Below are positions 1 to 64,000 of a DNA stretch of 64,000 bases, piece after piece. Made by a program: the position numbers and the translations under genes. Origin of the DNA: Hyphomicrobium sp. ghe19 (GTDB lineage: Bacteria > Pseudomonadota > Alphaproteobacteria > Rhizobiales > Hyphomicrobiaceae); the NCBI RefSeq assembly GCF_902712875.1, contig NZ_LR743509.1, positions 2,990,001-3,054,000 on the forward strand. Reading direction: 5' to 3'. Position 1 is the stretch's first letter; every line of letters starts with the position of its first letter. The notes below the pieces were generated by a model that was given only the letters and a program-made list of their open reading frames with translations, had not been told where the DNA came from and did no database searches.

Positions 1-403
1 AGTACTGGACGTTGCGAAACTGTTTTCCGAGATGCTTCAGCAGCGGCGTCATCTTGTCGATGAACGGAGACCCGGCCGGTACCGGCAGCGCTTCACCTGC
101 GACGATCGTCCAGCCCCGAACAGGGGGCGAAATGAAGAGAAGTCCGGCCGAGACTTCGGGGTCATAAATCGCGCCGATACCGGAATCCCAGTTCGCGGGA
201 CGCAGGCCGGTCAATCCCAGCGCGGCAGCCACGGCGTCACTGTCGTCCGTTTGGATGGCAAGCCAAGCCATGTCGCGGCCGAATGCGCGCGGTTGGTCAG
301 GCGCATTCGCCAGCCGGACGTGGTGCGTCAGGAAACGCGGCACCAAGACCTTGCCGGCGATCACCGTGGTCAGGATTACGAGCGCGAAGACCGATATGAG
401 CAC
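1..403 (-). CDS. Membrane-anchored protein of unknown function (partial, 3' end outside window)
   Basis: An open frame on the minus strand runs from a GTG at 403 off the left edge of the window, giving about 134 residues. A TAA lies six codons upstream in the same frame, so the GTG at 403 is the earliest possible start; I see no strong ribosome binding site before it. The N-terminus (LISVFALVILTTVIAGKVLV) is one membrane segment or signal anchor, and the rest looks soluble with ordinary composition. I do not recognise the family. The frame was read directly from the sequence, and its codon use looks like that of the neighbouring genes. Confidence 0.55.
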   Translation of the reverse strand, partial: MLISVFALVILTTVIAGKVLVPRFLTHHVRLANAPDQPRAFGRDMAWLAIQTDDSDAVAAALGLTGLRPANWDSGIGAIYDPEVSAGLLFISPPVRGWTIVAGEALPVPAGSPFIDKMTPLLKHLGKQFRNVQY

Positions 404-612
404 GGATTGAGCCGCAGATTACCAGGGAACCCTCGCATCAATCTCTGGCGTGAGTTGCGGAATTTCTCAAGTAAGGGCGTCAAGGCCGTTGGTGAAAACT
501 TGAGGGTATGGCGACGCGCACTGCTCGCGTTCCGCGCGCCGGCCGGAGAGTTTTGGTGATGCTCGGCGACTCGCGTTCCGCGAGCCGGCCGCCAAGCATA
601 AACATCCGAAGC

Positions 613-640
613 AAAAAACCGGGGCCCGCACAGGCCCCGG
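613..640 (-). terminator. Rho-independent terminator of the porin gene
   Basis: Read on the minus strand, an 8-bp GC stem (CCGGGGCC / GGCCCCGG) with a short loop is followed by six T residues. It lies about 30 bp beyond the stop codon of the porin gene, where a terminator of that gene is expected. Confidence 0.85.
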
Positions 641-671
641 CTCAATACAGCGACGGGATTAGAATGTCTGC

Positions 672-1499
672 TTATGGTAGGTTTACGCCAGCCTGGAACA
701 CGAAACGGGCATCGGCATAACCGTTCGGGTCGTCCTGCTTGCTGATGCTCGTATCCCAGTACCGGAAGTCCATGAAGTACTTGTCTACGGTCAGCTTCAC
801 GCCCGCATTCCAGTAGGTGTAGGCGTCTGTGCCGGGATTGCAGGTGCCGCCGAACTCTCTGGTGCAATAGGCATCGAAGGTGCCGGCTCTATCTGCATTG
901 GTGTAACCGACCGCACCACTGATCGTCGGCGTAAATATGCCGAAGGCAGGAAGCGTGTAAGCCGCGTCGAATTCTCCCGTTTCCGTTGTCGGCGAGGCGA
1001 AGCCGACATCAGGCGTGACGTAACCAACGGCGGTCAGGCTCAGGTTCGTGATGGGCGTAATGGTCGCCGCAATTTTGAACTCGACATAGTCCGTGCCGGC
1101 GTCCGTCGGGTTGATCTGCGTGGCTTGGTGGCTTGGGTTCGTGTAGTACAACACTCCCAAATCCCAGCTGATCGGCCCGGTTACAGGCCTAACACCCGCA
1201 TACACGTCCAATTCCCATGGATTGCCGAGACCATCGTTGACGTTCGATCCCCAGAAATCGAGGTACCAAGTGAGGCTAGGCGTTCCGTAGGTAAACTCGA
1301 TGAACGGCTGGAAAGCCGGATCGTTATTCGTCAGCGAGATACCACGGAAGATATAGTCGCTCGTGCCCGTGATGGTGATCGAGTAGCCGAACTTCCGTTC
1401 GCCGTCCGCCGCATCGTCGGCAAGTGCCGCCGAGGACATGCCAAGCACAGCAATCGCTGCGAAACCGGCCGCCCCCAAGAAACCTTTGATATTCGTCAT
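672..1499 (-). CDS. TorF-family putative outer-membrane porin
   Basis: A 275-residue protein with a cleavable signal peptide (hydrophobic core about residues 5-20, then SSAALADD). The mature part alternates aromatic and polar residues as in a beta-barrel, with the opening SITITGTSDYIFRGISLT that is typical of the TorF-type family, and it ends in a short hydrophobic strand. It should sit in the outer membrane; the substrate is unknown. The ATG at 1499 is chosen because a GGGGG-containing ribosome site precedes it and the signal peptide starts there, although the frame stays open further upstream. The gene stands alone between a terminator and a divergent promoter region. Confidence 0.85.
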   Translation of the reverse strand: MTNIKGFLGAAGFAAIAVLGMSSAALADDAADGERKFGYSITITGTSDYIFRGISLTNNDPAFQPFIEFTYGTPSLTWYLDFWGSNVNDGLGNPWELDVYAGVRPVTGPISWDLGVLYYTNPSHQATQINPTDAGTDYVEFKIAATITPITNLSLTAVGYVTPDVGFASPTTETGEFDAAYTLPAFGIFTPTISGAVGYTNADRAGTFDAYCTREFGGTCNPGTDAYTYWNAGVKLTVDKYFMDFRYWDTSISKQDDPNGYADARFVFQAGVNLP

Positions 1500-1887
1500 A
1501 AGACAACCCCCGTCCCAGATCTGCGGCTCGCAAAACCCGCTCAATGCGGACAACGCGACTCTCAACCGCTCCGACGTAAGGAAAACTTTTTCGGTCTGTC
1601 CACACAAGTCATTACACGCAGCATATTGCGACTTATGCTGACGATGTAACCGTCGGGCCACTCTGCTGCGATAAGAAGCCGGCGTCCTGCAGATATGCAT
1701 TGAATTTGAGCAGCGAAACTCTTCGGTAAAGTGTGGCCGACGGTAATGTGCTGAAAAGGGTGGCAACTCAAGGTGCGGGGTTTTAGCTCGGGTCGGCGCC
1801 GGGATTCGGTCTCGTAGCCGTGTTAGGCATGATGTGCTCGCTAAGTTACTATTCCGGACCTGCCTCCCCCCTGATTAAACAGAGATC
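1500..1887. other. Divergent intergenic region between porin and SDR genes
   Basis: About 390 bp with no convincing gene. Both flanking genes point away from it, so promoters for both should lie here. Small open frames in this stretch overlap one another and have no recognisable product. Confidence 0.5.
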
Positions 1888-2628
1888 ATGAACCAGCCTC
1901 AGAACGACTTTCCGACCGCTCTCATCACCGGGGCCGCGCGCCGAATCGGCCGGGCGCTTGCCTTGGATCTCGCGAGCGACGGCTGGACCGTCGCCATCCA
2001 CTATCGAAAATCGGATGACGAAGCCGAGAGCCTCGTTCGCGACATTGTGGATAGAGGCGGCCGCGCACAATCGTTCCGCGCCGATCTTGCCGATCCCGAC
2101 GCCCCGCGACAGCTCATGGCCGACGTCGTCCGCGACCTCAGCCCGCCGACGGTGCTCATCAACAACGCTTCGGAATTTCAACCCGACACGATCCAGAGCC
2201 TGGAGGATGCCACTTGGGATCTTCATCTCGGCATCAATCTCAAGGCGCCGATGTTCCTCGCGCAGGCGATGGCCGCGAGCCTGCCATCAGGTTGCGAAGG
2301 CAACATCATCAACATCATCGATCAGCGCGTTTGGAATCTGACGCCGGAATTCTTCTCGTACACGATTTCGAAAGCCGGGCTTTGGACGGCGACGCGAACA
2401 CTCGCCCAGGCGCTCGCGCCACGCATCCGGGTCAATGCCATCGGTCCTGGTCCGGTGATGCGCAGCATCCATCAAACCGACGATGAATTCATTAGAGAGA
2501 GCAAGTCGACCCTGCTCCAACATGGCGCTTCTGCTGAGGAAATTGCGGCGACGGTGAGGTTCATCCTCGCTACGCCATCGCTGACCGGTCAGATGATCGC
2601 TCTCGATGGGGGACAGCATTTAACGTAA
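1888..2628 (+). CDS. SDR-family oxidoreductase, pteridine-reductase-like
   Basis: A 246-residue classical short-chain dehydrogenase/reductase. The nucleotide-binding glycine motif reads TGAARRIG near residue 15, the form seen in pteridine and dihydromonapterin reductases (PTR1, FolM). Other family landmarks are NNAS near residue 91 and the catalytic YTISK near residues 159-163, with GPGPV after the sixth strand. The arginine pair in the glycine motif favours NADPH. In Rhizobiales a gene of this type commonly lies close upstream of uvrC. The exact substrate cannot be read from sequence; a reduced pterin is the best guess. Confidence 0.8.
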   Translation: MNQPQNDFPTALITGAARRIGRALALDLASDGWTVAIHYRKSDDEAESLVRDIVDRGGRAQSFRADLADPDAPRQLMADVVRDLSPPTVLINNASEFQPDTIQSLEDATWDLHLGINLKAPMFLAQAMAASLPSGCEGNIINIIDQRVWNLTPEFFSYTISKAGLWTATRTLAQALAPRIRVNAIGPGPVMRSIHQTDDEFIRESKSTLLQHGASAEEIAATVRFILATPSLTGQMIALDGGQHLT

Positions 2629-2823
2629 ACCAAACGTTGCGGCGGCTCGCCCCTGCCGCAATCTGACCGCGCATCTTTCTCATTCCCGCCCCATTGCTCC
2701 GCGACTCTCGATTCGGGATCCCGCTGGGGGTTTATCAACATTTTATTAACGTTAAGCGTCTACGAACCTTAATGGTTTTGTTGGGCGCCTTTACGGGGGT
2801 GCCGCGTGCTTAAGGGTGTATTC

Positions 2824-4203
2824 ATGATTGGCCGTGCTCGGGCGCCATTGGCGTTCGTCATCGCAGCAGCCGCGCCTTTGGCTGCCATGTCTCTGCCGGT
2901 TCAGGCGGCGGATCTTCCTCAGGTCAAACTTAGCGCAAAGAACAAGGTTCCGGCGTGTGCCACGCCGGGACGGCTCATGGGCTTCCTCGAAAGCCGCAAC
3001 CGCAGCATCGACCCGCGCTTCGAAAAAATCGCCGCGGATTACATGCGCGTCGGCAACGAACTCAACATCCGCTGGGACATCGCCTTCTTCCAGATGATGC
3101 TCGAGACGGGCAACCTGACCTTCAAGGGCGACGTCTCCTCGAAACAGAACAACTTCGCCGGCATGGGCGCGACGGGCAAACATGTCCCCGGCGAAAGCTT
3201 CGCCGACGTCAGCACAGGCGTTAAAGCGCATCTCCAGCATCTCCTGCTCTATGCGGGCGAGCACCTCGACGATCCGGTCGCCGAACGCACGCGCAAAGTC
3301 CAGGAGTGGGGCGTCCTCACCGAGTGGCAGAAGACGCTCAACGGACCGATCGATTACAGCCAGCTTGCCAAGCAGTGGGCGCCGACATCCCGTCACTATG
3401 CCCGCGATATTGCTGCTCTTGCGGAGACGTTCTACGGCAGTCCGTGCAAGGGTGCCGACCCGAAGCCTGAGCTTCTTGCCTATGCGAAAACCGGCAACGC
3501 TCCGGCCGAGACCGGTGCGGTTGCCGACGCGACGCGCGTGCAAACCGCTTCAGTTGAAGACCCGAACAAATCGACTGCCAAGCTTTCCGGCGCCGATCTC
3601 GCGCGGCGCGCCGTTGAAGAAGCCCGCAAATCGGGCTCCTTCGTTCGCTCGGGTCTTGGCGGCGAATCCCTGATCGAGACAGCGAACGTCGCTCCGGCGG
3701 TCGGCGAACCCGAAGTCGCGGACCAGACACCCACAGCCTTCAAGATCATCAACGCGTCCGCGCCGTCAGACGACGCTTCGTCTGCGACCGATGCATCGGG
3801 CGCGGCAGCCGACATGCGCGGCCCGGCGGACTCAGCTCCTGTCGAGCCCCCCGCGAAGAAAACTTCGACCAAGAAAATCCAGACGGCTGCGCTCGGCGCC
3901 GGAACGAAAGCGTCCGTCACGGCGGGCGCCGCCACAAAGTCGGCGATCATGGTTCCGCCGAAGGGCGTCAAACCGAACTGCAAGGTCTGGACGGCGAGCT
4001 ATGGCGGCGGTCATTCCGTCATCATCCGCGCACGCGCCGATCAGCAAGACAATTACACCGTCCTCGATGTCAACGAAGGATCGGAAAAGCGAGAAGCCGA
4101 CGCCTACATCGCAGCCTACGCAAAGGGCGGCGAAACAGTCGGCGAATTCTCCAATCCCTCCCAGGCCCTCGACAAAGCTTTCGAGCTCTGCCCCGACGGC
4201 TGA
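2824..4203 (+). CDS. Secreted glucosaminidase-like protein, first of a tandem pair
   Basis: A 459-residue secreted protein. A signal peptide (about residues 1-28, ending PVQAA) precedes a domain of roughly 170 residues resembling glycoside hydrolase family 73 N-acetylglucosaminidases. Landmarks are a glutamate in FFQMMLETGNL, the QNNFAGMGATG segment and a later YAGEH. An alanine-, serine- and lysine-rich linker follows, then a C-terminal block of about 75 residues beginning CKVWTASYGGGHSVIIRA. The ATG at 2824 is chosen over a GTG 18 bp upstream because AAGGG lies seven bases before it and the signal peptide starts there. It probably trims peptidoglycan in the periplasm. The next gene is a paralogue with the same layout. 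Confidence 0.75.
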   Translation: MIGRARAPLAFVIAAAAPLAAMSLPVQAADLPQVKLSAKNKVPACATPGRLMGFLESRNRSIDPRFEKIAADYMRVGNELNIRWDIAFFQMMLETGNLTFKGDVSSKQNNFAGMGATGKHVPGESFADVSTGVKAHLQHLLLYAGEHLDDPVAERTRKVQEWGVLTEWQKTLNGPIDYSQLAKQWAPTSRHYARDIAALAETFYGSPCKGADPKPELLAYAKTGNAPAETGAVADATRVQTASVEDPNKSTAKLSGADLARRAVEEARKSGSFVRSGLGGESLIETANVAPAVGEPEVADQTPTAFKIINASAPSDDASSATDASGAAADMRGPADSAPVEPPAKKTSTKKIQTAALGAGTKASVTAGAATKSAIMVPPKGVKPNCKVWTASYGGGHSVIIRARADQQDNYTVLDVNEGSEKREADAYIAAYAKGGETVGEFSNPSQALDKAFELCPDG

Positions 4204-4233
4204 AACCAACACATAATCTCAAAGGATAGTTGA

Positions 4234-5697
4234 ATGGCGACTAAGTCGCTTGTATCGCGTATTATTGCCTGCACTCTAGCGTCTGCGTCGTTCGCGTTAG
4301 CGATCGACGCCGCCAACGCCGCTCCGCCCATTCGGACGAGCGAAAGCAACAAAGTTCCCGCTTGCGTTACGCCCGAGCGGCTCATGGCGTTCGTCAGCGA
4401 ACGCAATCCGAATGTTGATCCGCGCTACCGCGAAATCGCGCACTGGTACAAGCACTACGGCGAAGGCTGGCGCGTGCGGTGGGACTATGCGTTCTACCAG
4501 ATGGTCATCGAGACGAACTACCTGAAGTTCCGTCGCGAAGGCGGCAAGCGCGGTGACGTCTGGGAAAATCAAAACAACTTCGCCGGTATTGGCGCGACGG
4601 GCGGCGGCGTTCGCGGCGAATTCTTCCCCAACATAGAGACAGGCGTCCACGCGCAGATCCAGCACCTCGTCGCCTATTCGGGCGAACGTCTTGCGGCTCC
4701 GGTCGCAAAGCGCACGCGGGAGAACCAGGACGACATCGCAGCTCAGTCGAAGCGTCTCGGGCGGCCGGTGACATTCGGCGATCTCGCACGCCGCTGGGCA
4801 GCCGACCGCGCTTATGGCAAGTCGATCGACTTCATCGCCAGCCTCTATCAGAAGCGGTATTGCGATCCTGCGGCGCGTGCCGCCGAAGTGGATGCGGTTC
4901 CGGCTCCGCTGCCTATGCGCAGCGAATGGCGAGCCCCATTCCGTCCGCCGTCCGGACTTGGCGGTCCCGTGCCGGACGACAAGGCACCTTCGACGCCGGC
5001 TGCTGGTTCGAGTGAAAAGCAGCCTCTGGCCGGTTCGACTGAAAAGCAGCCTGCGGCTGCGGGCGTACCCAAAAAGCCGGCTGCGAAAGCTGCGAAAGGC
5101 GCGAAGCCTGCTTCCAAGCCTTCTGTCGCGTCCAAAACGCCGCCGAAGGCCAAGAAGACTTCGGCAAAAGAAGCGAACAGCAAGAAGCGCACACCCGACA
5201 GTTTCTCGCCTCAGCTCATGAATACTTCATGGGCTGGGACCACCGTTGTGGAGCGGCAATTGCCCGCTGAAAACAGCGGTCAGGACGATGTGGCGCGAGT
5301 TCCGGAGCCGGCGGTTCAACAGGCCGCGGCTCCGTCCGGCCTGTTTTCGACGCCGTGGCTTCCGACGTTCAAGATTTCGCCCTCCCCGCAAGAGCCTTCG
5401 CGTCTTGGCGGACCACTTCCAGCCGAACTCGGCGCGGCGGCAAAAGCTGCGGCGTCAGCTCCGGCGACGCCCTGCAAAGTGCTGGCCGCGAGTTACGGGG
5501 GCACCAAAACGTTGCTGATCCGCTCTCACGCGGGTGCTGAAACGCAGTACACCGCGCTGACGATCGTAGACGGCTTCGAGAAGTCCATGTTCGACGCGTA
5601 TGCGCGAACTGAAGCGGTCGGCGCCGAGATCGTCGGAGAGTACGCGACGGCGGAAGCTGCTCTCGTCGACGCCAAGTTCAACTGCCCTGAAAATTGA
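4234..5697 (+). CDS. Secreted glucosaminidase-like protein, second of a tandem pair
   Basis: A 487-residue paralogue of the preceding protein, 30 bp downstream and probably cotranscribed. It has a signal peptide (to about residue 29, DAANAA), the same catalytic-type domain (FYQMVIETNYL, then QNNFAGIGATGGG), a long Ala/Pro/Lys-rich linker with a short internal repeat (EKQPLAGS, then EKQPAAAG), and the same C-terminal block starting CKVLAASYGGTKTLLI and ending with a cysteine. Shared start and end with a variable middle indicates duplication followed by drift of the linker. The C-terminal block is not one I can name. Confidence 0.75.
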   Translation: MATKSLVSRIIACTLASASFALAIDAANAAPPIRTSESNKVPACVTPERLMAFVSERNPNVDPRYREIAHWYKHYGEGWRVRWDYAFYQMVIETNYLKFRREGGKRGDVWENQNNFAGIGATGGGVRGEFFPNIETGVHAQIQHLVAYSGERLAAPVAKRTRENQDDIAAQSKRLGRPVTFGDLARRWAADRAYGKSIDFIASLYQKRYCDPAARAAEVDAVPAPLPMRSEWRAPFRPPSGLGGPVPDDKAPSTPAAGSSEKQPLAGSTEKQPAAAGVPKKPAAKAAKGAKPASKPSVASKTPPKAKKTSAKEANSKKRTPDSFSPQLMNTSWAGTTVVERQLPAENSGQDDVARVPEPAVQQAAAPSGLFSTPWLPTFKISPSPQEPSRLGGPLPAELGAAAKAAASAPATPCKVLAASYGGTKTLLIRSHAGAETQYTALTIVDGFEKSMFDAYARTEAVGAEIVGEYATAEAALVDAKFNCPEN

Positions 5698-5738
5698 GCA
5701 CCAGCACGATCAGCGAACGGCGTGCCGACCAGAAGACA

Positions 5739-6710
5739 TTAATCGGACGATGGGGCAAAGTACTTGAGAGCGGCGGTCGAAGCGGCTCCGCCGACCACGC
5801 AAGGAATTCCGGCTACGCCCATCCCCGTCGCAGCAGCCGCGACGCAGCCGAGAGCGAAAACGGTTTGTCCGGTCTGCCCCCACCAGTTGTAGTTACGAAG
5901 ACTTTCCGGGCCTTTGGCCTTCAACTCGTCGATGGATGCGAGCGCGTCCTTGCGTAGTTTTGTCAGCTCGAGCGTTTCGGCGGCCTCGATGACTTCGGTA
6001 AGCGGCTTCCTGATTTTGGGATCGCTGTCGCTGGATATCTTTTTCAGAAGCAGCAGCAAATCGTCATTTCGCGACGCATTCTGCGCCAGCGTCCATTTCG
6101 CCATCGCGCCGATCGTCAACAGCTCGACCTTGTCCTTATCTTGCGAGAGTTCGAGCGCGCCCACGATGCGGCGGACGGGTGCTTCCCAGCCTGTGGCAAA
6201 ATAATAGCCCCAGTTGAGGTCGATGACGCCCGCATCGTCCTTGATCGAAATCGCCGTGAGGGTCGGCTTATCGCCGAACATGTATTTGTCGATCAGAACC
6301 TTGCGCGCCGGCATGCGCTCGACGAACTTCGCCATCGTGTCGCGCCAGCGCGGGAGCCCCGAATAGGCGATCGCCTTGACGACGAGGACCTGGTCTTCGG
6401 GCGGCAGTGGAAACATCTTCGAGATGAGATCGTCGGCCATCTCCGGATTGGAGCCAAGGACACCCGCCACGAAGCCGATGTAGACTCCCGCCTGATCCAC
6501 TTCCCTGATCGAGCCCTGCGCCGACATCGCCTTCACGGCTTCAGGCGCCCGTCGAGGCTCGGGATTTTTGCGGTAGCCGTTAATCCATTTCAGAAGCTCT
6601 TGCGCGTTCTCGAATGGCTTTACCGGCTTTTCCTTCATCGGCTTTGCCAGCGCCAACGCCGGCAAGACAACGATCAACGCGAGGCCGAGAACGGCGATGA
6701 CGCGACGCAT
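5739..6710 (-). CDS. Secreted helical protein of unknown function
   Basis: A 323-residue protein converging on the glucosaminidase pair. It has a signal peptide (MRRVIAVLGLALIVVLPALA), a largely helical body rich in Leu, Lys and Asp, and a hydrophobic glycine/alanine-rich segment near the C-terminus (about residues 285-315) that could be one membrane segment or hairpin. The ATG at 6710 has GAGGGGGG just upstream, which settles the start. I do not recognise the family. The helical repeats before the hydrophobic end could form a solenoid, but that is an impression only. Confidence 0.65.
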   Translation of the reverse strand: MRRVIAVLGLALIVVLPALALAKPMKEKPVKPFENAQELLKWINGYRKNPEPRRAPEAVKAMSAQGSIREVDQAGVYIGFVAGVLGSNPEMADDLISKMFPLPPEDQVLVVKAIAYSGLPRWRDTMAKFVERMPARKVLIDKYMFGDKPTLTAISIKDDAGVIDLNWGYYFATGWEAPVRRIVGALELSQDKDKVELLTIGAMAKWTLAQNASRNDDLLLLLKKISSDSDPKIRKPLTEVIEAAETLELTKLRKDALASIDELKAKGPESLRNYNWWGQTGQTVFALGCVAAAATGMGVAGIPCVVGGAASTAALKYFAPSSD

Positions 6711-6842
6711 AACACCCCCCTCGGCGCTACTTTTTCCCCAATGTCCTAAAGAGCTTGCACACCACGCCCCTGGCGTGTTGATTTTGTGGCGCAAGCGCGA
6801 TGCCTTGCTTGACCTCGGCGGCAGCCCAACTTTAGGTGCGCC

Positions 6843-8834
6843 ATGACCGAAGAGCCGACAACATCCACATCGCCCCCGGAAACGCCCGTAAAGACGGGCC
6901 CGGAAGTGATTGCCGCGTATTTGAAGAACCTGCCGCAGAGCCCCGGCGTCTACCGGATGCTCGATGTCGCAGGCGAGGTGATCTACGTCGGCAAGGCGCG
7001 CTCGCTCCGCGCCCGCGTCTCCAACTATGCACGCCTCAACGGCCATACGAACCGAATAGCTCGTATGATCCTTGCGACGGCATCAATGGAGTTCGTCACC
7101 GTCCGGACTGAGGCCGAAGCGCTTCTCTTGGAAGCGAACCTCATCAAGCGCTTCCGGCCGCGCTTCAACGTGTTGATGCGGGACGACAAGTCGTTTCCCT
7201 ACATTCTCATCTGCCGCGACCATCCGGCGCCCGCAGTGATGAAGCATCGGGGCGCTCGGAATCGCAAGGGCGACTACTTCGGTCCGTTCGCTTCGGCCGG
7301 AGCGGTCGGTCGCACAGTCAACATGCTGCAGCGAGCGTTTCTTCTGCGCTCGTGCTCCGACAGCGTCTACGAGAGCCGGACGCGGCCGTGCCTGCTCTAT
7401 CAAATCAAGCGTTGCTCGGCGCCGTGCACGGGCGAAATCGGTCTCGATGACTATGCGGTGCTCGTCGATGAGGCTCAGCGGTTCTTGAGCGGCGGCAGCC
7501 AGACGGTCCGCCGCATGTACCAAGACCTCATGCAAGAGGCCGCCGACAAACTCGAGTTCGAGACGGCCGCCAAATACCGGAACCGGCTCTGGGCCCTCGC
7601 GCACGTTACGGCAGACCAGTCGATAAATCCGGAAGGCGTCGAGGAAGCCGATGTCTTCGCCGCCTATCAGGATGGCGGGCAGACATGCATTCAGGTGTTC
7701 TTCTTCCGGACGGGCCAGAACTGGGGCAATCGCGCCTATTATCCGAAAGCCGACCGCTCGCTCAACGTCGAGGACGTGCTCGATAGTTTCATCGCGCAGT
7801 TCTACGACGATAAGCCGGTGCCGCGGCTGATCCTGCTATCGCACGACATTGCGGAGCGGGAGCTTCTCGCCGAGGCTTTATCGACGAAAGCGGAGAGAAA
7901 AGTCGAAATCCGCGTTCCGTCGCGCGGGACGAAATCGACGATCGTCGAGCATGCGCTCGCGAACGCGCGGGAAGCCTTGGGCCGGAAGCTCGCCGAGAGT
8001 TCGTCGCAAGCACGGCTTCTCGAAGGCATCGCCGAGCGGTTCGCGCTGCCCTCGGTTCCACGCCGCATCGAGGTGTTCGACAACAGCCACACCGGCGGTA
8101 CGAACGCCGTCGGCGCGATGATCGTCGCGGGGCCTGAGGGCTTCGTCAAAGGCCAGTACCGGAAATTCAACATCAAATCTCCGGATACGGCGCCTGGAGA
8201 CGATTACGCGATGATGCGCGAGGTGCTGACGCGCCGGTTCAAGCGGATCGCGGATGCCGAAGTGCTGGAAGAAATCGAAACGGAAGTCGAAGAGATCGAA
8301 GCGGACGTGGCGGCCGGACCGTTAGTGCCCGTCGTCGTCGCAGAAGACGATACCGTCGAGGATCGCGCATTTCCGGACCGGCCGGATCTCGTTCTGATCG
8401 ACGGCGGCCTCGGGCAGCTTTCCGTCGCGCGCGAAGTGCTCGCCGGATTTGGCCTGCACGACATTGCGCTGATCGGCGTTGCAAAGGGGCCCGATCGCGA
8501 TGCGGGCCGCGAGCATTTTCATATCCCCGGCCGGGACCGGCCGATCATGCTCGAAGCCAAGGACCCGGTTCTCTATTTCGTTCAACGCCTGCGCGACGAA
8601 GCGCATCGCTTCGCGATCGGCACCCATCGGGCAAAACGTGCGAAATCGCTTGGCGTCAATCCGCTCGACGAGATCGAAGGCATCGGCCCAACGCGCAAAC
8701 GGGCGCTTTTGAAGCACTTTGGCTCAGCGAAGGCCGTATCGCGGGCCGGTATCGAAGATTTGAAGGCTGTGGAGGGCATATCCGCCGATATGGCCAAGAA
8801 AATCTACGATTTCTTCCACGAGCGGGCGGGCTAG
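6843..8834 (+). CDS. uvrC: Excinuclease ABC subunit C
   Basis: A 663-residue UvrC, which makes both incisions flanking a bulky lesion after UvrA and UvrB have loaded. The GIY-YIG nuclease domain is at about residues 28-110 (PGVYRMLD, then VIYVGKA). A UVR motif that contacts UvrB lies near residue 215-250, the RNase H-like C-terminal nuclease near 410-570 ([17 protein letters not shown], then [11 protein letters not shown]), and a helix-hairpin-helix pair in the last 60 residues ([18 protein letters not shown]). An acidic stretch (about residues 470-495) lies within the nuclease half. AGGTG five bases before the ATG supports the start. Confidence 0.97.
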
Positions 8835-8956
8835 CGGCAATTATTTGAGTCTAGCCAGAAAGGCGCTTGCTGCCCTATTTTCGCGGCACTTGGGGGCCAT
8901 GGGCCTACTTCCCGATTGTCATTTCGCTGTTGTCATTCAAAGGTTCTGTTCTGCCG

Positions 8957-11608
8957 ATGCTGAGACGTGCATTTGCGACCGTTGCGCTCGCCATTCTTAT
9001 TGCCGTTCCGGGCGCCGTTGAGGCGCAGGAGGCATGGGCGCCGGCCGTCAAACCTGTCGCGGCTGGGAAGTCAGCGACACCTGCCCCACATGGGACACCG
9101 GCAGCCGCGACTGCGCCTACAGCGGGAGCCGGTGCGGCGAACGCGCCCGCGGCGGGGACAGCTCCAGCGCCAGCACCAGCGACACCAGCGCAGGCGGTAC
9201 CGGCGCAAGCCGCGCCTGCAGAGCCCGCGCCCGCGAATGCTCCCGCGGACTCCCTCCCTGCTCCCGCTCAAGAGCCCGCAGCCGCCGCGCCGCCCGAGGC
9301 GCAGCCTGCCGCCGCTGCTACCCCGCCGCCGCCGCCACCTCCGCCAGTTCTTACACCGGAAGTCAGCTCGACGATCAGCAGCATTGTCGGCGACATGGAC
9401 GGAGCGGAAAAAACGCTGTCGGCGATTTCAGGCGTCAACGCCGATCTCGGCCGGTTGCGCGACAACATCGACGGCGTGATCGCGAAGTCGACGCAGACGG
9501 CCGACGGGCTTCGCCCACGTCTTTCCGATCTCCACGTTCAGATCAAACGGCTTGGCGATCCACCGGCCAAGGACGCCGCGCCGGAGCCGGCAGCCGTTGC
9601 GGCTGAGCGGGCGCGGCTCGATGTGCAGGAAGCCGAGGTCTCAGGCGCGATCAAGACACTTGAAGTCACGTGGTGGCGCGCGCGTCAGGCGATCGACAAA
9701 ATCACCGAGCTCAGGCTGCAGATGTTTGTGCGCAGCCTGACGGAGCAGATGTCGAGTCCGCTGCTGCCGGCCTTCTGGAACGATATCGCGCGGCAACGGG
9801 CGAGCGTCCAATGGCGCCTTCAATACAATGCCGAGGACTGGTGGAATTCGATCAACAGGCAAAAAGGCAGCGTGCTCGTCCTCTATGCGGCGGCGATCGG
9901 CCTTTATCTGCTGTTGAAGGCGGTGGTGCTGTCGCTGACGCGCTACCGGCCCGGACCCAATGCAACCCCGCCGAGCTTCTTCCAACGTGCAGCATCGGCT
10001 TCATGGATTGCGCCCGTCCGCGCCATCCCAGGCATTGCGGCGATCCTGCTGCTTTATGGCGGGCATGAATATCTTGGGCTGCTCTACTACCCGACCGCGG
10101 CGCCCGTAGGTGCGGCGTTTTTCAGGTATGCACTCGTTTTCACCGCGGTTTCGGCACTGATCATTTCCGTCTTCGCGCCCAACCGGCCCGAACGGCGGCT
10201 CATGGCTTTGTCCGACCGCAGTGCCCGGCGCATCACGACGCTGCTCATCATCCTGGCCCTGATCTATTCGATCGATCTTTTCCTCTCGAGTTTCGGGCAA
10301 ATTCTTTACTTCCCGCTGTCGATGAGTGTGGCGCAATCGCTCTTTGCGAGCCTTGCATTCGCGTTTGTCCTGATCGGGTTGTTGCTGACGCCCTTCGAGT
10401 CGAGCGAGACGACGCTGGCCACGCCGGTCAGACGCGGCGATCCGATCTGGTTCAAGCTGCCACTCGGAATCGCCACGGCCGCGATCATCGGCTGCTGTCT
10501 TTTCGGCTACATCGCGATGGCGCGCTTCCTGTCGCAGCAGCTGGTCATGACCGGTGTCGTCGGTCTCATCGCGGTGCTTCTCTACCTCGCCATTCGCGCG
10601 TTCACGCGCGGGAGCACGACGTCTCGCGGCCACATCAGCGTCGTTCTCGAAGAGCGCATGGGATTCGACGAAACCCGCCGCAAGCAACTCGGCTGGCTGA
10701 CTGAGGTCGTGCTGACGCTCGGCGTCGCGTTCCTCACGCTCCCTATACTGCTGCTGCAATGGGGCTTTGCCGCGCCCGATATCCGGGACTGGCTGGAGCG
10801 ATTGCTGTTCGGTTTCGAGATCGGACAGATACGCATCTCCATCGTCAAAATTCTTCTGGGCGTCGCGATCTTCGTCGGGCTCGTGTTCGTCACGCGCCTC
10901 ATCCAGCGGCGGCTGCGCGATAACCTCCTCATCGCGCCGAGGATGGATGCCGGTATCGCGAATTCGATCGACACCGCGGTCGGCTACGCAGGCACGGGTC
11001 TCGCGGCCGTCATCGCCATCTCGTACGCCGGCTTCAACATCACCAATCTCGCGATCGTCGCCGGTGCGCTTTCTGTCGGTATCGGTTTCGGCTTGCAGTC
11101 GATCGTCAACAACTTCGTCTCCGGCCTCATCCTGCTCATCGAGCGGCCGATCAAGGTTGGCGATTGGGTCGTCGTCGGCAACGAGCAGGGGACGGTCCGG
11201 AGCATTTCCGTGCGGTCGACCGAAATCGAGACGTTCGACCGGGCGAGCCTGATTGTGCCGAATTCGGAACTGATCACAGGCCGCGTGCTGAACTGGACGC
11301 ACCGGAGCGCACTCGGGCGCGTCGTGCTGAAGTTCTCGGCCGGGCCGGACGTCGATCCGAGGCGGGTGCTGACCATTCTGACCGAGTGCGCCAATCGCCA
11401 TCCGAGCATTCTGCGCGAACCGGCGCCGATCGCGGTTTTCGAAGGCTATACCAAGGATACGACGGACTACACGCTCCGGGTCCTGCTGCCCGACATCACG
11501 CACGGCCTCCGGGTGCAATCCGACCTCAGGGTCGCGGTGTACGAAGCTTTAAGGCGTTCGGGCATCGTCGGCACCTCGGCCTTGCCCGCGCCCGCGGCCG
11601 CCTCATGA
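8957..11608 (+). CDS. Large mechanosensitive channel of the MscS family
   Basis: An 883-residue protein. A signal peptide (MLRRAFATVALAILIAVPG) is followed by about 100 residues of Ala/Pro-rich low complexity, a periplasmic helical region, about ten membrane segments and the MscS core near residue 700. The pore-lining helix and beta domain read GFGLQSIVNNFVSGLILLIE and then VGDWVVVGNEQGTV. This layout resembles MscK/DUF3772-type channels that open under osmotic downshock. The ATG at 8957 is chosen because the signal peptide begins there; an upstream in-frame start at 8867 would precede it with unrelated sequence. Confidence 0.9.
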   Translation: MLRRAFATVALAILIAVPGAVEAQEAWAPAVKPVAAGKSATPAPHGTPAAATAPTAGAGAANAPAAGTAPAPAPATPAQAVPAQAAPAEPAPANAPADSLPAPAQEPAAAAPPEAQPAAAATPPPPPPPPVLTPEVSSTISSIVGDMDGAEKTLSAISGVNADLGRLRDNIDGVIAKSTQTADGLRPRLSDLHVQIKRLGDPPAKDAAPEPAAVAAERARLDVQEAEVSGAIKTLEVTWWRARQAIDKITELRLQMFVRSLTEQMSSPLLPAFWNDIARQRASVQWRLQYNAEDWWNSINRQKGSVLVLYAAAIGLYLLLKAVVLSLTRYRPGPNATPPSFFQRAASASWIAPVRAIPGIAAILLLYGGHEYLGLLYYPTAAPVGAAFFRYALVFTAVSALIISVFAPNRPERRLMALSDRSARRITTLLIILALIYSIDLFLSSFGQILYFPLSMSVAQSLFASLAFAFVLIGLLLTPFESSETTLATPVRRGDPIWFKLPLGIATAAIIGCCLFGYIAMARFLSQQLVMTGVVGLIAVLLYLAIRAFTRGSTTSRGHISVVLEERMGFDETRRKQLGWLTEVVLTLGVAFLTLPILLLQWGFAAPDIRDWLERLLFGFEIGQIRISIVKILLGVAIFVGLVFVTRLIQRRLRDNLLIAPRMDAGIANSIDTAVGYAGTGLAAVIAISYAGFNITNLAIVAGALSVGIGFGLQSIVNNFVSGLILLIERPIKVGDWVVVGNEQGTVRSISVRSTEIETFDRASLIVPNSELITGRVLNWTHRSALGRVVLKFSAGPDVDPRRVLTILTECANRHPSILREPAPIAVFEGYTKDTTDYTLRVLLPDITHGLRVQSDLRVAVYEALRRSGIVGTSALPAPAAAS

Positions 11609-11706
11609 CGAGTGGTGCGGCTTTGTGCCCGGGGATTCACCATTGAGCATCCACTGGGCCGTCTAGGGATTGACGGCCCCTCTCCCCTGCGGCTAACCCA
11701 AAAACC

Positions 11707-12294
11707 ATGGATCACGTCGCGCACCGCTCGCTCTCGACGAGCCTGCCCAATATCCTGACCTATGGCCGGATGGCGGCGGTACCCGTGCTTGCCGGCGTCC
11801 TGTTTTTCGGGACAGGCGAAGTGGCGCGCTGGCTGGCGTTCGCGATCTTTGTCGCTGCATGTCTCACCGACTGGCTCGACGGATATCTCGCGCGGATCTG
11901 GGAGCAGCAGTCGAACCTCGGCCGCATGCTCGATCCGATCGCCGATAAGCTGCTCGTCGGGGCAACGCTCCTGATGCTCGTCTACACCGGCACGATCGGC
12001 GGCTGGGCGATCTGGGCGGCTCTCATCATTCTGTCGCGCGAAATTCTCGTTTCCGGGCTTCGCGAATTTCTCGCCGAGCTCAACGTCAAAATTCACGTCA
12101 CGCAGCTTGCCAAGTGGAAGACGGCCGTTCAGTTCGTTGCCCTTGCGATGCTGCTCGTTGGACCGGCGGCGGAAGGCATCCTGCCCGGCACAACGACGGC
12201 GGGCGTTTTGCTTTTATGGATTGCCGCACTTCTTACGCTATTGACCGGTTACGACTATCTGAAAGCCGGAATTCGCCACGCGATCGATCGCTGA
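11707..12294 (+). CDS. pgsA: CDP-diacylglycerol-glycerol-3-phosphate 3-phosphatidyltransferase
   Basis: A 195-residue membrane enzyme that makes phosphatidylglycerol phosphate from CDP-diacylglycerol and glycerol-3-phosphate. The CDP-alcohol phosphotransferase signature D-x2-DG-x2-AR-x8-G-x3-D-x3-D is complete: it begins DWLDGYLAR near residue 57 and ends GRMLDPIADK. About five membrane segments follow. The moaD gene starts six bases after its stop codon, so the two are probably cotranscribed, as often in rhizobia. Confidence 0.95.
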   Translation: MDHVAHRSLSTSLPNILTYGRMAAVPVLAGVLFFGTGEVARWLAFAIFVAACLTDWLDGYLARIWEQQSNLGRMLDPIADKLLVGATLLMLVYTGTIGGWAIWAALIILSREILVSGLREFLAELNVKIHVTQLAKWKTAVQFVALAMLLVGPAAEGILPGTTTAGVLLLWIAALLTLLTGYDYLKAGIRHAIDR

Positions 12295-12299
12295 GGGCC

Positions 12300-12578
12300 A
12301 TGACCGAAAAACCAAGCACTGGCGAAACCGTACTGCGCTATTTCGCGTGGCTGCGAGAGCGCACCGGCCTCAGCGAAGAACGCCTGATATTGCCGGCGGA
12401 GATCCTGACCGTGGGCGACCTGCTTCTCTGGCAGTCCCGTCGCGGTCATCCGTTCGATCAGGCATTCGCGAAGCCCGAGGCGATCCGCGTCGCGATCGAT
12501 CACGCCCACGCGAAACCCGCCGCACAGATCGGATGCGCGCGCGAGATCGCGTTCTTTCCTCCCGTGACCGGAGGCTAA
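12300..12578 (+). CDS. moaD: Molybdopterin synthase small (sulfur carrier) subunit
   Basis: A 92-residue ubiquitin-fold protein ending in the double glycine (PVTGG) that is adenylated and thiocarboxylated to deliver sulfur to precursor Z. The N-terminal strand LRYFAWLRERTG is typical of MoaD. The ATG at 12300 lies six bases after the pgsA stop with GAGGG just before it, and the moaE start follows one base after this gene's stop. Confidence 0.93.
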   Translation: MTEKPSTGETVLRYFAWLRERTGLSEERLILPAEILTVGDLLLWQSRRGHPFDQAFAKPEAIRVAIDHAHAKPAAQIGCAREIAFFPPVTGG

Positions 12579-12579
12579 G

Positions 12580-13047
12580 ATGGCCGTTCGCGTTTCAGAG
12601 GCGGATTTCGATGTCTCGGAAGAAATGGCGCGGCTTGCCGCAGACGATACCGGAATAGGTGGCGTCTCAATTTTCGTCGGCAAGGTGCGCGGCGAAGCGG
12701 GGGCTGAGAAGCTCGTCTCGATGACGCTCGAACATTATCCCGGCATGACGGAAGCTGAGCTCGAGCGCATCGAAGCGGAAGCGCGGCAGCGATTTAATCT
12801 GTCGGCGTCGTTAATCATACATCGCGTCGGGGAGCTCAAGCCTGGCGATAATATCGTGCTGGTTATCGCGTGTTCGCCGCACCGCGGCGATGCGTTTGGT
12901 GCGACAGCATTCCTGATGGACTACCTTAAGACGTGTGCGCCATTCTGGAAGAAAGAGACGCTCGTCAGCGGCACCACCCGATGGGTCGAAGCCCGCGAAA
13001 GCGATGACGAAGCGGCCGCAGCTTGGGTTTCAAACGGCAATAGCTGA
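12580..13047 (+). CDS. moaE: Molybdopterin synthase catalytic subunit
   Basis: A 155-residue MoaE, the large subunit that inserts two sulfurs into cyclic pyranopterin monophosphate. The core motifs are present: GGVSIFVGKVRG near residue 28, HRVGELKPGDNIVLV near residue 82, and the active-site segment FWKKETL with its lysines near residue 125. Its ATG immediately follows the moaD stop, so the two subunits are translated from one message. Confidence 0.95.
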   Translation: MAVRVSEADFDVSEEMARLAADDTGIGGVSIFVGKVRGEAGAEKLVSMTLEHYPGMTEAELERIEAEARQRFNLSASLIIHRVGELKPGDNIVLVIACSPHRGDAFGATAFLMDYLKTCAPFWKKETLVSGTTRWVEARESDDEAAAAWVSNGNS

Positions 13048-13092
13048 TTAGCTGCCGCCCAAAGCTTTCCTCGAAACCGCTAATTTTAGCTC

Positions 13093-13107
13093 TTAACGAG
13101 AGATTAA
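13093..13107. promoter_or_regulatory. Candidate CtrA box (TTAA-N7-TTAA)
   Basis: The sequence TTAA, seven bases, TTAA lies about 127 bp before the start of the amidase gene. This matches the full consensus of the alphaproteobacterial cell-cycle regulator CtrA. A short motif can occur by chance, but its place before a cell-separation amidase makes it plausible. Confidence 0.4.
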
Positions 13108-13233
13108 CTGCTGTTGCCCGATAATCTTAATAACCTATTGCTCCGACCGCTAAAACGCCATCTTCCCCAGGCACACAGAAGCATCTGTGGCGCACTCGGA
13201 TGGGTGGTGAGCGCGCCTAGGGGGATTGCACTT

Positions 13234-14535
13234 ATGCGTTGCTCGGCTCGACGCTCAATATGCAGCGTCATCGCAGCGGCTTTCGCCGCCGGCGCAGTGT
13301 GCCCGGCCTACGCCGCGAGCAAGGCCGCAGACACGACCGCTCAGAATTCCGATGTGCAGACCGCAGTCGTCTCGCCGGGGCCCGCGCCTAGGCCGGCCCA
13401 AAGCACCACGGGTACCCGCTTCGTCATCGGTCTCGAAAGCAAAGTCGACTATCAGGTCTTTGCACTTGCGAACCCGAACCGGGTCGTCGTCGAACTGCCC
13501 GGCGTCAACGTTCGGCTTCCGACACTCGAAGGAAAGCAGCCGGCGGGCCTCGTCAAAAGTTTTCGAGCCGGTCTCGCGGCACGCGGCAAAACACGCGTCG
13601 TCATCGACGTCACCGAGCCGGCCGTGATCGAAAGCTCGAAGATCAGCAAAGACAAGGATGGCCGTTACCTCCTCTCTCTCGCTATACTTCCCGCGGCCGC
13701 CGCGCTTCCCGATCCCCGCAAATCACTGGCGAAGCCCTCGGCTCTCGGCGCATCCGACCTGCAGCCGCCCTCGCCGCGGCTTGCCGAAACCCCGAGAGAA
13801 CGCGCCGCAAAGGCTTACAAGCAGATCATCGTTCTCGATCCCGGTCATGGCGGCAACGACTCAGGAGCCATGAAATTCGGGACGGTCGAAAAGGAGGTCG
13901 TCCTCAAATTCGGCCTCGTATTGCGCGACCTTCTCGAGAAAACCGGCCGCTATAAGGTTTTGATGACGCGTAGCGACGACACATTCATTCCGCTCGACGA
14001 GCGGACGAAGTACGCGGAGCGCAACAAAGCAAACCTCTTCATCGCCATCCACGCCGACTACTCGGACAACGGCTCGCGGGCGCGCGGCGCCACGATCTAT
14101 TCGTTGCGTGACGGCGTCGCCAAATCGCTCGAACGCTCCGCGAAGGGCAACTCGGCGCAAATGGTTCTGTCCGCCGACGAGATCGATACGGTCAAGAGCG
14201 CCAACGGCGATGTCGGTACCGTCAAAGACATTCTCGCCGATCTTGCCAACCGCGACTTGGAAATGACGCGCGAACGCAGCGGCATGTTCGCGAAGACGGT
14301 CATCGAGAACATGGGCGAAAGCACTCCCCTTCGCCAAGAGCCCGAGCAGCAGGCTGCGTTCCGCGTTTTGAAGACGGCGCAGTTTCCTTCCGTTCTGATC
14401 GAGCTTGCCTACGTGACGAACCAGCAAGACGCCAGCAACCTGAAATCCGACGAATGGCGCAGCAAGGTTGCGCAATCGATCGCGACCGCGATCGACAATT
14501 ACTTCTCACACGATATCGCGCGCCTTCCTATGTAG
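13234..14535 (+). CDS. N-acetylmuramoyl-L-alanine amidase (AmiC type)
   Basis: A 433-residue secreted zinc amidase that cuts the bond between N-acetylmuramic acid and the stem peptide. A signal peptide (ending PAYAAS) comes first, then an AMIN domain (about residues 65-150) for septal envelope targeting, then an Amidase_3 domain (about 195-425). Zinc ligands are visible in IVLDPGHGGNDSG, a following glutamate (VEKEVVLKF) and the histidine of FIAIHADYS. The ATG at 13234 is chosen because AGGGGG lies nine bases upstream; the frame is open further back without signal-like sequence. A candidate CtrA box lies before it. Confidence 0.9.
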   Translation: MRCSARRSICSVIAAAFAAGAVCPAYAASKAADTTAQNSDVQTAVVSPGPAPRPAQSTTGTRFVIGLESKVDYQVFALANPNRVVVELPGVNVRLPTLEGKQPAGLVKSFRAGLAARGKTRVVIDVTEPAVIESSKISKDKDGRYLLSLAILPAAAALPDPRKSLAKPSALGASDLQPPSPRLAETPRERAAKAYKQIIVLDPGHGGNDSGAMKFGTVEKEVVLKFGLVLRDLLEKTGRYKVLMTRSDDTFIPLDERTKYAERNKANLFIAIHADYSDNGSRARGATIYSLRDGVAKSLERSAKGNSAQMVLSADEIDTVKSANGDVGTVKDILADLANRDLEMTRERSGMFAKTVIENMGESTPLRQEPEQQAAFRVLKTAQFPSVLIELAYVTNQQDASNLKSDEWRSKVAQSIATAIDNYFSHDIARLPM

Positions 14536-14610
14536 GCGTCTCGCGACAGTGTTTGGATTGCGCCTTGCGACTCCCCTCCGGCGAGCCGGCCGCAAGGCGC
14601 GGAAATAACA

Positions 14611-14648
14611 AAAAAGAGGCCGGCTCATTGGAGCCGGCCTCTTTTTTT
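14611..14648 (+). terminator. Strong rho-independent terminator after the amidase gene
   Basis: A perfect 12-bp stem (AGAGGCCGGCTC / GAGCCGGCCTCT) with a four-base loop (ATTG) is followed by a run of T residues. It is preceded by a run of A residues, so it could also stop transcription arriving on the minus strand. Confidence 0.92.
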
Positions 14649-15164
14649 GCGTGGCAGGAGTTCGTCGCACCGGCTCCTGCATGCATCAGTTACCTCCTAC
14701 ATGGAGGATATTTGTGCTGTTGTCGCCAGAGCAGAATCAGCCAGCGTCTCCTCGACAAATCGCGCGAGGAGTGGGCCCCGCTTGATCGGAGAAAACCGGT
14801 TGGCTGGTGACAGCGCTTCTGCATGAGGCACTCCATCTTCCAGGTGTCCGCCAACTCGCTCAGGAGAGCGAGTGTTCCGATATCGAGACAACGCACGCGG
14901 ACTCTCAGCACACGGGCTCGCTGAGCGGCGCGCTAACGTCTGAAGTTCGATATCGGAAATGCGGAAAGGGTTGGATAGGTACGTGAAGCTGCCGAACCTG
15001 GACCAGAACGACGCTCCCTCGGGCAGCCCTATCCATTGCTGCCGCGCGCCATTCGAAGTCATCTGCCGGTCCATCTGGAACCGGTCCAGAGAAGAGAAGG
15101 GCATTGACCCTTGGTTCTCGCTCTGACGCTCGCACAAAGTTGTAAGGACACGCCAAACAACACT
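14649..15164. other. Gene-poor interval between amidase and lipid kinase genes
   Basis: About 515 bp in which I cannot support a gene. A 146-codon frame on the minus strand (14697-15137) is open, but its translation looks unlike a folded protein and has no recognisable motif or ribosome site. It might hold a decayed gene. Confidence 0.4.
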
Positions 15165-16121
15165 TCACACTTCATAGGCTACGCGATTCGCATGACAATT
15201 CGTGAGATCAGCAACATAGCGAGGCGGGACGATCAGCCGAACGCGGGGACCGTCGGCACGAACGTCCACAGGAGACATTCCGCCCTCGTCCCCGTCGACC
15301 TGGAAATGTGTGGGTTCCCGCCGGCCGATCGTTGCGGCCTTGACCGGCAAAACGTGCACGCCCTTCGGCCTCGCGTCCGGTCGGGCGAGCCATCCCAGCG
15401 CCAGCGATAGCAGATTGGCTCCGATTGCTCGGCGAGAGCCTGCTTCCATCACGACGGCAATGAGCGTATCGCGCCCCAACCCGGCATCAGGGGCCAGCGT
15501 GAACAGGCTGCCGTAGCGGGTCGCAAACGATAGGATTATCCAGCTCGCTTCGAACTTTCGCCCGTCGAGCTCGACGTCGAAAACAGGGTGCGCCTCGGCA
15601 AATGTCCTGATGACGGGATAGACATAGGCGCCCCTGCCGAACACGCGTTTCGTCCGGTAATTGAGCTTCGCGACGACGCGCGCGTCGAAGCCTGCGCCCA
15701 ACATCAGGAAAAACGGTTGGCCGTTGGCGAGGCCGCCGTGCGTCTCGATTTGCTCGCCGGTCAGCAGCACGTCGGCGAGCGCCCGAACGCCTTTCGGCAG
15801 GCCGATCTCGGCGGCGAGCACGTTGCCGGTTCCCAGGGGCACGAGACCGACGGGCAGGATCGTTCCGGCCGCCCCCGTCGCCACGGCGCGGAAGGTGCCG
15901 TCGCCGCCCGCCGCAATGACGGCGTCACAGGCGCCGCGTCTTGCCAAATCCGCAACGCGTTCCGAGGCTTCGGCAGAACTGCGTGCTGGGACCTGGAAGA
16001 CTTCTGCCTTGCTATGGCGCAGGCGGCCGATCACGCCGTCGAGAAGGCGGGGGATGGCGACGCCGGCGGTCGAATTGAAAACGAGTGCAAACCGGCGGCG
16101 CATTGGTGGATCGCAATCCAT
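15165..16121 (-). CDS. Diacylglycerol-kinase-family (YegS-like) lipid kinase
   Basis: About 318 residues. The nucleotide-binding signature AAGGDGTFRAVATG lies near residue 70 with GLVPLGTGNVLA shortly after, the hallmark of the DagK/YegS/sphingosine-kinase family that phosphorylates lipid hydroxyls with ATP. A second half with LMLGAGFDARVVAKL fits the C-terminal beta-sandwich. The start is uncertain: ATG codons at 16103 and 16121 are both possible, and a frame start at 16154 falls inside a perfect hairpin and is unlikely. It lies downstream of rpoH on the same strand. Confidence 0.85.
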   Translation of the reverse strand: MDCDPPMRRRFALVFNSTAGVAIPRLLDGVIGRLRHSKAEVFQVPARSSAEASERVADLARRGACDAVIAAGGDGTFRAVATGAAGTILPVGLVPLGTGNVLAAEIGLPKGVRALADVLLTGEQIETHGGLANGQPFFLMLGAGFDARVVAKLNYRTKRVFGRGAYVYPVIRTFAEAHPVFDVELDGRKFEASWIILSFATRYGSLFTLAPDAGLGRDTLIAVVMEAGSRRAIGANLLSLALGWLARPDARPKGVHVLPVKAATIGRREPTHFQVDGDEGGMSPVDVRADGPRVRLIVPPRYVADLTNCHANRVAYEV

Positions 16122-16127
16122 AAGGCA

Positions 16128-16154
16128 ATGGCGGCGCCAGGTCGGCGCCGCCAT
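16128..16154 (-). other. Perfect hairpin between rpoH and the lipid kinase gene
   Basis: An 11-bp perfect stem (ATGGCGGCGCC / GGCGCCGCCAT) with a five-base loop. There is no T run on the minus-strand side, so it is not a standard terminator. It may stabilise the rpoH message end or act as a partial stop. Confidence 0.5.
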
Positions 16155-16239
16155 GTGAAGCTTACAGAGATAAGCGGGTATGCGCCTTAAACGATCCCGT
16201 CAAGCCCAGTACTTGGCCCGGTACTGGACCGATAATACG

Positions 16240-17145
16240 TCAGTGGCGGGCGCCTTCGAGCGCCGCAGGCGCTTCCGCCTGCCGCGCTGTCGACGTCACC
16301 GCTTTCTGCACCTTTTCGAACGCCCTGACCTCGATCTGCCGGATGCGCTCGCGGCTGACGCCGAACTCTTCCGACAACTGCTCGAGCGTTGCCGGATCTT
16401 CAGTCAGCCTTCGAGCCTCGAACACCCGGCGCTCGCGATCGTTCAGGACGGCCATGGCCGACGAGAGATACGACTTACGCCGTTGCAGCTCTTCGTCCTC
16501 AACGAGGCGATCTTCCTGGGTCGGCGTATCGTCAACGAGCCAATCCTGCCATTCGCCCGATTCCGATTCAGCGCGAATGGGCGCGTTGAGGGACGCGTCG
16601 CCACCGAGGCGGCGATTCATATTCACCACGTCTTCCTCGGGCACGCCGAGCTTTGTCGCGATCGTCTTGACGTGCTCTGGCTTCAGATCGCCGTCATCGA
16701 GCGCCTGGAGCTGGCTTTTCGCGCGCCGCAAATTGAAGAAGAGCTTCTTCTGCGCCGCGGTGGTGCCCATTTTCACGAGGCTCCACGAGCGCAGGATGTA
16801 CTCTTGAATCGACGCGCGAATCCACCACATCGCATATGTGGCGAGGCGAAAGCCCTTGTCGGGATCGAAACGTTTGACGGCCTGCATCAGGCCGACGTTT
16901 CCTTCGGATATGACTTCGCCGATCGGCAAGCCGTAGCCGCGATACCCCATCGCGATGCGCGCAACGAGACGCAAGTGCGACGTCACGAGCTTTTCGGCGG
17001 CGTCCGAATCCTGGTGTTCCTGCCAGCGCTTGGCGAGCATAAATTCCTCGTTAGGCGCAAGCATCGGGAATTTGCGAATCTCTTCCAGATACCGCGTAAG
17101 GCCGAGCGAACCGCCGGCCAGTGACGGAAGACCTTTAGATGCCAT
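16240..17145 (-). CDS. rpoH: Heat-shock sigma factor (sigma-32)
   Basis: A 301-residue group 3 sigma factor directing RNA polymerase to heat-shock promoters. Region 2 reads LVTSHLRLVARIAMGYRGYG, then GNVGLMQAVKRFDP and TYAMWWIRASIQEYI. The RpoH box QKKLFFNLR, specific to sigma-32, lies near residue 132. Region 4 ends with FGVSRERIRQIEVRAFEKV. The C-terminal tail is Ala/Glu-rich. The adjacent rluD gene on the same strand is a common rhizobial arrangement. This is probably one of several rpoH copies, as is usual in the order. Confidence 0.96.
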   Translation of the reverse strand: MASKGLPSLAGGSLGLTRYLEEIRKFPMLAPNEEFMLAKRWQEHQDSDAAEKLVTSHLRLVARIAMGYRGYGLPIGEVISEGNVGLMQAVKRFDPDKGFRLATYAMWWIRASIQEYILRSWSLVKMGTTAAQKKLFFNLRRAKSQLQALDDGDLKPEHVKTIATKLGVPEEDVVNMNRRLGGDASLNAPIRAESESGEWQDWLVDDTPTQEDRLVEDEELQRRKSYLSSAMAVLNDRERRVFEARRLTEDPATLEQLSEEFGVSRERIRQIEVRAFEKVQKAVTSTARQAEAPAALEGARH

Positions 17146-17322
17146 TGCCCTCTACCGGACCTTCTCCCGTTTCCGGTTCGGCCCGTGCTCCCTTCAGATT
17201 GTGGGAGTCTGTACGCTCCCCCAACGTCTGATGTTACATAGTAATGAAATCTAGGAATTCACTAGGGGTTCCCGTCACTTCGTCTTGAACGGCCGTGACG
17301 ATAACCCACATATCCAGATCAC

Positions 17323-18375
17323 CTACTTCAAACGACGGGCGCGCTTCTTTTCCGTCGGTTTGTCTTGGGTAGGCTTCAACGCCTCTCCAAGCTGTTCAAG
17401 GTCGGCTGGCAATTTACTGCTAAACTTAAGCTTTTTGCCCGAAATCGGATGTTCGAACTCGAGTTCGGCGGCGTGAAGCGCCTGTCGCGTCAGGCTTGAC
17501 GCCACGTCTTTCGCCTTGGCGGGAAGCGAGCCCAGTCGCGTCTTAAATCCGGCGCCATAGGTCGGATCTCCCAGAACCGGATGGCCGATATGCGCCAGAT
17601 GCACGCGGATTTGATGCGTCCTACCGGTTTCCAGCACCAGCCGTAGGAGCGACACATCTCCGCCGGGCGTTTCTCCGGGGAATACGTCGATCACCTCATA
17701 ATGCGTCTTGGCGCTGCGGCCGACCATGCCCCGCGTTACAGCGATCTTCATCCGGTTGGCGCGGCTTCGTCCGAGGCGGGCATCGATTGAACCGGCAGGC
17801 AGCGGAAGTTTGCCCCATACGAAAGCCAAATAGCTGCGATGGAGCCGGCCGTCGCGGCCGTGGCTTTGGAACTGCTCCGCCAAGCCCTGGTGCGCCGCGT
17901 CCGACTTGGCGACCACGAGCAGGCCCGACGTGTCCTTGTCCAGCCGATGCACGATGCCGGGCCGCTTGACGCCGCCAATACCAGAGAGGCTATCGCCGCA
18001 ATGGGCGATCAAAGCGTTGACCAGTGTTCCCGAAGCGTGTCCCGCTGAAGGGTGCACGACGAGGCCGGCCGGCTTGTCGACCACGATCAGATCGTCATCT
18101 TCGTAGACGATGTCGAGCGGCACATCTTCGCCCTCGACGCCGGTATCTGCCGCCTGCGGCAGGGTGACTGTATAAACCGCGCCCGGTTTGACCGGTGTGC
18201 GCGGCTCCCCTATCGTCTCGCCCGCGCGGACGTGGCCATCGCGTATGAGAGACTGGACACGGGCACGGCTCACCCCATCAATCTTCGAGGCGAGCCAACG
18301 ATCGAGCCGTTGGCCAGCATCTTCGGGGCCTGCGACAACCTCGATGAGGCTCTGTTTTTGTTCGTCGATGGGCAC
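17323..18375 (-). CDS. rluD: Ribosomal large subunit pseudouridine synthase
   Basis: About 350 residues. An S4 RNA-binding domain is at the N-terminus (RLDRWLASKIDGVSRARVQ) and an RluA-family catalytic domain follows, with the signature HRLDKDTSGLLVVAKSD holding the catalytic aspartate. In E. coli RluD modifies helix 69 of 23S rRNA. I choose the GTG at 18375 because the family-like N-terminus starts there and a divergent gene begins at 18409; the frame is open further upstream but would overlap that gene. The C-terminus is basic (TEKKRARRLK). Confidence 0.88.
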   Translation of the reverse strand: MPIDEQKQSLIEVVAGPEDAGQRLDRWLASKIDGVSRARVQSLIRDGHVRAGETIGEPRTPVKPGAVYTVTLPQAADTGVEGEDVPLDIVYEDDDLIVVDKPAGLVVHPSAGHASGTLVNALIAHCGDSLSGIGGVKRPGIVHRLDKDTSGLLVVAKSDAAHQGLAEQFQSHGRDGRLHRSYLAFVWGKLPLPAGSIDARLGRSRANRMKIAVTRGMVGRSAKTHYEVIDVFPGETPGGDVSLLRLVLETGRTHQIRVHLAHIGHPVLGDPTYGAGFKTRLGSLPAKAKDVASSLTRQALHAAELEFEHPISGKKLKFSSKLPADLEQLGEALKPTQDKPTEKKRARRLK

Positions 18376-18408
18376 GGGGCTCGTAACTATCAGAAAGAAA
18401 TTCTCGTG

Positions 18409-18786
18409 ATGACTAACGATCAGCCGCAGACATCCTCGGCCGACTTGATGCGCGAACAGCGCCTCCAGCGCAATCTCAAGATCGTCGTCGGTGGACTTGC
18501 CGCGCTTATTCTCGTGGGGCTCGGAGCCGTCGCGGTGAAGGTGGTTGGTCTCGCGTCGGGTGGCTCTAGTAGCGCACAAACGTCGCGGACGGTCACCGTT
18601 TCGCCCGGTGCGACGCTTTCGCTGGAGATTCCAAAGGGCGCGCGGATCGTGTCGGTTTCATTGTCGGGCAACCGGCTCGCCGTCCACCACGAGGGGCCGA
18701 GCGGCCCGGGGATTGCGATCGTCGACATCGAAACAGGGCAACGTGTGGCCGAAGTGAAGCCGGTGGAATCAGTGCCGCGCAATTAG
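18409..18786 (+). CDS. Small inner-membrane protein of unknown function, divergent from rluD
   Basis: A 125-residue protein with a basic N-terminal helix, one membrane segment (about residues 25-46, LKIVVGGLAALILVGLGAVA) and a short periplasmic part with beta-like sequence (RTVTVSPGATLSLEIPKGAR). It starts only about 33 bp from the likely rluD start, so the two promoters overlap. It resembles small single-span proteins found beside rluD in other alphaproteobacteria (possibly DUF6476), but I cannot confirm the family. Confidence 0.7.
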   Translation: MTNDQPQTSSADLMREQRLQRNLKIVVGGLAALILVGLGAVAVKVVGLASGGSSSAQTSRTVTVSPGATLSLEIPKGARIVSVSLSGNRLAVHHEGPSGPGIAIVDIETGQRVAEVKPVESVPRN

Positions 18787-18912
18787 CAGGCGCTTCATGG
18801 GCTTGCCGCTTCCTTTCCGGAGCGATTGGTCTTCTCGCCTGCTCAGGTTGTAATTGCATGCGCTTCAGGGCTTGATCGGCCGCGAACACTCGACTACACG
18901 TCCTTTGCGCCT

Positions 18913-18988
18913 GCCCCGTTCGTCTAGTGGCCCAGGACACCCGCCTCTCACGTGGGCAACAGGGGTTCGAGTCCCCTACGGGGCGCCA
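18913..18988 (+). tRNA. tRNA-Glu (anticodon CTC)
   Basis: A 76-base tRNA with an encoded CCA. The acceptor stem pairs GCCCCGT with ACGGGGC, the anticodon stem pairs CCCGC with GTGGG around the loop CTCTCAC (anticodon CTC, reading GAG), and the T arm pairs AGGGG with CCCCT around TTCGAGT. Its 3' end is the left border of a genomic island. Confidence 0.95.
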
Positions 18989-18992
18989 ATCC
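18971..18992 (+). repeat. attL: tRNA-Glu 3' end, left island border
   Basis: A 22-bp segment covering the end of the T arm, the acceptor 3' strand, the encoded CCA and four following bases; it begins GTCCCCTACGGGG. It is identical to 33122-33143. Because it rebuilds the tRNA 3' end, insertion leaves the tRNA intact. Confidence 0.92.
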
Positions 18993-19010
18993 GTCTTTGA
19001 CGGTGTTTTT
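18991..19010 (+). terminator. Terminator of tRNA-Glu
   Basis: A short stem CCGTC / GACGG with a TTT loop is followed by TGTTTTT directly after the tRNA. It lies almost wholly on the island side of the border, so the island brought this terminator with it. Confidence 0.65.
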
Positions 19011-19087
19011 GCCAGCAGTTTCAATGATTTGGTTTCAGTAGGCAACTTCCGCAAGGCACTCAATGTGACCTAGCAGGAGCTGCAAAT

Positions 19088-19594
19088 ATGTTACCTATAA
19101 CTGATCACACAGCAAGCCGTCCGTCTATTCGTGTTCGACCAGGAGCTGTCCCGACACCGCTTGGCCGACTTACTGATCGCGCAGCTGTCGATCTCCTCAT
19201 CAGACTCACAGCTAACGAGAACATTCCTGAGGGGACCTCTGACGCTGCGCCACGAACCAGTTTCGAGGATGACTGCCTGACGGACCACCGCCTTACGCGG
19301 CACAGGCTCCAACTCCAGGCACTGCGTATTTCCCAGCGCATCCTGCTGAACCTCAAAGACGTCACCAACGACTATCGCGCTCGACCCTCAACTGGGCCGG
19401 GCGCTGTGATAGTGGCTGGGGTCATTGCAACGGCATTGCTGGTGCTTGCTCCTCGACGACAGGCGGTAGCCAGCGGCCTGACAGCCGAGGCTGTTTTTTC
19501 GGCGGCTACTGCGACTGTCCGATTGGCTAGGTTGCAGCCCTTTAGCTGCGTCGTGGTCCAGCCGTGCGGCGCTGAGCAAGCGGGGGAGCAGTGA
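19088..19594 (+). CDS. Small island protein with one membrane segment, unknown function
   Basis: A 168-residue protein that I do not recognise. A soluble N-terminal part of about 105 residues contains a helical stretch (LQALRISQRILLNLKDV), followed by one probable membrane segment (GAVIVAGVIATALLVLAP). The ATG at 19088 has AGGAG eight bases upstream. Its stop overlaps the next gene's start by one base (TGATG), implying coupled translation. Two small membrane proteins together recall phage lysis or holin pairs, but no motif proves this. Confidence 0.6.
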   Translation: MLPITDHTASRPSIRVRPGAVPTPLGRLTDRAAVDLLIRLTANENIPEGTSDAAPRTSFEDDCLTDHRLTRHRLQLQALRISQRILLNLKDVTNDYRARPSTGPGAVIVAGVIATALLVLAPRRQAVASGLTAEAVFSAATATVRLARLQPFSCVVVQPCGAEQAGEQ

Positions 19595-19830
19595 TGACAA
19601 CGCTTTTGATAGCAGCAATGGGGATCGCTGTGTGGGCCATTATCATCGCTTCGATTTTGAAGGGCTTTTGGACGCCAGCTCGGTTGCTGCGGTTGATGAT
19701 TGGACTTGCGGTCATTGGGGCCAGTCGTGCGGCTCACATTGGCGATTGGGAGGTCTGGACCGCATTTGCGGTTATTGGCTTCCTCCTCGGTGAACTCCGG
19801 TCTCGAAGGTCGAACAAAGCTCAAGACTAA
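19594..19830 (+). CDS. Small two-span membrane protein, unknown function
   Basis: A 78-residue protein made almost entirely of two hydrophobic helices (about residues 3-20 and 42-65) with a basic C-terminal tail (RSRRSNKAQD). It is coupled to the preceding gene by the TGATG overlap. Size and layout would suit a holin-like protein or a small toxin; neither is shown. Confidence 0.6.
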   Translation: MTTLLIAAMGIAVWAIIIASILKGFWTPARLLRLMIGLAVIGASRAAHIGDWEVWTAFAVIGFLLGELRSRRSNKAQD

Positions 19831-20014
19831 CCCCAGAGTCGAGAGTCCTCGTCATCCACCTGGCAGAGGATTCTCGTTCTCTTTCGGAGCGCAGGTCATC
19901 GGCGGGCGATTATGAGACCTTTCCCACGGAAGATGTGAATGCGCAGCTCCGAGAGCTAGTGAGGCTCTGGAAGACTGTGCTTACAATCGAAACCAAGCGA
20001 ATCAGGCGGAACAC

Positions 20015-20992
20015 ATGCCACTTACGTCACTAGAGCTTTGCGCAGGTGCAGGAGGCCAAGCTCTTGGTCTTGAACAAGCGGGTTTCCGTCATGCGGGGCT
20101 CGTTGAAATCGATGAGCACGCTTGCAGAACCCTCCGGGCCAATCTCCCGCAAAGCAGAGTCATTCAAGCTGACCTTCTCAAACCGTTCGATGCCTCTGAC
20201 TTCGAAGGAGTTGATTTGCTTGCGGGAGGGCTGCCTTGCCCTCCGTTCTCAGTAGCGGGCAAACAACTCGGAGCCGCAGATGAGCGAAATCTTTTCCCCG
20301 CCGCTCTGCGGATCATTGCGGAAGTGAAGCCCAAGGCTGTCATGTTCGAGAACGTTCGCGGCCTCCTCGATCCTAAGTTTGGAGCCTATCGAAGATTCAT
20401 TACGGACAGCTTGGAGACCCTTGGATTTGCAACCGACTTCAAGTTACTCAACGCATCGGACTTTGGCGTTCCACAACTTCGCCCGAGGGTGGTCTTTGTC
20501 GCTCTTCGTCGCCAATACGCCAGCAACTTCGAGTGGCCAAAGATGAGGCGGAGGCCAAAGACGGTCGGCGAAACTCTCATCGATCTTATGGCTGAAAATG
20601 GCTGGTCAGATGCCGAACGTTGGAAGATGCAGGCCGATCAGATTGCCCCTACCATCGTCGGAGGGTCCAAGAAACACGGAGGTCCGGACCTTGGGCCTAC
20701 CCGTGCTAAAATGGCCTGGGCGGCGCTCGGGGTCGATGGAATGGGCATCGCCAACGATGCTCCCGATGAATGTTTCAAGGGCGCACCAAAACTTACAGTC
20801 CGGATGGTGGCTCGATTGCAAGGATTCCCGGATCATTGGGAGTTCGTCGGACGCAAGACGCACACGTACAGACAGGTCGGCAATGCGTTTCCGCCTCCTG
20901 TAGCACGCGCAGTGGCAACTCAGATCAAGAAGGCTTTAATTCGCGGAACAAAGGAAAAGCCATTGCTTGATCAGATGAGAGTCTGTGCATAG
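20015..20992 (+). CDS. DNA (cytosine-5-)-methyltransferase of a NaeI-like restriction system
   Basis: A 325-residue C5 methyltransferase with the main motifs in order: motif I LELCAGAGGQALGL at the start, motif IV with the catalytic cysteine in GGLPCPPFSVAG near residue 75, motif VI ENVRG near 113, motif VIII QLRPRVVFVALRR near 155, and motif X QVGNAFPPPVARAVA near 290. It transfers methyl groups from S-adenosylmethionine to cytosine in a target site, protecting host DNA. The endonuclease gene starts about 60 bp downstream. If the partner is truly NaeI-like, the site could be GCCGGC, but that is inference. Confidence 0.93.
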   Translation: MPLTSLELCAGAGGQALGLEQAGFRHAGLVEIDEHACRTLRANLPQSRVIQADLLKPFDASDFEGVDLLAGGLPCPPFSVAGKQLGAADERNLFPAALRIIAEVKPKAVMFENVRGLLDPKFGAYRRFITDSLETLGFATDFKLLNASDFGVPQLRPRVVFVALRRQYASNFEWPKMRRRPKTVGETLIDLMAENGWSDAERWKMQADQIAPTIVGGSKKHGGPDLGPTRAKMAWAALGVDGMGIANDAPDECFKGAPKLTVRMVARLQGFPDHWEFVGRKTHTYRQVGNAFPPPVARAVATQIKKALIRGTKEKPLLDQMRVCA

Positions 20993-21052
20993 CCGCATCT
21001 CCTTCCCTCGTTATAACTTTTATGAGTCTAAGTAGCGTGCCATGCTTCTGGT

Positions 21053-21898
21053 ATGGACGAGGAAGTTCTGGACCAGGTCGAACAATCTATCTTGCGCCGA
21101 ACCCGGGGCCGTACCGGCCTCCGATTGGCCTTTCCAGAATTGATGCGCCGGGCGGTCGATGAAGTGATCGATGCACCACGGTCGGGCCGACTAACTTTTC
21201 GTGAGCTTGAGGCAACTGAGAAGACCTATCTCGGAACCAAGATCGAAATACTGGTCCGCAATTACTTGAAGCTCGAACGAGGAGTACTCGATCTCAAACT
21301 CGACGGGGTTGACGTAGACATAAAGAGTACTACCCGCGACGATTGGATGATCCCACAAGAGGCCTTCGGACATCCGTGTATACTTATCCGCTCTGAAGAA
21401 ACAGAAGCAGTCTGTGACTTTGGTATTGTAGTGGCTCGTCAAGAATACCTTCGACCAGGCAAGAACCGCGATACCAAGCGATCGCTTTCCGCACAGGGAA
21501 GAGTGAACATTCGTTGGCTGCTGAAAGATGAGCCTTATCCCAAAAACTTTTTTGAAACGATAGACCGCGACTTGGCTCGAACCATGATGATGCCGCGAGG
21601 TGGAACTGAGAGAGTCGTTCAACTCTTCACTCTTGTTCAGCGGCGTCCAGTCCCTCGTAATGCGATACTTTCAATTGCACCTCAAAAAGATTCGATGAAG
21701 CGCATCCGCCGGAATGGCGGGGCACGAGACGTCTTGGAAACAAGAGGGATCGAAGTGCTTTGGGGCAAGGGGGATCGATCGCTGATCGCAGAGCTGGGTC
21801 TGCCCACTTGCTCAATGGATGAGTTCGTTTCGTTTTCGCCGTCAGCACAGCAAAAGCAACTCATAGAAAGGGTTAGGAGTAACCAGAAGAAGAAATGA
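21053..21898 (+). CDS. Type II restriction endonuclease, NaeI-like
   Basis: A 281-residue protein. The N-terminal part has a nuclease core of the form E-x(23)-D-x-K: glutamate 65 (GTKIEILVRNYL), then aspartate 89 and lysine 91 (DVDIKST). Order and spacing fit NaeI, where E70, D95 and K97 are reported, and NaeI also has a C-terminal winged-helix domain that would match the second half here. It follows the methyltransferase, and its last four bases overlap the start of the HNH gene (ATGA). The NaeI assignment comes from pattern and context, not an alignment. Confidence 0.72.
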   Translation: MDEEVLDQVEQSILRRTRGRTGLRLAFPELMRRAVDEVIDAPRSGRLTFRELEATEKTYLGTKIEILVRNYLKLERGVLDLKLDGVDVDIKSTTRDDWMIPQEAFGHPCILIRSEETEAVCDFGIVVARQEYLRPGKNRDTKRSLSAQGRVNIRWLLKDEPYPKNFFETIDRDLARTMMMPRGGTERVVQLFTLVQRRPVPRNAILSIAPQKDSMKRIRRNGGARDVLETRGIEVLWGKGDRSLIAELGLPTCSMDEFVSFSPSAQQKQLIERVRSNQKKK

Positions 21899-22611
21899 CT
21901 CCAAAAAACTGGACACGCGACGAGCTGATCTTGGCTCTGGACTTTTACTTCGATCACCGGTCCGCATTTCCTCCGCAGTCCAGCGAAGTAGCATGGAGAT
22001 TCTCGCAAGAGCTCCGACGAGTAGCTCCTGATCTCTCTTCCGAGGATGCTGCGTATCGAAACATGAATGCCATCTACATGAAGTTGGCCAACTTCCAAGC
22101 CCTCGATCCTTACTTCACCTCGCAGGGGCGCAAGGGGCTTGAAAGGGGCGGCAGGGCCGATGCTGAATTGTGGAACCAATACGCAAGCAATCCGCAAATG
22201 CTCAAAGGGATCGCTCTAGCGATCAAACAAGCGGCGGTCGAACTTCCTGCGATTGACGAGCATGACACCATGGTGGTCGAAGCCGATGAAGGGAGGATAC
22301 TGACGAGGCTTCACACTTACCGCGAAAGAGATAGGAGGTTGGTCACAGCTAAAAAGCTAGAGGCTTTGACCCGTGTCGGTAAGCTGGAATGCGAGGTATG
22401 CGAGGTCGACTTTGGCAACATCTATGGTTCGTACTCGGACGCCGTAATTGAGGTGCATCATAGGTTGCCCCTCGCCACGCTGCCCACGATCCGACGCACT
22501 AAGATGAGTGACTTAGCCATTGTTTGTGCCAATTGTCACAGAGTCATACACTCGAAGGCTCCGTGGTTGAAGATTGAAGAGCTTCGCGAACAGATGAGAA
22601 CGGGCAGTTGA
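21895..22611 (+). CDS. HNH endonuclease, McrA-like C-terminus
   Basis: A 238-residue protein. The C-terminal third is an HNH nuclease with zinc-type cysteine pairs: CEVC near residue 166, the catalytic segment VIEVHHRLPL near 188, and the second pair in IVCANCHRVIHS near 215. The N-terminal domain (TRDELILALDFYF, then SSEDAAYRNMNAIYMKLANF) is a form found before HNH domains in several defence-associated nucleases and probably binds DNA or controls activity. It overlaps both neighbours by four bases, so it belongs to the restriction operon. Confidence 0.85.
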   Translation: MTPKNWTRDELILALDFYFDHRSAFPPQSSEVAWRFSQELRRVAPDLSSEDAAYRNMNAIYMKLANFQALDPYFTSQGRKGLERGGRADAELWNQYASNPQMLKGIALAIKQAAVELPAIDEHDTMVVEADEGRILTRLHTYRERDRRLVTAKKLEALTRVGKLECEVCEVDFGNIYGSYSDAVIEVHHRLPLATLPTIRRTKMSDLAIVCANCHRVIHSKAPWLKIEELREQMRTGS

Positions 22612-23036
22612 CCGATAAGCTCACACCAGAGCAGCGAAGCGAGAACATGTCTCGCATTAGACACCGAGACATGAAGCCTGAAATGGTTGTCAGAAGAACC
22701 GTGCACTCGTTGGGCAAGAGGTTTCGTCTGCACGGGGCGTATGGGGCGAATCGGCTTCCAGGAAAGCCAGACCTCGTATTCGCAGCATTACGCAAGGTCA
22801 TCTTCGTTCATGGATGCTTTTGGCATCAACACAACAGCAACAAATGCCAGATAGTGCGGAAGCCGCGATCGAACAATGACTACTGGGATCGCAAACTCGA
22901 CGGCAACGTGCAGCGCGACGCGAGGCACGTCAACCAGCTCAAGGCAAGTGGTTGGGATGTGCTTACTGTCTGGGAGTGCGAGGTCACCCGTCCCGGGAGA
23001 TTGGTAAAGCGCCTAAGGAGCTTCCTCAGGATTTGA
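22608..23036 (+). CDS. vsr: Very short patch repair endonuclease
   Basis: A 142-residue Vsr protein. It nicks beside T:G mismatches left when 5-methylcytosine deaminates, which fits the C5 methyltransferase in the same operon. The family opening TPEQRSENMSRIRHRDMKPE is complete; GKPDLVF holds the metal-binding aspartate and VHGCFWHQH the catalytic histidines. I start it at the TTG at 22608, which overlaps the previous stop as TTGA; starting at the next ATG would remove conserved residues. Its 3' end overlaps the convergent gene by 24 bp. Confidence 0.92.
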   Translation: MTDKLTPEQRSENMSRIRHRDMKPEMVVRRTVHSLGKRFRLHGAYGANRLPGKPDLVFAALRKVIFVHGCFWHQHNSNKCQIVRKPRSNNDYWDRKLDGNVQRDARHVNQLKASGWDVLTVWECEVTRPGRLVKRLRSFLRI

Positions 23037-23942
23037 TTCCTGAACTTGGCTTCCCATTCCCATCGATTCATTCAATGGAATGTACCCTAGGTTGCTGCCG
23101 ACCATTGGCAATCCATCCAGGATGTCCGCTTCATCGTCCTTGCAGAAGTCCACGAACGCTTTGTCTCCCATAGGTTTGACTTCCATCTTTTGCAGTACAC
23201 CGCCGACGGTCTGTTTGAACTCGTCGTCCAGCGATTCAAGAGCGGTACGCTCAATAAGCCTTTTTTCTGCATCAACATGTCGAGCGTCTTCCAATTTGCG
23301 CTCATCAATCTCCTTGAACCTTTTGACAAGCCCGGAGCGATGACGGCTGATAGCCTTGCGCATCGCATCAATCGTCTCCTGCGTTTTCTTGTGTTTGCCA
23401 GCATCGCCTATCGCGAAGAAATTGTCCGTTGTTATCGGATCGAACACTTGATGCCTGGCTCCTTCTTGGGGCCGGTAAGACCATTCGACAACCCATGGTT
23501 TCTGATCCGAAAAGCCGCTCATGAGGAAGCTGACCAGGTGATGTTCCCGGCGGCGATGACTTGCGAAATACCTTGTGCCTATGGTGTCTAGAAGCCGCGC
23601 ATAGCCTTCAGGAGTGGGGCGAACTTCAGTGTTGCCATCCATTTGCACGAGCCGCGAGAGGCAGCGCCTCATCAATGCAATGATTGAAAGTGCCTCGAAG
23701 CAATAACCCGCGAAAGCAAATCCGATTTCCGTTTCGAAATAGGGATCGGGAGCTCGATAGTGTTCCAGTCCCAGACCATCAAATGTGTGGCACTTCACTC
23801 CGAGGCCGAAGAGCTTTGTCGTAGTTTCGTTTAGGAGTTGCCACTCCCCAGCACCGTCCTGATAGGCCGACCTGGTATCCGCTATTGAGGTGATACAATT
23901 TCTGCTGAATGATCTGTCCAGCCAACAGAATACTAGGGTCAT
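23013..23942 (-). CDS. Probable proteasome-beta-like (Ntn hydrolase fold) protein in the island
   Basis: A 309-residue protein not assigned by any clear signature. The N-terminus has the order expected of self-compartmentalising Ntn hydrolases: a threonine right after the start Met (TLVFCWL), an aspartate in IADTR, and a lysine in TTTKLFGLG, followed by a hydrophobic helix GFAFAGYCFEALSIIALMRR. These could correspond to Thr1, Asp17 and Lys33 of proteasome beta subunits, with insertions. The C-terminal 110 residues are charged and helical. AAGGA nine bases before the ATG supports the start. It is convergent with vsr and overlaps it by 24 bp. The fold is my inference. Confidence 0.6.
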   Translation of the reverse strand: MTLVFCWLDRSFSRNCITSIADTRSAYQDGAGEWQLLNETTTKLFGLGVKCHTFDGLGLEHYRAPDPYFETEIGFAFAGYCFEALSIIALMRRCLSRLVQMDGNTEVRPTPEGYARLLDTIGTRYFASHRRREHHLVSFLMSGFSDQKPWVVEWSYRPQEGARHQVFDPITTDNFFAIGDAGKHKKTQETIDAMRKAISRHRSGLVKRFKEIDERKLEDARHVDAEKRLIERTALESLDDEFKQTVGGVLQKMEVKPMGDKAFVDFCKDDEADILDGLPMVGSNLGYIPLNESMGMGSQVQESNPEEAP

Positions 23943-24227
23943 GTAGCACGTCCTTTCATCGACCGCAGTTGCACTGTGGCCATTTGTTTTCGTTGCGCAA
24001 TTTCGTCCGTATGACCAGACTTGGCCGGGTCGGATAATCCCCCCATGGGGTCCTCGAACTGGTCCGGAAATCTAAAGGGAAAGCGAGGAGTCTATAGTTT
24101 CTCAACTGGCCTGCTTCTGCTCGTGGTTCCGTGAGCATACAGGATGCGCATAAGGTCTTTAAACACCTAAAGACCGGTGGCGGACGGTTGCCCTTGCAGA
24201 AAGTCCACTGTTGATCGAACTGGACTC

Positions 24228-24320
24228 GGTCAGAAGTTTCAAGTTCTGACCACCCATAAAATACCTAGTCAAATGTCGGTCAAATGCATTGATAGTCAAA
24301 AGTACATATTGTATTTTGAC
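24228..24320. promoter_or_regulatory. Repeat-rich site before the serine recombinase gene (possible res site or operator)
   Basis: Position 24228-24251 is a perfect inverted repeat, GGTCAGAA and TTCTGACC around eight bases. After it come GTCAAATG at 24268, GTCAAATG at 24279, GTCAAAAG at 24295 and the inverted TTTTGAC at 24314. Such a group of paired subsites is what a resolvase binds at its recombination site, and it may also control the gene at 24349. Confidence 0.55.
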
Positions 24321-24348
24321 CATATCGTATTTTTGATTGGGGCAACGA

Positions 24349-24939
24349 ATGATCCGTCGCATCACACCGAACAATCCGGCAGGCCAGCTTGTGGGCTACG
24401 CTCGGGTATCGACCACCGGACAAGACTACTCAGCCCAAGTAGAGAGGCTGAAAGACGTTGGCTGCACGAAGGTCTTCAGTGAGAAGCAATCGGGCACCAA
24501 GAGCGATAGAGAACAGCTAGCCGCAGCGCTTGAGTACGTCCGCGAGGGCGACACCTTCGTCTGCGTCAAGGCTGACCGCATAGCCCGCTCTACGAAAGAT
24601 TTCCTAGAGATCGTCGAGCGGCTCGATGCCAAGGGGGTCCAACTGCTCATCCTGGACCAGCCCGAAATGAGCACGGGTAAGGGCGCAACAGCCAAGTTGC
24701 TTAGGGCTGTGCTTGCAGCCGTCGCTGAGTTCGAGTTGAGCCTGATCCGGGACCGCATGGCGGAAGGCCGCAAGCGGGCGAAGGAGGAAGGCACGAAATT
24801 CGGCCGAAAGCCTAAGCTGAACCCCGAGACCGTCTCGTTGCTGAAGAGACTGAAAAAGGATGAAGGTCTCTCGTTAGAGGCGATTGCTGTCAGGACGGGC
24901 CTAAGCATGAGCACTGTCCAGCGGGGGCTCAGAACATAG
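24349..24939 (+). CDS. Serine recombinase (resolvase/invertase family)
   Basis: A 196-residue small serine recombinase. The nucleophile lies in VGYARVSTTGQD, the arginine-rich active-site segment is KADRIARSTKDF near residue 70, and the E-helix region (AEFELSLIRDRMAEGRKRAK) leads to a C-terminal helix-turn-helix (LSLEAIAVRTGLSMSTVQRG). GGGG six bases before the ATG at 24349 decides the start over a TTG 12 bp upstream. It probably acts at the repeated motifs just upstream, resolving dimers or inverting a segment. Confidence 0.93.
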   Translation: MIRRITPNNPAGQLVGYARVSTTGQDYSAQVERLKDVGCTKVFSEKQSGTKSDREQLAAALEYVREGDTFVCVKADRIARSTKDFLEIVERLDAKGVQLLILDQPEMSTGKGATAKLLRAVLAAVAEFELSLIRDRMAEGRKRAKEEGTKFGRKPKLNPETVSLLKRLKKDEGLSLEAIAVRTGLSMSTVQRGLRT

Positions 24940-25444
24940 CGGAGCGGCTGCAAGACCAGCAGAAACCCAGAGCCCCTCCGGCTTATTGCCCCCTAGTCAT
25001 GGGATATGAGACCGTTTCCCCTCTTGGCGGTCTCCCCCAACTCTCTACGGCCACCGCACAATTATCCCCTGTCAACTCCGATGCACCTATTTCCAAGGCT
25101 TGCCCCTGCAGCATCCTCTTTGGACAGCGCAGGGTGCTTTCGCTCGACGCTAGGGATGATCGTGGGTGGCCGTGGCTGTTGGAAAGATACGAGCCGCGTA
25201 GGATCAGCTTTGAAGGCTCCCAGCGCCCACGCTGTTAGCGCTACAGGCGGATCGATGAGGGGAAGGCACTCGGACAGGCTCAAAGCTGACGGGCTGTCCT
25301 CAGTCGAATCTGAGCCTCCTCAAAGTTGAGCCCTCAACCACCCAATGCACCGACAAGATTGCCGCCGTGTCTGTGCCTGCGATTAGCTGTTCCCGTTCAT
25401 AGCACCAACCAACCCTAAACTGAGGAGACCACAAAGATCATCCC
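24940..25444. other. Island interval without a supported gene
   Basis: About 500 bp after the recombinase gene. Overlapping small frames exist on both strands but none has a ribosome site, motif or convincing composition. No hairpin of note was seen. Confidence 0.4.
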
Positions 25445-25966
25445 ATGCTTACCCTAAAGCTACCCGAGGAGGTCAGCTCACGCTTCACTGTTCGCCCACC
25501 TACAGGCACACCTGAAGCTTCCTCCAACACACCCTGCTTTGCCGTCCGCATCCGCCGAAAGCTGCACCTAGCAAAACCGTTGGAGTTTGCCCTTATCACC
25601 CAGACCGATGCTCTTGAGCTTCTCAACAGCGGTGGCTCACTTGCATTTTGGATAGGAGGCTACGGCACTAAGACCACTGTCTACTTCAAGCTCAAGGGCA
25701 AGCCTCAAGCTTCGGTCGCTGTCGGACGATGGCTTCTGAATTGCGGAGTGCAAGAGACCTGCTCCACCCTGGATAAGAACCATCTCAACCTGCTTAGGTC
25801 GAACTTGAAGCTCAGCGATAATTACTACTGCAAGGCTCCTGGGAGAGAAGCTACAAAGGCTCGATTGAACAAGGTCGAAGAATTCACATCTCCACCTATC
25901 GTTTGGAGTGAGTACCTAGTTGCTCCCAAGGCTATCGATCTTAAGACCTTCACATACCAGGAATGA
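25445..25966 (+). CDS. Island protein of unknown function
   Basis: A 173-residue basic, soluble protein. It is read as real because the frame is long for this stretch, the composition is protein-like and an ATG follows a GAGGAGACC region about 20 bases away. Alternating hydrophobic residues (LEFALITQTDALELL, SLAFWIGGYGTKTTVYFKL) suggest an alpha/beta fold. I do not recognise it. It lies before a 180-bp repeat array and the helicase-like gene, which may form a plasmid-like unit with it. Confidence 0.55.
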   Translation: MLTLKLPEEVSSRFTVRPPTGTPEASSNTPCFAVRIRRKLHLAKPLEFALITQTDALELLNSGGSLAFWIGGYGTKTTVYFKLKGKPQASVAVGRWLLNCGVQETCSTLDKNHLNLLRSNLKLSDNYYCKAPGREATKARLNKVEEFTSPPIVWSEYLVAPKAIDLKTFTYQE

Positions 25967-25996
25967 ACTTCCGAGCATGAGCAGGAGATACTTGCT

Positions 25997-26345
25997 CTCA
26001 AGGTTCTGCCTGTAACGAACCTCAACGGAGAGCTTCGCTCGGGTCATTGCCCTCGCTACGCTTCTGGAGCATCACCTACAGCCTACCTTGAACAAGACCC
26101 TGATACGGCTTCGCCGATAAAGACCATGTACGAGGTATTTAATTGTAGGTCGACAAAGAGCAGCAGCTAACAACCACTCAAGGCTGAGCCTGTAGGTTCT
26201 CTATTAGCTCATTGCGCTCGGGTCGTTGCCCTCCGCTCCATTCGACTAGGCGCAGTCTACAGATCACCTTGAATGGACCAGGAACTGGCATCGCCAGATT
26301 AAGACCCTGTACGAGGTATTTCACTCAACGCCACAGCCTCAAGCT
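25997..26345 (+). repeat. Imperfect direct repeats of about 180 bp
   Basis: Two units begin CTCAAGG at 25997 and 26177. They share GCTCGGGTC-x-TTGCCCTC (26037 and 26216), a CCTTGAA segment, and AGACC-x-TGTACGAGGTATTT (26121 and 26303), with offsets of 179-182 bp. A third partial unit may begin CTCAAG at 26339. The units lie in the 570 bp between two genes and are not part of any supported frame. They could be replication, regulatory or RNA elements. Confidence 0.7.
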
Positions 26346-26538
26346 TCGTGCTGAGGTTCACTAATAGCAAACTCCGAAGTCTTCCAGCTCAGGATCGTTG
26401 AGGTCTTGGCTATGAGTACTTGCGTCCGGTGAAAGGTGCAGCCCTGCTCTACCTATAAGGAAACCTGCTCCTTTCCATCCCTATCAGAGCGCTCATAAGC
26501 CTCTGAGAAAATCACCATCGATAAGGAAACTAACAACG

Positions 26539-28353
26539 ATGAAACCCTTCAACCTGGGGCCGGTCACCCGTGCACTTTCGACCATGAGAACACGTTTTGA
26601 AGCTGTCGGTCACAAGCCTTCCGCTGCTCAGTGGGAAGCCCTCGAAGACCTTGTAAGATGCCTCGACAGTATGGCTATGGGGACAGCGAAGCAGACGGTC
26701 TATCTCTCGAGCCTTGATCCAGGACTAGGAAAGACAACCGCGCTCAAGTGCTACCTTCACCAACTCCTGGCGCAACATCTTCCACCGTATTCAGAAGTTG
26801 GGTGTCTCATCTGCTTAAACACTCTCGATGAGGTGGAGCGTCTGATCGATGACGTAGGAATACCCGAGGACATGCTTGGTATTTGGACCTCACGCTCAGA
26901 CCTTAATGTCCGCGGCAGGGCGGACCTGCAGAACGCTCAAGTGCTCATCACCACACATTCGAGGGTCTTGAAAGAGACGAGGCGTAGTGAGTTCTGGTTG
27001 ACCGAGAGCCTTTATTTCAAAGGACAGCCTCGACAGCTCAGAGTGTGGGATGAAGAGTTTCTGCCCGGAACGCCTATCAGCTTATCGGTCAACGATGTGA
27101 TGGCCACTCTTAAACGTGTGCAGTCTGCCTCAGGAGAACTTCGGAACAGGATCAAAGCAGCATTCGACGAGATAGATGGTCTGCCTGATGGCTCTGTGTA
27201 CACCGTACCTGACTACATGGGGGACACTTCAACAAGCCTCAAGGAACTCCTAAAAACCATTGCGCCTCTACGAGGAAGGTCTCCCATCGCAGATGAGATG
27301 GAAGCTTCTATGGAGGCCCTTAGTATCATCTCCGGAAGACGCGTAGTCGTCAGGAGAGATAATCCCGAGGGCAATGCTTGTGTGGACTACGTAGACACCA
27401 TCCCGCCTGACCTTGCACCCATCGTTGTCCTCGACGCTTCAGGCCGGAGAGGCGTTCGTGTCCTGTACGAAGACATGGAAGATAAACGAGGGATGATCAC
27501 GCCGCTGAAATCCGCCCCGAAGTCTTATCGAAACCTCACTATTCACGTGTGGCGCAGAGGCGGCGGTAAGTCTTCGTGGGCGACACCCGATGGAGCACCT
27601 CAGATGCTCGACGGCATAGCTTCAACAATATGCCGGAAACCCCAGGAGGAATGGCTAATCGTACATCACAAACCTGATCAGGTTCGAGGCATTCCCGACA
27701 TGGACACGGCTCTACATAGGCGGCTCAGTCTGACGACGTATAATCGAGTAAGCTTCCGTAACTGGGGTGCGCACAAAGCAACTAACGCTTACGCTCACAT
27801 ATCCAATGTCGTACTTGCAGGCACGTTATTCTATCGAACTTCCCAGTACGAAGCACGGAAGCGCCTCGGTGCTGCACTCACTGCTGACCATCCTAACATC
27901 CCCGAAAAGCAGATGAAGGAATTCATGGTCGGAGAAAGCGCAAACGACGTGCTTCAGGCCGCATGTAGAGGCTCCATTAGGCGGTCGCTTGGAGACACAT
28001 GCCCACCTTCAAACCTCTACCTGATTGCGGATCCCCGCAAAGGCATCGAAAAAGCCCTGCCCCGCATCTTCCCGGGTGCCAAGATTATACCTTGGCTACC
28101 CGTGAAGCTGGACCTCAAGGGGAACTCGGAGAAGGCTTTCAAGATCGTCTTGCGCTGGAAGAAGACAGCCAAGCCAGGAGACGTCCTCACGTTCAAGGAA
28201 CTTGCCGCATGCCTCGACATCAGCTTGAGGCAGCTCAAGGACACTGTTCGGAGAAACACGAAGTTCATGCGGTCAATAGAAGCCGAAGGTCTCAACGAAT
28301 GGGGTTCGAATAAGTATTCCATTGGCTATCGCCTGGAAGACCCTCTCGTCTGA
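26539..28353 (+). CDS. Helicase-like P-loop ATPase of the island
   Basis: A 604-residue protein. A Walker A motif lies near residue 60 (SLDPGLGKTTALKC), a threonine-rich segment near 135 (VLITTHSRVLKE), a Walker B near 168 (LRVWDEEF), and a possible motif VI near 475 (QAACRGSIRRS). Order and spacing suit a superfamily 2 helicase or a related phage/plasmid ATPase. The last 60 residues (FKELAACLDISLRQLKDTV) look like a winged helix. A replication or DNA-transfer role for the island is likely but not shown; no conserved partner lies directly beside it. Confidence 0.7.
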   Translation: MKPFNLGPVTRALSTMRTRFEAVGHKPSAAQWEALEDLVRCLDSMAMGTAKQTVYLSSLDPGLGKTTALKCYLHQLLAQHLPPYSEVGCLICLNTLDEVERLIDDVGIPEDMLGIWTSRSDLNVRGRADLQNAQVLITTHSRVLKETRRSEFWLTESLYFKGQPRQLRVWDEEFLPGTPISLSVNDVMATLKRVQSASGELRNRIKAAFDEIDGLPDGSVYTVPDYMGDTSTSLKELLKTIAPLRGRSPIADEMEASMEALSIISGRRVVVRRDNPEGNACVDYVDTIPPDLAPIVVLDASGRRGVRVLYEDMEDKRGMITPLKSAPKSYRNLTIHVWRRGGGKSSWATPDGAPQMLDGIASTICRKPQEEWLIVHHKPDQVRGIPDMDTALHRRLSLTTYNRVSFRNWGAHKATNAYAHISNVVLAGTLFYRTSQYEARKRLGAALTADHPNIPEKQMKEFMVGESANDVLQAACRGSIRRSLGDTCPPSNLYLIADPRKGIEKALPRIFPGAKIIPWLPVKLDLKGNSEKAFKIVLRWKKTAKPGDVLTFKELAACLDISLRQLKDTVRRNTKFMRSIEAEGLNEWGSNKYSIGYRLEDPLV

Positions 28354-28752
28354 ACTCACAAGCTGACCCCGCTGGCTTAACCGCTGGCGGGGGATTGACT
28401 CCGACATTTTGTGGAGACCTCTGGCGCCTTGAGTTTGCGTCAACACTCAAAATTCAAACTGATGACTGCCCCCCGGATCCAGTTCTCTCGCAACCTAATA
28501 GCCGGTGGATTTATTGGCTACCACATTACCAGGGGAAGACTCATTTCCGACGAGAACAACACATCGCTTGTCGCGAAAGACCAGGGTGGCCGTTCTAAGC
28601 GATGTTCAAACCGCAAGAGTAACTTCTCCAGGCTTTCATGTTTAGCGAAACCACCCGCTGAAGCGAAATGCTCTTGGAGGGAGCAAAGAACTTTTGCTAT
28701 TCGAGATCACCCATTGTTTTTAACCCTCACAAACTAAAAAAGCGAAAACAAG
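28354..28752. other. Island interval between ATPase gene and HD/Hsp90-like gene
   Basis: About 400 bp. One 108-codon frame (28411-28737) is open on the plus strand, but it has no ribosome site and its composition is not convincing. Promoter sequences for the next gene probably lie in the AT-rich last 100 bp. Confidence 0.4.
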
Positions 28753-31428
28753 ATGAGCAATGAAATCTTTGAACGCACTTCTCTGTGGGTTAAGGCATTT
28801 GGAGATCGAAACGCTACTCATCAAGAACAACGCGAGCGCTTAAAGACCGCGATCTTGGAGATGCGCAAACGCACCATTCCTCTTGTTGCACAAATCCACC
28901 ACGATCTGCCCGGCATCACCGTCCACGACATCACTCACCTTGACGCACTTTGGGAGGTAGCTGACACGATCGCTGGACCGAGCTTCGAGTTGAACCCCGT
29001 CGAACTCTTCGTCTTTGGCGCATCAGTTTTGCTGCACGATGCAGGTATGGCTTTGGCATCATACCCAGGTGGTTTGACCAGTATAAAGCAGACGCCGGAA
29101 TGGAAGGATGTTGCGGCTGCATATGAGAAACGTGCCTTCGGCAAAGAAGACTCCAAGTCTCTGGAACAGAGGACGCTGTTCATTACTCTGCGCAAACTTC
29201 ACGCAAATCAGGCCGAAAGCCTAATCGAAATTTCCCATGCTCGGCCGGGCACTGAGGAGAAGCTATTTCTACTTGAGGATACCTCTCTCCGTAACGGCTA
29301 TGGAATGAGTATCGGCAAGATTGCGGCCAGCCATCACTGGGATCATTCCCGCCTTACGGACGCCTTAGAAAGAGTTGTGGGCGCGATACCGGGATTACCG
29401 ACCGAGTGGACCGTGGATGAAGTTAAAGTGGCCTGCCTCCTGCGTTGCGCTGATGCTGCGCATATCGACTCGAGAAGAGCCCCAACAATGCTTTACGCGC
29501 TTTCGGACCCCAAGGGCGAGTCCGCTCGGCATTGGAATTTCCAGAACAAGCTCCATCAGCCTACACGTGTTGCCGACAAAATCGTATATTCGTCTGGTCA
29601 ACCCTTCACCGTCTCGGAGGCACCGTCGTGGTGGCTTTGCTACGATACGTTGCGGATGATTGATGTTGAATTGAGAAACTGTAATGCGATCCTCGAAGAC
29701 GCCTCCAGTGCTTCGTTCGAGGCCAAATACGTCTCAGGCGTCGAGTCTCCAAAACTTCTAGCTCGTCATGTCCGCGTATCTGGCTGGTCTCCTATTGACG
29801 CTGAAGTGAGAGTTTCCGATCCGGTTCGATTGGCGCGGACTCTAGGCGGCAAAAATCTATATGGCGACGACCCAGTGCCGCCGATCCGCGAACTGTTACA
29901 AAATGCAGTTGATGCCGTGAAGGTGCGACGGAAACAAGAGGACAGGGCAAATTTATGGGGCAACGTAAAAGTTTCGATTGAACCGGATGCCTCCGGCCAG
30001 GTGTGGCTCTTGGTGGACGACAACGGTGTTGGAATGTCAGAAAGAGTTATGACAGGCCCACTTATCGATTTTGGCAACTCACTTTGGTCATCTGATCTAC
30101 TTCAAGAGGAATTTCCCGGCCTCATGAGTAAGGGGATTGACCCTGTAGGTAAATTTGGCATCGGCTTTTTTTCCGTATTCATGCTCGGAAAGCACATCAA
30201 GGTAATCAGCAGAAAGTACAATACGGGAGATGCCGATACCCGAGTTCTAGAATTCGATGATCTCTCGCATCGACCATTAATGAGAGCCGCCCAAGTCGGT
30301 GAACTCCCGCGAGACTTCAACACTCGCATCGCGGTCAAGCTTGAGCCTAAAGCTATCAACAAAGTCTCGCAAAGACCCTCCTCTGTTCGGGATTTGAATT
30401 CCTACACTCCGCCGATGGACGATAGACTGCTCGAACTTATTGCTGGAGTCGATGTGGAAATTGAGTTGTCTAACAAGTTGACAGGTCGCGAGATAACACA
30501 TCACGCTGAATGGCAGACCACCAACCCCGAGACTTTCCTTTCCGAGGTATTGGCCACTCAAGAGGAAAATGAGAGACGAGAACTAATTAGAATTCACGCC
30601 CCTCTGGTGAGAACTTTAAAGGACTGTAATGATCACGTGGTTGGCAGAGCTGCGATGCTTCTCAAAGGCCGCAATAGCTATCGCACTCCTCAACCATTAG
30701 TGAGCGTTGGAGGCTTTTGTTATTCGGGTGTGTACGCTTCGCGTTTGTACGTTGGCTCATCGTCCATGAGTCGAATTGCAGGCTTACTACGAGGAACAAC
30801 CGATGATGTTTCTCGCGCGACTGCGTGGGCGACCGTCGACGAAAAGACCATGGGCGCATGGGCGTCTGAGCAAGGCAAATTGATTGATCGCTCAAAGTTT
30901 CGAGTGAAAGATTTGGTCGGATTTAGCAGGAGGATTTTATCCGTTGGGGGAGATCCTGGCGAACTTAAATTCGGATACGCTGGGGGCACTTTTCAAGATT
31001 TCTCAGAATTTCGTAATCTCGTCAGAGCGAACGAGGAGATTTATGTTTTACTGAAGTCGGAACGCTTCGATGATAAATTCAAACTTTACCCATTTGAGGA
31101 TTTGACCACCCTCTACTTCACAACGCCAATTGTCCCGAATTTGATGGTCTTATCTATCGACAGTGGCGAAAGCATCTTGGATGAAGAGTTCATGAAAGAA
31201 GCTCTCGAGTACGGGCGACAAGTACTTTCCGAGGAAGAATTGGGAGATATTGTCGACGAACCCCCGCTCTCTTTTTTGTGGAGACTCGTTTCTGAAGAAT
31301 GGGGACCTCAAGTGGTCGTCACGGTTGAGCGCATCAACATATCCGCAGCCTCGCTCGTAAGTGGGGAGATAAGGCCGTGGGTACTAAAATTTGTTCGAAA
31401 CAAACAAGTTTCTATATCAGAGGACTGA
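28753..31428 (+). CDS. HD domain plus Hsp90-like (GHKL) ATPase protein, candidate defence gene
   Basis: An 891-residue two-domain protein. The first 250 residues hold an HD-type metal site: histidines in VHDITHLD near 58-62, LLHDAG at 94-98, ASHHWDH near 200 and RCADAAH near 230. From about 370 comes a GHKL ATPase: N-box IRELLQNAVDA near 377, DDNGVGM near 420, and GKFGIGFFSVFMLG near 466, as in Hsp90 and MutL. The remaining 400 residues are not recognised. Such a fusion inside a restriction-rich island suggests a sensor-effector of phage defence. No partner gene is coupled to it, so it may act alone. Confidence 0.75.
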   Translation: MSNEIFERTSLWVKAFGDRNATHQEQRERLKTAILEMRKRTIPLVAQIHHDLPGITVHDITHLDALWEVADTIAGPSFELNPVELFVFGASVLLHDAGMALASYPGGLTSIKQTPEWKDVAAAYEKRAFGKEDSKSLEQRTLFITLRKLHANQAESLIEISHARPGTEEKLFLLEDTSLRNGYGMSIGKIAASHHWDHSRLTDALERVVGAIPGLPTEWTVDEVKVACLLRCADAAHIDSRRAPTMLYALSDPKGESARHWNFQNKLHQPTRVADKIVYSSGQPFTVSEAPSWWLCYDTLRMIDVELRNCNAILEDASSASFEAKYVSGVESPKLLARHVRVSGWSPIDAEVRVSDPVRLARTLGGKNLYGDDPVPPIRELLQNAVDAVKVRRKQEDRANLWGNVKVSIEPDASGQVWLLVDDNGVGMSERVMTGPLIDFGNSLWSSDLLQEEFPGLMSKGIDPVGKFGIGFFSVFMLGKHIKVISRKYNTGDADTRVLEFDDLSHRPLMRAAQVGELPRDFNTRIAVKLEPKAINKVSQRPSSVRDLNSYTPPMDDRLLELIAGVDVEIELSNKLTGREITHHAEWQTTNPETFLSEVLATQEENERRELIRIHAPLVRTLKDCNDHVVGRAAMLLKGRNSYRTPQPLVSVGGFCYSGVYASRLYVGSSSMSRIAGLLRGTTDDVSRATAWATVDEKTMGAWASEQGKLIDRSKFRVKDLVGFSRRILSVGGDPGELKFGYAGGTFQDFSEFRNLVRANEEIYVLLKSERFDDKFKLYPFEDLTTLYFTTPIVPNLMVLSIDSGESILDEEFMKEALEYGRQVLSEEELGDIVDEPPLSFLWRLVSEEWGPQVVVTVERINISAASLVSGEIRPWVLKFVRNKQVSISED

Positions 31429-31753
31429 ATTTTCGTTGGCCTTGCATCTGAGAGCACGCTTCATTTTCACTGCAAAGTATCAATAAATCAACGTGGCCGC
31501 GGGCTGAGATAAAACCGCCAGGATGTAAGCAATATGAAATGCTGAGTTGATTTTCTCGAACGGCTCGGCGACCTCACGAACTGATCTTGTCATAGGTGCA
31601 CATCAAAGGTACACAAAGCTGTGGGTGAGAGTAAAAAAGCCCAATCTTTCCGGCCCTAAAGTTGGTCTTTCCCAAGTCCTCTTCGGGCGACCAACTTGAA
31701 CGAGTTCGGGGTAGCGGTCTGTTATTCGCCCCTCATCCTACGCTTGACTCTCG
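31429..31753. other. Island interval before the integrase gene 3' end
   Basis: About 325 bp between two convergent genes, with no supported gene and no clear terminator hairpin. Confidence 0.4.
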
Positions 31754-32989
31754 TCACACGCTTGGAAGCTGAGCTGCCTCGACCACCTCTCTAAGTTGAT
31801 CCGGCGAAGGTCCGTGATGATACACACCGACCGTGACGCCTTCGTTTACGTGCCCCACAACGACTTCCACAAGGTATTTCTGGCAGTTCGCCCTTAGTCT
31901 TTCAGTGATGAAGGTGTGCCGCAACGAGTGAAATGTTTTCTCTGCCTGCCCCTCGTGGATCTTCCCGAGAAGTTTAGTTCGGTATCTGGCGAATCTTTTG
32001 ACGAGTCCTTTCGATTTTCCAGCAAGCTCAGCGAACAGAAAGTCTTCGTCAGACCTCTCCTTTATTCGCGATGAAACGATTCCTACGAGTTGTGAATGGA
32101 TTGGCACCTTGCGCGTAGCGGCCTCAGTTTTCCCTTTAAGCACATCGAACACGCCATCCTTACAGTTGGCCACGCGGAGCGCAGCTATCTCCCCAGCGCG
32201 AAGACCACTTAGTGCTCCAATGGCAATCGCATGAAGCAGGAGTTTCGTTGGAGCATTGTTGAGTAGGTGTGAGACTTCCTCATGAGTCCAGGCTAGTCGA
32301 GTTCTCGACTTCCCTTTCGCAGAGACTTGTTGACCCTGCCAAGGATTGGCTTTTGCGACGCCGCGTCTAACCATCCACTTCCAGTAGCTCGAAAGGTAGG
32401 AGAGCAGTGAGTTGACGGATTTCTGAGCGAGTCCCCGACCGGAAAGGTGCGATGCATAGTCACCTGCCATCTTCTTCGTAACGGTCTGAACGAACGGCTT
32501 ACTCGTCTCGTCTTGCAGCCACAGCTCGAAGCGTTTGATCGCAGCCTTTCGAGCAGCCTGGGTTGTTGCTACTGCTGGCGCTTCCCTCAAGAACCTATCG
32601 GTGTTGTAGGAAACCGTGACCACCTGCCCGGTGATACGCTTATACCAAGCCTCACCATCGGGACGCTTTTCGGCTAGGTCAGAGAGGTACATTAGCAACG
32701 TATCTCTGTCGCTTGACTCGTCCTCGTCGCACTCCTTAGGCATATCTCTGAGTTGCTGAGCGATCTCTTCATCAACGTCGCAGACGCCCTGTCTAATCCT
32801 CTCCCAACTATCTTCTAACTCGATGAGCTTTCTGGCCCTGAGCTTTCCAGCGTGGACGATATCGGCAGTGCCCAGATTTTCGATATGGAACTGCCTTCCC
32901 GTGTGCTCGGCGATGTCCTTGGGAAGTCTTTTGATGAGCTGGTACTGATTGCCCTTCAATCGAAGGTTCTTGAATTTCTTTTCAGACAT
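31754..32989 (-). CDS. Tyrosine-type site-specific integrase of the island
   Basis: About 411 residues. A SAM-like core-binding domain lies near residues 130-220, then the catalytic domain: arginine in GALSGLRAGEIAAL, histidine and arginine in HSLRHTF, a histidine in VVGHVNEG, and the nucleophilic tyrosine in VGVYHHG. It would recombine attL with attR to excise the island. I start it at the ATG at 32989; a TTG at 33016 is also in frame. It sits 130 bp inside the right border, as is usual. Confidence 0.93.
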   Translation of the reverse strand: MSEKKFKNLRLKGNQYQLIKRLPKDIAEHTGRQFHIENLGTADIVHAGKLRARKLIELEDSWERIRQGVCDVDEEIAQQLRDMPKECDEDESSDRDTLLMYLSDLAEKRPDGEAWYKRITGQVVTVSYNTDRFLREAPAVATTQAARKAAIKRFELWLQDETSKPFVQTVTKKMAGDYASHLSGRGLAQKSVNSLLSYLSSYWKWMVRRGVAKANPWQGQQVSAKGKSRTRLAWTHEEVSHLLNNAPTKLLLHAIAIGALSGLRAGEIAALRVANCKDGVFDVLKGKTEAATRKVPIHSQLVGIVSSRIKERSDEDFLFAELAGKSKGLVKRFARYRTKLLGKIHEGQAEKTFHSLRHTFITERLRANCQKYLVEVVVGHVNEGVTVGVYHHGPSPDQLREVVEAAQLPSV

Positions 32990-33121
32990 CTCTGACTGCA
33001 ACCTTGTCTCGAGCAACGAACCGAACTAGGGTGATTTGTGACCTAGCGATGTTGCCTACATGAGTCGCCTAATCAGTTGAAATGCCTGCAATTACTGGCG
33101 GTTTAGAGGGTCGGGATTCCC

Positions 33122-33143
33122 GTCCCCTACGGGGCGCCAATCC
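33122..33143 (+). repeat. attR: duplicated tRNA-Glu 3' end, right island border
   Basis: Exactly the same 22 bp as 18971-18992, with weaker similarity continuing a few bases to the left (GGG, TTC) into the T loop. There is no tRNA body here, so this copy is the insertion footprint. Confidence 0.92.
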
Positions 33144-33468
33144 AAGCTAAGCACATCAGAGTGCCGGCTGCTTCCTTGTAGCCGTGGGACTTGAGAGTCC
33201 TCCCCCAACCTGCGACCCCGGACCATAATTTTTGGAAGCCCGTGGCAGCGCGCCCAATCGTGAAACTTTCAAAGTTCTCGTGTGCGCCGTCGAGATTCCA
33301 GAGCCGCCCGCTGCGAGGATTTCAGCGACTCTCCTGCCGTCCCCAATCGCAGCGCCCTGCCCTCATCGAGCATGGCCTTTTAGAGCGTTGACGGTCCGGC
33401 GTCGCATTCTCGGCGGGCTGCATCTTCGGGCCAAGTCCTTACGACCGGCCACGATGCGGCCGGGGACG
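33144..33468. other. Interval between island border and acyltransferase gene
   Basis: About 325 bp of chromosome next to the right border. No gene, tRNA fragment beyond the border repeat, or clear hairpin was seen. Confidence 0.4.
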
Positions 33469-34632
33469 TCAAGCGGCTGCGGCGCCAGTGGCCGTTGGAT
33501 AATCCAGCTTCAAACGAAGCTTCTTGGCAAGTTCGCCGCCAAGAAGGTTCGATGGCCTCTCGACTACTCGATGGATCAGCCATGCCGTCGCAAAGCAAAC
33601 GACGATATAAAAAATGACGATCGAATTTTGGGAGAGCCCAAACACAGCCAGCATCCGCATAAAGCACCACCCCGCGTAACAGTGAACGGCGTAGAGCGGA
33701 TAACTTATGTTCGCTAGAAATGTGGTCGGCAGGGTTGGACGGAAGTAGTCTCGCAAGAGATAGCATACCCAAAACACGGCGACCGCGACGATGTACGTCC
33801 ACACGTGACGCGGCGCTAGAATCGCGGGGTCCGATAACAGATTCATCGCAGCGAAGATCGAAAGCATCGCTGCCACGACAGCGCAAAATGTTTTGTCGCC
33901 GATCTTCCGGGCATAATGAAATTGGAAAGCGACGCCCACCATCAGGATAGGCAAAAAGGCGCCAAAGAAAACGAATGCCCAAAGTAAGCGAATGCCGAAT
34001 AGGCCAAGATCATTTCGGTTCGGGTACAGGTGCCATAAGAGGTAAGGGACAAGACTAACGGCAACTGCGACGGCGAACACCTTCAAATCAGCGCGCGGGA
34101 GCAGGCCAGCGAACAAGGCGGTGAAGATATAAAACTTCAGTTCAATCGCCAGCGACCACGATACGCCGTCGAGGTACGGCACGCCGAAAGCGTCGCCTAC
34201 GCCGGGCAACAGTTGAACGAGGATTGAGAACTCGTCGAATGGAAACGCTTTGCCGAAATACCAGCCTATCGCATAGACCGACAGCAGCATGATCGCAAAG
34301 CATGTCAGGTACGTCGGCCACAAACGGAAAAATCGCCTTACAGCGAACTCGACAACTGATGTCTTGGCGAGAGATAGCGATATAACAAAGCCGCTGATGA
34401 CAAAGAAAACGCCAACGCCAAGAGAGCCCAGGTCTAAACCTGCAGCTGACACCTTCTCACCCACGAACCGAAGCGCCTTCGGCATTTCAGCTGGTGGGAC
34501 AATTACATCGGCGTTGATCATTCGTGCGACATCTGCCGGGCTCCCCCAAAACCCGATCAAGTGAGTCATCGTCACCACAAGGGCAGCTATGCCCCGCAAT
34601 GTATTTGCGAATTCGACTCGATCTTCCCGCAT
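33469..34632 (-). CDS. Acyltransferase 3 family (OafA/YrhL-like) membrane acyltransferase
   Basis: A 387-residue integral membrane protein with about ten membrane segments. The opening EFANTLRGIAALVVTMTH carries the conserved arginine and histidine of the family; GVGVFFVISGFVISLSLAK and RFFRLWPTY follow, as in O-acetyltransferases that decorate surface sugars. It is divergent from the glycosyltransferase cluster and most likely acylates the polysaccharide that cluster makes. Confidence 0.9.
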   Translation of the reverse strand: MREDRVEFANTLRGIAALVVTMTHLIGFWGSPADVARMINADVIVPPAEMPKALRFVGEKVSAAGLDLGSLGVGVFFVISGFVISLSLAKTSVVEFAVRRFFRLWPTYLTCFAIMLLSVYAIGWYFGKAFPFDEFSILVQLLPGVGDAFGVPYLDGVSWSLAIELKFYIFTALFAGLLPRADLKVFAVAVAVSLVPYLLWHLYPNRNDLGLFGIRLLWAFVFFGAFLPILMVGVAFQFHYARKIGDKTFCAVVAAMLSIFAAMNLLSDPAILAPRHVWTYIVAVAVFWVCYLLRDYFRPTLPTTFLANISYPLYAVHCYAGWCFMRMLAVFGLSQNSIVIFYIVVCFATAWLIHRVVERPSNLLGGELAKKLRLKLDYPTATGAAAA

Positions 34633-34983
34633 CCACTTCTCTCCCCCAGAGCGTAGATGTCAGCGCCGCTCAGCTCGATCAATACGAGCCGCGCCGTTGT
34701 CCACGTCTTCGTGCCGCGTCACAGTCTGCAGGTCGGCAGATCGAGCGGCGTCGGATTTCGCGAGATGCGTGTCGTGGACATCAGCCGCCCGAGCAGGCCC
34801 GGTAGTGAAGCCGCGAAGGCGCGGGACGGGGCTCGTCTTCAGCCGAGTTTTTCGCGTCGCTAAAAACTCTCAGAGGCGTCACAACGTTGTGGATCACTCA
34901 ATGTTATGTGCGCAAGACATGTTTAGCATCGGCTATACACGCTGCTCAGTTGAACTGACAAAACCGAGCACCGCCCCAGAACC
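34633..34983. other. Divergent promoter region of the polysaccharide cluster
   Basis: About 350 bp between divergent genes. No gene is supported; promoters for the acyltransferase and for the four-gene plus-strand operon should lie here. Confidence 0.4.
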
Positions 34984-36135
34984 ATGTTGCCTCACGCATT
35001 GTCTTCCTGGCGGCGCAAACAACGCCGCCGGTATCAGCGGCGGCTAGTCGAGGGTGACGATCTCGCTCGTACATGGCCAAAAAAATCCGCCGAGTTTGAT
35101 CCTCTCGCGCGTCTGCGCTTCATCGGCGACACAGAGACAATCAACGGATTATCTCGTGCGTACCGGTACGAGGTGAGACGTCAAATCCTGAAGCAGGGCA
35201 CGGCTCATGCTGACGGCAATCAGGTTCTGATTCTTGGCCAGCCTTGGGACTATCCTCGACTGCTGGCAGAAGCTCCGGACTGGTTCCACGATGCCTATCG
35301 GATCGGACTTTGGGTGTGGGAACTTGATCAATTTCCCGGCGACTGGAAGTTCGCCCTAGATATCGTGCACGAGATTTGGACTCCCTCGTCATTCAGCGCA
35401 AATGCGCTCAGGCGTGGGACCGAGCTACCGATAAGAGTGGTACCTCATGCCGTCGATCGTCCTGAGGTTTCTCCCCTGTCGCGCGCAGAGTTTGGAGTGC
35501 GGGGGGATCAGTTCCTGGGGCTCGCGATCATGGATCTCGCCGCCTGCCCGGATCGGAAAAATCCTCTGGCCCACGTTCGCGCGTGGTCGCTCGCCTTCGG
35601 AAACGATATGTCTTGCCATCTCTTGATGAAGGTTCGATTCAAGAAAAATACGACCTTCGCACGGCGAGAACTTCTGAGGGAAATTGGGAAGGCCAGAAAC
35701 ATAACTCTTGTGGAGCAGGTCTTCAGCGACAGAGATATGGCCGCATTTCAACGCATGGCCGACGTCTATCTTTCGTTGCACCGTGCGGAGGGCTACGGGT
35801 TGAATATCCATGAGATGCTCGAACTCGGTGTCCCGACTTTAGCCACGGCTTGGTCCGGGAACATGGACTACATGGGGCGCTACCCGCATTCCGTGCCGGT
35901 CCCCTATGAGCTGGTTCCTTACAAAGACAGAACCTTTGCCTATCAGGGGGCAGACCTCGCTTGGGCGGAACCTGATATCAAGTTTTCCGCTCGCGCCTTA
36001 CGGGAAATAAGGGCGCGCTGGCAGGAAGAGCGCGCAAGTACGACGGCCTCACGAGATCCGATCGCGCGACCGCGCAACATTATGCCGGGCAGCGGCACCA
36101 CTTCTCCAAATACCAATGAGGCTCTCCCGGCATGA
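34984..36135 (+). CDS. Glycosyltransferase (GT4-like)
   Basis: A 383-residue GT-B-type glycosyltransferase. The donor-site segment HRAEGYGLNIHEMLELGVPT near residue 265, with the conserved E-x7-E spacing, is typical of family 4 enzymes that use nucleotide sugars. Earlier parts (LGQPWDYPRL, GLWVWELDQFP) fit a sugar-acceptor Rossmann half. Its stop overlaps the following FkbM-type gene by four bases, so it leads a translationally coupled operon. Confidence 0.88.
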   Translation: MLPHALSSWRRKQRRRYQRRLVEGDDLARTWPKKSAEFDPLARLRFIGDTETINGLSRAYRYEVRRQILKQGTAHADGNQVLILGQPWDYPRLLAEAPDWFHDAYRIGLWVWELDQFPGDWKFALDIVHEIWTPSSFSANALRRGTELPIRVVPHAVDRPEVSPLSRAEFGVRGDQFLGLAIMDLAACPDRKNPLAHVRAWSLAFGNDMSCHLLMKVRFKKNTTFARRELLREIGKARNITLVEQVFSDRDMAAFQRMADVYLSLHRAEGYGLNIHEMLELGVPTLATAWSGNMDYMGRYPHSVPVPYELVPYKDRTFAYQGADLAWAEPDIKFSARALREIRARWQEERASTTASRDPIARPRNIMPGSGTTSPNTNEALPA

Positions 36136-37289
36136 CTGTCGCTCACGATCGATACTGGAGAGAGGCGGCGGCATTTGTTGCCAGCCGCGATATCACAGAA
36201 AAGCTTGCGGTGGGTCCTACTGAATTCCGGACTTTGGTCACCAGCATTCTTCCCTACGATCAGCTGCCTGGTATCGGCACGCCGGATCTGCTCGTTGTCC
36301 ATAAAGGTCAGATGGACCTCATTGGTGCGGCGAGGTTGGAGGAGTTGACAAGAGATCTGGGGCCCGCCTTTGCAAACGAAGTGTTTGTGATCTTCGTTCG
36401 CAACGAACAGGATAATTCGGTTGTGAAATCCGATCATTTCAAAGCGTTCCGGGAGCTCCTCTCAGCGATGGTCCGGCTAAAGGCCGCAGCACCGGTCACC
36501 CAAGAGACGCGGCCAACGGTATATCTGGGGCAGAACACAGCGCTCACAAAAACGATCTATGGGCACAAGATCTACGTCGATACGCGCGATTACTCTTTGA
36601 CGCCGCACCTGCTCCTCGATGGGTATTGGGAGCAGTGGATCACGAACGTATTCCGAACTTTGGTACGGCCCGGGATGAACGTGATCGACATCGGTGCAAA
36701 TGTCGGATGGTATTCGCTTCTGGCAGCAGACTTGATTGGCCAGTCGGGGCGATTGGTATCGTTCGAAGCCAACCCCGACCTTTCTGCGCTGACGTATCGA
36801 AACCTGATGGTGAACGGTTTTCTGGATCGCAGCACGGTCGTACCTAGCGCTGTCTACAGCGAGTGCACGACGCTCGAATTCAAAATATACAACCACTACA
36901 TGGGCTCAAGCAGCATTTTTGCGACTTCCGACGCTGCCGCTCAGTTCCATGACTCGATCAGAGAGCTGTCCGTCAACGCGGTAACGCTGGATTCTTATTT
37001 TCCAGCGGGCACCAAAATTGATTTCATCAAGATCGACGCCGAGGGTGCAGAGCCGTTTATTCTCAAAGGCGCCGAGCGTCTTCTTAGTGAAAACCCGGAT
37101 ATTCAGATCATGATGGAATTCGCGCCATCCATATTAGCCGGTGCTTACGGCTCGATCGAAAAGTTCCATGATGATTTGAAGTCGTATGGCTTCACGATTT
37201 TTAGAATCGAACACGACTCATCTCTCGCGCAGGTTACCTTGGAGGAATTGAGCGCCACGCCTCATTGCGATGTCGTTCTGAAACGCTGA
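36132..37289 (+). CDS. FkbM-family S-adenosylmethionine methyltransferase
   Basis: A 385-residue protein. About 170 residues of unrecognised N-terminal sequence precede the FkbM domain: the SAM-binding motif IDIGANVGWYSLLAADLIGQ near residue 185, FEANPDLSALTYRNL, and IDFIKIDAEGAEPFILKGAE near 297. Such enzymes O-methylate sugars. It overlaps the previous gene by four bases and the next by one (TGATG), marking a tightly coupled operon. Confidence 0.9.
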   Translation: MTVAHDRYWREAAAFVASRDITEKLAVGPTEFRTLVTSILPYDQLPGIGTPDLLVVHKGQMDLIGAARLEELTRDLGPAFANEVFVIFVRNEQDNSVVKSDHFKAFRELLSAMVRLKAAAPVTQETRPTVYLGQNTALTKTIYGHKIYVDTRDYSLTPHLLLDGYWEQWITNVFRTLVRPGMNVIDIGANVGWYSLLAADLIGQSGRLVSFEANPDLSALTYRNLMVNGFLDRSTVVPSAVYSECTTLEFKIYNHYMGSSSIFATSDAAAQFHDSIRELSVNAVTLDSYFPAGTKIDFIKIDAEGAEPFILKGAERLLSENPDIQIMMEFAPSILAGAYGSIEKFHDDLKSYGFTIFRIEHDSSLAQVTLEELSATPHCDVVLKR

Positions 37290-38479
37290 TGCTCAATCAC
37301 ATGCGGAACCGCCGGCCCCTTTTTCATTTGCACATCCAGAAAACCGGAGGACAAACTTTCGGATTACGGCTAGCAACTGCTTTCCCGCCCGAAAGCGTTC
37401 GCTACATGGATGGCGATCTAAGCGTATCTTCCGATGCCGAAACGTTTGGGGCACTGCTCAAGTCGAAGCAGTTCATTTCCGCGCACGTGAATGGTCACGT
37501 CCTGCAAGGGCATAACGATCTAGATATCGTTTGCTTGGCACGCGAGCCCATTGCTCAGATCATTTCATATTATCAGCACATCCGGAGAGCGCCACCGAAC
37601 CTGTTGCATGCCGCGTTGAACAACCTGTCGTTCTCCAGGTCTCTCACTTTGCTGGCCGATCGGTTCTTCAACTTTCAAGCGCGAAAGTTGGTCGGCGCCT
37701 TTCACCCGCTACAAGAGCGCGATCTGGTAAGGCCCATCGAGCATTGGCTGTTGCCCCGCCTTTATGAGTCGATCGACCGTATCAGATGGGTTGCTCCAAC
37801 GGATCACCTTGATGATTTGGTGGACTTCGTTTCCATCGAATTGGGTCTTTCCTCGGGAGGAAAGCGGGCAAACACCAATCAAGCGCCAGACACGGATGCC
37901 GCTGAACATCAGAGGATGCAAGAGTGGCTGCGGCGCCGCGCTGACCTGTTCGCCGTGGACCTTCTCTTATATTCCGAAGTGTGCCGGAGATTCGATGCCT
38001 ATCGCCGTGAGTTCATTCAGCGCTTATGTGCTCGCGACGGAGTTCCGGCCTTTGATTCCGACGTCATACAAAACGACAATGGAAGCACAATTCGTCTACT
38101 GTCCGGCTGGTATCCGCCGCGGTCGACCCCGAATTGGGGAACTGAAATTCGAATGGGCCCCGGCAAGGTTGCATCAGTTGCTTACCGCCGGAATGATACG
38201 CAGAAGTGCATCACATTTAAGGCAGCATTTATTGCCGGGATCGCCGCAGAGTCCGTGACTTTCATCGATGGCCACAGCCTCGAGAGATTAGACGTCAAAG
38301 TGCAATCCGGCGACCCTGTGAGAATATCCGTTTCACTTCCTCCTGATCGCCGGGAAGGACTGCTCATGATGGCAGTTCCTGAAATTTATCCGCTCTGCAT
38401 GTATTCCAATGATTATTCAGACAATGATCGCGTGGCGTTTTCGACGGGCGACTGGCGCTTCTCAAGCGGAGTTGAATGA
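37289..38479 (+). CDS. Sulfotransferase-like protein
   Basis: A 396-residue protein. The N-terminal LFHLHIQKTGGQTFG is the 5'-phosphosulfate-binding loop of PAPS-dependent sulfotransferases, and a second 3'-phosphate site may be CLAREPIAQIISYY near residue 88. The last 130 residues are beta-rich and may bind carbohydrate. The start at 37289 forms TGATG with the previous stop. In this operon it probably sulfates the glycan. The PAPS-binding sequence departs slightly from the usual pattern, so activity needs checking. Confidence 0.78.
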   Translation: MLNHMRNRRPLFHLHIQKTGGQTFGLRLATAFPPESVRYMDGDLSVSSDAETFGALLKSKQFISAHVNGHVLQGHNDLDIVCLAREPIAQIISYYQHIRRAPPNLLHAALNNLSFSRSLTLLADRFFNFQARKLVGAFHPLQERDLVRPIEHWLLPRLYESIDRIRWVAPTDHLDDLVDFVSIELGLSSGGKRANTNQAPDTDAAEHQRMQEWLRRRADLFAVDLLLYSEVCRRFDAYRREFIQRLCARDGVPAFDSDVIQNDNGSTIRLLSGWYPPRSTPNWGTEIRMGPGKVASVAYRRNDTQKCITFKAAFIAGIAAESVTFIDGHSLERLDVKVQSGDPVRISVSLPPDRREGLLMMAVPEIYPLCMYSNDYSDNDRVAFSTGDWRFSSGVE

Positions 38480-38486
38480 CCGTTAA

Positions 38487-39803
38487 ATGTCGAGTTCTCC
38501 AGCTACCCGGCGCATGAGCGCGTCGCAAAGAATTATCGTCGACATCACCGACTGGAATAGGTTCTTGTTTGCAGGCAAGCCAATTTCCGGAGTCCATCGC
38601 ATAACCCTCGGGCTACTACGCGCGTGGAAAAAACTCGGCTTGCCGTTTGAGATCATCAGGCACGACCCCGAAACCAACCGCCATAAAATTATATCTCACC
38701 GGTTTATCGAGGAAGATTTTTCAGAGCCAATCCACATTGGTGGGGGAAGGATAGAGTATTCCTACAACAAGTATGTGCAGCGCAGGACTCGCTATTTCAC
38801 GGAATTAGCAAAGGCCAAACTTCGCCGATTTGTTAAAAAGAAGGAGGTCGTGCACGAGGATTTCATCGAAGGTAACTACGAGCCGCAAGCAGATGACCTG
38901 CTTTACTTCTGCGGAGCCGGTTGGGATGCTCCAGAAACGATGCATGCCGCGCACAAATGGAAAGCTCAGCATCCTGGCTTCCGATTTGTCGTGCTGGTCC
39001 ACGATTTCATCCCTCTCATAAATAAGGTCTACCGAAATAGGCTTGGCACCAGGCAGTTTCGGCGCTGGTTTCGGGATGCGGCGCGCTCTGCGGATGAGTT
39101 CATTTGCATCTCCGACAATACTCAAGCGGACTTCATGCTGCATTGGCGACGGTGCGGAGGGCAAGGCGTCCCACGGTGCCGTGTCGTAACCAATCCTCAT
39201 GAATTCCTTTCCGTGTCCGATACGCGTAATCAACCGATGTCGAACGGGGAGCTTTCTGCGGAGACTTTCCTTGCAAATAGAAATAGGCGCTATCTGCTGA
39301 CAGTCGGCACGCTGTCCTCACATAAGAACCTCGAGCGCCTTTTGTCCGCCTGGAATACGCTGAATTTTTTTCGGGATCCTGAAGCCGATCTCGTGATCGT
39401 TGGGGATAATGATCCGCGAGATGTGAGGTCGCTATCTCCGATCCGGCGCAACGTTTTCCTTTTCCAAAAGCCGCCCGACGACATTCTAAAATTGCTCTAT
39501 ATGAACGCGTTCTGCAGTATCTTCCCCAGTTTGTACGAGGGTTGGGGACTTCCTGTCGGCGAAAGTTTGTGGTTCGGAAAAGTGTGCCTGTGCTCAAAAA
39601 GCTCCTCGATCCCAGAGGTGGGACAAGACATGTGCCCTTACTTCGATCCCTACTCTACAGAAGAGATCTTGCTCGCCCTAACGAATGCACTTTTCGAGAA
39701 GGACTACATCCCTTCCTACGAAAAACGCATTGATAGAGGGAGGATGAAGTCGTGGGCTACTTATGGCTCCGAAATCCATACTGCACTATTGAAGATGACG
39801 TAG
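38487..39803 (+). CDS. Glycosyltransferase (GT4/GT1-like)
   Basis: A 438-residue GT-B glycosyltransferase. The C-terminal half has the linker RYLLTVGTLSSHKNLERLLS and the donor motif SLYEGWGLPVGESLWFGK with the E-x7-E glutamates, as in mannosyl- and rhamnosyltransferases. The N-terminal half carries a GVHRITLGLL acceptor-site opening and FVVLVHDFIPL. It starts eight bases after the sulfotransferase gene and ends the polysaccharide operon. Confidence 0.88.
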   Translation: MSSSPATRRMSASQRIIVDITDWNRFLFAGKPISGVHRITLGLLRAWKKLGLPFEIIRHDPETNRHKIISHRFIEEDFSEPIHIGGGRIEYSYNKYVQRRTRYFTELAKAKLRRFVKKKEVVHEDFIEGNYEPQADDLLYFCGAGWDAPETMHAAHKWKAQHPGFRFVVLVHDFIPLINKVYRNRLGTRQFRRWFRDAARSADEFICISDNTQADFMLHWRRCGGQGVPRCRVVTNPHEFLSVSDTRNQPMSNGELSAETFLANRNRRYLLTVGTLSSHKNLERLLSAWNTLNFFRDPEADLVIVGDNDPRDVRSLSPIRRNVFLFQKPPDDILKLLYMNAFCSIFPSLYEGWGLPVGESLWFGKVCLCSKSSSIPEVGQDMCPYFDPYSTEEILLALTNALFEKDYIPSYEKRIDRGRMKSWATYGSEIHTALLKMT

Positions 39804-40067
39804 CGTTCACAGTTCACGGAGCGCCACCTCAGCGAAAAATCCTAAGTCGCACACATCTCGACAATCAAAAATCGGAAAGAGAAGTTTTGCCATTTCCCGA
39901 AGAACTTGAGTTCATGGTGTCGGAGATGATCGGCATCCATAAAGATCAGAACGTGGTAGCTTAGGTAGCCGACGCTCGGCCGCCCTGCAACACCGGCGGG
40001 ACATTGTCAAAACACTCCGTCCACTGACCATGCGTTGAGACGCCTATCGGGCACCGATGCAAGCATG

Positions 40068-40095
40068 AAAAAGGCTGGGAGCAATGCTCCCAGCC
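40068..40095 (-). terminator. Terminator of the minus-strand one-carbon cluster
   Basis: Read on the minus strand, the perfect ten-base arms GGCTGGGAGC / GCTCCCAGCC around a three-base loop are followed by five T residues. It lies about 95 bp past the end of the folC relic and would stop transcripts from the second fch gene. Confidence 0.85.
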
Positions 40096-40191
40096 AAGTT
40101 CGAGCACGACTCCGCGTGCGTGCCCGGGGACAACCCGTCGAGAAAATAATTAGAGCGATTGCGTTTGCCGGGTCGGGTTACCAGATCCATC

Positions 40192-40609
<418 letters not shown>

Positions 40610-40629
<20 letters not shown>

Positions 40630-41233
40630 GCTTGTAGACCGTATGTTGAAATTTTCGGCCCTCCGCCAGAAGCCCCGTCACCCTGTCCGTCATTTCCCTC
40701 TTGTACTTTTCATCCTTGATCGGAGGGAGGTTGAGCTGGACGTTCATGATTGCGCCCTCCAGACCGGCGAGCGCTTGCTGGCCAGCTACTCCAAGTTCGC
40801 CAATGGCATCAGCGTTGGCTTTCCCCACGATCTTATTTGCAAAGAAAACGACGTCGCGGCATTCCCTCGCAATACTCAAGGGCGACTGAACAGCTTCTTT
40901 GTAGGCTCTCTCAATTTCGGCAGCGCGAATCTGTTTTTCGTCGTCCGTGCCCTTGGGCATTGCAAAAGCCGCCATCACTCCGTTGAAAGCTTCGGCGTCA
41001 AGATCAACGCGCCTTAGGAGACTTGCCGAAAGCGCTTCAGTTTTTCCCAAGGCATCGGTGAGCGTATTTGCATACTGCTCACATTCTTTTCGCCCGATGC
41101 TCAGCCGACAAACCATAGCCACGAGACTTGCCGCCAACGCACCTGACAAGGCTGCGACGCGTCCTCCTGCAGGCGCTGTCGCGTCCGAGGCAAGGACCTT
41201 GCAGAACTCTTCGGCCGACTGCTTCACCAACAT
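40610..41233 (-). CDS. Second methenyl-THF cyclohydrolase / formimino-THF cyclodeaminase-like protein
   Basis: 207 residues, exactly as long as the fch gene at 43988. The two share long blocks (AALSGAL, VAMVCRLSIGRK, QSPLSIAREC, GLEGAIMNV). The conserved glycine-rich loop read as PAPGGGSVAALSG in the other copy is TAPAGGRVAALSG here: one glycine is lost and arginine replaces serine, so substrate binding may be altered. The ATG at 41233 has GGAAGGA upstream. A TetR-type operator lies 41 bp before the start, so this copy can be transcribed on its own. It may be a specialised or a decaying paralogue. Confidence 0.8.
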
Positions 41234-41273
41234 TCGGTATCCTTCCGTCAACCCGTCCCTCTTAGCCTTTTTA

Positions 41274-41291
41274 ATTAATTAAACAATTAAT
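41274..41291. promoter_or_regulatory. Candidate TetR-type operator before the second fch
   Basis: Inverted repeat ATTAATT, AAAC, AATTAAT with perfect seven-base arms. It has the same arm core and four-base spacer as the sites at 49523 and 49992. It lies 41 bp upstream of the second fch start. Confidence 0.65.
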
Positions 41292-41321
41292 GCCAGACTG
41301 CTTAGGGGTCCATTGCCTTTT

Positions 41322-41490
41322 GGCAATCTCCCCGGTCATCTTCTTGGCGTCGCCGAGCACCATCACCGTGTTGTCTCGATAGAATACCGAGGTGTCGACG
41401 CCGGCATATCCCGACGCAAGAGAGCGCTTGTTGAAGAACACAGTGACGGCCTTTCCAGACATGAAGCACCGGCATGCCGTAGATCGGCAC
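41322..41490 (-). pseudogene. Frameshifted C-terminal remnant of pntB (NAD(P) transhydrogenase beta)
   Basis: Two adjacent frames together give the end of Pnt[14 protein letters not shown] in one, then a shift near 41453 to [20 protein letters not shown] and [17 protein letters not shown]. This matches the family's last 55 residues (PI-GMPVL-VWK, KRS, GYAGV, LFGDAK). Everything before is gone. No pntA or other pntB lies nearby, so the fragment was either brought with the duplicated segment or left after a deletion. Confidence 0.85.
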
Positions 41491-41678
41491 AATGATGAAT
41501 TGGAAGCATTCTTCAGTAGGCTGCATCTTCAGCCGACCCGAGCTTCACCGGTTTTTGTTCGCCGCTACGGCCCCCAGCGCCGTTCATGCCCTTGCACATC
41601 ACGCGTCGAGACCTGTTACGTCAGCAGATTGCTACAGGCTGCTCGACGCGATTTCCAACACCCGTATAAGCGTTCGTT

Positions 41679-42617
41679 TCATGCTTCTTCTGCGGCCCGC
41701 AAGCCGAGCATATGGCAAATGCCGTAGACGAGGTCCGCGCGATTGAGCGTGAAGAAGTGAAATTCCGTGACACCGCGATCGACGAGGCCCAACACCTGTT
41801 CCGCAGCAAACGCCGCTGCCGCAAGACGATGGGTTTCTGGATCGTTTTCCAATCCCTCGAAACGGCGCGCCAACCAGCTCGGGATGCTAACCCCGCAGCG
41901 CGCAGCAACCGCCGCGACCTGCTTGAAATTATGGATGGGAAGAATGCCTGGAATGATCGGCGCCGCCACTCCATGTGTTCTTGCCTGCTCTTCAAATCGG
42001 AAGAACAGCTTATTGTCGAAAAAGAACTGCGTAATGATCCGATCTGCCCCCGCATCGACTTTGTTCTTCAGAGCGGCGATATCAGCCGCAACAGTGGCCG
42101 ACGCCGGGTGCTTCTCCGGGTAACCGGCAACCGCGATCTCGAAGTTTGCAATGCCTTTCAGGTCGGCAACCATATCGCAGGTGTACTCGTAGTCGTTAGG
42201 ACCGGGCTCATAAGGCTCGCCTGCGGGTGAGTCTCCCTGAAGAGCCACCAGCTGCCGAACACCTAGGCTCCAGTACGCGGCAGCGGTTGCAGCAATCTCC
42301 TCGCGGGTGTTCCCAACGCGTGTGAGATGAACCGCTGGCGCAAGAGTCGTTTCACGAAGAATTCGCTCAACGGTTAGACGAGTGCGTTCTCTCGTCGTCC
42401 CTCCGGTACCAGAAGTTACCGCAAGGCTCGTAGGCCTCAACGGACCAAGCCTGTCAATCGAGCGCCACAGCGATTTTTCCATCGCTGCGGTCCTCGGCGG
42501 AAAAAATTCGAAGGAAACATCGATGTCTCCCTGTCCGAGAAACCGGCTCGCCCGTCGTGTTGGCGGCACGATGCGTGGCACTTCCGGCGGCAAGTCTGAC
42601 TTTCGTATCATGCTCAC
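41679..42617 (-). CDS. metF: Methylenetetrahydrofolate reductase
   Basis: A 312-residue FAD-dependent TIM-barrel enzyme that reduces methylene-THF to methyl-THF. Landmarks are VSFEFFPPRT near residue 35, the SLAVTSGTGGTTRERT region near 62, LVALQGDSPAG near 128 and IITQFFFDNKLFFRF near 195. The GTG at 42617 is used, with AGAGAG about five bases upstream; an ATG two codons later is possible. It is the last intact gene of the operon, 16 bp after folC. Confidence 0.93.
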   Translation of the reverse strand: MSMIRKSDLPPEVPRIVPPTRRASRFLGQGDIDVSFEFFPPRTAAMEKSLWRSIDRLGPLRPTSLAVTSGTGGTTRERTRLTVERILRETTLAPAVHLTRVGNTREEIAATAAAYWSLGVRQLVALQGDSPAGEPYEPGPNDYEYTCDMVADLKGIANFEIAVAGYPEKHPASATVAADIAALKNKVDAGADRIITQFFFDNKLFFRFEEQARTHGVAAPIIPGILPIHNFKQVAAVAARCGVSIPSWLARRFEGLENDPETHRLAAAAFAAEQVLGLVDRGVTEFHFFTLNRADLVYGICHMLGLRAAEEA

Positions 42618-42633
42618 GGTGCTCTCTACTTTC

Positions 42634-44022
42634 CTACCGCACGCCTTGCGTCAGATCCGATGCGTGCTCGAACCTGAGCACATGGCCTGCGAGGTAGAGT
42701 GAACCGAATATCAGCACCCGACCCGGCTCAGACATGGCAGCTTTGGAAAGCAACAAAGCGTGGTGAAGGCTCCGTGTCGGAACAACAGGAAAACCCTCTC
42801 TCTCAGCAATCTCTGCAAGATCGCTAGCTGAGAAAGCATTTTCTTCTCCAGGGATCGGGACCGTATAAACACGCGAGACGCGCCCCTGAAAATGCCGAAG
42901 GACCGAGGCCGCATCCTTGGTTTCCATCATGCCCCAGATCAAATGCACTTCTCTGGGATCTCGGGCCTTCATGGCATCTAGATGCGCTGCAACGACTGCA
43001 CCACCTGCTTCATTGTGACCTCCGTCGAGCAATAGCTCCGTGTTCGGCCCTAGATACGTCTGATACGGCTCTTTATTCAGGCGTTGAAGTCGCCCCGGCC
43101 ACGATGCCGTAGAAAGCCCCTCTTCGAGCGAATCGAGCGAGAGCTTTTGATTGAAAAGAAGGCTCGCCGTAGCAATAGCCGTTCCAGCATTGTCGATCTG
43201 GTGCGCGCCTTCTAGACGGGGCAACGGGAGATTGATCATGCGCGTGTGCGACTGGAATATGAGCCGACCGTCGCGCTCGAAGACGTCGAAGTCGCGGCCA
43301 AATACATGCAATTGGGCGCCAACTTCCGCGGCCTTTGCTTCGATGACTGCTAACGCCTCCGGTTCCTGCCGACCAACGATGCAGGGTACTCCAGGCTTGA
43401 GGATGCCTGCCTTTTCGGTGGCGATAGAAGCCAAGGTATCCCCAAGGAACGAGACATGATCAATGGAAATGGGAGTGATCACCGTGGCCCTGGGTGATTG
43501 GACGACATTGGTCGCATCAAGCCGCCCACCCAACCCTGTTTCGAGAAGCAGAAGGTCGGCGCTCTCCTGGGAGAAGGCGACGAAGGCAGCAGCTGTCGTG
43601 ATCTCAAAATGAGTAATGGGCTGATTGCCATTGACGCTCTCTACGAGAGACAGACATTCAATCAGTCTCTCTTCCGAAATCGGCGCGTTCCCGTCCTCGT
43701 GCGCGAGACCAATGCGTTCATGGAAAGTTACGAGGTGTGGCGACGTGTACGTGTGCACACGCCGTCTTTGTGCTTCGGCAATTGCTCTCACAAACGCGAC
43801 TAGCGAGCCCTTCCCGTTCGTTCCAGCGACATGCACGACCGGGGGAAGACGGCGCTCGGGATTTCCGAGCGCCGCGAGCAACCTTGTCATTCGATCGAGC
43901 GATAGATCGATGGTCTTCGGGTGCAACCCGCTCAACCTCTCAAGCAGAATCTTGCTGCTAGGAAGCCGAGCGGGCGCACTAGCCGGCTTAAAGTTTTTCG
44001 CTGACGAAGTTGTAGACATCAT
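42634..44022 (-). CDS. folC: Folylpolyglutamate synthase / dihydrofolate synthase
   Basis: A 462-residue Mur-ligase-fold enzyme that adds glutamates to folates. The P-loop is VVHVAGTNGKGSLVAF near residue 65; LLETGLGGRLDATNV near 158 and the conserved C-terminal ELLLDGGHNEAGG near 350 are complete. Folates with longer glutamate tails are better substrates for C1 enzymes. Its first 35 bp overlap the fch gene. The intact length contrasts with the relic at 40192. Confidence 0.95.
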   Translation of the reverse strand: MMSTTSSAKNFKPASAPARLPSSKILLERLSGLHPKTIDLSLDRMTRLLAALGNPERRLPPVVHVAGTNGKGSLVAFVRAIAEAQRRRVHTYTSPHLVTFHERIGLAHEDGNAPISEERLIECLSLVESVNGNQPITHFEITTAAAFVAFSQESADLLLLETGLGGRLDATNVVQSPRATVITPISIDHVSFLGDTLASIATEKAGILKPGVPCIVGRQEPEALAVIEAKAAEVGAQLHVFGRDFDVFERDGRLIFQSHTRMINLPLPRLEGAHQIDNAGTAIATASLLFNQKLSLDSLEEGLSTASWPGRLQRLNKEPYQTYLGPNTELLLDGGHNEAGGAVVAAHLDAMKARDPREVHLIWGMMETKDAASVLRHFQGRVSRVYTVPIPGEENAFSASDLAEIAEREGFPVVPTRSLHHALLLSKAAMSEPGRVLIFGSLYLAGHVLRFEHASDLTQGVR

Positions 44023-44611
44023 CCTTAGCCTCGCGACCGCACTTGAGGAGTTGAGAAACCTCGACCGAAGTTGCGGAGTTGAATTGCTGATCCTTGATGG
44101 ACGGCAGGTTGATCTTGACGTTCATGATTGCGCCTTCGAGACCCGCGTAGGCCTGTTGCGCCGCAACGCCGAGATCGCTTAGGGCATTGGGATTGGTTTT
44201 TCCCAAAAGGCTTTTGGAGAGATTGAGTACGCTGACGCACTCGCGCGCAATGGAAAGAGGCGACTGGACGGCGTCCTTGTATCCAGTCTGGATCGCCTCG
44301 GCGCGCTTCTGCTTCTCGGCATCGGTCGCCTTCGGCAACTTGAATGCCGCCATGACTGCATTGAAGGCTTCCGTGTCGAGATCGACGCGGCGCATCAGGC
44401 CGGCTGCAAGGCCATCGGCCTCAAGTAATCCGGTTTTGATTTCTTGCGCGTGAGCCTCAAGATCTTTCCTGCCGATACTCAGGCGGCACACCATTGCTAC
44501 AAGCTCAGCGCCAAGTGCGCCTGACAGAGCAGCCACACTGCCGCCGCCAGGTGCTGGAGCATCGGACCCGAGTACATCGCCGAATTCCTCGAGCGTCATC
44601 TTAACGAGCAT
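43988..44611 (-). CDS. fch: Methenyl-THF cyclohydrolase / formimino-THF cyclodeaminase-like
   Basis: A 207-residue protein of the cyclodeaminase family. The loop APAPGGGSVAALSG near residue 20 is intact, followed by VAMVCRLSIGRK and LEGAIMNVKINL. As I recall, methylotrophs such as Methylobacterium extorquens use a protein of this family and size (Fch) as methenyl-THF cyclohydrolase. With ftcD nearby it could instead remove ammonia from 5-formimino-THF; the sequence does not decide between them. AGGAGA before the ATG at 44611 supports the start. Confidence 0.88.
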   Translation of the reverse strand: MLVKMTLEEFGDVLGSDAPAPGGGSVAALSGALGAELVAMVCRLSIGRKDLEAHAQEIKTGLLEADGLAAGLMRRVDLDTEAFNAVMAAFKLPKATDAEKQKRAEAIQTGYKDAVQSPLSIARECVSVLNLSKSLLGKTNPNALSDLGVAAQQAYAGLEGAIMNVKINLPSIKDQQFNSATSVEVSQLLKCGREAKDDVYNFVSEKL

Positions 44612-44720
44612 TTCTTTTCTCCTGGTTTGGTCGGCGCCCCTTAGAAGCACCGACCTCTGTTTGACAGTTGTTCGCAACTGTTCAGTTCCGCAGCGCAACT
44701 GCGGAAACGGCTTCGCGACC

Positions 44721-46403
44721 TCAGAACAAGCCCTCGATCTCGCCTTTTTCGTTGAGCCGAATGGTTTCAGCCGCAGGCACGCGCGGAAGGCCCGGCATGG
44801 TCATTATCTCTCCGCAGATCCCAACCACGAACCCAGCGCCTGCCGAGAGACGGACTTCTCGCAGGGGTAGGGTGAACCCTGTCGGCGCCCCGCGCTTGTT
44901 TGGATCGGTCGTGAAGGAATACTGCGTCTTAGCCATGCAGACGGGGAGATGGCCGTAGCCGTCCTGCTCCCATTGTTTCAGTTGATCGCGGATCTTCTGG
45001 TCAGCCACCACGCCCTCTGCGCGATAGATCTCACGCGCAATGGTTTCGATCTTTTCGAAGAGACCCAAATCCTCCGAATAGAGCGGCTTGAAAGCAGCCG
45101 ATCCAGAAGCGCAGAGCTCGACCACCTTTCGAGCGAGGTCTTGAGTGCCTTCAGACCCATCCTGCCAATGTTTGCAGACGATGGCCTCTGAGCCCTGAGC
45201 GGCGACATATCGCTTGAGAGCTTCGATCTCGGCAGGCGTGTCCTTGGAAAAATGATTGATTGCGACGACGGCAGGGACACCGAACTTTCGCACGTTCTCC
45301 AAATGACGTCCGAGATTTACGCAACCCTTCTCGAGTGCAGCGACATTCTCGGTGCCGAGGTCTTCTTTTTTGACCCCGCCATTCATCTTGAGTGCGCGTA
45401 CGGTTGCAACAATGACAACTGCAGATGGGCTCAGGCCTGCTTTGCGGCATTTGATGTCGAAGAACTTCTCCGCGCCGAGGTCGGCGCCGAAGCCTGCTTC
45501 CGTCACCACGTAATCTGCAAGTTTCAAAGCCGTGCGAGTCGCCATCACGGAGTTGCAGCCGTGCGCGATGTTAGCGAAAGGTCCGCCATGCACAAACGCC
45601 GGATTGTTCTCGAGCGTCTGCACGAGGTTCGGCATCAGCGCGTCCCTCAGCAGAACCGTCATTGCGCCATCTGCCTTAAGGTCACGGCAATAGACTGGCG
45701 AACGGTCACGCCGGTAGGCAACGATCATGTCGCCGAGTCGCTTTTGGAGATCCTTACGATCTTTGGCGAGGCACAAGATTGCCATGACTTCGGACGCCAC
45801 GGTGATGTCGAATCCGGCAAGCGCCGGATATCCGTTTGCAGGGCCTCCGAGTGAGGTCACAATCTCGCGAAGTGCGCGGTCGTTCATGTCGAGCACACGC
45901 CGCCAAGCAACACGGCGCGTGTCAATATCCAACTCATTGCCCCAATAGATGTGATTGTCGATCAACGCGCTGAGCAGATTGTGCGCGCTAGTGATGGCAT
46001 GGAAATCACCAGTGAAATGGAGGTTGAGGTCTTCCATGGGCACGACCTGGGCATAGCCGCCACCAGCAGCGCCGCCCTTCATGCCGAAGCACGGACCGAG
46101 CGAAGGCTCGCGCAAACAAATCATAGCATTTTGGCCGATGCGGTTCAGACCGTCTCCGAGCCCGACAGTCGTCGTGGTCTTGCCCTCGCCGGCTGGCGTT
46201 GGGGAAATTGCCGTCACCAGCACGAGGTGTCCATCAGGACGTGACTGAACCTCATCGATGAATTCGAAACCGACTTTCGCCTTATGCGGACCGAAACGCA
46301 GCAACTGCGATTCAGGAATCCCGGCCTTCTCTGCAACCTTCTCAATCGGTTGCAATTTTGCGGCCCGCGCCACTTCGATGTCGCTGCCTACTACCTTGAC
46401 CAT
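44721..46403 (-). CDS. fhs: Formate-tetrahydrofolate ligase
   Basis: A 560-residue synthetase (also called ftfL in methylotrophs) that makes 10-formyl-THF from formate, ATP and THF. The P-loop [16 protein letters not shown] lies at residues 68-82, with [20 protein letters not shown] near 112 and the potassium- and substrate-binding parts in the later half. Length is as usual for the family. With fch it links formate to the methenyl-, methylene- and methyl-THF pools. GAGGA nine bases before the ATG supports the start. Confidence 0.97.
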
Positions 46404-46634
46404 CTCGTGTATTCCTCAAGTTGCGTTAGTTCTCGGCAGCAGGGCGCTAGAGGGGTTTCCAAAATCGGAAGCCGCTTTCGCCATGCGCAGTCGTTTTGAA
46501 AAAGAAGGGGAGATGCGACCTCGATCACCGGGCAAGAAATGGGAAGAGGCCCTGCGGAACCGGAGCCGCATCTCCGTCAGCACATCACCCGAAAGATGAT
46601 GTAGCCACAGCCAATGTTACGAACGGATTCGCGA

Positions 46635-48242
46635 TCAGCTCCCCCAGAAGATCTGGTACCCGATCAATATCGCGAGCGCATTGCCGGCAAGCGCGAGATA
46701 AGGAAGGATGCCTGCTCGGGTAGGAGTGAGTTCGGTCTCGCCTGGCGGGATCAGATCCGACAGCATATAGTCGGGAAACTTGCCGCGGTCGGTTACATAG
46801 TGCCGGTAAAGGAAGACCGGCACGGCGGCAAACAGGACCGTGAAGCCCAGAGGAAGCACTCCATCCCCCCACACGTTTGCACCAGCGCCGATCAAGAAGG
46901 CGTTCACAAACGATAGGCATCCCACAACGACCAACCAGAACATCGAAGCGCGGTACGGCCGTTTGGAACGCGGATTGTCAATGCGGTGTATCCATGCCGC
47001 ACTCATATTGAGTGTGTGGAACATCAAGTAGTTGACGGCAGAAACAGCAAGCACGAACAGATAGTCAGACATGAGAAGAAGAAAGGCATTGAAAAAGAGG
47101 TCTACCCACATTGCGCGAGTGGGGACACCGTGCTCGTTGAGGTGGTCAAGGTATTTCGGAAACCAGCCATCATGTGCTCCCTGATAAAGGGTTCTGGCAG
47201 AGTCCGCCATGGCCGTCATCACCCCCAGCAGAAGGCTGAAGATCAGCATCACAACCAGCAGGTTGGTGAAGAATGGACCAGCTCCAACTAGGCCAGCAAA
47301 CGCAGCGCCTACACCTTCTCCACTTTGGATTCCCGGTGACAGCATGCCTTCGGTTCCCAAGCCACCCTGGAATACGAAGGATACGAGGGCGTATACGACC
47401 AGGCAGATCACACCAGTCCAGATGACCGCCTTTGGCCCGCCAGTTTCTGGATCGCGCATCTCGCTCATAAAACAGACGGAACTTTCGGCAGCGTATGCCG
47501 ACCAGGCGGCTATAAACAAACCGCCGAAGAACAGCTTCCACCCTTCAAAGTCCCAGGCTCCATTTAATGGTACGAACGGCGTGAAGTGCTCCATCGTGAC
47601 TTTGCCGCCAAACAACGGCAGGAAGCAAACGAGCACCAACGGGAAGAGCCCACCGAGAGTCAGCGCGATCTGAACGCGTGCGGTTCTCGTGATCCCCGCA
47701 TGTTGAATAGCCCAGATCGTCAACATGATGAGGGTGCCAAGAACGAATTGCATGTTGAGGCGGAGTGTCAGACCCGGCTTGATCGCGTTCAGATCGACGA
47801 GTGTGAAACTCCAAGTGTTCAAGACGTGATCCGGCGGGACGAAGACCGAAAGCACGTAGCCGGCCCCCAAACCAGAGCCGATAGCAAGGATCGGGCTGTA
47901 TGCGATCCAGTTGCCCCAGACGGACATCGGCGCAACGACCTTAATGTGCCGGATCCAGGCGGTTGCACCATAGTTCGCGGTTCCACCGGATTTGTTTGGC
48001 AGCATCGCCGCCATTTCGGCATAGACAAACGTGGCTATCAACCCGATCGTAGCAGAGATCGTCCAAACCAGCGGTGACACGGTTCCGGTGACCGCGGAAA
48101 TCCCCCCGAGACTGAACATCACCAGCGCGCACGCGCCTAGTGCAATGAAAACGACTTCCCACCAGCTTACCGCCCGAACCATATTTTCTTTGTGCGATGA
48201 TGACACTATGACGTGTTCAGGATTCGAAACTTTAGAATCCAT
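46635..48242 (-). CDS. APC-superfamily amino acid/amine permease
   Basis: A 535-residue permease with about 12 membrane segments. The first segments (FIALGACALVMFSLGGISAVTG) and the MLPNKSGGTANYGATAW segment (usually rich in Gly, Ala, Pro and Ser) mark the amino acid-polyamine-organocation family. It should import an amino acid or amine into the cytoplasm. Its place between ftcD and fhs suggests that the cargo is the C1 source, for example a formimino or methylated amino acid; the substrate is unproved. GGGAGGA precedes the ATG at 48242. Confidence 0.88.
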   Translation of the reverse strand: MDSKVSNPEHVIVSSSHKENMVRAVSWWEVVFIALGACALVMFSLGGISAVTGTVSPLVWTISATIGLIATFVYAEMAAMLPNKSGGTANYGATAWIRHIKVVAPMSVWGNWIAYSPILAIGSGLGAGYVLSVFVPPDHVLNTWSFTLVDLNAIKPGLTLRLNMQFVLGTLIMLTIWAIQHAGITRTARVQIALTLGGLFPLVLVCFLPLFGGKVTMEHFTPFVPLNGAWDFEGWKLFFGGLFIAAWSAYAAESSVCFMSEMRDPETGGPKAVIWTGVICLVVYALVSFVFQGGLGTEGMLSPGIQSGEGVGAAFAGLVGAGPFFTNLLVVMLIFSLLLGVMTAMADSARTLYQGAHDGWFPKYLDHLNEHGVPTRAMWVDLFFNAFLLLMSDYLFVLAVSAVNYLMFHTLNMSAAWIHRIDNPRSKRPYRASMFWLVVVGCLSFVNAFLIGAGANVWGDGVLPLGFTVLFAAVPVFLYRHYVTDRGKFPDYMLSDLIPPGETELTPTRAGILPYLALAGNALAILIGYQIFWGS

Positions 48243-48293
48243 CTGATTTTCCTCCCATAGTTGCCGGCCCTCCCTAGGCGCCGCGTAACGGAA

Positions 48294-48354
48294 TCAAAGC
48301 CGGCATCCATTTTCTCGGTGGTTGACACCGCTGTCGTGATGGAGCCGGCTTCGA
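48294..48354 (-). other. Long stem-loop between ftcD and the permease gene
   Basis: Arms 48294-48310 and 48339-48354 pair over about 16 bp with one mismatch and one bulge (GCCGGC core), around a 28-nt loop. It lies 52 bp upstream of the permease start. It may protect or cut the message, giving unequal expression of neighbours. An oligo-T run on the plus strand (about 48365) has no plus-strand gene to serve. Confidence 0.5.
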
Positions 48355-48401
48355 TTTCCTGTTATTTTTTTTTGTTGAGATTTTACGTGGGACGTTACGC
48401 T

Positions 48402-49343
48402 CTAGCCTTCGAGCTCGAGCAGATGGTTTTCGAGGATTTGCGTTTTGTAATCCCAGGGCCCGTTAATGGCCTCGAGCTGCAAGTACCATTCCGCAGTCTG
48501 AACGAGGACTTCCGCCGCGATAGTTCCACAAATCTGTCCGGCTAGAACGTTCACGCCGTAGCGTGCAGCTTCAGCCTTCAGAAGATTGTAAATTCTATGC
48601 AGCGGCGTCTGCAGCGGATTGCTGACTTCGATCGAAATGATGGCGACGTCTTTTCCAGTTCGGCGATGCTTATTCGGCAGGCCGATAGTGCCCTGGATGT
48701 TGGTAAAGCCGCCGGTCCTGCCTCTGATATAGCTCGCAAGCTTCTTAGCGATGGCGACATCCGTGGTATCGAGCACGACGTTGAAATAAGCGTCATGCTG
48801 TTCAAGAGCTCCGACGATCGTCGCTCCAGCGGTTGGATGCAGCTTGGCGGGACCGAGATCCGGCGCGCGGCTCGGATCCTTGAGGACTGCGTCTCTCAGC
48901 CCTTCGTAGTTGCCCTTGCGAATGGCCGTCAGCCCTTCGCGATCGGGCCGGCGAGCGTTTTTGCCCGTGAAGAAGACCGGAACCTGGTGCCGCTTGAAGA
49001 TCTCCTTGCCGATCTCCTCAGCAAGCTCCCGGCATTCCTCGATCGTGACGTCCTTTGCCGGATAAATCTCGATGGTATCGACGGCACCGATGCGCGGATG
49101 GTGGCCCGTCTGCTTCTCCATGTCGATCAATTCGTATGCCTTGGCGCAAGACTCCAGAATCGCGTCCTTCATAACTTCAGGACGGCCAAGCAGCTCCACC
49201 GGAAGGCGATCGAAATCAGCATCAGGCTCATAACCGATCAGTTTCAGTCCGGGCCTGTTGCGATACGGAGCAATAATCTGGTCGATGACCTCCTTACGCT
49301 TACCGTCGCTGAAATTCGGATCTGAAAGAATGTACTTCGCCAT
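48402..49343 (-). CDS. ftcD: Glutamate formiminotransferase (stand-alone, FtcD N-terminal type)
   Basis: A 313-residue formiminotransferase without the fused cyclodeaminase domain. The catalytic histidine lies in GHHPRIGAVD, residues 81-89, matching His82 of the mammalian FTCD enzyme. DVTIEECRELAEEIGKEI and GAGATIVGALEQ-like segments fit the two-subdomain fold. It transfers a formimino group from formiminoglutamate (or a similar donor) to THF. No hutH, hutU or hutI for histidine breakdown is in the window, which is unusual. AGGAGGA before the ATG is a strong start. Confidence 0.92.
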   Translation of the reverse strand: MAKYILSDPNFSDGKRKEVIDQIIAPYRNRPGLKLIGYEPDADFDRLPVELLGRPEVMKDAILESCAKAYELIDMEKQTGHHPRIGAVDTIEIYPAKDVTIEECRELAEEIGKEIFKRHQVPVFFTGKNARRPDREGLTAIRKGNYEGLRDAVLKDPSRAPDLGPAKLHPTAGATIVGALEQHDAYFNVVLDTTDVAIAKKLASYIRGRTGGFTNIQGTIGLPNKHRRTGKDVAIISIEVSNPLQTPLHRIYNLLKAEAARYGVNVLAGQICGTIAAEVLVQTAEWYLQLEAINGPWDYKTQILENHLLELEG

Positions 49344-49522
49344 AAAGTCCTCCTGCCCGGATGTAACGATTTGTTACCGGGATATCCCTGTGGTGTTGGG
49401 CACCCTGTGAGGATGCTTGCGTTTGAGAGAGCGGCATCGCCGAACGAACCTCCCGATCGCCAAAACCAAGAAATCGGAGGGTGCGGCTTGCCGTCCCTGA
49501 GTGAGGCTAGTTTCGGCTTTTT

Positions 49523-49542
49523 ATTTAATCAAGCGATTAATT
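49523..49542. promoter_or_regulatory. Candidate TetR-type operator before ftcD
   Basis: Inverted repeat with perfect core TTAATC, AAGC, GATTAA and arms extending to ATTTAATC and GATTAATT. It lies about 180 bp upstream of the ftcD start and has the same four-base spacer as the other two sites. Confidence 0.65.
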
Positions 49543-49991
49543 ATATGCGGTGCATCATAGGAAACGGCGATTCGTGGACGTCGGAATTACTGATGCGATT
49601 TCCAGGCCGCAGCGCACTGAGCGCAACCGCTGCGAGAAGCGACGCAGAATGATGATTTCGATTTCTGACCGCCTTGTGCGCCGGCCAAACGGCCGCGTAG
49701 ACGACGAAGCGCACAGTATCATTGAGAGATTCCGTCAGACGCCAGGAGATGAGTTGCCCGTCGCGGATGGCAACCTAAGATCAGCGGCTCGAGACGGCAT
49801 CGAAGACGAAGGCGTCATCTCAACTGGGCTGCGGCATGAGAGAGTGCGAAGCAGCAATCCCAGAATCCACAGTCAAACTTTTTTTCAGTTGCACGTAGAT
49901 CCTAGCAGTTTGCTACGGCTCACCTTAGGGTTTCGCCACGGGCAAGCCGGCGACTCGCGACAATGAAGTGCTTGACGCTGGTATACTGTGT

Positions 49992-50011
49992 AATTAATCC
50001 ATCAATTGATT
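49992..50011. promoter_or_regulatory. Candidate TetR-type operator before tetR
   Basis: AATTAATC, CATC, AATTGATT, arms of eight with a four-base spacer. It lies 15 bp before the tetR start codon, well placed for autoregulation. Confidence 0.65.
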
Positions 50012-50026
50012 TTATGACGGGGTATC

Positions 50027-50713
50027 ATGGGCCGAAAACGAAAAGAAATTGAACCAAAACTTGGGCGAAGAGCGGCAGTAGTCGCAGGACCCGATGCCGA
50101 TGAACTCGCACGGATCGCTCTCGATTTATTTGCGGAGCGTCATTACTCGACCGTGACGATCAAGGACATCGGCAAAGCTGCTAACGTCAATAGCGCCATG
50201 ATCTACTATCACTACCGGGACAAGCTCGCCTTATTTAACGCAGCGATTGACAGTGCGACGAGCGAGGCGTTCAGACACTTCGACGATAACATTCACAACG
50301 GCAAGCATGAGAACGCGGCTTCAGCGATCAATGCATGGTTCGACGTGCATGTGACCTTGTACAAGCGTCTGCGCAACGTCATCAAGATTAGCATGGACTG
50401 CAGTGGCCCAGAATTCTCGGACGCGAGAAGTACAATCAAAAACTTCTATAGCCATGAAAAGAAGATCCTCGGGGACATCATAAACGACGGCATCGACTCG
50501 GGCATTTTCCGTAAGGTCGATGTGTCGGTTGTGTGCACCATGATCTCCGCGTTCCTGGACGGCATTCTGGCGAGATCACTCATGCTCAAGGATTTCGACA
50601 TGCTTAAGACAGTCGAAGAGTTCAAGCGGACACTCTGGCTTCATCTGGGGTATCGCACAGTGCCCGTCCGAACTTCGTCTCGCTCCAGCTCTACAGATCG
50701 CAAATCGGCCTGA
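50027..50713 (+). CDS. TetR-family transcriptional regulator
   Basis: A 228-residue one-component regulator. The N-terminal helix-turn-helix reads ELARIALDLFAERHYSTVTI then KDIGKAANVNSAMIYYHYRD, residues about 24-67. The remaining part is a helical ligand domain of usual length. It is divergent from ftcD; three similar inverted repeats near its own start, before ftcD and before the second fch are probably its binding sites. The ligand is unknown but is likely linked to the C1 source. Confidence 0.93.
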   Translation: MGRKRKEIEPKLGRRAAVVAGPDADELARIALDLFAERHYSTVTIKDIGKAANVNSAMIYYHYRDKLALFNAAIDSATSEAFRHFDDNIHNGKHENAASAINAWFDVHVTLYKRLRNVIKISMDCSGPEFSDARSTIKNFYSHEKKILGDIINDGIDSGIFRKVDVSVVCTMISAFLDGILARSLMLKDFDMLKTVEEFKRTLWLHLGYRTVPVRTSSRSSSTDRKSA

Positions 50714-50718
50714 CACAC

Positions 50719-51438
50719 ATGCTTCCCGTTCTCATCGTCCAAAACGACCCCCAAGAAGGGGCGGGCTCGCTCGCCACTTTGATGGCCAAACGCGGTCTAT
50801 CTCAGTTCATTGTCCAAGGCTTCAACGCACCGTATGCAGAGTTGACGCCTGAGCGCTTTAGCGCGCTCATCATACTGGGCGGAGCTCAGAGTGCGTATGA
50901 GACCGAGGCCTACCCGTACCTTGAACGCGAAATGGCTCTCGTGACGGCCTTCATGAGTGCCGACAAGCCGATCGCTGGCTTCTGTCTTGGTGCGCAGATT
51001 CTTGCCGCAGCACTGGGAGGAGATGTATGCGCTGGCGCGCAAAAGGAAATCGGCTGGTACGATCTCACATTGCGCGATGAGGCGGCGGACGATCCTCTCC
51101 TAAAGGGACACCCGAAAACGCTTCTTTCGTATCATTTCCATGGCGACGTTATTCGCCATATTCCCAACGGGATCGTTCTCGCTTCATCCGAGATGACGCC
51201 TTGGCAAACATTCCGTCATGGCCAGAAGGCATACGGATTCCAGTATCATGCTGAAGTGAATAGATCACTGCTTGCCGACATGTGCCGCAACAACGAGAGT
51301 TATCTCGCTGCCAACGGCATCGACGCCGACGCACTTATCGTCGCGAGCCAACCGCACCTGGCGGACTTCGAACACCATTGCGCGGGCATACTCGAGCGGT
51401 GGCTTGATCTATTTTCAATTGCCGAAGAAGTCCGTTGA
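50719..51438 (+). CDS. Class I glutamine amidotransferase-like protein
   Basis: A 239-residue free-standing class I amidotransferase domain. The nucleophile C89 lies in GFCLGAQILA, with H177 and E179 (YGFQYHAEV) completing the triad. The ALIILGGAQSAY segment holds the usual glycine-rich strand. No synthetase partner lies beside it. It starts five bases after tetR and is probably cotranscribed. It might hydrolyse a gamma-glutamyl amide, which would suit an operon handling glutamate conjugates, but this is inference. Confidence 0.87.
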   Translation: MLPVLIVQNDPQEGAGSLATLMAKRGLSQFIVQGFNAPYAELTPERFSALIILGGAQSAYETEAYPYLEREMALVTAFMSADKPIAGFCLGAQILAAALGGDVCAGAQKEIGWYDLTLRDEAADDPLLKGHPKTLLSYHFHGDVIRHIPNGIVLASSEMTPWQTFRHGQKAYGFQYHAEVNRSLLADMCRNNESYLAANGIDADALIVASQPHLADFEHHCAGILERWLDLFSIAEEVR

Positions 51439-51740
51439 TCGAGTAATGGCCAATTCGAATCACCGATCTCTGCGAAGGTGGTCGCGGCTCGTCTAACCTG
51501 GTCCTGGACCTGATCCGGCCCTGCCCGCGCCCGATCTTTGCGACCTCGGTCAACCGCTTGATCGAAGGCTTCGTACGCGAGGCAATGCCACTCGTTTCGC
51601 TTCTAAGGCCGCTTACCAGCGCAGAGCGCGGGCTACTTGTACTCTACACAGCCAGCACGGCGATCATCATCCTGGATTCTGTCCGTTCAACTCGACATGC
51701 CGGCTGCTTCTGGCTCGGCCCATGCTGGTCACGCTCACAC
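51439..51740. other. Interval that may hold a decayed gene
   Basis: About 300 bp. A plus-strand stretch (51470-51700) translates without long gaps (NRLIEGFVREAMPLVSLLR, then LTSAERGLLVLYTAS) but has no start site and I cannot match it to a family. Possibly a gene remnant. Confidence 0.35.
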
Positions 51741-52787
51741 CTATTTCGATGATGTGCCTGCCTCCAGTATCGAGACGATCGAGAAGAGCGTGAAGCACAC
51801 CGCCCCAAGTCCGACCATCACGCGCGAGGGCACGAAGTAGCCGGCATTGGCGTCCGCCGCTTCGAACAGGAACGCCGCGATGAACAGACAGGTCAATGCG
51901 GTCAAAACCGGCAGCAGGGGAATGCGATTGGCCAGCGGAAAGCTTCGGCGCCAGACGAGCGCCAGAAGAAGCGCCTTCGACAGAATGCTATAGCAGATGA
52001 GGCCCAGTCCGATCAGCACGATGCCCGGAGCGAGGCGATAGTCGTTATCGTTGCTGATAAGCACATAGATGCCGAGCAGGATGTTGATCGAGCCCATGAC
52101 AACGACCAGCCAGCTCCACATCATGCGCTCGCCCTCCGTGAACACGTTGCGGATCTGGCGGACGATGGTTGCGACCAGGGCGGTCAGACTGAGGCAGATC
52201 GCAGACAGGCCGAACATCACGTGGCCGGCTACGTAGCCCGGCTGATCGCCTCGCATCAAAAGCCAATACGTCAACACGAAACCGACAATCGCGCAGATCA
52301 CAGGAATAGCTATTAATTGCAAAGCTACGTGTTTCGTATGCGCGCCTTCCGGCGGCCCGTCTTCCGGCTTTCGCCCTGCACTGACGGTGATAAGCGTGAA
52401 AACTGTGGACGCCGTGGCAACCGTGCTTACGCAGATCGCGACCAATCCAACGCCGATGGCGATGTCTCCGGCGACGATGTGGTCCCCCGCATCGCTCGAA
52501 GCTGTTAGGGCGATGCCGTAGGCGATGGCGGCGAGCGCAACGATATATCCGGATGCCGGAAGGGCCACGCGCCAGAACTCGCTGTAGCGATGGATGAGCT
52601 GGCGGATAATCGTTGCCGCCGTGGTGAACAGCGCGTAGCAGATCGCCGTCAGCGCAATATTGACGTGACCCGCAATAAAGTGATTGGCGTCTGTTGCGCC
52701 GTACAGAATGTAAAGACCAAATGCGAGACAAATCGCGCCCATTATCAGGGGAATGGCGCGGAATAGTACGCTGATCGCGAGATTCAT
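51741..52787 (-). CDS. Multi-pass membrane protein with an internally repeated motif
   Basis: A 348-residue protein of about ten membrane segments. The pattern aGHvxxGLxAIC-x-L recurs about five times (AGHVNIALTAICYALFT, AGDIAIGVGLVAICVST, AGHVMFGLSAICLSLTA, PGIVLIGLGLICYSILS, SRVMVGLGAVCFTLFSI), spaced some 65-80 residues, each just after a polar loop. This suggests repeat duplication of a two-helix unit. I do not recognise the family for certain; DUF2776-like is a possibility. The second of two adjacent ATG codons is chosen because AGAGG is then five bases away. Confidence 0.75.
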   Translation of the reverse strand: MNLAISVLFRAIPLIMGAICLAFGLYILYGATDANHFIAGHVNIALTAICYALFTTAATIIRQLIHRYSEFWRVALPASGYIVALAAIAYGIALTASSDAGDHIVAGDIAIGVGLVAICVSTVATASTVFTLITVSAGRKPEDGPPEGAHTKHVALQLIAIPVICAIVGFVLTYWLLMRGDQPGYVAGHVMFGLSAICLSLTALVATIVRQIRNVFTEGERMMWSWLVVVMGSINILLGIYVLISNDNDYRLAPGIVLIGLGLICYSILSKALLLALVWRRSFPLANRIPLLPVLTALTCLFIAAFLFEAADANAGYFVPSRVMVGLGAVCFTLFSIVSILEAGTSSK

Positions 52788-53116
52788 CATGGCCTCTCGG
52801 GGTATCCCCGGCTGAGGGTATTTGCTCCGGGGCGGCCTCAGGTGTGGTGAAAGTGCTCTGCAGGCGTCGAAATAGAACATTTTCCGCATGCCGCAGTTCC
52901 AGAGGTACCTAGCGGGCTAACTCGAATTTCGAATACGTCTTCGACAACGAGACCGTCGCGACCTCGTCAAGCTCTAGGCGTCCGTCGACTTATCCGAGGG
53001 AACTCGCATCGATATCGCGTATAAGACACGCGCATGTCGAAGTGCGTGGGCGTGGGCATGCGCACCGCAGTCACCCGCCGCAGGCTGCTAATAAGCTCGG
53101 CGTTTTGCGATTAATT

Positions 53117-53258
53117 GACCTATACTCCCCGAAAATCCGAAACCTTCGGGCAGTTCGAAATCACGTCACTCGCCGCACGATAGACGTGAATGCGTCGGCG
53201 ATCCCACTAGGCGTCTATCGCTTCATGCCGTGAGCGCGCGCATTGACCGACGTTATCA
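53117..53258 (+). pseudogene. dctA relic with large internal deletion
   Basis: The first part (53117-53160) copies the intact dctA leader at 61063-61106 almost base for base, including CCTATACTCCCCGAAAATCC and GTTCGAAA. It then jumps to an internal dctA segment equal to about 62228-62322: translated, AIPLGVYRFMP, stop, ARALTDVIS against [21 protein letters not shown]. About 1.1 kb of the gene is missing. The relic has the same orientation as dctA and overlaps the 3' end of the kinase gene on the other strand. Confidence 0.85.
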
Positions 53259-54625
53259 GTGTCTGGCTCGTCGACGCGTGGTTCCGAAATTTCGATGCGA
53301 AGCTCCGCGCGCAAGCCGCCGCCCGATCGGTTTGAGAGTGCGAAACTTCCCTTCGCGCGAGCGAGCGCGAGATCCACGATTGTGAGACCGAGCCCGCTTC
53401 CGATTGCAGTCCGATTTCGCCCTCGAAAAAAACTATCCCTCACGTTGGCAAGCTCGTCGGCTGGTATTCCGGGCCCCTCGTCATCGATGTGGATTACCGC
53501 GACGTTACCATCTCGCTCAGCCGAACACCGCACGATGCCGGAAGACGGCGAATGAAGGATGGCATTCTCGAGGAGATTGCGAGCGGCCATCGCAAACAGG
53601 ATCGGATCAATGTTCAGCCGAATGCCATCGAGGCTGCGATCGAAATGCACCTGCGCCGATTGGGATAGCTGGTAACGAAGTTGCTCATCGACGAATTCCA
53701 AACTATTGCGAAGTTCAATGCCATCCTCCGACGGATAAACTTCACTGGATTCGGCCGCCGTTATATCCATCAGTTGGCGAAGCAGGCGGGATGTACGATC
53801 GACACCGAAGGCAACCTGCCGAAGAGCATTATTGCGCACGGCGGGATCTTCGCTCGAAAGCGCGATTTGCGCTTGTACTTTTAAGCCTGCGATCGGCGTT
53901 CGCAATTCGTGCGCCGCGAAGGCCGTAAAGTTTCGCTCGTGCTCGCGCGCCGCGGTGACGCGATCAAACAGGCCGTTGAGCGACTTGATGACCGGCCGGA
54001 TTTCGGACGGCGCTCCACTCTCAACGAGCGGACTGAGATCAGATGCACTGCGAGTCCGAAGCGCGCCAGCCATCCGGTTCAAAGGAGCCAGTCCCCGGCC
54101 AACGCTCAGCCAAATGAGGGCCGCCATGATGGGGGCGATGAGCATGAGTGGAATCAAAAGTCCTTTTATGACTCCAGCTACGAGCCGCTCCCTCACCCGC
54201 ACGTTGTCGCCGACAAGCACGCGAATGCCTGCTGCTTGGTTCTCGACAGCATAGACACGCCAGCGTTCGCCACCGACGCTATTTTCCGAAAACCCCGAAG
54301 CATCTCCAGTCAGCGGCGTTTCGGGTGCATCATCGGAGCGCCCGACGAGCGATCCGTCGAGAGCCCAAATCTGACAAGATAGCTGCCGCTCATAAAGCGT
54401 GCGATTTGCGGCTGGGTCGAGCAGACTTTGCCCAGGACGATCGGAATGTTTCTCCTGATTGGTGATCAACGAATTCACCATTCGTGCCGCTTCGATCAGG
54501 CGGGCATCAAGCGCCCGCTCCACCTCGGCACTCGTGCTGAAATAGATCCAGCAGGCCGCGCCGGTCCAGGCGCCTCCGGTCGTCAGCATAAGGATGAGGA
54601 ACAAGCGCGCGCGGATGGACCTCAT
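53207..54625 (-). CDS. Two-component sensor histidine kinase (QseC/TctE-like)
   Basis: A 472-residue inner-membrane kinase. Two membrane segments (about 8-30 and 156-176) flank a periplasmic sensor domain; a HAMP linker follows. The phosphoacceptor histidine lies in FAAHELRTPIAGLK near residue 241, and the ATPase part has N-box ARNLLENAILHSP, then DDEGPGIP and GSGLGLTIVD. Its last 16 or so residues (VGQCARSRHEAIDA) are antisense to the dctA relic, so the natural end was replaced when that sequence arrived. It overlaps the regulator gene by four bases. Confidence 0.93.
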   Translation of the reverse strand: MRSIRARLFLILMLTTGGAWTGAACWIYFSTSAEVERALDARLIEAARMVNSLITNQEKHSDRPGQSLLDPAANRTLYERQLSCQIWALDGSLVGRSDDAPETPLTGDASGFSENSVGGERWRVYAVENQAAGIRVLVGDNVRVRERLVAGVIKGLLIPLMLIAPIMAALIWLSVGRGLAPLNRMAGALRTRSASDLSPLVESGAPSEIRPVIKSLNGLFDRVTAAREHERNFTAFAAHELRTPIAGLKVQAQIALSSEDPAVRNNALRQVAFGVDRTSRLLRQLMDITAAESSEVYPSEDGIELRNSLEFVDEQLRYQLSQSAQVHFDRSLDGIRLNIDPILFAMAARNLLENAILHSPSSGIVRCSAERDGNVAVIHIDDEGPGIPADELANVRDSFFRGRNRTAIGSGLGLTIVDLALARAKGSFALSNRSGGGLRAELRIEISEPRVDEPDTDNVGQCARSRHEAIDA

Positions 54626-55287
54626 GGTGCGTCCTCGTACAGCCGATAGCCGATGCCACGCACGGTCTCGATCACGTGATTACCGAGCTTGGCGCGCAGG
54701 TGATGAATGTGGACTTCGACCGTGTTGCTTTCGACATCCTCCTGCCAACCGTAAAGCTTTTCCTCGAGCTGGCGCTTGGAAAGAATTTGACCGGGTCGAT
54801 CCATCAAGACTTTCAAAATCGAAAATTCGCGCCGGGAAAGCCGCACCTGGTCGCCGGATTTTCTGACTGTCATCGAGGCAGGCTCGATCACAATATCCCG
54901 CCACGCGATGGTCTCCGTCGCGCGCCCCGCGGCGCGCCGGATCAGCGCTCGCAAGCGAGCGGCCACTTCGTCGAGGTCGAACGGCTTTCCGAGATAATCA
55001 TCCGCGCCGGCATCGAGCCCCGTGATCCGGTCGACGACGGTATCTCGCGCCGTCAGCAACAGCACGGGAACAGTGTTCCCGCGTTGGCGCAACGATCCCA
55101 ACAAGTCCAAACCGGAACCGTCCGGCAACATCTGATCGAGCACGATCGCATCGAACTCACCTGCGCGCATCGCCGTTTCGGCCTCCGCGTAGCAGGCCGC
55201 GATTTCCACGGTGAAGCCGCTGAGATTCAATCCCACCTGCAAGCCATCGAGCAGAATGGCATCATCCTCAACAACGAGGATCCGCAT
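54622..55287 (-). CDS. OmpR-family response regulator
   Basis: A 221-residue regulator. The receiver domain has acidic residues in VVEDDA, the phosphoacceptor D51 (AIVLDQMLPDGSG) and lysine in YLGKPFDL near 101. The C-terminal winged helix (LSRREFSILKVLMDRPGQIL, then EVHIHHLRAKLG) binds DNA, probably at the CTTAAG-N5-CTTAAG boxes before this gene and before the pump gene. The ATG at 55287 starts the usual MRILVVEDD; one four codons earlier is weaker. Confidence 0.95.
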   Translation of the reverse strand: MRILVVEDDAILLDGLQVGLNLSGFTVEIAACYAEAETAMRAGEFDAIVLDQMLPDGSGLDLLGSLRQRGNTVPVLLLTARDTVVDRITGLDAGADDYLGKPFDLDEVAARLRALIRRAAGRATETIAWRDIVIEPASMTVRKSGDQVRLSRREFSILKVLMDRPGQILSKRQLEEKLYGWQEDVESNTVEVHIHHLRAKLGNHVIETVRGIGYRLYEDAP

Positions 55288-55380
55288 CGATATTCCCATC
55301 CTCTGCTTCAGCGCAAAGCACTCAGGTGCCGCTCGCCGAGGTTCCGGCAAGACCATCATCGTGGCATCAGTTAGACGCCG

Positions 55381-55397
55381 CTTAAGGCCGGCTTAAG
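55381..55397. promoter_or_regulatory. Candidate response-regulator box before the regulator gene
   Basis: CTTAAG, GCCGG, CTTAAG: a six-base direct repeat with an 11-bp period, like the PmrA/QseB-type box. The same pattern recurs at 59907. It is 94 bp before the regulator start. Confidence 0.6.
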
Positions 55398-55447
55398 AAC
55401 AGCAACCGATCTGCGACGTTTTCTACTCCCCGCGAGACGTTGCGGCA

Positions 55448-56635
55448 TCAGCTGACGCCTTGATCCTTTGTCACTTGGACATCGACCTTATCGCCCTCCC
55501 GGAGAAGCGCATTCGGGCTGATGACGACACGATCTCCGGTCGTCAATCCTGACGTAACGACGACACGTTCGCCAAGATCGCGATCGACGACAATTGGCTT
55601 GACGCGCACCACGCCCTGATTGTCGACGACGATAACCGCCTGACGACCTGCACGCGTAACGATCGTGTTTGTCGGCACCAGCACGGCCCCTTTGGCGTCG
55701 CTCACATCAATCTTCACTTGGCCGATCAATCCGGCTGGGATGCGCCGCTCGGGATTCGGCATGAGAAATTCCACGCGCATGGTGCCTGATGACGGGTCGA
55801 TCAGACCCGATGAGCGCCCGACGCTGGCGTTAAACGTTTCCCCTGGTAGCTCCGCGAACGCGACACGAGCCCGTGTCCCCGCGCCGACCTTGAGCGAGGA
55901 CGATTGCGGGACGTCAATTTCAAGCCTCAACTCGTCGAGCCGGCCGATCCGAAGCAAAAAGCCTTCGGACTGAGTTTGATTGGCCGTAACTTTGTTGCCG
56001 CGTTCGACCTGACGCGCGATGATGGTGCCGGCGAAGGGTGCACGCACGGTTTGGAAACTCTGAATTTCCTCGAGCCGCTTCTCCTCGGCACGAGCCGCTG
56101 CAAGGTCTGCCTCGGCTGTCAACTTTGCAGCAAAACGCTCATCGCGAATTTGCACCGAGACATGCCCTTTCGGCGCCAGGACTTCCGCACGCTCCAGCTC
56201 CAACGTTGCAAGGGTGAGCCGCGCTTCGATCTGGCGGACGGCCGCGCGTGCCCGCATCAGCTCCTGATCAACCTCCGGCGCCTCGATCCGTAGGAGCACG
56301 TCGCCCCCTTCAACGCGGTCGCCAATGTCAACGAGGCGCTCGGCGACGACGCCGCTCACGCGCGACAGGATGTAAGCTTGCTCTGCCGGCGCTGTCCGCG
56401 CGGACAGCGTGAGCGTCGAAGTCTCGGAAGCGGGCTCGGGTTTGACGATGCGGACCGAGCGGGCACTCGAGCTTTTTCCATCGCGCGAGCCGCCGTCGGC
56501 AGCTTCGGCCACCCGCTGCAAGCCAACCAGCTTCTCGAGGAAGCCGGCAGCGCCGCCGTCCCGGAACATCAAGCCGCCAAGGCCTGCGCACGAAACGAAG
56601 AGAATGGTCGCGGCGACAAACTTCTTCGGGGCCAT
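55448..56635 (-). CDS. RND efflux periplasmic adaptor (membrane fusion protein)
   Basis: A 395-residue adaptor. The N-terminal membrane anchor (FVAATILFVSCAGLGGLMF) precedes a lipoyl-like half (VVAERLVDIGDRVEGGDVLL), a coiled-coil hairpin (about residues 120-195) and the returning lipoyl strand (VRAPFAGTIIARQVERGNKV). Beta-barrel and membrane-proximal parts follow. It links the pump to an outer-membrane channel, which is not encoded here. Its ATG directly follows the pump's TGA. Confidence 0.92.
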   Translation of the reverse strand: MAPKKFVAATILFVSCAGLGGLMFRDGGAAGFLEKLVGLQRVAEAADGGSRDGKSSSARSVRIVKPEPASETSTLTLSARTAPAEQAYILSRVSGVVAERLVDIGDRVEGGDVLLRIEAPEVDQELMRARAAVRQIEARLTLATLELERAEVLAPKGHVSVQIRDERFAAKLTAEADLAAARAEEKRLEEIQSFQTVRAPFAGTIIARQVERGNKVTANQTQSEGFLLRIGRLDELRLEIDVPQSSSLKVGAGTRARVAFAELPGETFNASVGRSSGLIDPSSGTMRVEFLMPNPERRIPAGLIGQVKIDVSDAKGAVLVPTNTIVTRAGRQAVIVVDNQGVVRVKPIVVDRDLGERVVVTSGLTTGDRVVISPNALLREGDKVDVQVTKDQGVS

Positions 56636-59600
56636 TCAATGTGCTCCTGCACTTTTCGCGATTGGTAAGGTAACGCCGCTATCCGCATCAGCGATGAGCC
56701 GATTTCTGGTTCGACGCAGACGTAAAGACAGCAGCGTAGCAAAGAGGAACGGCACGAACGTCAACGTGGCGCCAGTCCCGAACAAGAGCCCGCCAACCAC
56801 GGCGCGCCCGAGCGGCGCGTTCTGTTCTCCGCCCTCGCCGAGCCCGAGCGCCATCGGGAGAATGCCGACGATCATCGCCGTGGCTGTCATCAGCACCGGC
56901 CTGAGCCGCGTCCGCACGGCATCGAGCGCCGCTTGAGCCGGCGTTTCGCCCTCATGCAAGCGGTCGCGCGCGAAGCTCGTGACCAATACGCTGTTCGCCG
57001 TTGAAACGCCGATGACCATGATGAGACCCGTGAGAGCCGGAACGGAGAGCGGCGTGCCCGTCACGTAGAGTGCAAACATTGCCCCGGAGATAGCGACCGG
57101 CAGACCGCCCATGGCGATCAGCGGCATCAGCCACGATTGGAAATTCACGACCATCACGAGATAGACGAACACCGCGGCCATCATCAGGCCGGAAATCATC
57201 TCGCCGTAGGCCTGCGCCATCGATTGGGCCTGACCGGCGATCTCGATGCGATTACCGGGCTTCAGACGGGGCCTCACTGCGTCGACCGCGAGTTGCACGT
57301 CCTGGTAGACGCCGCCGAGATCGCGTCCTTCGGTGTTGGCCAACAGGGTCGTCATGGGCTGCAAGGTGACCCGGTCGATATTGGCCGCCAATGTTCTAAG
57401 CTGCAGGGTGGCAAACGATCTGAGCGTGATCTGCTGGCCGTTCGCCGCTGTTTTCACCGGTATATTGAGCAACTGCTCCAGCGAATTTAGATTTACCGGC
57501 GGCGCGACGACCTGAACCGTGTACGACATGCCCTGGCTGGGATCGCTCCAGAAGTTCGGCGACACGGTTCCGGAGGCGCCGAGAACCGTCAGCAACGCTG
57601 TCGCCGCATCTTGCGGCGTCACGCCGAGCTGCAGCGCGCGCATCCGGTCGATTTCGAGATAATAAGACGGCAGATCGCGCACTTGCCGCGGTGTGATGTC
57701 GACCGCGCCAGGGATCTCCTTCATGCGCGCCATCAAATTACGAGCGATCTCGGCGTTGCCGGCAACGTCACGTCCGATCACGCGCACCTCGATCGCGGTC
57801 TGGGTGCCGGCCGCGAGAGTTTGAGCCGTCGCGTCCGCCGGGCGAAAATAGAATGCCAATTCAGGGAAACGCTCTTTGAGTTTCTCGCGAATTTGGCTGA
57901 CGTATCCTGCGGTCGGAGCGTGCGAACTGGCAAGCTGCACGAGGATCTCGCCGTCGAAGGAGCCGATGACTCCGCTTTCGACCCACGCGAGATTGATCGG
58001 CTCCGGACTGCCGATGGTCTCGGCAATGAAGCCGACTTCGTCTTCGGGAATAATGCTGCGAATTTCGTGCTGCACGTCGGCAAATTTGCGCGCGGTTTCT
58101 TCAAGTCTGAGCCCGGTTTGCGCGCGGACATAGAGCCTGATCATGCCGGCATCCGCTTCCGGAAAGAACTCACGGCCGACGTTCGTGCCAGCGAACGTCC
58201 CGAGCGCGAGTGCGAAGACAAGGCCCGCAACGGGAAAGACTTTCCATGCGAGGAGAAACTGCGCGATGCGCGCTATTCGCCGTTCGAGGTAGGCGAGGCC
58301 ACCTTCAACGGCCCGCGAAACGAGGCCCGGGTGGTGGGGCTGATGCGGGTCGTGCGCGCTCAGCATGAGCGAAGCAAGAGATGGAACCAAAGTTCTCGAC
58401 AGTATGAACGATGCCGCCATCGCGAACACGACGGCGAGCGCCAGCGGGACGAAGACGAACGCCGCGATGCCCGTCAGCAGGAAGAGAGGCGAGAAGACGA
58501 TGCAGATCGCAACAGTCGACACAAACTCCGGAAACACGACCTCGCTTGCACTCTTCAGGATTGCTTCCTGCAACGGAAGACCAGCCTCGAGGTTCCGGTT
58601 GATGTTCTCGATCTCAACGAGCGCATTGTCCACCAGGATGCCGATGGCAAGCATCAAGCCGCCGAGCGTCATCAGATTGAACGTATTGCCGGTCAGCGCC
58701 AGACCTGCAACGGAGGCAAGAAGCGCCAGCGGAATGGACGTGAGTACGATCAGCGACGACCGCCAGCTCCCTAGGAACACCAGAACAACAAAGGCCACAA
58801 GAAGGCCGACGATAATTGCCTCGATCGCCACGTTATCGATCGCGCGACTAACGAATTGGGACTGATCGAATACCGGCGCGATCGTCACGCCCTCGGGCGC
58901 CGCCGCCTGCAGTTCTCCCATGCGTTGCTTGATCTGCTGGACGATGCCGAGGGTCGACGCATCTCCAAGCTTCAGAATCGAGACTATGACCGCGTTTTGT
59001 CCGTCGAGACGGGCGATATTGCTCTGCACGGCCTGCCCGTCTCGCACGCTCGCAACATCGGAGACGCGGATCACGCGGCCATCCACGGATCGCAACGGAA
59101 GATCGGCGAAACTGGCGATCTGCTCGGGGCTTGCATTCGTCGTGATGGCGATTTCGCGGGTATCGATACGGAGCGCGCCGGATGGAAGCGTCAGGTTCTG
59201 CATGGCCGTTGCCCGCGCGACCTCGCTCGGTGAAATACCGTAGGCTTGCAACGCCTCCGGTTTGAGATCGATCATGACCTGGCGCGATGCGCCGCCATAA
59301 GGCAGCGTCAACCGGATGCCGGGGATGGACTGAATCTGCGCGCGGAGTTGAAGCCGCGCATAGTCGTAGAGGGCGCCGTCCGACAGCGTATCGGAAGCGA
59401 GCACGAGTTGTAGGATCGGCACGCTGGAGGGAACATAAGGCACGATCAACGGGGGGCTCGTTCCCGGCGGCATCCGCCTGAGAATAGTTTGGCTCACCGA
59501 TGTCACCTGCGCGAACGCATTCGTCACATCGGTGCCCGGCTGAAAAGCAACCCGGATGATGCCGACGCCGTTGATCGTTTCGGAACGCACCTCGCGAAGA

Positions 59601-59830
59601 TTATCGACGTTGTTCATGATCGCGAGTTCGCTGAAGGAGGTCAGCTTGCTCGCCATCTCTTGCGGATTAAGACCCTGGTATGTCCAGATGACGTTGATGG
59701 CCGGAATGTTGACCGCCGGGAGAATGTCGGTCGACATGCGCCGGGCCGCCATTCCGCCGACAAGCAGCAGAAGCATCGCGAGCACCCCGATGCTGTGGCG
59801 ATGGCTGATCGCGTAACGAACAATCCACAT
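56636..59830 (-). CDS. RND-family efflux pump, inner-membrane transporter
   Basis: A 1064-residue RND transporter, first gene of the efflux operon. Twelve membrane segments and two large periplasmic loops are visible. Segments such as GGLMLAIGILVDNALVEIENI in the middle of the membrane part carry the charged residues of the proton relay, and PVLMTATAMIVGILPMALGLGEG is the usual late segment. The ATG at 59830 is chosen because AGGA lies five bases away; the frame is open further back. The substrate cannot be told; a CTTAAG box upstream suggests control by the adjacent regulator. Confidence 0.93.
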   Translation of the reverse strand: MWIVRYAISHRHSIGVLAMLLLLVGGMAARRMSTDILPAVNIPAINVIWTYQGLNPQEMASKLTSFSELAIMNNVDNLREVRSETINGVGIIRVAFQPGTDVTNAFAQVTSVSQTILRRMPPGTSPPLIVPYVPSSVPILQLVLASDTLSDGALYDYARLQLRAQIQSIPGIRLTLPYGGASRQVMIDLKPEALQAYGISPSEVARATAMQNLTLPSGALRIDTREIAITTNASPEQIASFADLPLRSVDGRVIRVSDVASVRDGQAVQSNIARLDGQNAVIVSILKLGDASTLGIVQQIKQRMGELQAAAPEGVTIAPVFDQSQFVSRAIDNVAIEAIIVGLLVAFVVLVFLGSWRSSLIVLTSIPLALLASVAGLALTGNTFNLMTLGGLMLAIGILVDNALVEIENINRNLEAGLPLQEAILKSASEVVFPEFVSTVAICIVFSPLFLLTGIAAFVFVPLALAVVFAMAASFILSRTLVPSLASLMLSAHDPHQPHHPGLVSRAVEGGLAYLERRIARIAQFLLAWKVFPVAGLVFALALGTFAGTNVGREFFPEADAGMIRLYVRAQTGLRLEETARKFADVQHEIRSIIPEDEVGFIAETIGSPEPINLAWVESGVIGSFDGEILVQLASSHAPTAGYVSQIREKLKERFPELAFYFRPADATAQTLAAGTQTAIEVRVIGRDVAGNAEIARNLMARMKEIPGAVDITPRQVRDLPSYYLEIDRMRALQLGVTPQDAATALLTVLGASGTVSPNFWSDPSQGMSYTVQVVAPPVNLNSLEQLLNIPVKTAANGQQITLRSFATLQLRTLAANIDRVTLQPMTTLLANTEGRDLGGVYQDVQLAVDAVRPRLKPGNRIEIAGQAQSMAQAYGEMISGLMMAAVFVYLVMVVNFQSWLMPLIAMGGLPVAISGAMFALYVTGTPLSVPALTGLIMVIGVSTANSVLVTSFARDRLHEGETPAQAALDAVRTRLRPVLMTATAMIVGILPMALGLGEGGEQNAPLGRAVVGGLLFGTGATLTFVPFLFATLLSLRLRRTRNRLIADADSGVTLPIAKSAGAH

Positions 59831-59906
59831 GCGTTCCTGCCCTCTGACGATTTTCCAGGGCAGCAACCCCAGTGCAGCATCCCCATGCCTCTCCAATCCG
59901 GTGCAC

Positions 59907-59923
59907 CTTAAGCCAAGCTTAAG
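59907..59923. promoter_or_regulatory. Candidate response-regulator box before the pump gene
   Basis: CTTAAG, CCAAG, CTTAAG, the same direct repeat with an 11-bp period as at 55381. It lies about 77 bp before the pump start. Confidence 0.6.
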
Positions 59924-60051
59924 TTCGCACTCTCGGGACTTGGAGCGGCCGCGTCATTTTCGGCGGCAAATTTCAACGGGCCATTCGCTGAACGGCCAGG
60001 CGGGCCTCGATAGGCCGGAGTCGTCGCGCAGGTGCGAGTGCCGCCTATAGC

Positions 60052-60942
60052 TCACAACAAAACATAGCCGACTGGCTTTAGTTCATCAGGCAACGGTCCC
60101 ATGCCCAGAAAGTCCATTGTCTCTCGCTCCATCGTCCTGACCAGCGCTCGAACAGGCAGGCTGTTGTCGGCCGATCCGAAGGGTTCTGCCAGATCATCGC
60201 CGATCGCATCCAGGCCGAAGAACGTATAGCTGATGAAGGCGACGATGATCGGCGTGCCCCAACCAAGCTGAGGCGCAAGAGCGAACGGAAGCAGGGCACA
60301 AAACAGATAGACTGTCCGGTGAATGAGAAGCGTGTAGGCAAAGGGCAACGGCGTGGATTTGATGCGCTCGCAACCCGCTTGCACATTGGAAATTGCATTC
60401 ATGCGGATGGCGGCAGAGGAATAACGCCAATCCGAGATCTCACCAGCTTTGTTAAGCGCGAGGAGTTCTCCTCCAATCTGCCTGAGAATGGTATCGCAGA
60501 CGTTGGGGCCAGCCGAGACGGTTATCCTCCAAGGCCGCGCTGCGGCAATCTCATCTTCATCGCGAAGGCGCGCCGAAAGGGCGTGTACGTAGGCGATAAG
60601 CGGGACGAAAATTCGCTTTTTTGCCTCACCGTCTAAATCCGACAATTCCCGGCACAACGACCGGGCTTGCACCAGAAGCTCGCCCCACTGCTTGCGTCCC
60701 TCCCACCAACGATCGTAAGCCGCGCTGTTCCTGAAACTCATAAACACGGATATCGCGATCCCGATCAGACCAAACGGAGCGGTGCCGAGATGTGATAGCG
60801 GCTCGAAGTGAAAATTGCCGACGTAGACGACCAAACACGCCAACATTGTAATAAACAGGCAGCGCCATGCGACCCGGCCGGCGATCGAACCGCGAACCGC
60901 GAAAAGAATGTCGAACAAAGAAGCGTTCGGTCTGACGATCAA
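60052..60942 (-). CDS. Bestrophin-like membrane channel
   Basis: A 296-residue protein with four or so membrane segments. The stretch FMSFRNSAAYDRWWEGRKQW near residue 68 is the family signature; the C-terminal half includes SYTFFGLDAIGDDLAEPFG. Bacterial members are cation-selective channels, while animal ones conduct chloride. It is probably transcribed alone, divergent from dctA, and lies upstream of the pump operon. Confidence 0.88.
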   Translation of the reverse strand: MIVRPNASLFDILFAVRGSIAGRVAWRCLFITMLACLVVYVGNFHFEPLSHLGTAPFGLIGIAISVFMSFRNSAAYDRWWEGRKQWGELLVQARSLCRELSDLDGEAKKRIFVPLIAYVHALSARLRDEDEIAAARPWRITVSAGPNVCDTILRQIGGELLALNKAGEISDWRYSSAAIRMNAISNVQAGCERIKSTPLPFAYTLLIHRTVYLFCALLPFALAPQLGWGTPIIVAFISYTFFGLDAIGDDLAEPFGSADNSLPVRALVRTMERETMDFLGMGPLPDELKPVGYVLL

Positions 60943-61108
60943 AGAAGATTCTCCTTTAGTGACAAAGCTTGTCGCGAAAGACCTAGACGCATGGATTCGA
61001 GTCTGTGTTTAGGACATTTCCCCGTGCGCGGACGTGTCGATTCGACTCATCGGCCGGAACTTGGCCTATACTCCCCGAAAATCCAAAGCCTCGGGGGAGT
61101 TCGAAACA

Positions 61109-62458
61109 ATGTTGCTGACTGCGCGGCCCGGCGATGAGCTGCCCGAGGCTCCGTCTAGGCCTTTCTATTCCCACCTCTACGTGCAGGTGCTGAGCGCCAT
61201 CGTGGCCGGTGTTCTGCTGGGTCACTTTTATCCCGATATCGCTGTCCAGATGAAGCCGCTCGGGGACGCCTTCATCAAGCTCATTAAGATGATCATCGCG
61301 CCGGTCATCTTCTGCACTGTGGTCCATGGCATCGCGTCGATGTCGAACCTGAAGGCCGTTGGCAGCGCGGGTATAAAGGCACTCGTCTACTTCGAGGTCG
61401 TGACGACGCTGGCGCTCATCATCGGCATGGCGGTCGCGAACGTCGTTCGCCCGGGCGCGGGCATGAACATAGATCCGAGCCAGCTCGATGCTTCCGCGGT
61501 GGCGAGTTACGTCACCAAGGCGCACGCGGAAGGCACAGTCGAGTTCCTGCTCGATATCATTCCGAAGACCGCCCTCGGCGCGTTCGTCGACGGCAACATT
61601 CTGCAGATCCTGTTTTTTGCGCTGCTGTTCGCCTTCGCGCTCCAGGCCATGGGCCAACGCGGCAAGCTCGTGCTCGATCTCGTCGATCAGACTTCGCATG
61701 TTCTTTTCGGCATCGTCGGCATCATCATGAAAGCGGCGCCCATCGGCGCTTTCGGCGCCATGGCCTTCACGATCGGGAAATACGGCGTTTCGGCGCTCGG
61801 CTCTCTCGCAGCCTTGATGGGCACATTCTATCTCACGTGTATCATTTTCATCGTTTTCGTTCTGGGTTCCATTTCCTGGTTCGCGGGCTTCAGCATCTTC
61901 AAGTTCATCCGCTACATCAAGGATGAGCTGCTGATCGTGCTTGGCACATCATCTTCCGAGTCGGTTCTGCCTCGGATGATCGCGCGAATGAAGCGGCTTG
62001 GTTGCGATGAGTCCATCGTCGGGCTGGTCATCCCGACGGGCTATGCGTTCAACCTGGATGGCACCTGCATCTACCTGACGATGGCGACGCTGTTCCTCGC
62101 GCAAGCGACCAATGTCGATCTATCGCTCGCACAACAGCTCGGCATTCTCACGGTTCTCCTGCTGACTTCGAAGGGCGCCGCCGGGGTTACGGGATCGGGC
62201 TTCATCGTGCTCGCGGCGACACTTGCCGCCAGCGGTACGATCGACGTGACCGCGATGGCGATCATACTCGGCATCGATCGCTTCATGTCGGAGGCGCGCG
62301 CACTGACGAACCTCATCGGCAACGGAGTTGCGACGGTCGTCGTCGCCAAGATGGAGGGAGCGCTCGATATTGAACGGATGCATGCCGAGCTTGATCGACA
62401 CGCAGGGCCGAGCGTGAGCCAGGAAGGTCAGGGCCTTGAACCATCCCGAGTGTCGTAA
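61109..62458 (+). CDS. dctA: C4-dicarboxylate/proton (or sodium) symporter
   Basis: A 449-residue DAACS-family transporter importing succinate, fumarate and malate. Family landmarks are complete: [16 protein letters not shown] near residue 65, the serine-rich hairpin [18 protein letters not shown] near 275, and [19 protein letters not shown] near 308. The leader at 61063-61106 includes the GGGGGAG ribosome site and is duplicated beside the relic at 53117. The ATG at 61109 is preferred over an open frame reaching 61034. Confidence 0.96.
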
Positions 62459-62726
62459 CTCCGGGCAGGGTGCTCCAACTCCGGACTGGGTTTGGCGACA
62501 CGGTCCCTTACTTGGATTGACGATTGATCATTGTGCCTGTCGATCAGGCGGCCGGATCACATTGTGGTTCTAGTCAAGGGCTGACTCCGGCTGCCGGCGA
62601 AAAATTGCCGTTGCGGTAACGGGGCCGCTTTGCTTTATCTGTCAGGAAACTTCATTCACTACTAAGATCGATCGCCGCGCCACTCGCCACGCCACTGGGG
62701 TTAAGGATACAGACCGGGAATCCTGT

Positions 62727-63815
62727 TTGCACAATGACATTGAGTTCCGTTCGGTCACCAAGAACTATGGTGCGGTAACGGCCGTTTCGGATGTCGATCT
62801 GCAAGTACCGAAGGGGGCCTTTCTCGCGCTCCTCGGCCCTTCAGGCTGTGGGAAGACGACGTGCCTGCGGATGATCGGAGGCTTCGAGCAGCCCACTTCC
62901 GGCACGGTATTGATCAGCGGACGGGAAATGAACGGCATCGCGCCGTACCGCCGGCCCGTCAACATGGTGTTCCAGCACTACGCATTGTTTCCGCACCTCA
63001 ATGTCGAACAGAACGTCGGCTACGGGCTGAAGCAGATGCGCCCTCGCATCGAGGCGTCCGAGATTGCACGGAAGGTTGCCCTGGCACTCGAGATGGTGCG
63101 CCTTGGCGGCTTTGCGCAGCGGCGCGTCCATGAGTTATCCGGCGGACAGCAGCAGCGGGTCGCGCTGGCGCGGGCGATTGTGAACAAGCCCGCCGTTCTC
63201 CTACTCGACGAACCGCTTGCGGCGCTCGACCGAAAGCTCCGAACTGCGATGCAGATCGAGTTGCAGACGCTGCAGCGCGAACTCGGCATCACCTTCGTGC
63301 TCGTCACGCACGACCAGGAAGAAGCCTTGTCGATGGCGGATCTGGTTTGCGTGATGAATGCCGGCACCATCCGGCAGCTCGGTGCCCCGCAGGAGGTTTA
63401 CGACCACCCGACCGACCTGTTCGTGGCGGATTTCGTCGGCAAGACCAATCGCGTGACGGCGATGCTGGAGGCCGACGGCCGAACCTTGCGGCTCGCGGAT
63501 GGATCGGCACTCAACGTCGGTGAGCGGCGCGGCATGACCGCTGGCGATGCGATCCTGGCCATTCGCCCTGAAGCCATTCGCGTCGATCGCCATGCCAAGC
63601 CTGGAGCCACCGGCTTCCAGGGCACCGTGACAAATCGGATATTCCTCGGCTCGACCGCTGAGTATTCTGTCGCCGTTCCGGGCCTCGGCGACTTTCTGAT
63701 TACGTCCGACCGCCGCAACCTTCACGAAAGCGAACTCGTCGAGCCGGGGCAGACGGTCTTCCTCGGCTTCGATCCCACCACTGCTCATCTCTTTCCTGTT
63801 TCAAGCACCGCCTGA
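62727..63815 (+). CDS. ABC transporter ATP-binding protein, polyamine/PotA-like
   Basis: A 362-residue ATPase. Walker A GPSGCGKTTCLRM is near residue 37, the Q-loop in VFQHYALFP, signature LSGGQQQRVALARAI, Walker B AVLLLDEPLAALD and the switch histidine in VTHDQEEAL. The C-terminal 120 residues form the TOBE-type regulatory domain of PotA, FbpC and similar importers. The start is a TTG at 62727; the only nearby ATG is out of frame. It leads an operon with the binding protein that follows. Confidence 0.9.
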   Translation: MHNDIEFRSVTKNYGAVTAVSDVDLQVPKGAFLALLGPSGCGKTTCLRMIGGFEQPTSGTVLISGREMNGIAPYRRPVNMVFQHYALFPHLNVEQNVGYGLKQMRPRIEASEIARKVALALEMVRLGGFAQRRVHELSGGQQQRVALARAIVNKPAVLLLDEPLAALDRKLRTAMQIELQTLQRELGITFVLVTHDQEEALSMADLVCVMNAGTIRQLGAPQEVYDHPTDLFVADFVGKTNRVTAMLEADGRTLRLADGSALNVGERRGMTAGDAILAIRPEAIRVDRHAKPGATGFQGTVTNRIFLGSTAEYSVAVPGLGDFLITSDRRNLHESELVEPGQTVFLGFDPTTAHLFPVSSTA

Positions 63816-63833
63816 CCAGAAGGGAACACGCTC

Positions 63834-64000
63834 ATGACCAAGAAGCACAGGGAAAATCTACCGATCTCGCCTGACGACTTCATGCACGAGTTCATGCGCC
63901 TTAAGCGTGGCTCGGTGACCCGGCGCCACTTCCTCGGCGTCACCGGTCTCGGCCTCGCAACAGCTGTGATGGCACGCACCCCAGGCGCGTTTTCGACGGC
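63834..64000 (+). CDS. Tat-exported solute-binding protein, start only (partial)
   Basis: The first 55 residues of a protein running off the right edge. The N-terminus carries a twin-arginine signal (VTRRHFLGVTGLGLATAVMA), so it is exported folded. It starts 18 bp after the ABC ATPase gene, with AAGGGA before the ATG, and most likely is the substrate-binding part of the same importer. Confidence 0.8.
   Translation, partial: MTKKHRENLPISPDDFMHEFMRLKRGSVTRRHFLGVTGLGLATAVMARTPGAFST

Follow-up and report, generated by a model that had tools for sequence, protein, structure and literature searches.

The window, a 64,000-nucleotide stretch from a Hyphomicrobium genome near H. facile, contains a one-carbon (C1) gene cluster on the minus strand, a divergent gene for a TetR-type regulator and three operator-like inverted repeats, located as follows.

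40267..40590, minus strand: remains of a decayed folC, downstream of fch2 (tblastn to folC residues 385-451, 43%, E 2.5e-13)
40610..41251, minus strand: fch2, second FTCD_C-type gene (PF04961, 187.2 bits)
41273..41292, no strand: operator-like palindrome before fch2, AATTAATT-AAAC-AATTAATG, with the 16-bp core TTAATTAAACAATTAA at 41275-41290
41319..41602, minus strand: remnants of pntB (NAD(P) transhydrogenase beta), from comparison with H. facile
41679..42617, minus strand: metF, methylene-THF reductase (TIGR00676, 300.9 bits, cutoff 293.7)
42634..44022, minus strand: folC-like gene (TIGR01499, 370.4 bits, cutoff 162.65)
43988..44698, minus strand: fch, FTCD_C-type methenyl-THF cyclohydrolase / cyclodeaminase (PF04961, 215.7 bits)
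44721..46403, minus strand: fhs (ftfL), formate-tetrahydrofolate ligase (NF010030, 925.6 bits, cutoff 652)
46635..48242, minus strand: APC permease of the TMAO-permease model family (NF053774, 783.9 bits, cutoff 690)
48402..49343, minus strand: ftcD, glutamate formiminotransferase (TIGR02024, 260.5 bits, cutoff 221.25)
49523..49542, no strand: operator-like palindrome before ftcD, ATTTAATC-AAGC-GATTAATT, with the 16-bp core TTAATCAAGCGATTAA at 49525-49540
49992..50011, no strand: operator-like palindrome before tetR, AATTAATC-CATC-AATTGATT, with the 16-bp core TTAATCCATCAATTGA at 49994-50009
50027..50713, plus strand: tetR, 228-aa TetR-type regulator (TetR_N, residues 31-73)
50719..51438, plus strand: class-I glutamine amidotransferase-like gene downstream of tetR

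Both fch and fch2 belong to FTCD_C by Pfam, and both score below the cutoff of the FchA equivalog NF045657 (275; fch 205.7 and fch2 171.4 bits). Judging from the sequence, fch2 likely starts at the ATG at 41233; it has an 88% identical copy in H. facile and is 76% identical to the single Fch found in genome G438. The folC remnant gives a second, weak match to folC residues 26-39 (E 0.05). A complexity beyond the initial annotation of this DNA lies upstream of fch2, where pntAB is intact in H. facile and shrunk to remnants in the window. A search for loci related to the window cluster returned one, in H. facile; a plasmid search with the cluster returned four records, matching the fhs part only.

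The three inverted repeats share the form AATYAATY-N4-RATTRATT. The initial annotation had described arms TTAAT(C/T) and (A/G)ATTAA around a 4-base spacer at three sites; the three repeats are there, but the right arm of the third reads AATTGA, not RATTAA. The RATTRATT half of the scan pattern proposed at the time allows an AATTGA arm. The sites do precede the genes said to need control (fch2, ftcD and tetR), with the ftcD start codon 179 bp downstream of its palindrome and the tetR start codon 15 bp past the end of its own. On the ftcD coding strand, a TATAAT hexamer can be read overlapping the end of the ftcD site; a consensus promoter scan found no sigma-70-like promoter in either of the stretches around the sites.

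At up to three mismatches the 20-bp pattern gave eight strand-matches in the window, where shuffles predict 0.93, and one of the eight (position 2470) lies outside the three sites. AATYAATYNNNNRATTRATT has three matches in the window, the same count at up to one and up to two mismatches, and in the whole 4.6-Mb genome its only places at up to one mismatch are the sites before fch2, ftcD and tetR. At two mismatches there are 10 places genome-wide, seven of which do not belong to the cluster (the reversed control gives 3). The many unrelated genomic matches named as evidence against a regulon are absent at up to one mismatch, and unrelated matches appear at two. Without mismatches, TTAATYNNNNRATTRA occurs in the genome at the three sites only; at up to one mismatch it has 25 forward matches and 26 reverse ones (13 and 9 in the control). 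Because the 16-bp core is unspecific, it was dropped at one mismatch as a genome-wide criterion. Markov simulations of the two intergenic regions (n = 20,000) produced one site at up to one mismatch in four runs and two or more in none.

The N-terminal helix-turn-helix of the regulator scores 42.6 bits with PF00440 (cutoff 24), and its AlphaFold model (pLDDT 89, nine helices) has the two-domain all-alpha fold of TetR proteins. At E up to 0.001 the model finds 353 matches in the PDB; the best 50 are mostly named TetR-type regulators, and those listed form a mixed set of TetR proteins sharing about 13-22% identity. A palindrome in both the predicted own and target promoter regions, a further trait of the family, is present here. 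No ligand was assigned through structure or sequence matches. The class-I glutamine amidotransferase-like gene adjoins tetR also in H. facile, G177 and G438. Among the matches listed from the open-licence literature (titles and abstract starts), we recognised no publication on this TetR or operator.

A close TetR, for which presence in the genome survey was set at E up to 1e-24, is carried by four further genomes (H. facile, G177, G303 and G438) at 58-99% identity. The ftcD site is kept in all four, and the tetR or fch site in some. In H. facile, ATAATTGTTCGATTAA precedes fch2 (L121:8858) at a gene distance nearly equal to that of the window site; operator-like sites precede fch in G177 (one mismatch) and G438 (two mismatches), and no fch site was found at two mismatches in G303. 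H. facile and G303 keep the tetR site, with 0 and 2 mismatches respectively; directly upstream of tetR, G177 and G438 have a weak site or none. At the ftcD site, a 19-bp block, ATAATTAATCGCTTGATTA, is common to the window and G303, with the remaining intergenic DNA aligning poorly; between G177 and G438 the block around the site is likewise preserved amid other poorly aligned intergenic DNA, and by eye the intergenic DNA of more distant genome pairs is, sites apart, largely unalignable.

Across the five genomes with the close TetR (about 20 Mb), nine of the 10 places with up to one mismatch lie inside the cluster and the tenth within an ORF, which nearly bears out the expectation that matches in related genomes would be limited to the cluster. 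Thirteen same-genus genomes without a TetR match at the survey threshold (about 49 Mb) have three such places, one each in three genomes. The Fch protein (E up to 1e-30) was found in 5 of 103 family genomes, and these are the five with the close TetR. Arms read TCAAT in the G177 and G438 sites and TTAAT in the others, and the TetR helix-turn-helix differs likewise. This covariation amounts to one split, three genomes versus two, and has exceptions: the window and H. facile each carry one TCAAT arm in their tetR site, and in G177 only one of the two arms before ftcD reads TCAAT.

The palindrome also stands beside many distant TetR relatives. In 21 of 44 TetR-relative loci (44 of 45, L095 being omitted as a duplicate of L050), and in 19 of the 40 loci whose TetR is at most 44% identical, the 700 bp upstream contain a core that matches at 11 or more of its 12 positions. 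The other 23 lack one at this distance; seven of them have one within 4 kb, and 16 loci, including L069, one of the two paralogous loci of this genome, have none within 4 kb. Core matches number 24 in 30.8 kb near the TetR relatives versus 8 in 523 kb of flank, about 50 times the density, and the core motif ranked first among 540 permuted palindromes at these loci. An unbiased palindrome search, covering 13,312 gapped forms around 30 TetRs (the 44 thinned at 75% identity), placed ATTAA-N8-TTAAT (nine loci, uncorrected p 2e-14) and TTAAT-N6-ATTAA (seven loci, uncorrected p 3.5e-12) at the top, and these are parts of one palindrome. Its recovery around 30 dereplicated relatives supports, at the sequence level, the TetR regulon suggested by the initial annotation. 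A type III glutamine synthetase-like gene is present in 30 of 43 TetR-relative loci. The synthetase/permease neighbour count excluded matches starting after query residue 60, so that one split permease gene, in L065, goes uncounted. The structure alignment comprised the window TetR and 23 of 45 others, and the two neighbour family searches used ten chosen proteins each.

Histidine ammonia-lyase (PF00221) was found in none of the five close-TetR genomes (matches in 5 of 14 control genomes), and ftcD is therefore unlikely to serve histidine breakdown. The 5-formyl-THF cycloligase (PF01812) scores above cutoff in all five, so FtcD does not appear as its replacement, and the case for FtcD as the sole route of 5-formyl-THF disposal is weakened. 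The permease passes the curated NF053774 cutoff, and TMAO transport is putative. A TMAO permease of Methylocella silvestris BL2 was reportedly described by Zhu and co-workers in 2014; the window permease resembles it in passing this model, whereas the window differs in that a scan of ten proteins from the cluster and its neighbourhood found no TMAO demethylase or amine monooxygenase. This genome has its dmmA-like gene about 306 kb away from the cluster.

TetR, RutR and AcrR exemplify a known type, TetR-family repressors that control their own gene and a divergent operon. The window regulator shares with them the TetR_N helix-turn-helix, the all-helical fold and a palindrome in its presumed own promoter and divergent operon, and differs in falling below the cutoff of all 13 NCBIfam models that it matches. 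BetI, a choline-sensing alphaproteobacterial regulator, is alike in belonging to the TetR family, in its tie to nitrogen compound catabolism and, for BetI2, in its divergent arrangement; the BetI models give 29.1 and 25.1 bits on the window TetR against cutoffs of 201.3 and 118, and the BetI1 box, ATTGACG*CGTCAAT (PMC12442346), differs from TTAAT-N6-ATTAA. According to PMC13390433, trimethylamine catabolism in Ruegeria pomeroyi is regulated by TmaR, likened to the AraC family, and TmoR of the GntR family. These too control a methylated-amine pathway in an alphaproteobacterium, whereas the window regulator is TetR-type, not AraC-like or GntR.

An autoregulated repressor best explains the sites, the finding that at high stringency they lie almost only in the cluster, their conservation alongside the TetR and the recurrence of the palindrome beside many distant relatives: TetR very probably represses its own gene, the divergent ftcD-permease-fhs-fch-folC-metF operon and the separate fch2 unit. 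A TetR dimer would bind the 20-22 bp palindrome (T)AATYAATY-N4-RATTRATT(A) at the three promoters concerned. The C-terminal domain would bind a small molecule related to the compound that the permease takes up or to the breakdown of that compound, and the ligand-bound repressor would then leave the DNA and turn the C1 genes on. In this model we infer the binding, the dimer, the operon structure, repression over activation, and both the existence and the kind of inducer.

Were TetR instead an activator of the C1 operon, or both activator and repressor according to site position, the ftcD site at 179 bp before its start codon would fit several promoter positions, and PMC13390433 describes an activator, TmaR, of methylated-amine control in Ruegeria. 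The 15-bp distance of the tetR site and the TATAAT hexamer overlapping the ftcD-site end look more typical of repression, and we regard an activating role as unlikely. The palindromes could also be bound by another regulator, such as a paralogous TetR, with the local TetR a mere neighbour. This genome has two paralogs (C1:1605087, 39%; C1:3687932, 34%), and a 2-mismatch site before the former, at C1:1604837, makes cross-binding plausible. Sites are nonetheless kept in G177, G438 and G303, which have one match each, the close TetR itself, at the survey threshold, and the arm difference tracks the local helix-turn-helix, in one split only; we give binding by another regulator a slim chance. Functionless chance AT-rich repeats would be in keeping with the further genome matches of the 16-bp core (one mismatch) and of the 20-bp pattern (two mismatches), and with the single 1-mismatch matches in three of the 13 genomes that lack the TetR; the confinement to the cluster at high stringency, the conservation and the enrichment beside TetR relatives speak against chance and make it hardly credible.

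Local repression by TetR may be one case of a wider pattern, which we put forward tentatively. An undescribed TetR subfamily might share a single operator code, TAATYAATY-N4-RATTRATTA, which many members retain even when their protein identity falls to about 30%; most members would control how small nitrogen compounds are taken up and gamma-glutamylated, by way of type III glutamine synthetases, permeases and creatininase-like hydrolases. In Hyphomicrobium and a related genus, one branch might have been taken over for a formiminotransferase pathway independent of histidine, which would import some compound and burn its one-carbon unit via tetrahydrofolate to formate. The FtcD-Fch-Fhs set in genomes without a detected histidine ammonia-lyase points to a substrate yet to be named. 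The regulator and its operator form a testable pair for a poorly understood methylotroph C1 gene set, and the palindrome offers a simple DNA tag for locating more genes of the same TetR subfamily.

The initial annotation placed three matching inverted repeats before the second fch gene (fch2), ftcD and tetR. All three are present, although the right arm of the third reads AATTGA, with one deviating base. Measured against the 20-bp pattern AATYAATY-N4-RATTRATT, whose inner 16 bp we call the core, the sites and two decayed neighbors are located as follows.

41273-41292: fch2 site, core 41275-41290, one mismatch
49523-49542: ftcD site, core 49525-49540, one mismatch
49992-50011: tetR site, core 49994-50009, no mismatch
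41319-41602: pntB remnants, counterpart of pntAB in H. facile
40267-40590: decayed folC piece after fch2

A search with the pattern as initially proposed, allowing three mismatches, returned 8 strand-matches in the window versus 0.93 expected from shuffled sequence; seven fall at the three sites and one at 2470. The genome is a single 4.6-Mb contig, and with up to one mismatch allowed the 20-bp pattern picks out these three sites and no other place in it. The predicted restriction to the cluster thus holds at one mismatch but is lost at two, where 7 of 10 places lie outside the cluster (reversed control, 3). The core at up to one mismatch is not specific genome-wide (25 and 26 matches per strand; control, 13 and 9). 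Chance copies at these positions are indeed unlikely: when the two intergenic regions were simulated 20,000 times, 4 copies contained one site with at most one mismatch and none contained more.

The minus-strand genes run in the order ftcD, an APC transporter of the TMAO permease family, fhs, fch, folC, metF, a gap and fch2, with tetR and a glutamine amidotransferase-like gene divergent from them. The TetR of H. facile DSM 1565 is 99% identical to that of the window, which places the source genome in Hyphomicrobium. In H. facile, the gap before fch2 holds the pntAB genes (L121:5350-8305, the same place as the pntB remnants) and one short extra ORF, followed by a core with 11/12 matches (L121:8858); a two-mismatch match to the 20-bp pattern lies before pntA (C5:607226). 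As counted from the sequence, 41 bp separate the core from the fch2 start codon in the window and 42 bp in H. facile. An ORF at 40192-40629, over the decayed folC copy, carries a long simple repeat reading SLSLSL, and a DUF2776 gene (51741-52889) lies downstream of the tetR unit.

Among 103 family genomes, five, counting the window genome itself, encode a TetR with at least 58% identity to that of the window, and the same five, with no others, encode Fch (E ≤1e-30). With overlapping registers merged and at most one mismatch, the 20-bp pattern occurs in these five at 10 places (window genome, 3; H. facile, 2; G177, 3; G438, 1; G303, 1). Nine lie in the cluster, largely bearing out the expected limitation to it in related genomes; the tenth, G177:C1:40700, is inside an ORF. 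Two-mismatch matches include the regions upstream of tetR in G303 and of fch in G438, beside unrelated places. Thirteen same-genus genomes with no TetR match in the family search have 3 places in 3 genomes (at most one mismatch), and no cluster genes were seen by eye in their 3-kb surroundings. The ftcD-tetR intergenic DNA of the window aligns with that of H. facile along its full length. A 19-bp block upstream of ftcD, ATAATTAATCGCTTGATTA, is common to the window and G303, and AACTAATCAATCGATTGATT is common to G177 and G438; by eye, the rest of the intergenic DNA aligns poorly in both pairs.

The variant TCAATCAATCGATTGA (up to one mismatch) was found, among the five genomes, in G177 and G438 only and within the cluster only. 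Both arms read TCAAT at the G438 ftcD site and at the G177 fch site; at the G177 ftcD site, only one arm does. The TetRs of these two genomes have SIRDIG..NSSM in the helix-turn-helix, versus TIKDIG..NSAM in the other three. TCAAT arms may go with this form of the helix-turn-helix, a match that is suggestive only because it rests on one split and because, in both the window and H. facile, the tetR site has one TCAAT arm as well.

At E ≤1e-25, TetR relatives were found in 22 of 397 order genomes and in 4 of 385 class genomes, own genome included in both. Of 45 loci fetched, 44 were used, and 21 have a core with at least 11/12 matches within 700 bp upstream of tetR, including 19 of the 40 whose TetR is at most 44% identical. 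Such cores number 24 in 30.8 kb of upstream DNA versus 8 in 523 kb of flanking DNA at a distance of 3-10 kb. The real palindrome, with its 21 loci, ranked first among 540 permuted half-site and spacer palindromes (median, 0 loci); among the best 25 of the 540, others exceeding 2 loci appear to be this AT-rich palindrome again, shifted or slightly changed. A motif-free search of 13,312 gapped palindromes over 30 TetRs (thinned at 75% identity) gave ATTAA-N8-TTAAT (9/30 loci) and TTAAT-N6-ATTAA (7/30) at the top, both parts of this palindrome. No core of at least 11/12 was found within 700 bp upstream at 23 of the 44 loci; 7 of these carry one within 4 kb, which leaves 16 with none at that distance. 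Among three loci found at class level beyond the order (3.6 kb each), two have at least 11/12 and the third a best of 10; one of these cores stands some 1.3 kb beyond the tetR-relative gene.

The window's own genome has two paralogous TetR loci, L061 (around C1:1605087) and L069 (around C1:3687932), with type III glutamine synthetase-like, creatininase-like and transporter genes. A two-mismatch operator-like site precedes the L061 paralog; none was found at L069, which is also among the 16 loci with no core within 4 kb.

A domain match, a predicted structure and fold matches support the TetR helix-turn-helix and fold, and the tetR site stops 15 bp short of the start codon. The cluster very probably forms a regulon of an autoregulated TetR repressor, with putative binding and repression, and a putative ligand would release the repressor from its sites. 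By sequence reading, the ftcD site overlaps at its end with a TATAAT on the ftcD coding strand. No promoter pair passed a scan around the sites, which leaves a block of RNA polymerase as a putative means of repression. Systems that pair a TetR with a palindromic operator are already known; among the matches listed and in open-licence literature, we recognized no account of this operator or its regulon.

By established enzymology, FtcD, Fch and Fhs together could convert a formimino or formyl group to formate via tetrahydrofolate (THF). Histidine is an unlikely source of this group via the usual route, since histidine ammonia-lyase was not found in the five TetR-carrying genomes. Disposal of 5-formyl-THF, a role described for COG3643 formiminotransferases (PMC3223725), is possible for FtcD but not needed, because all five genomes encode 5-formyl-THF cycloligase. 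Methylated amines are hinted at as a pathway link by G177, where a dmmA-like gene and a GCV_T-domain gene lie near the C1 cluster; a second APC permease lies there too (L052:14560-19901). In the window genome, the cluster and the dmmA-like gene are ~306 kb apart, and G303 has no dmmA-like match.

Beside the TetR relatives, a type III glutamine synthetase-like gene occurs in the fetched stretch at 30 of 43 loci, and a core of at least 11/12 lies within 400 bp upstream of 15/32 such genes and 3/11 APC permease genes. All six synthetase-like proteins scanned passed the TIGR03105 cutoff, and both permeases scanned passed that of NF053774. L061 includes a creatininase-family gene and a gene for an NMT1-type binding protein; genes judged by eye to be similar occur at further loci. 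Given the synthetase, permease and creatininase-type genes at its relatives' loci, the window TetR can be inferred to represent the C1 branch of a group whose ties are mostly to small nitrogen compounds.
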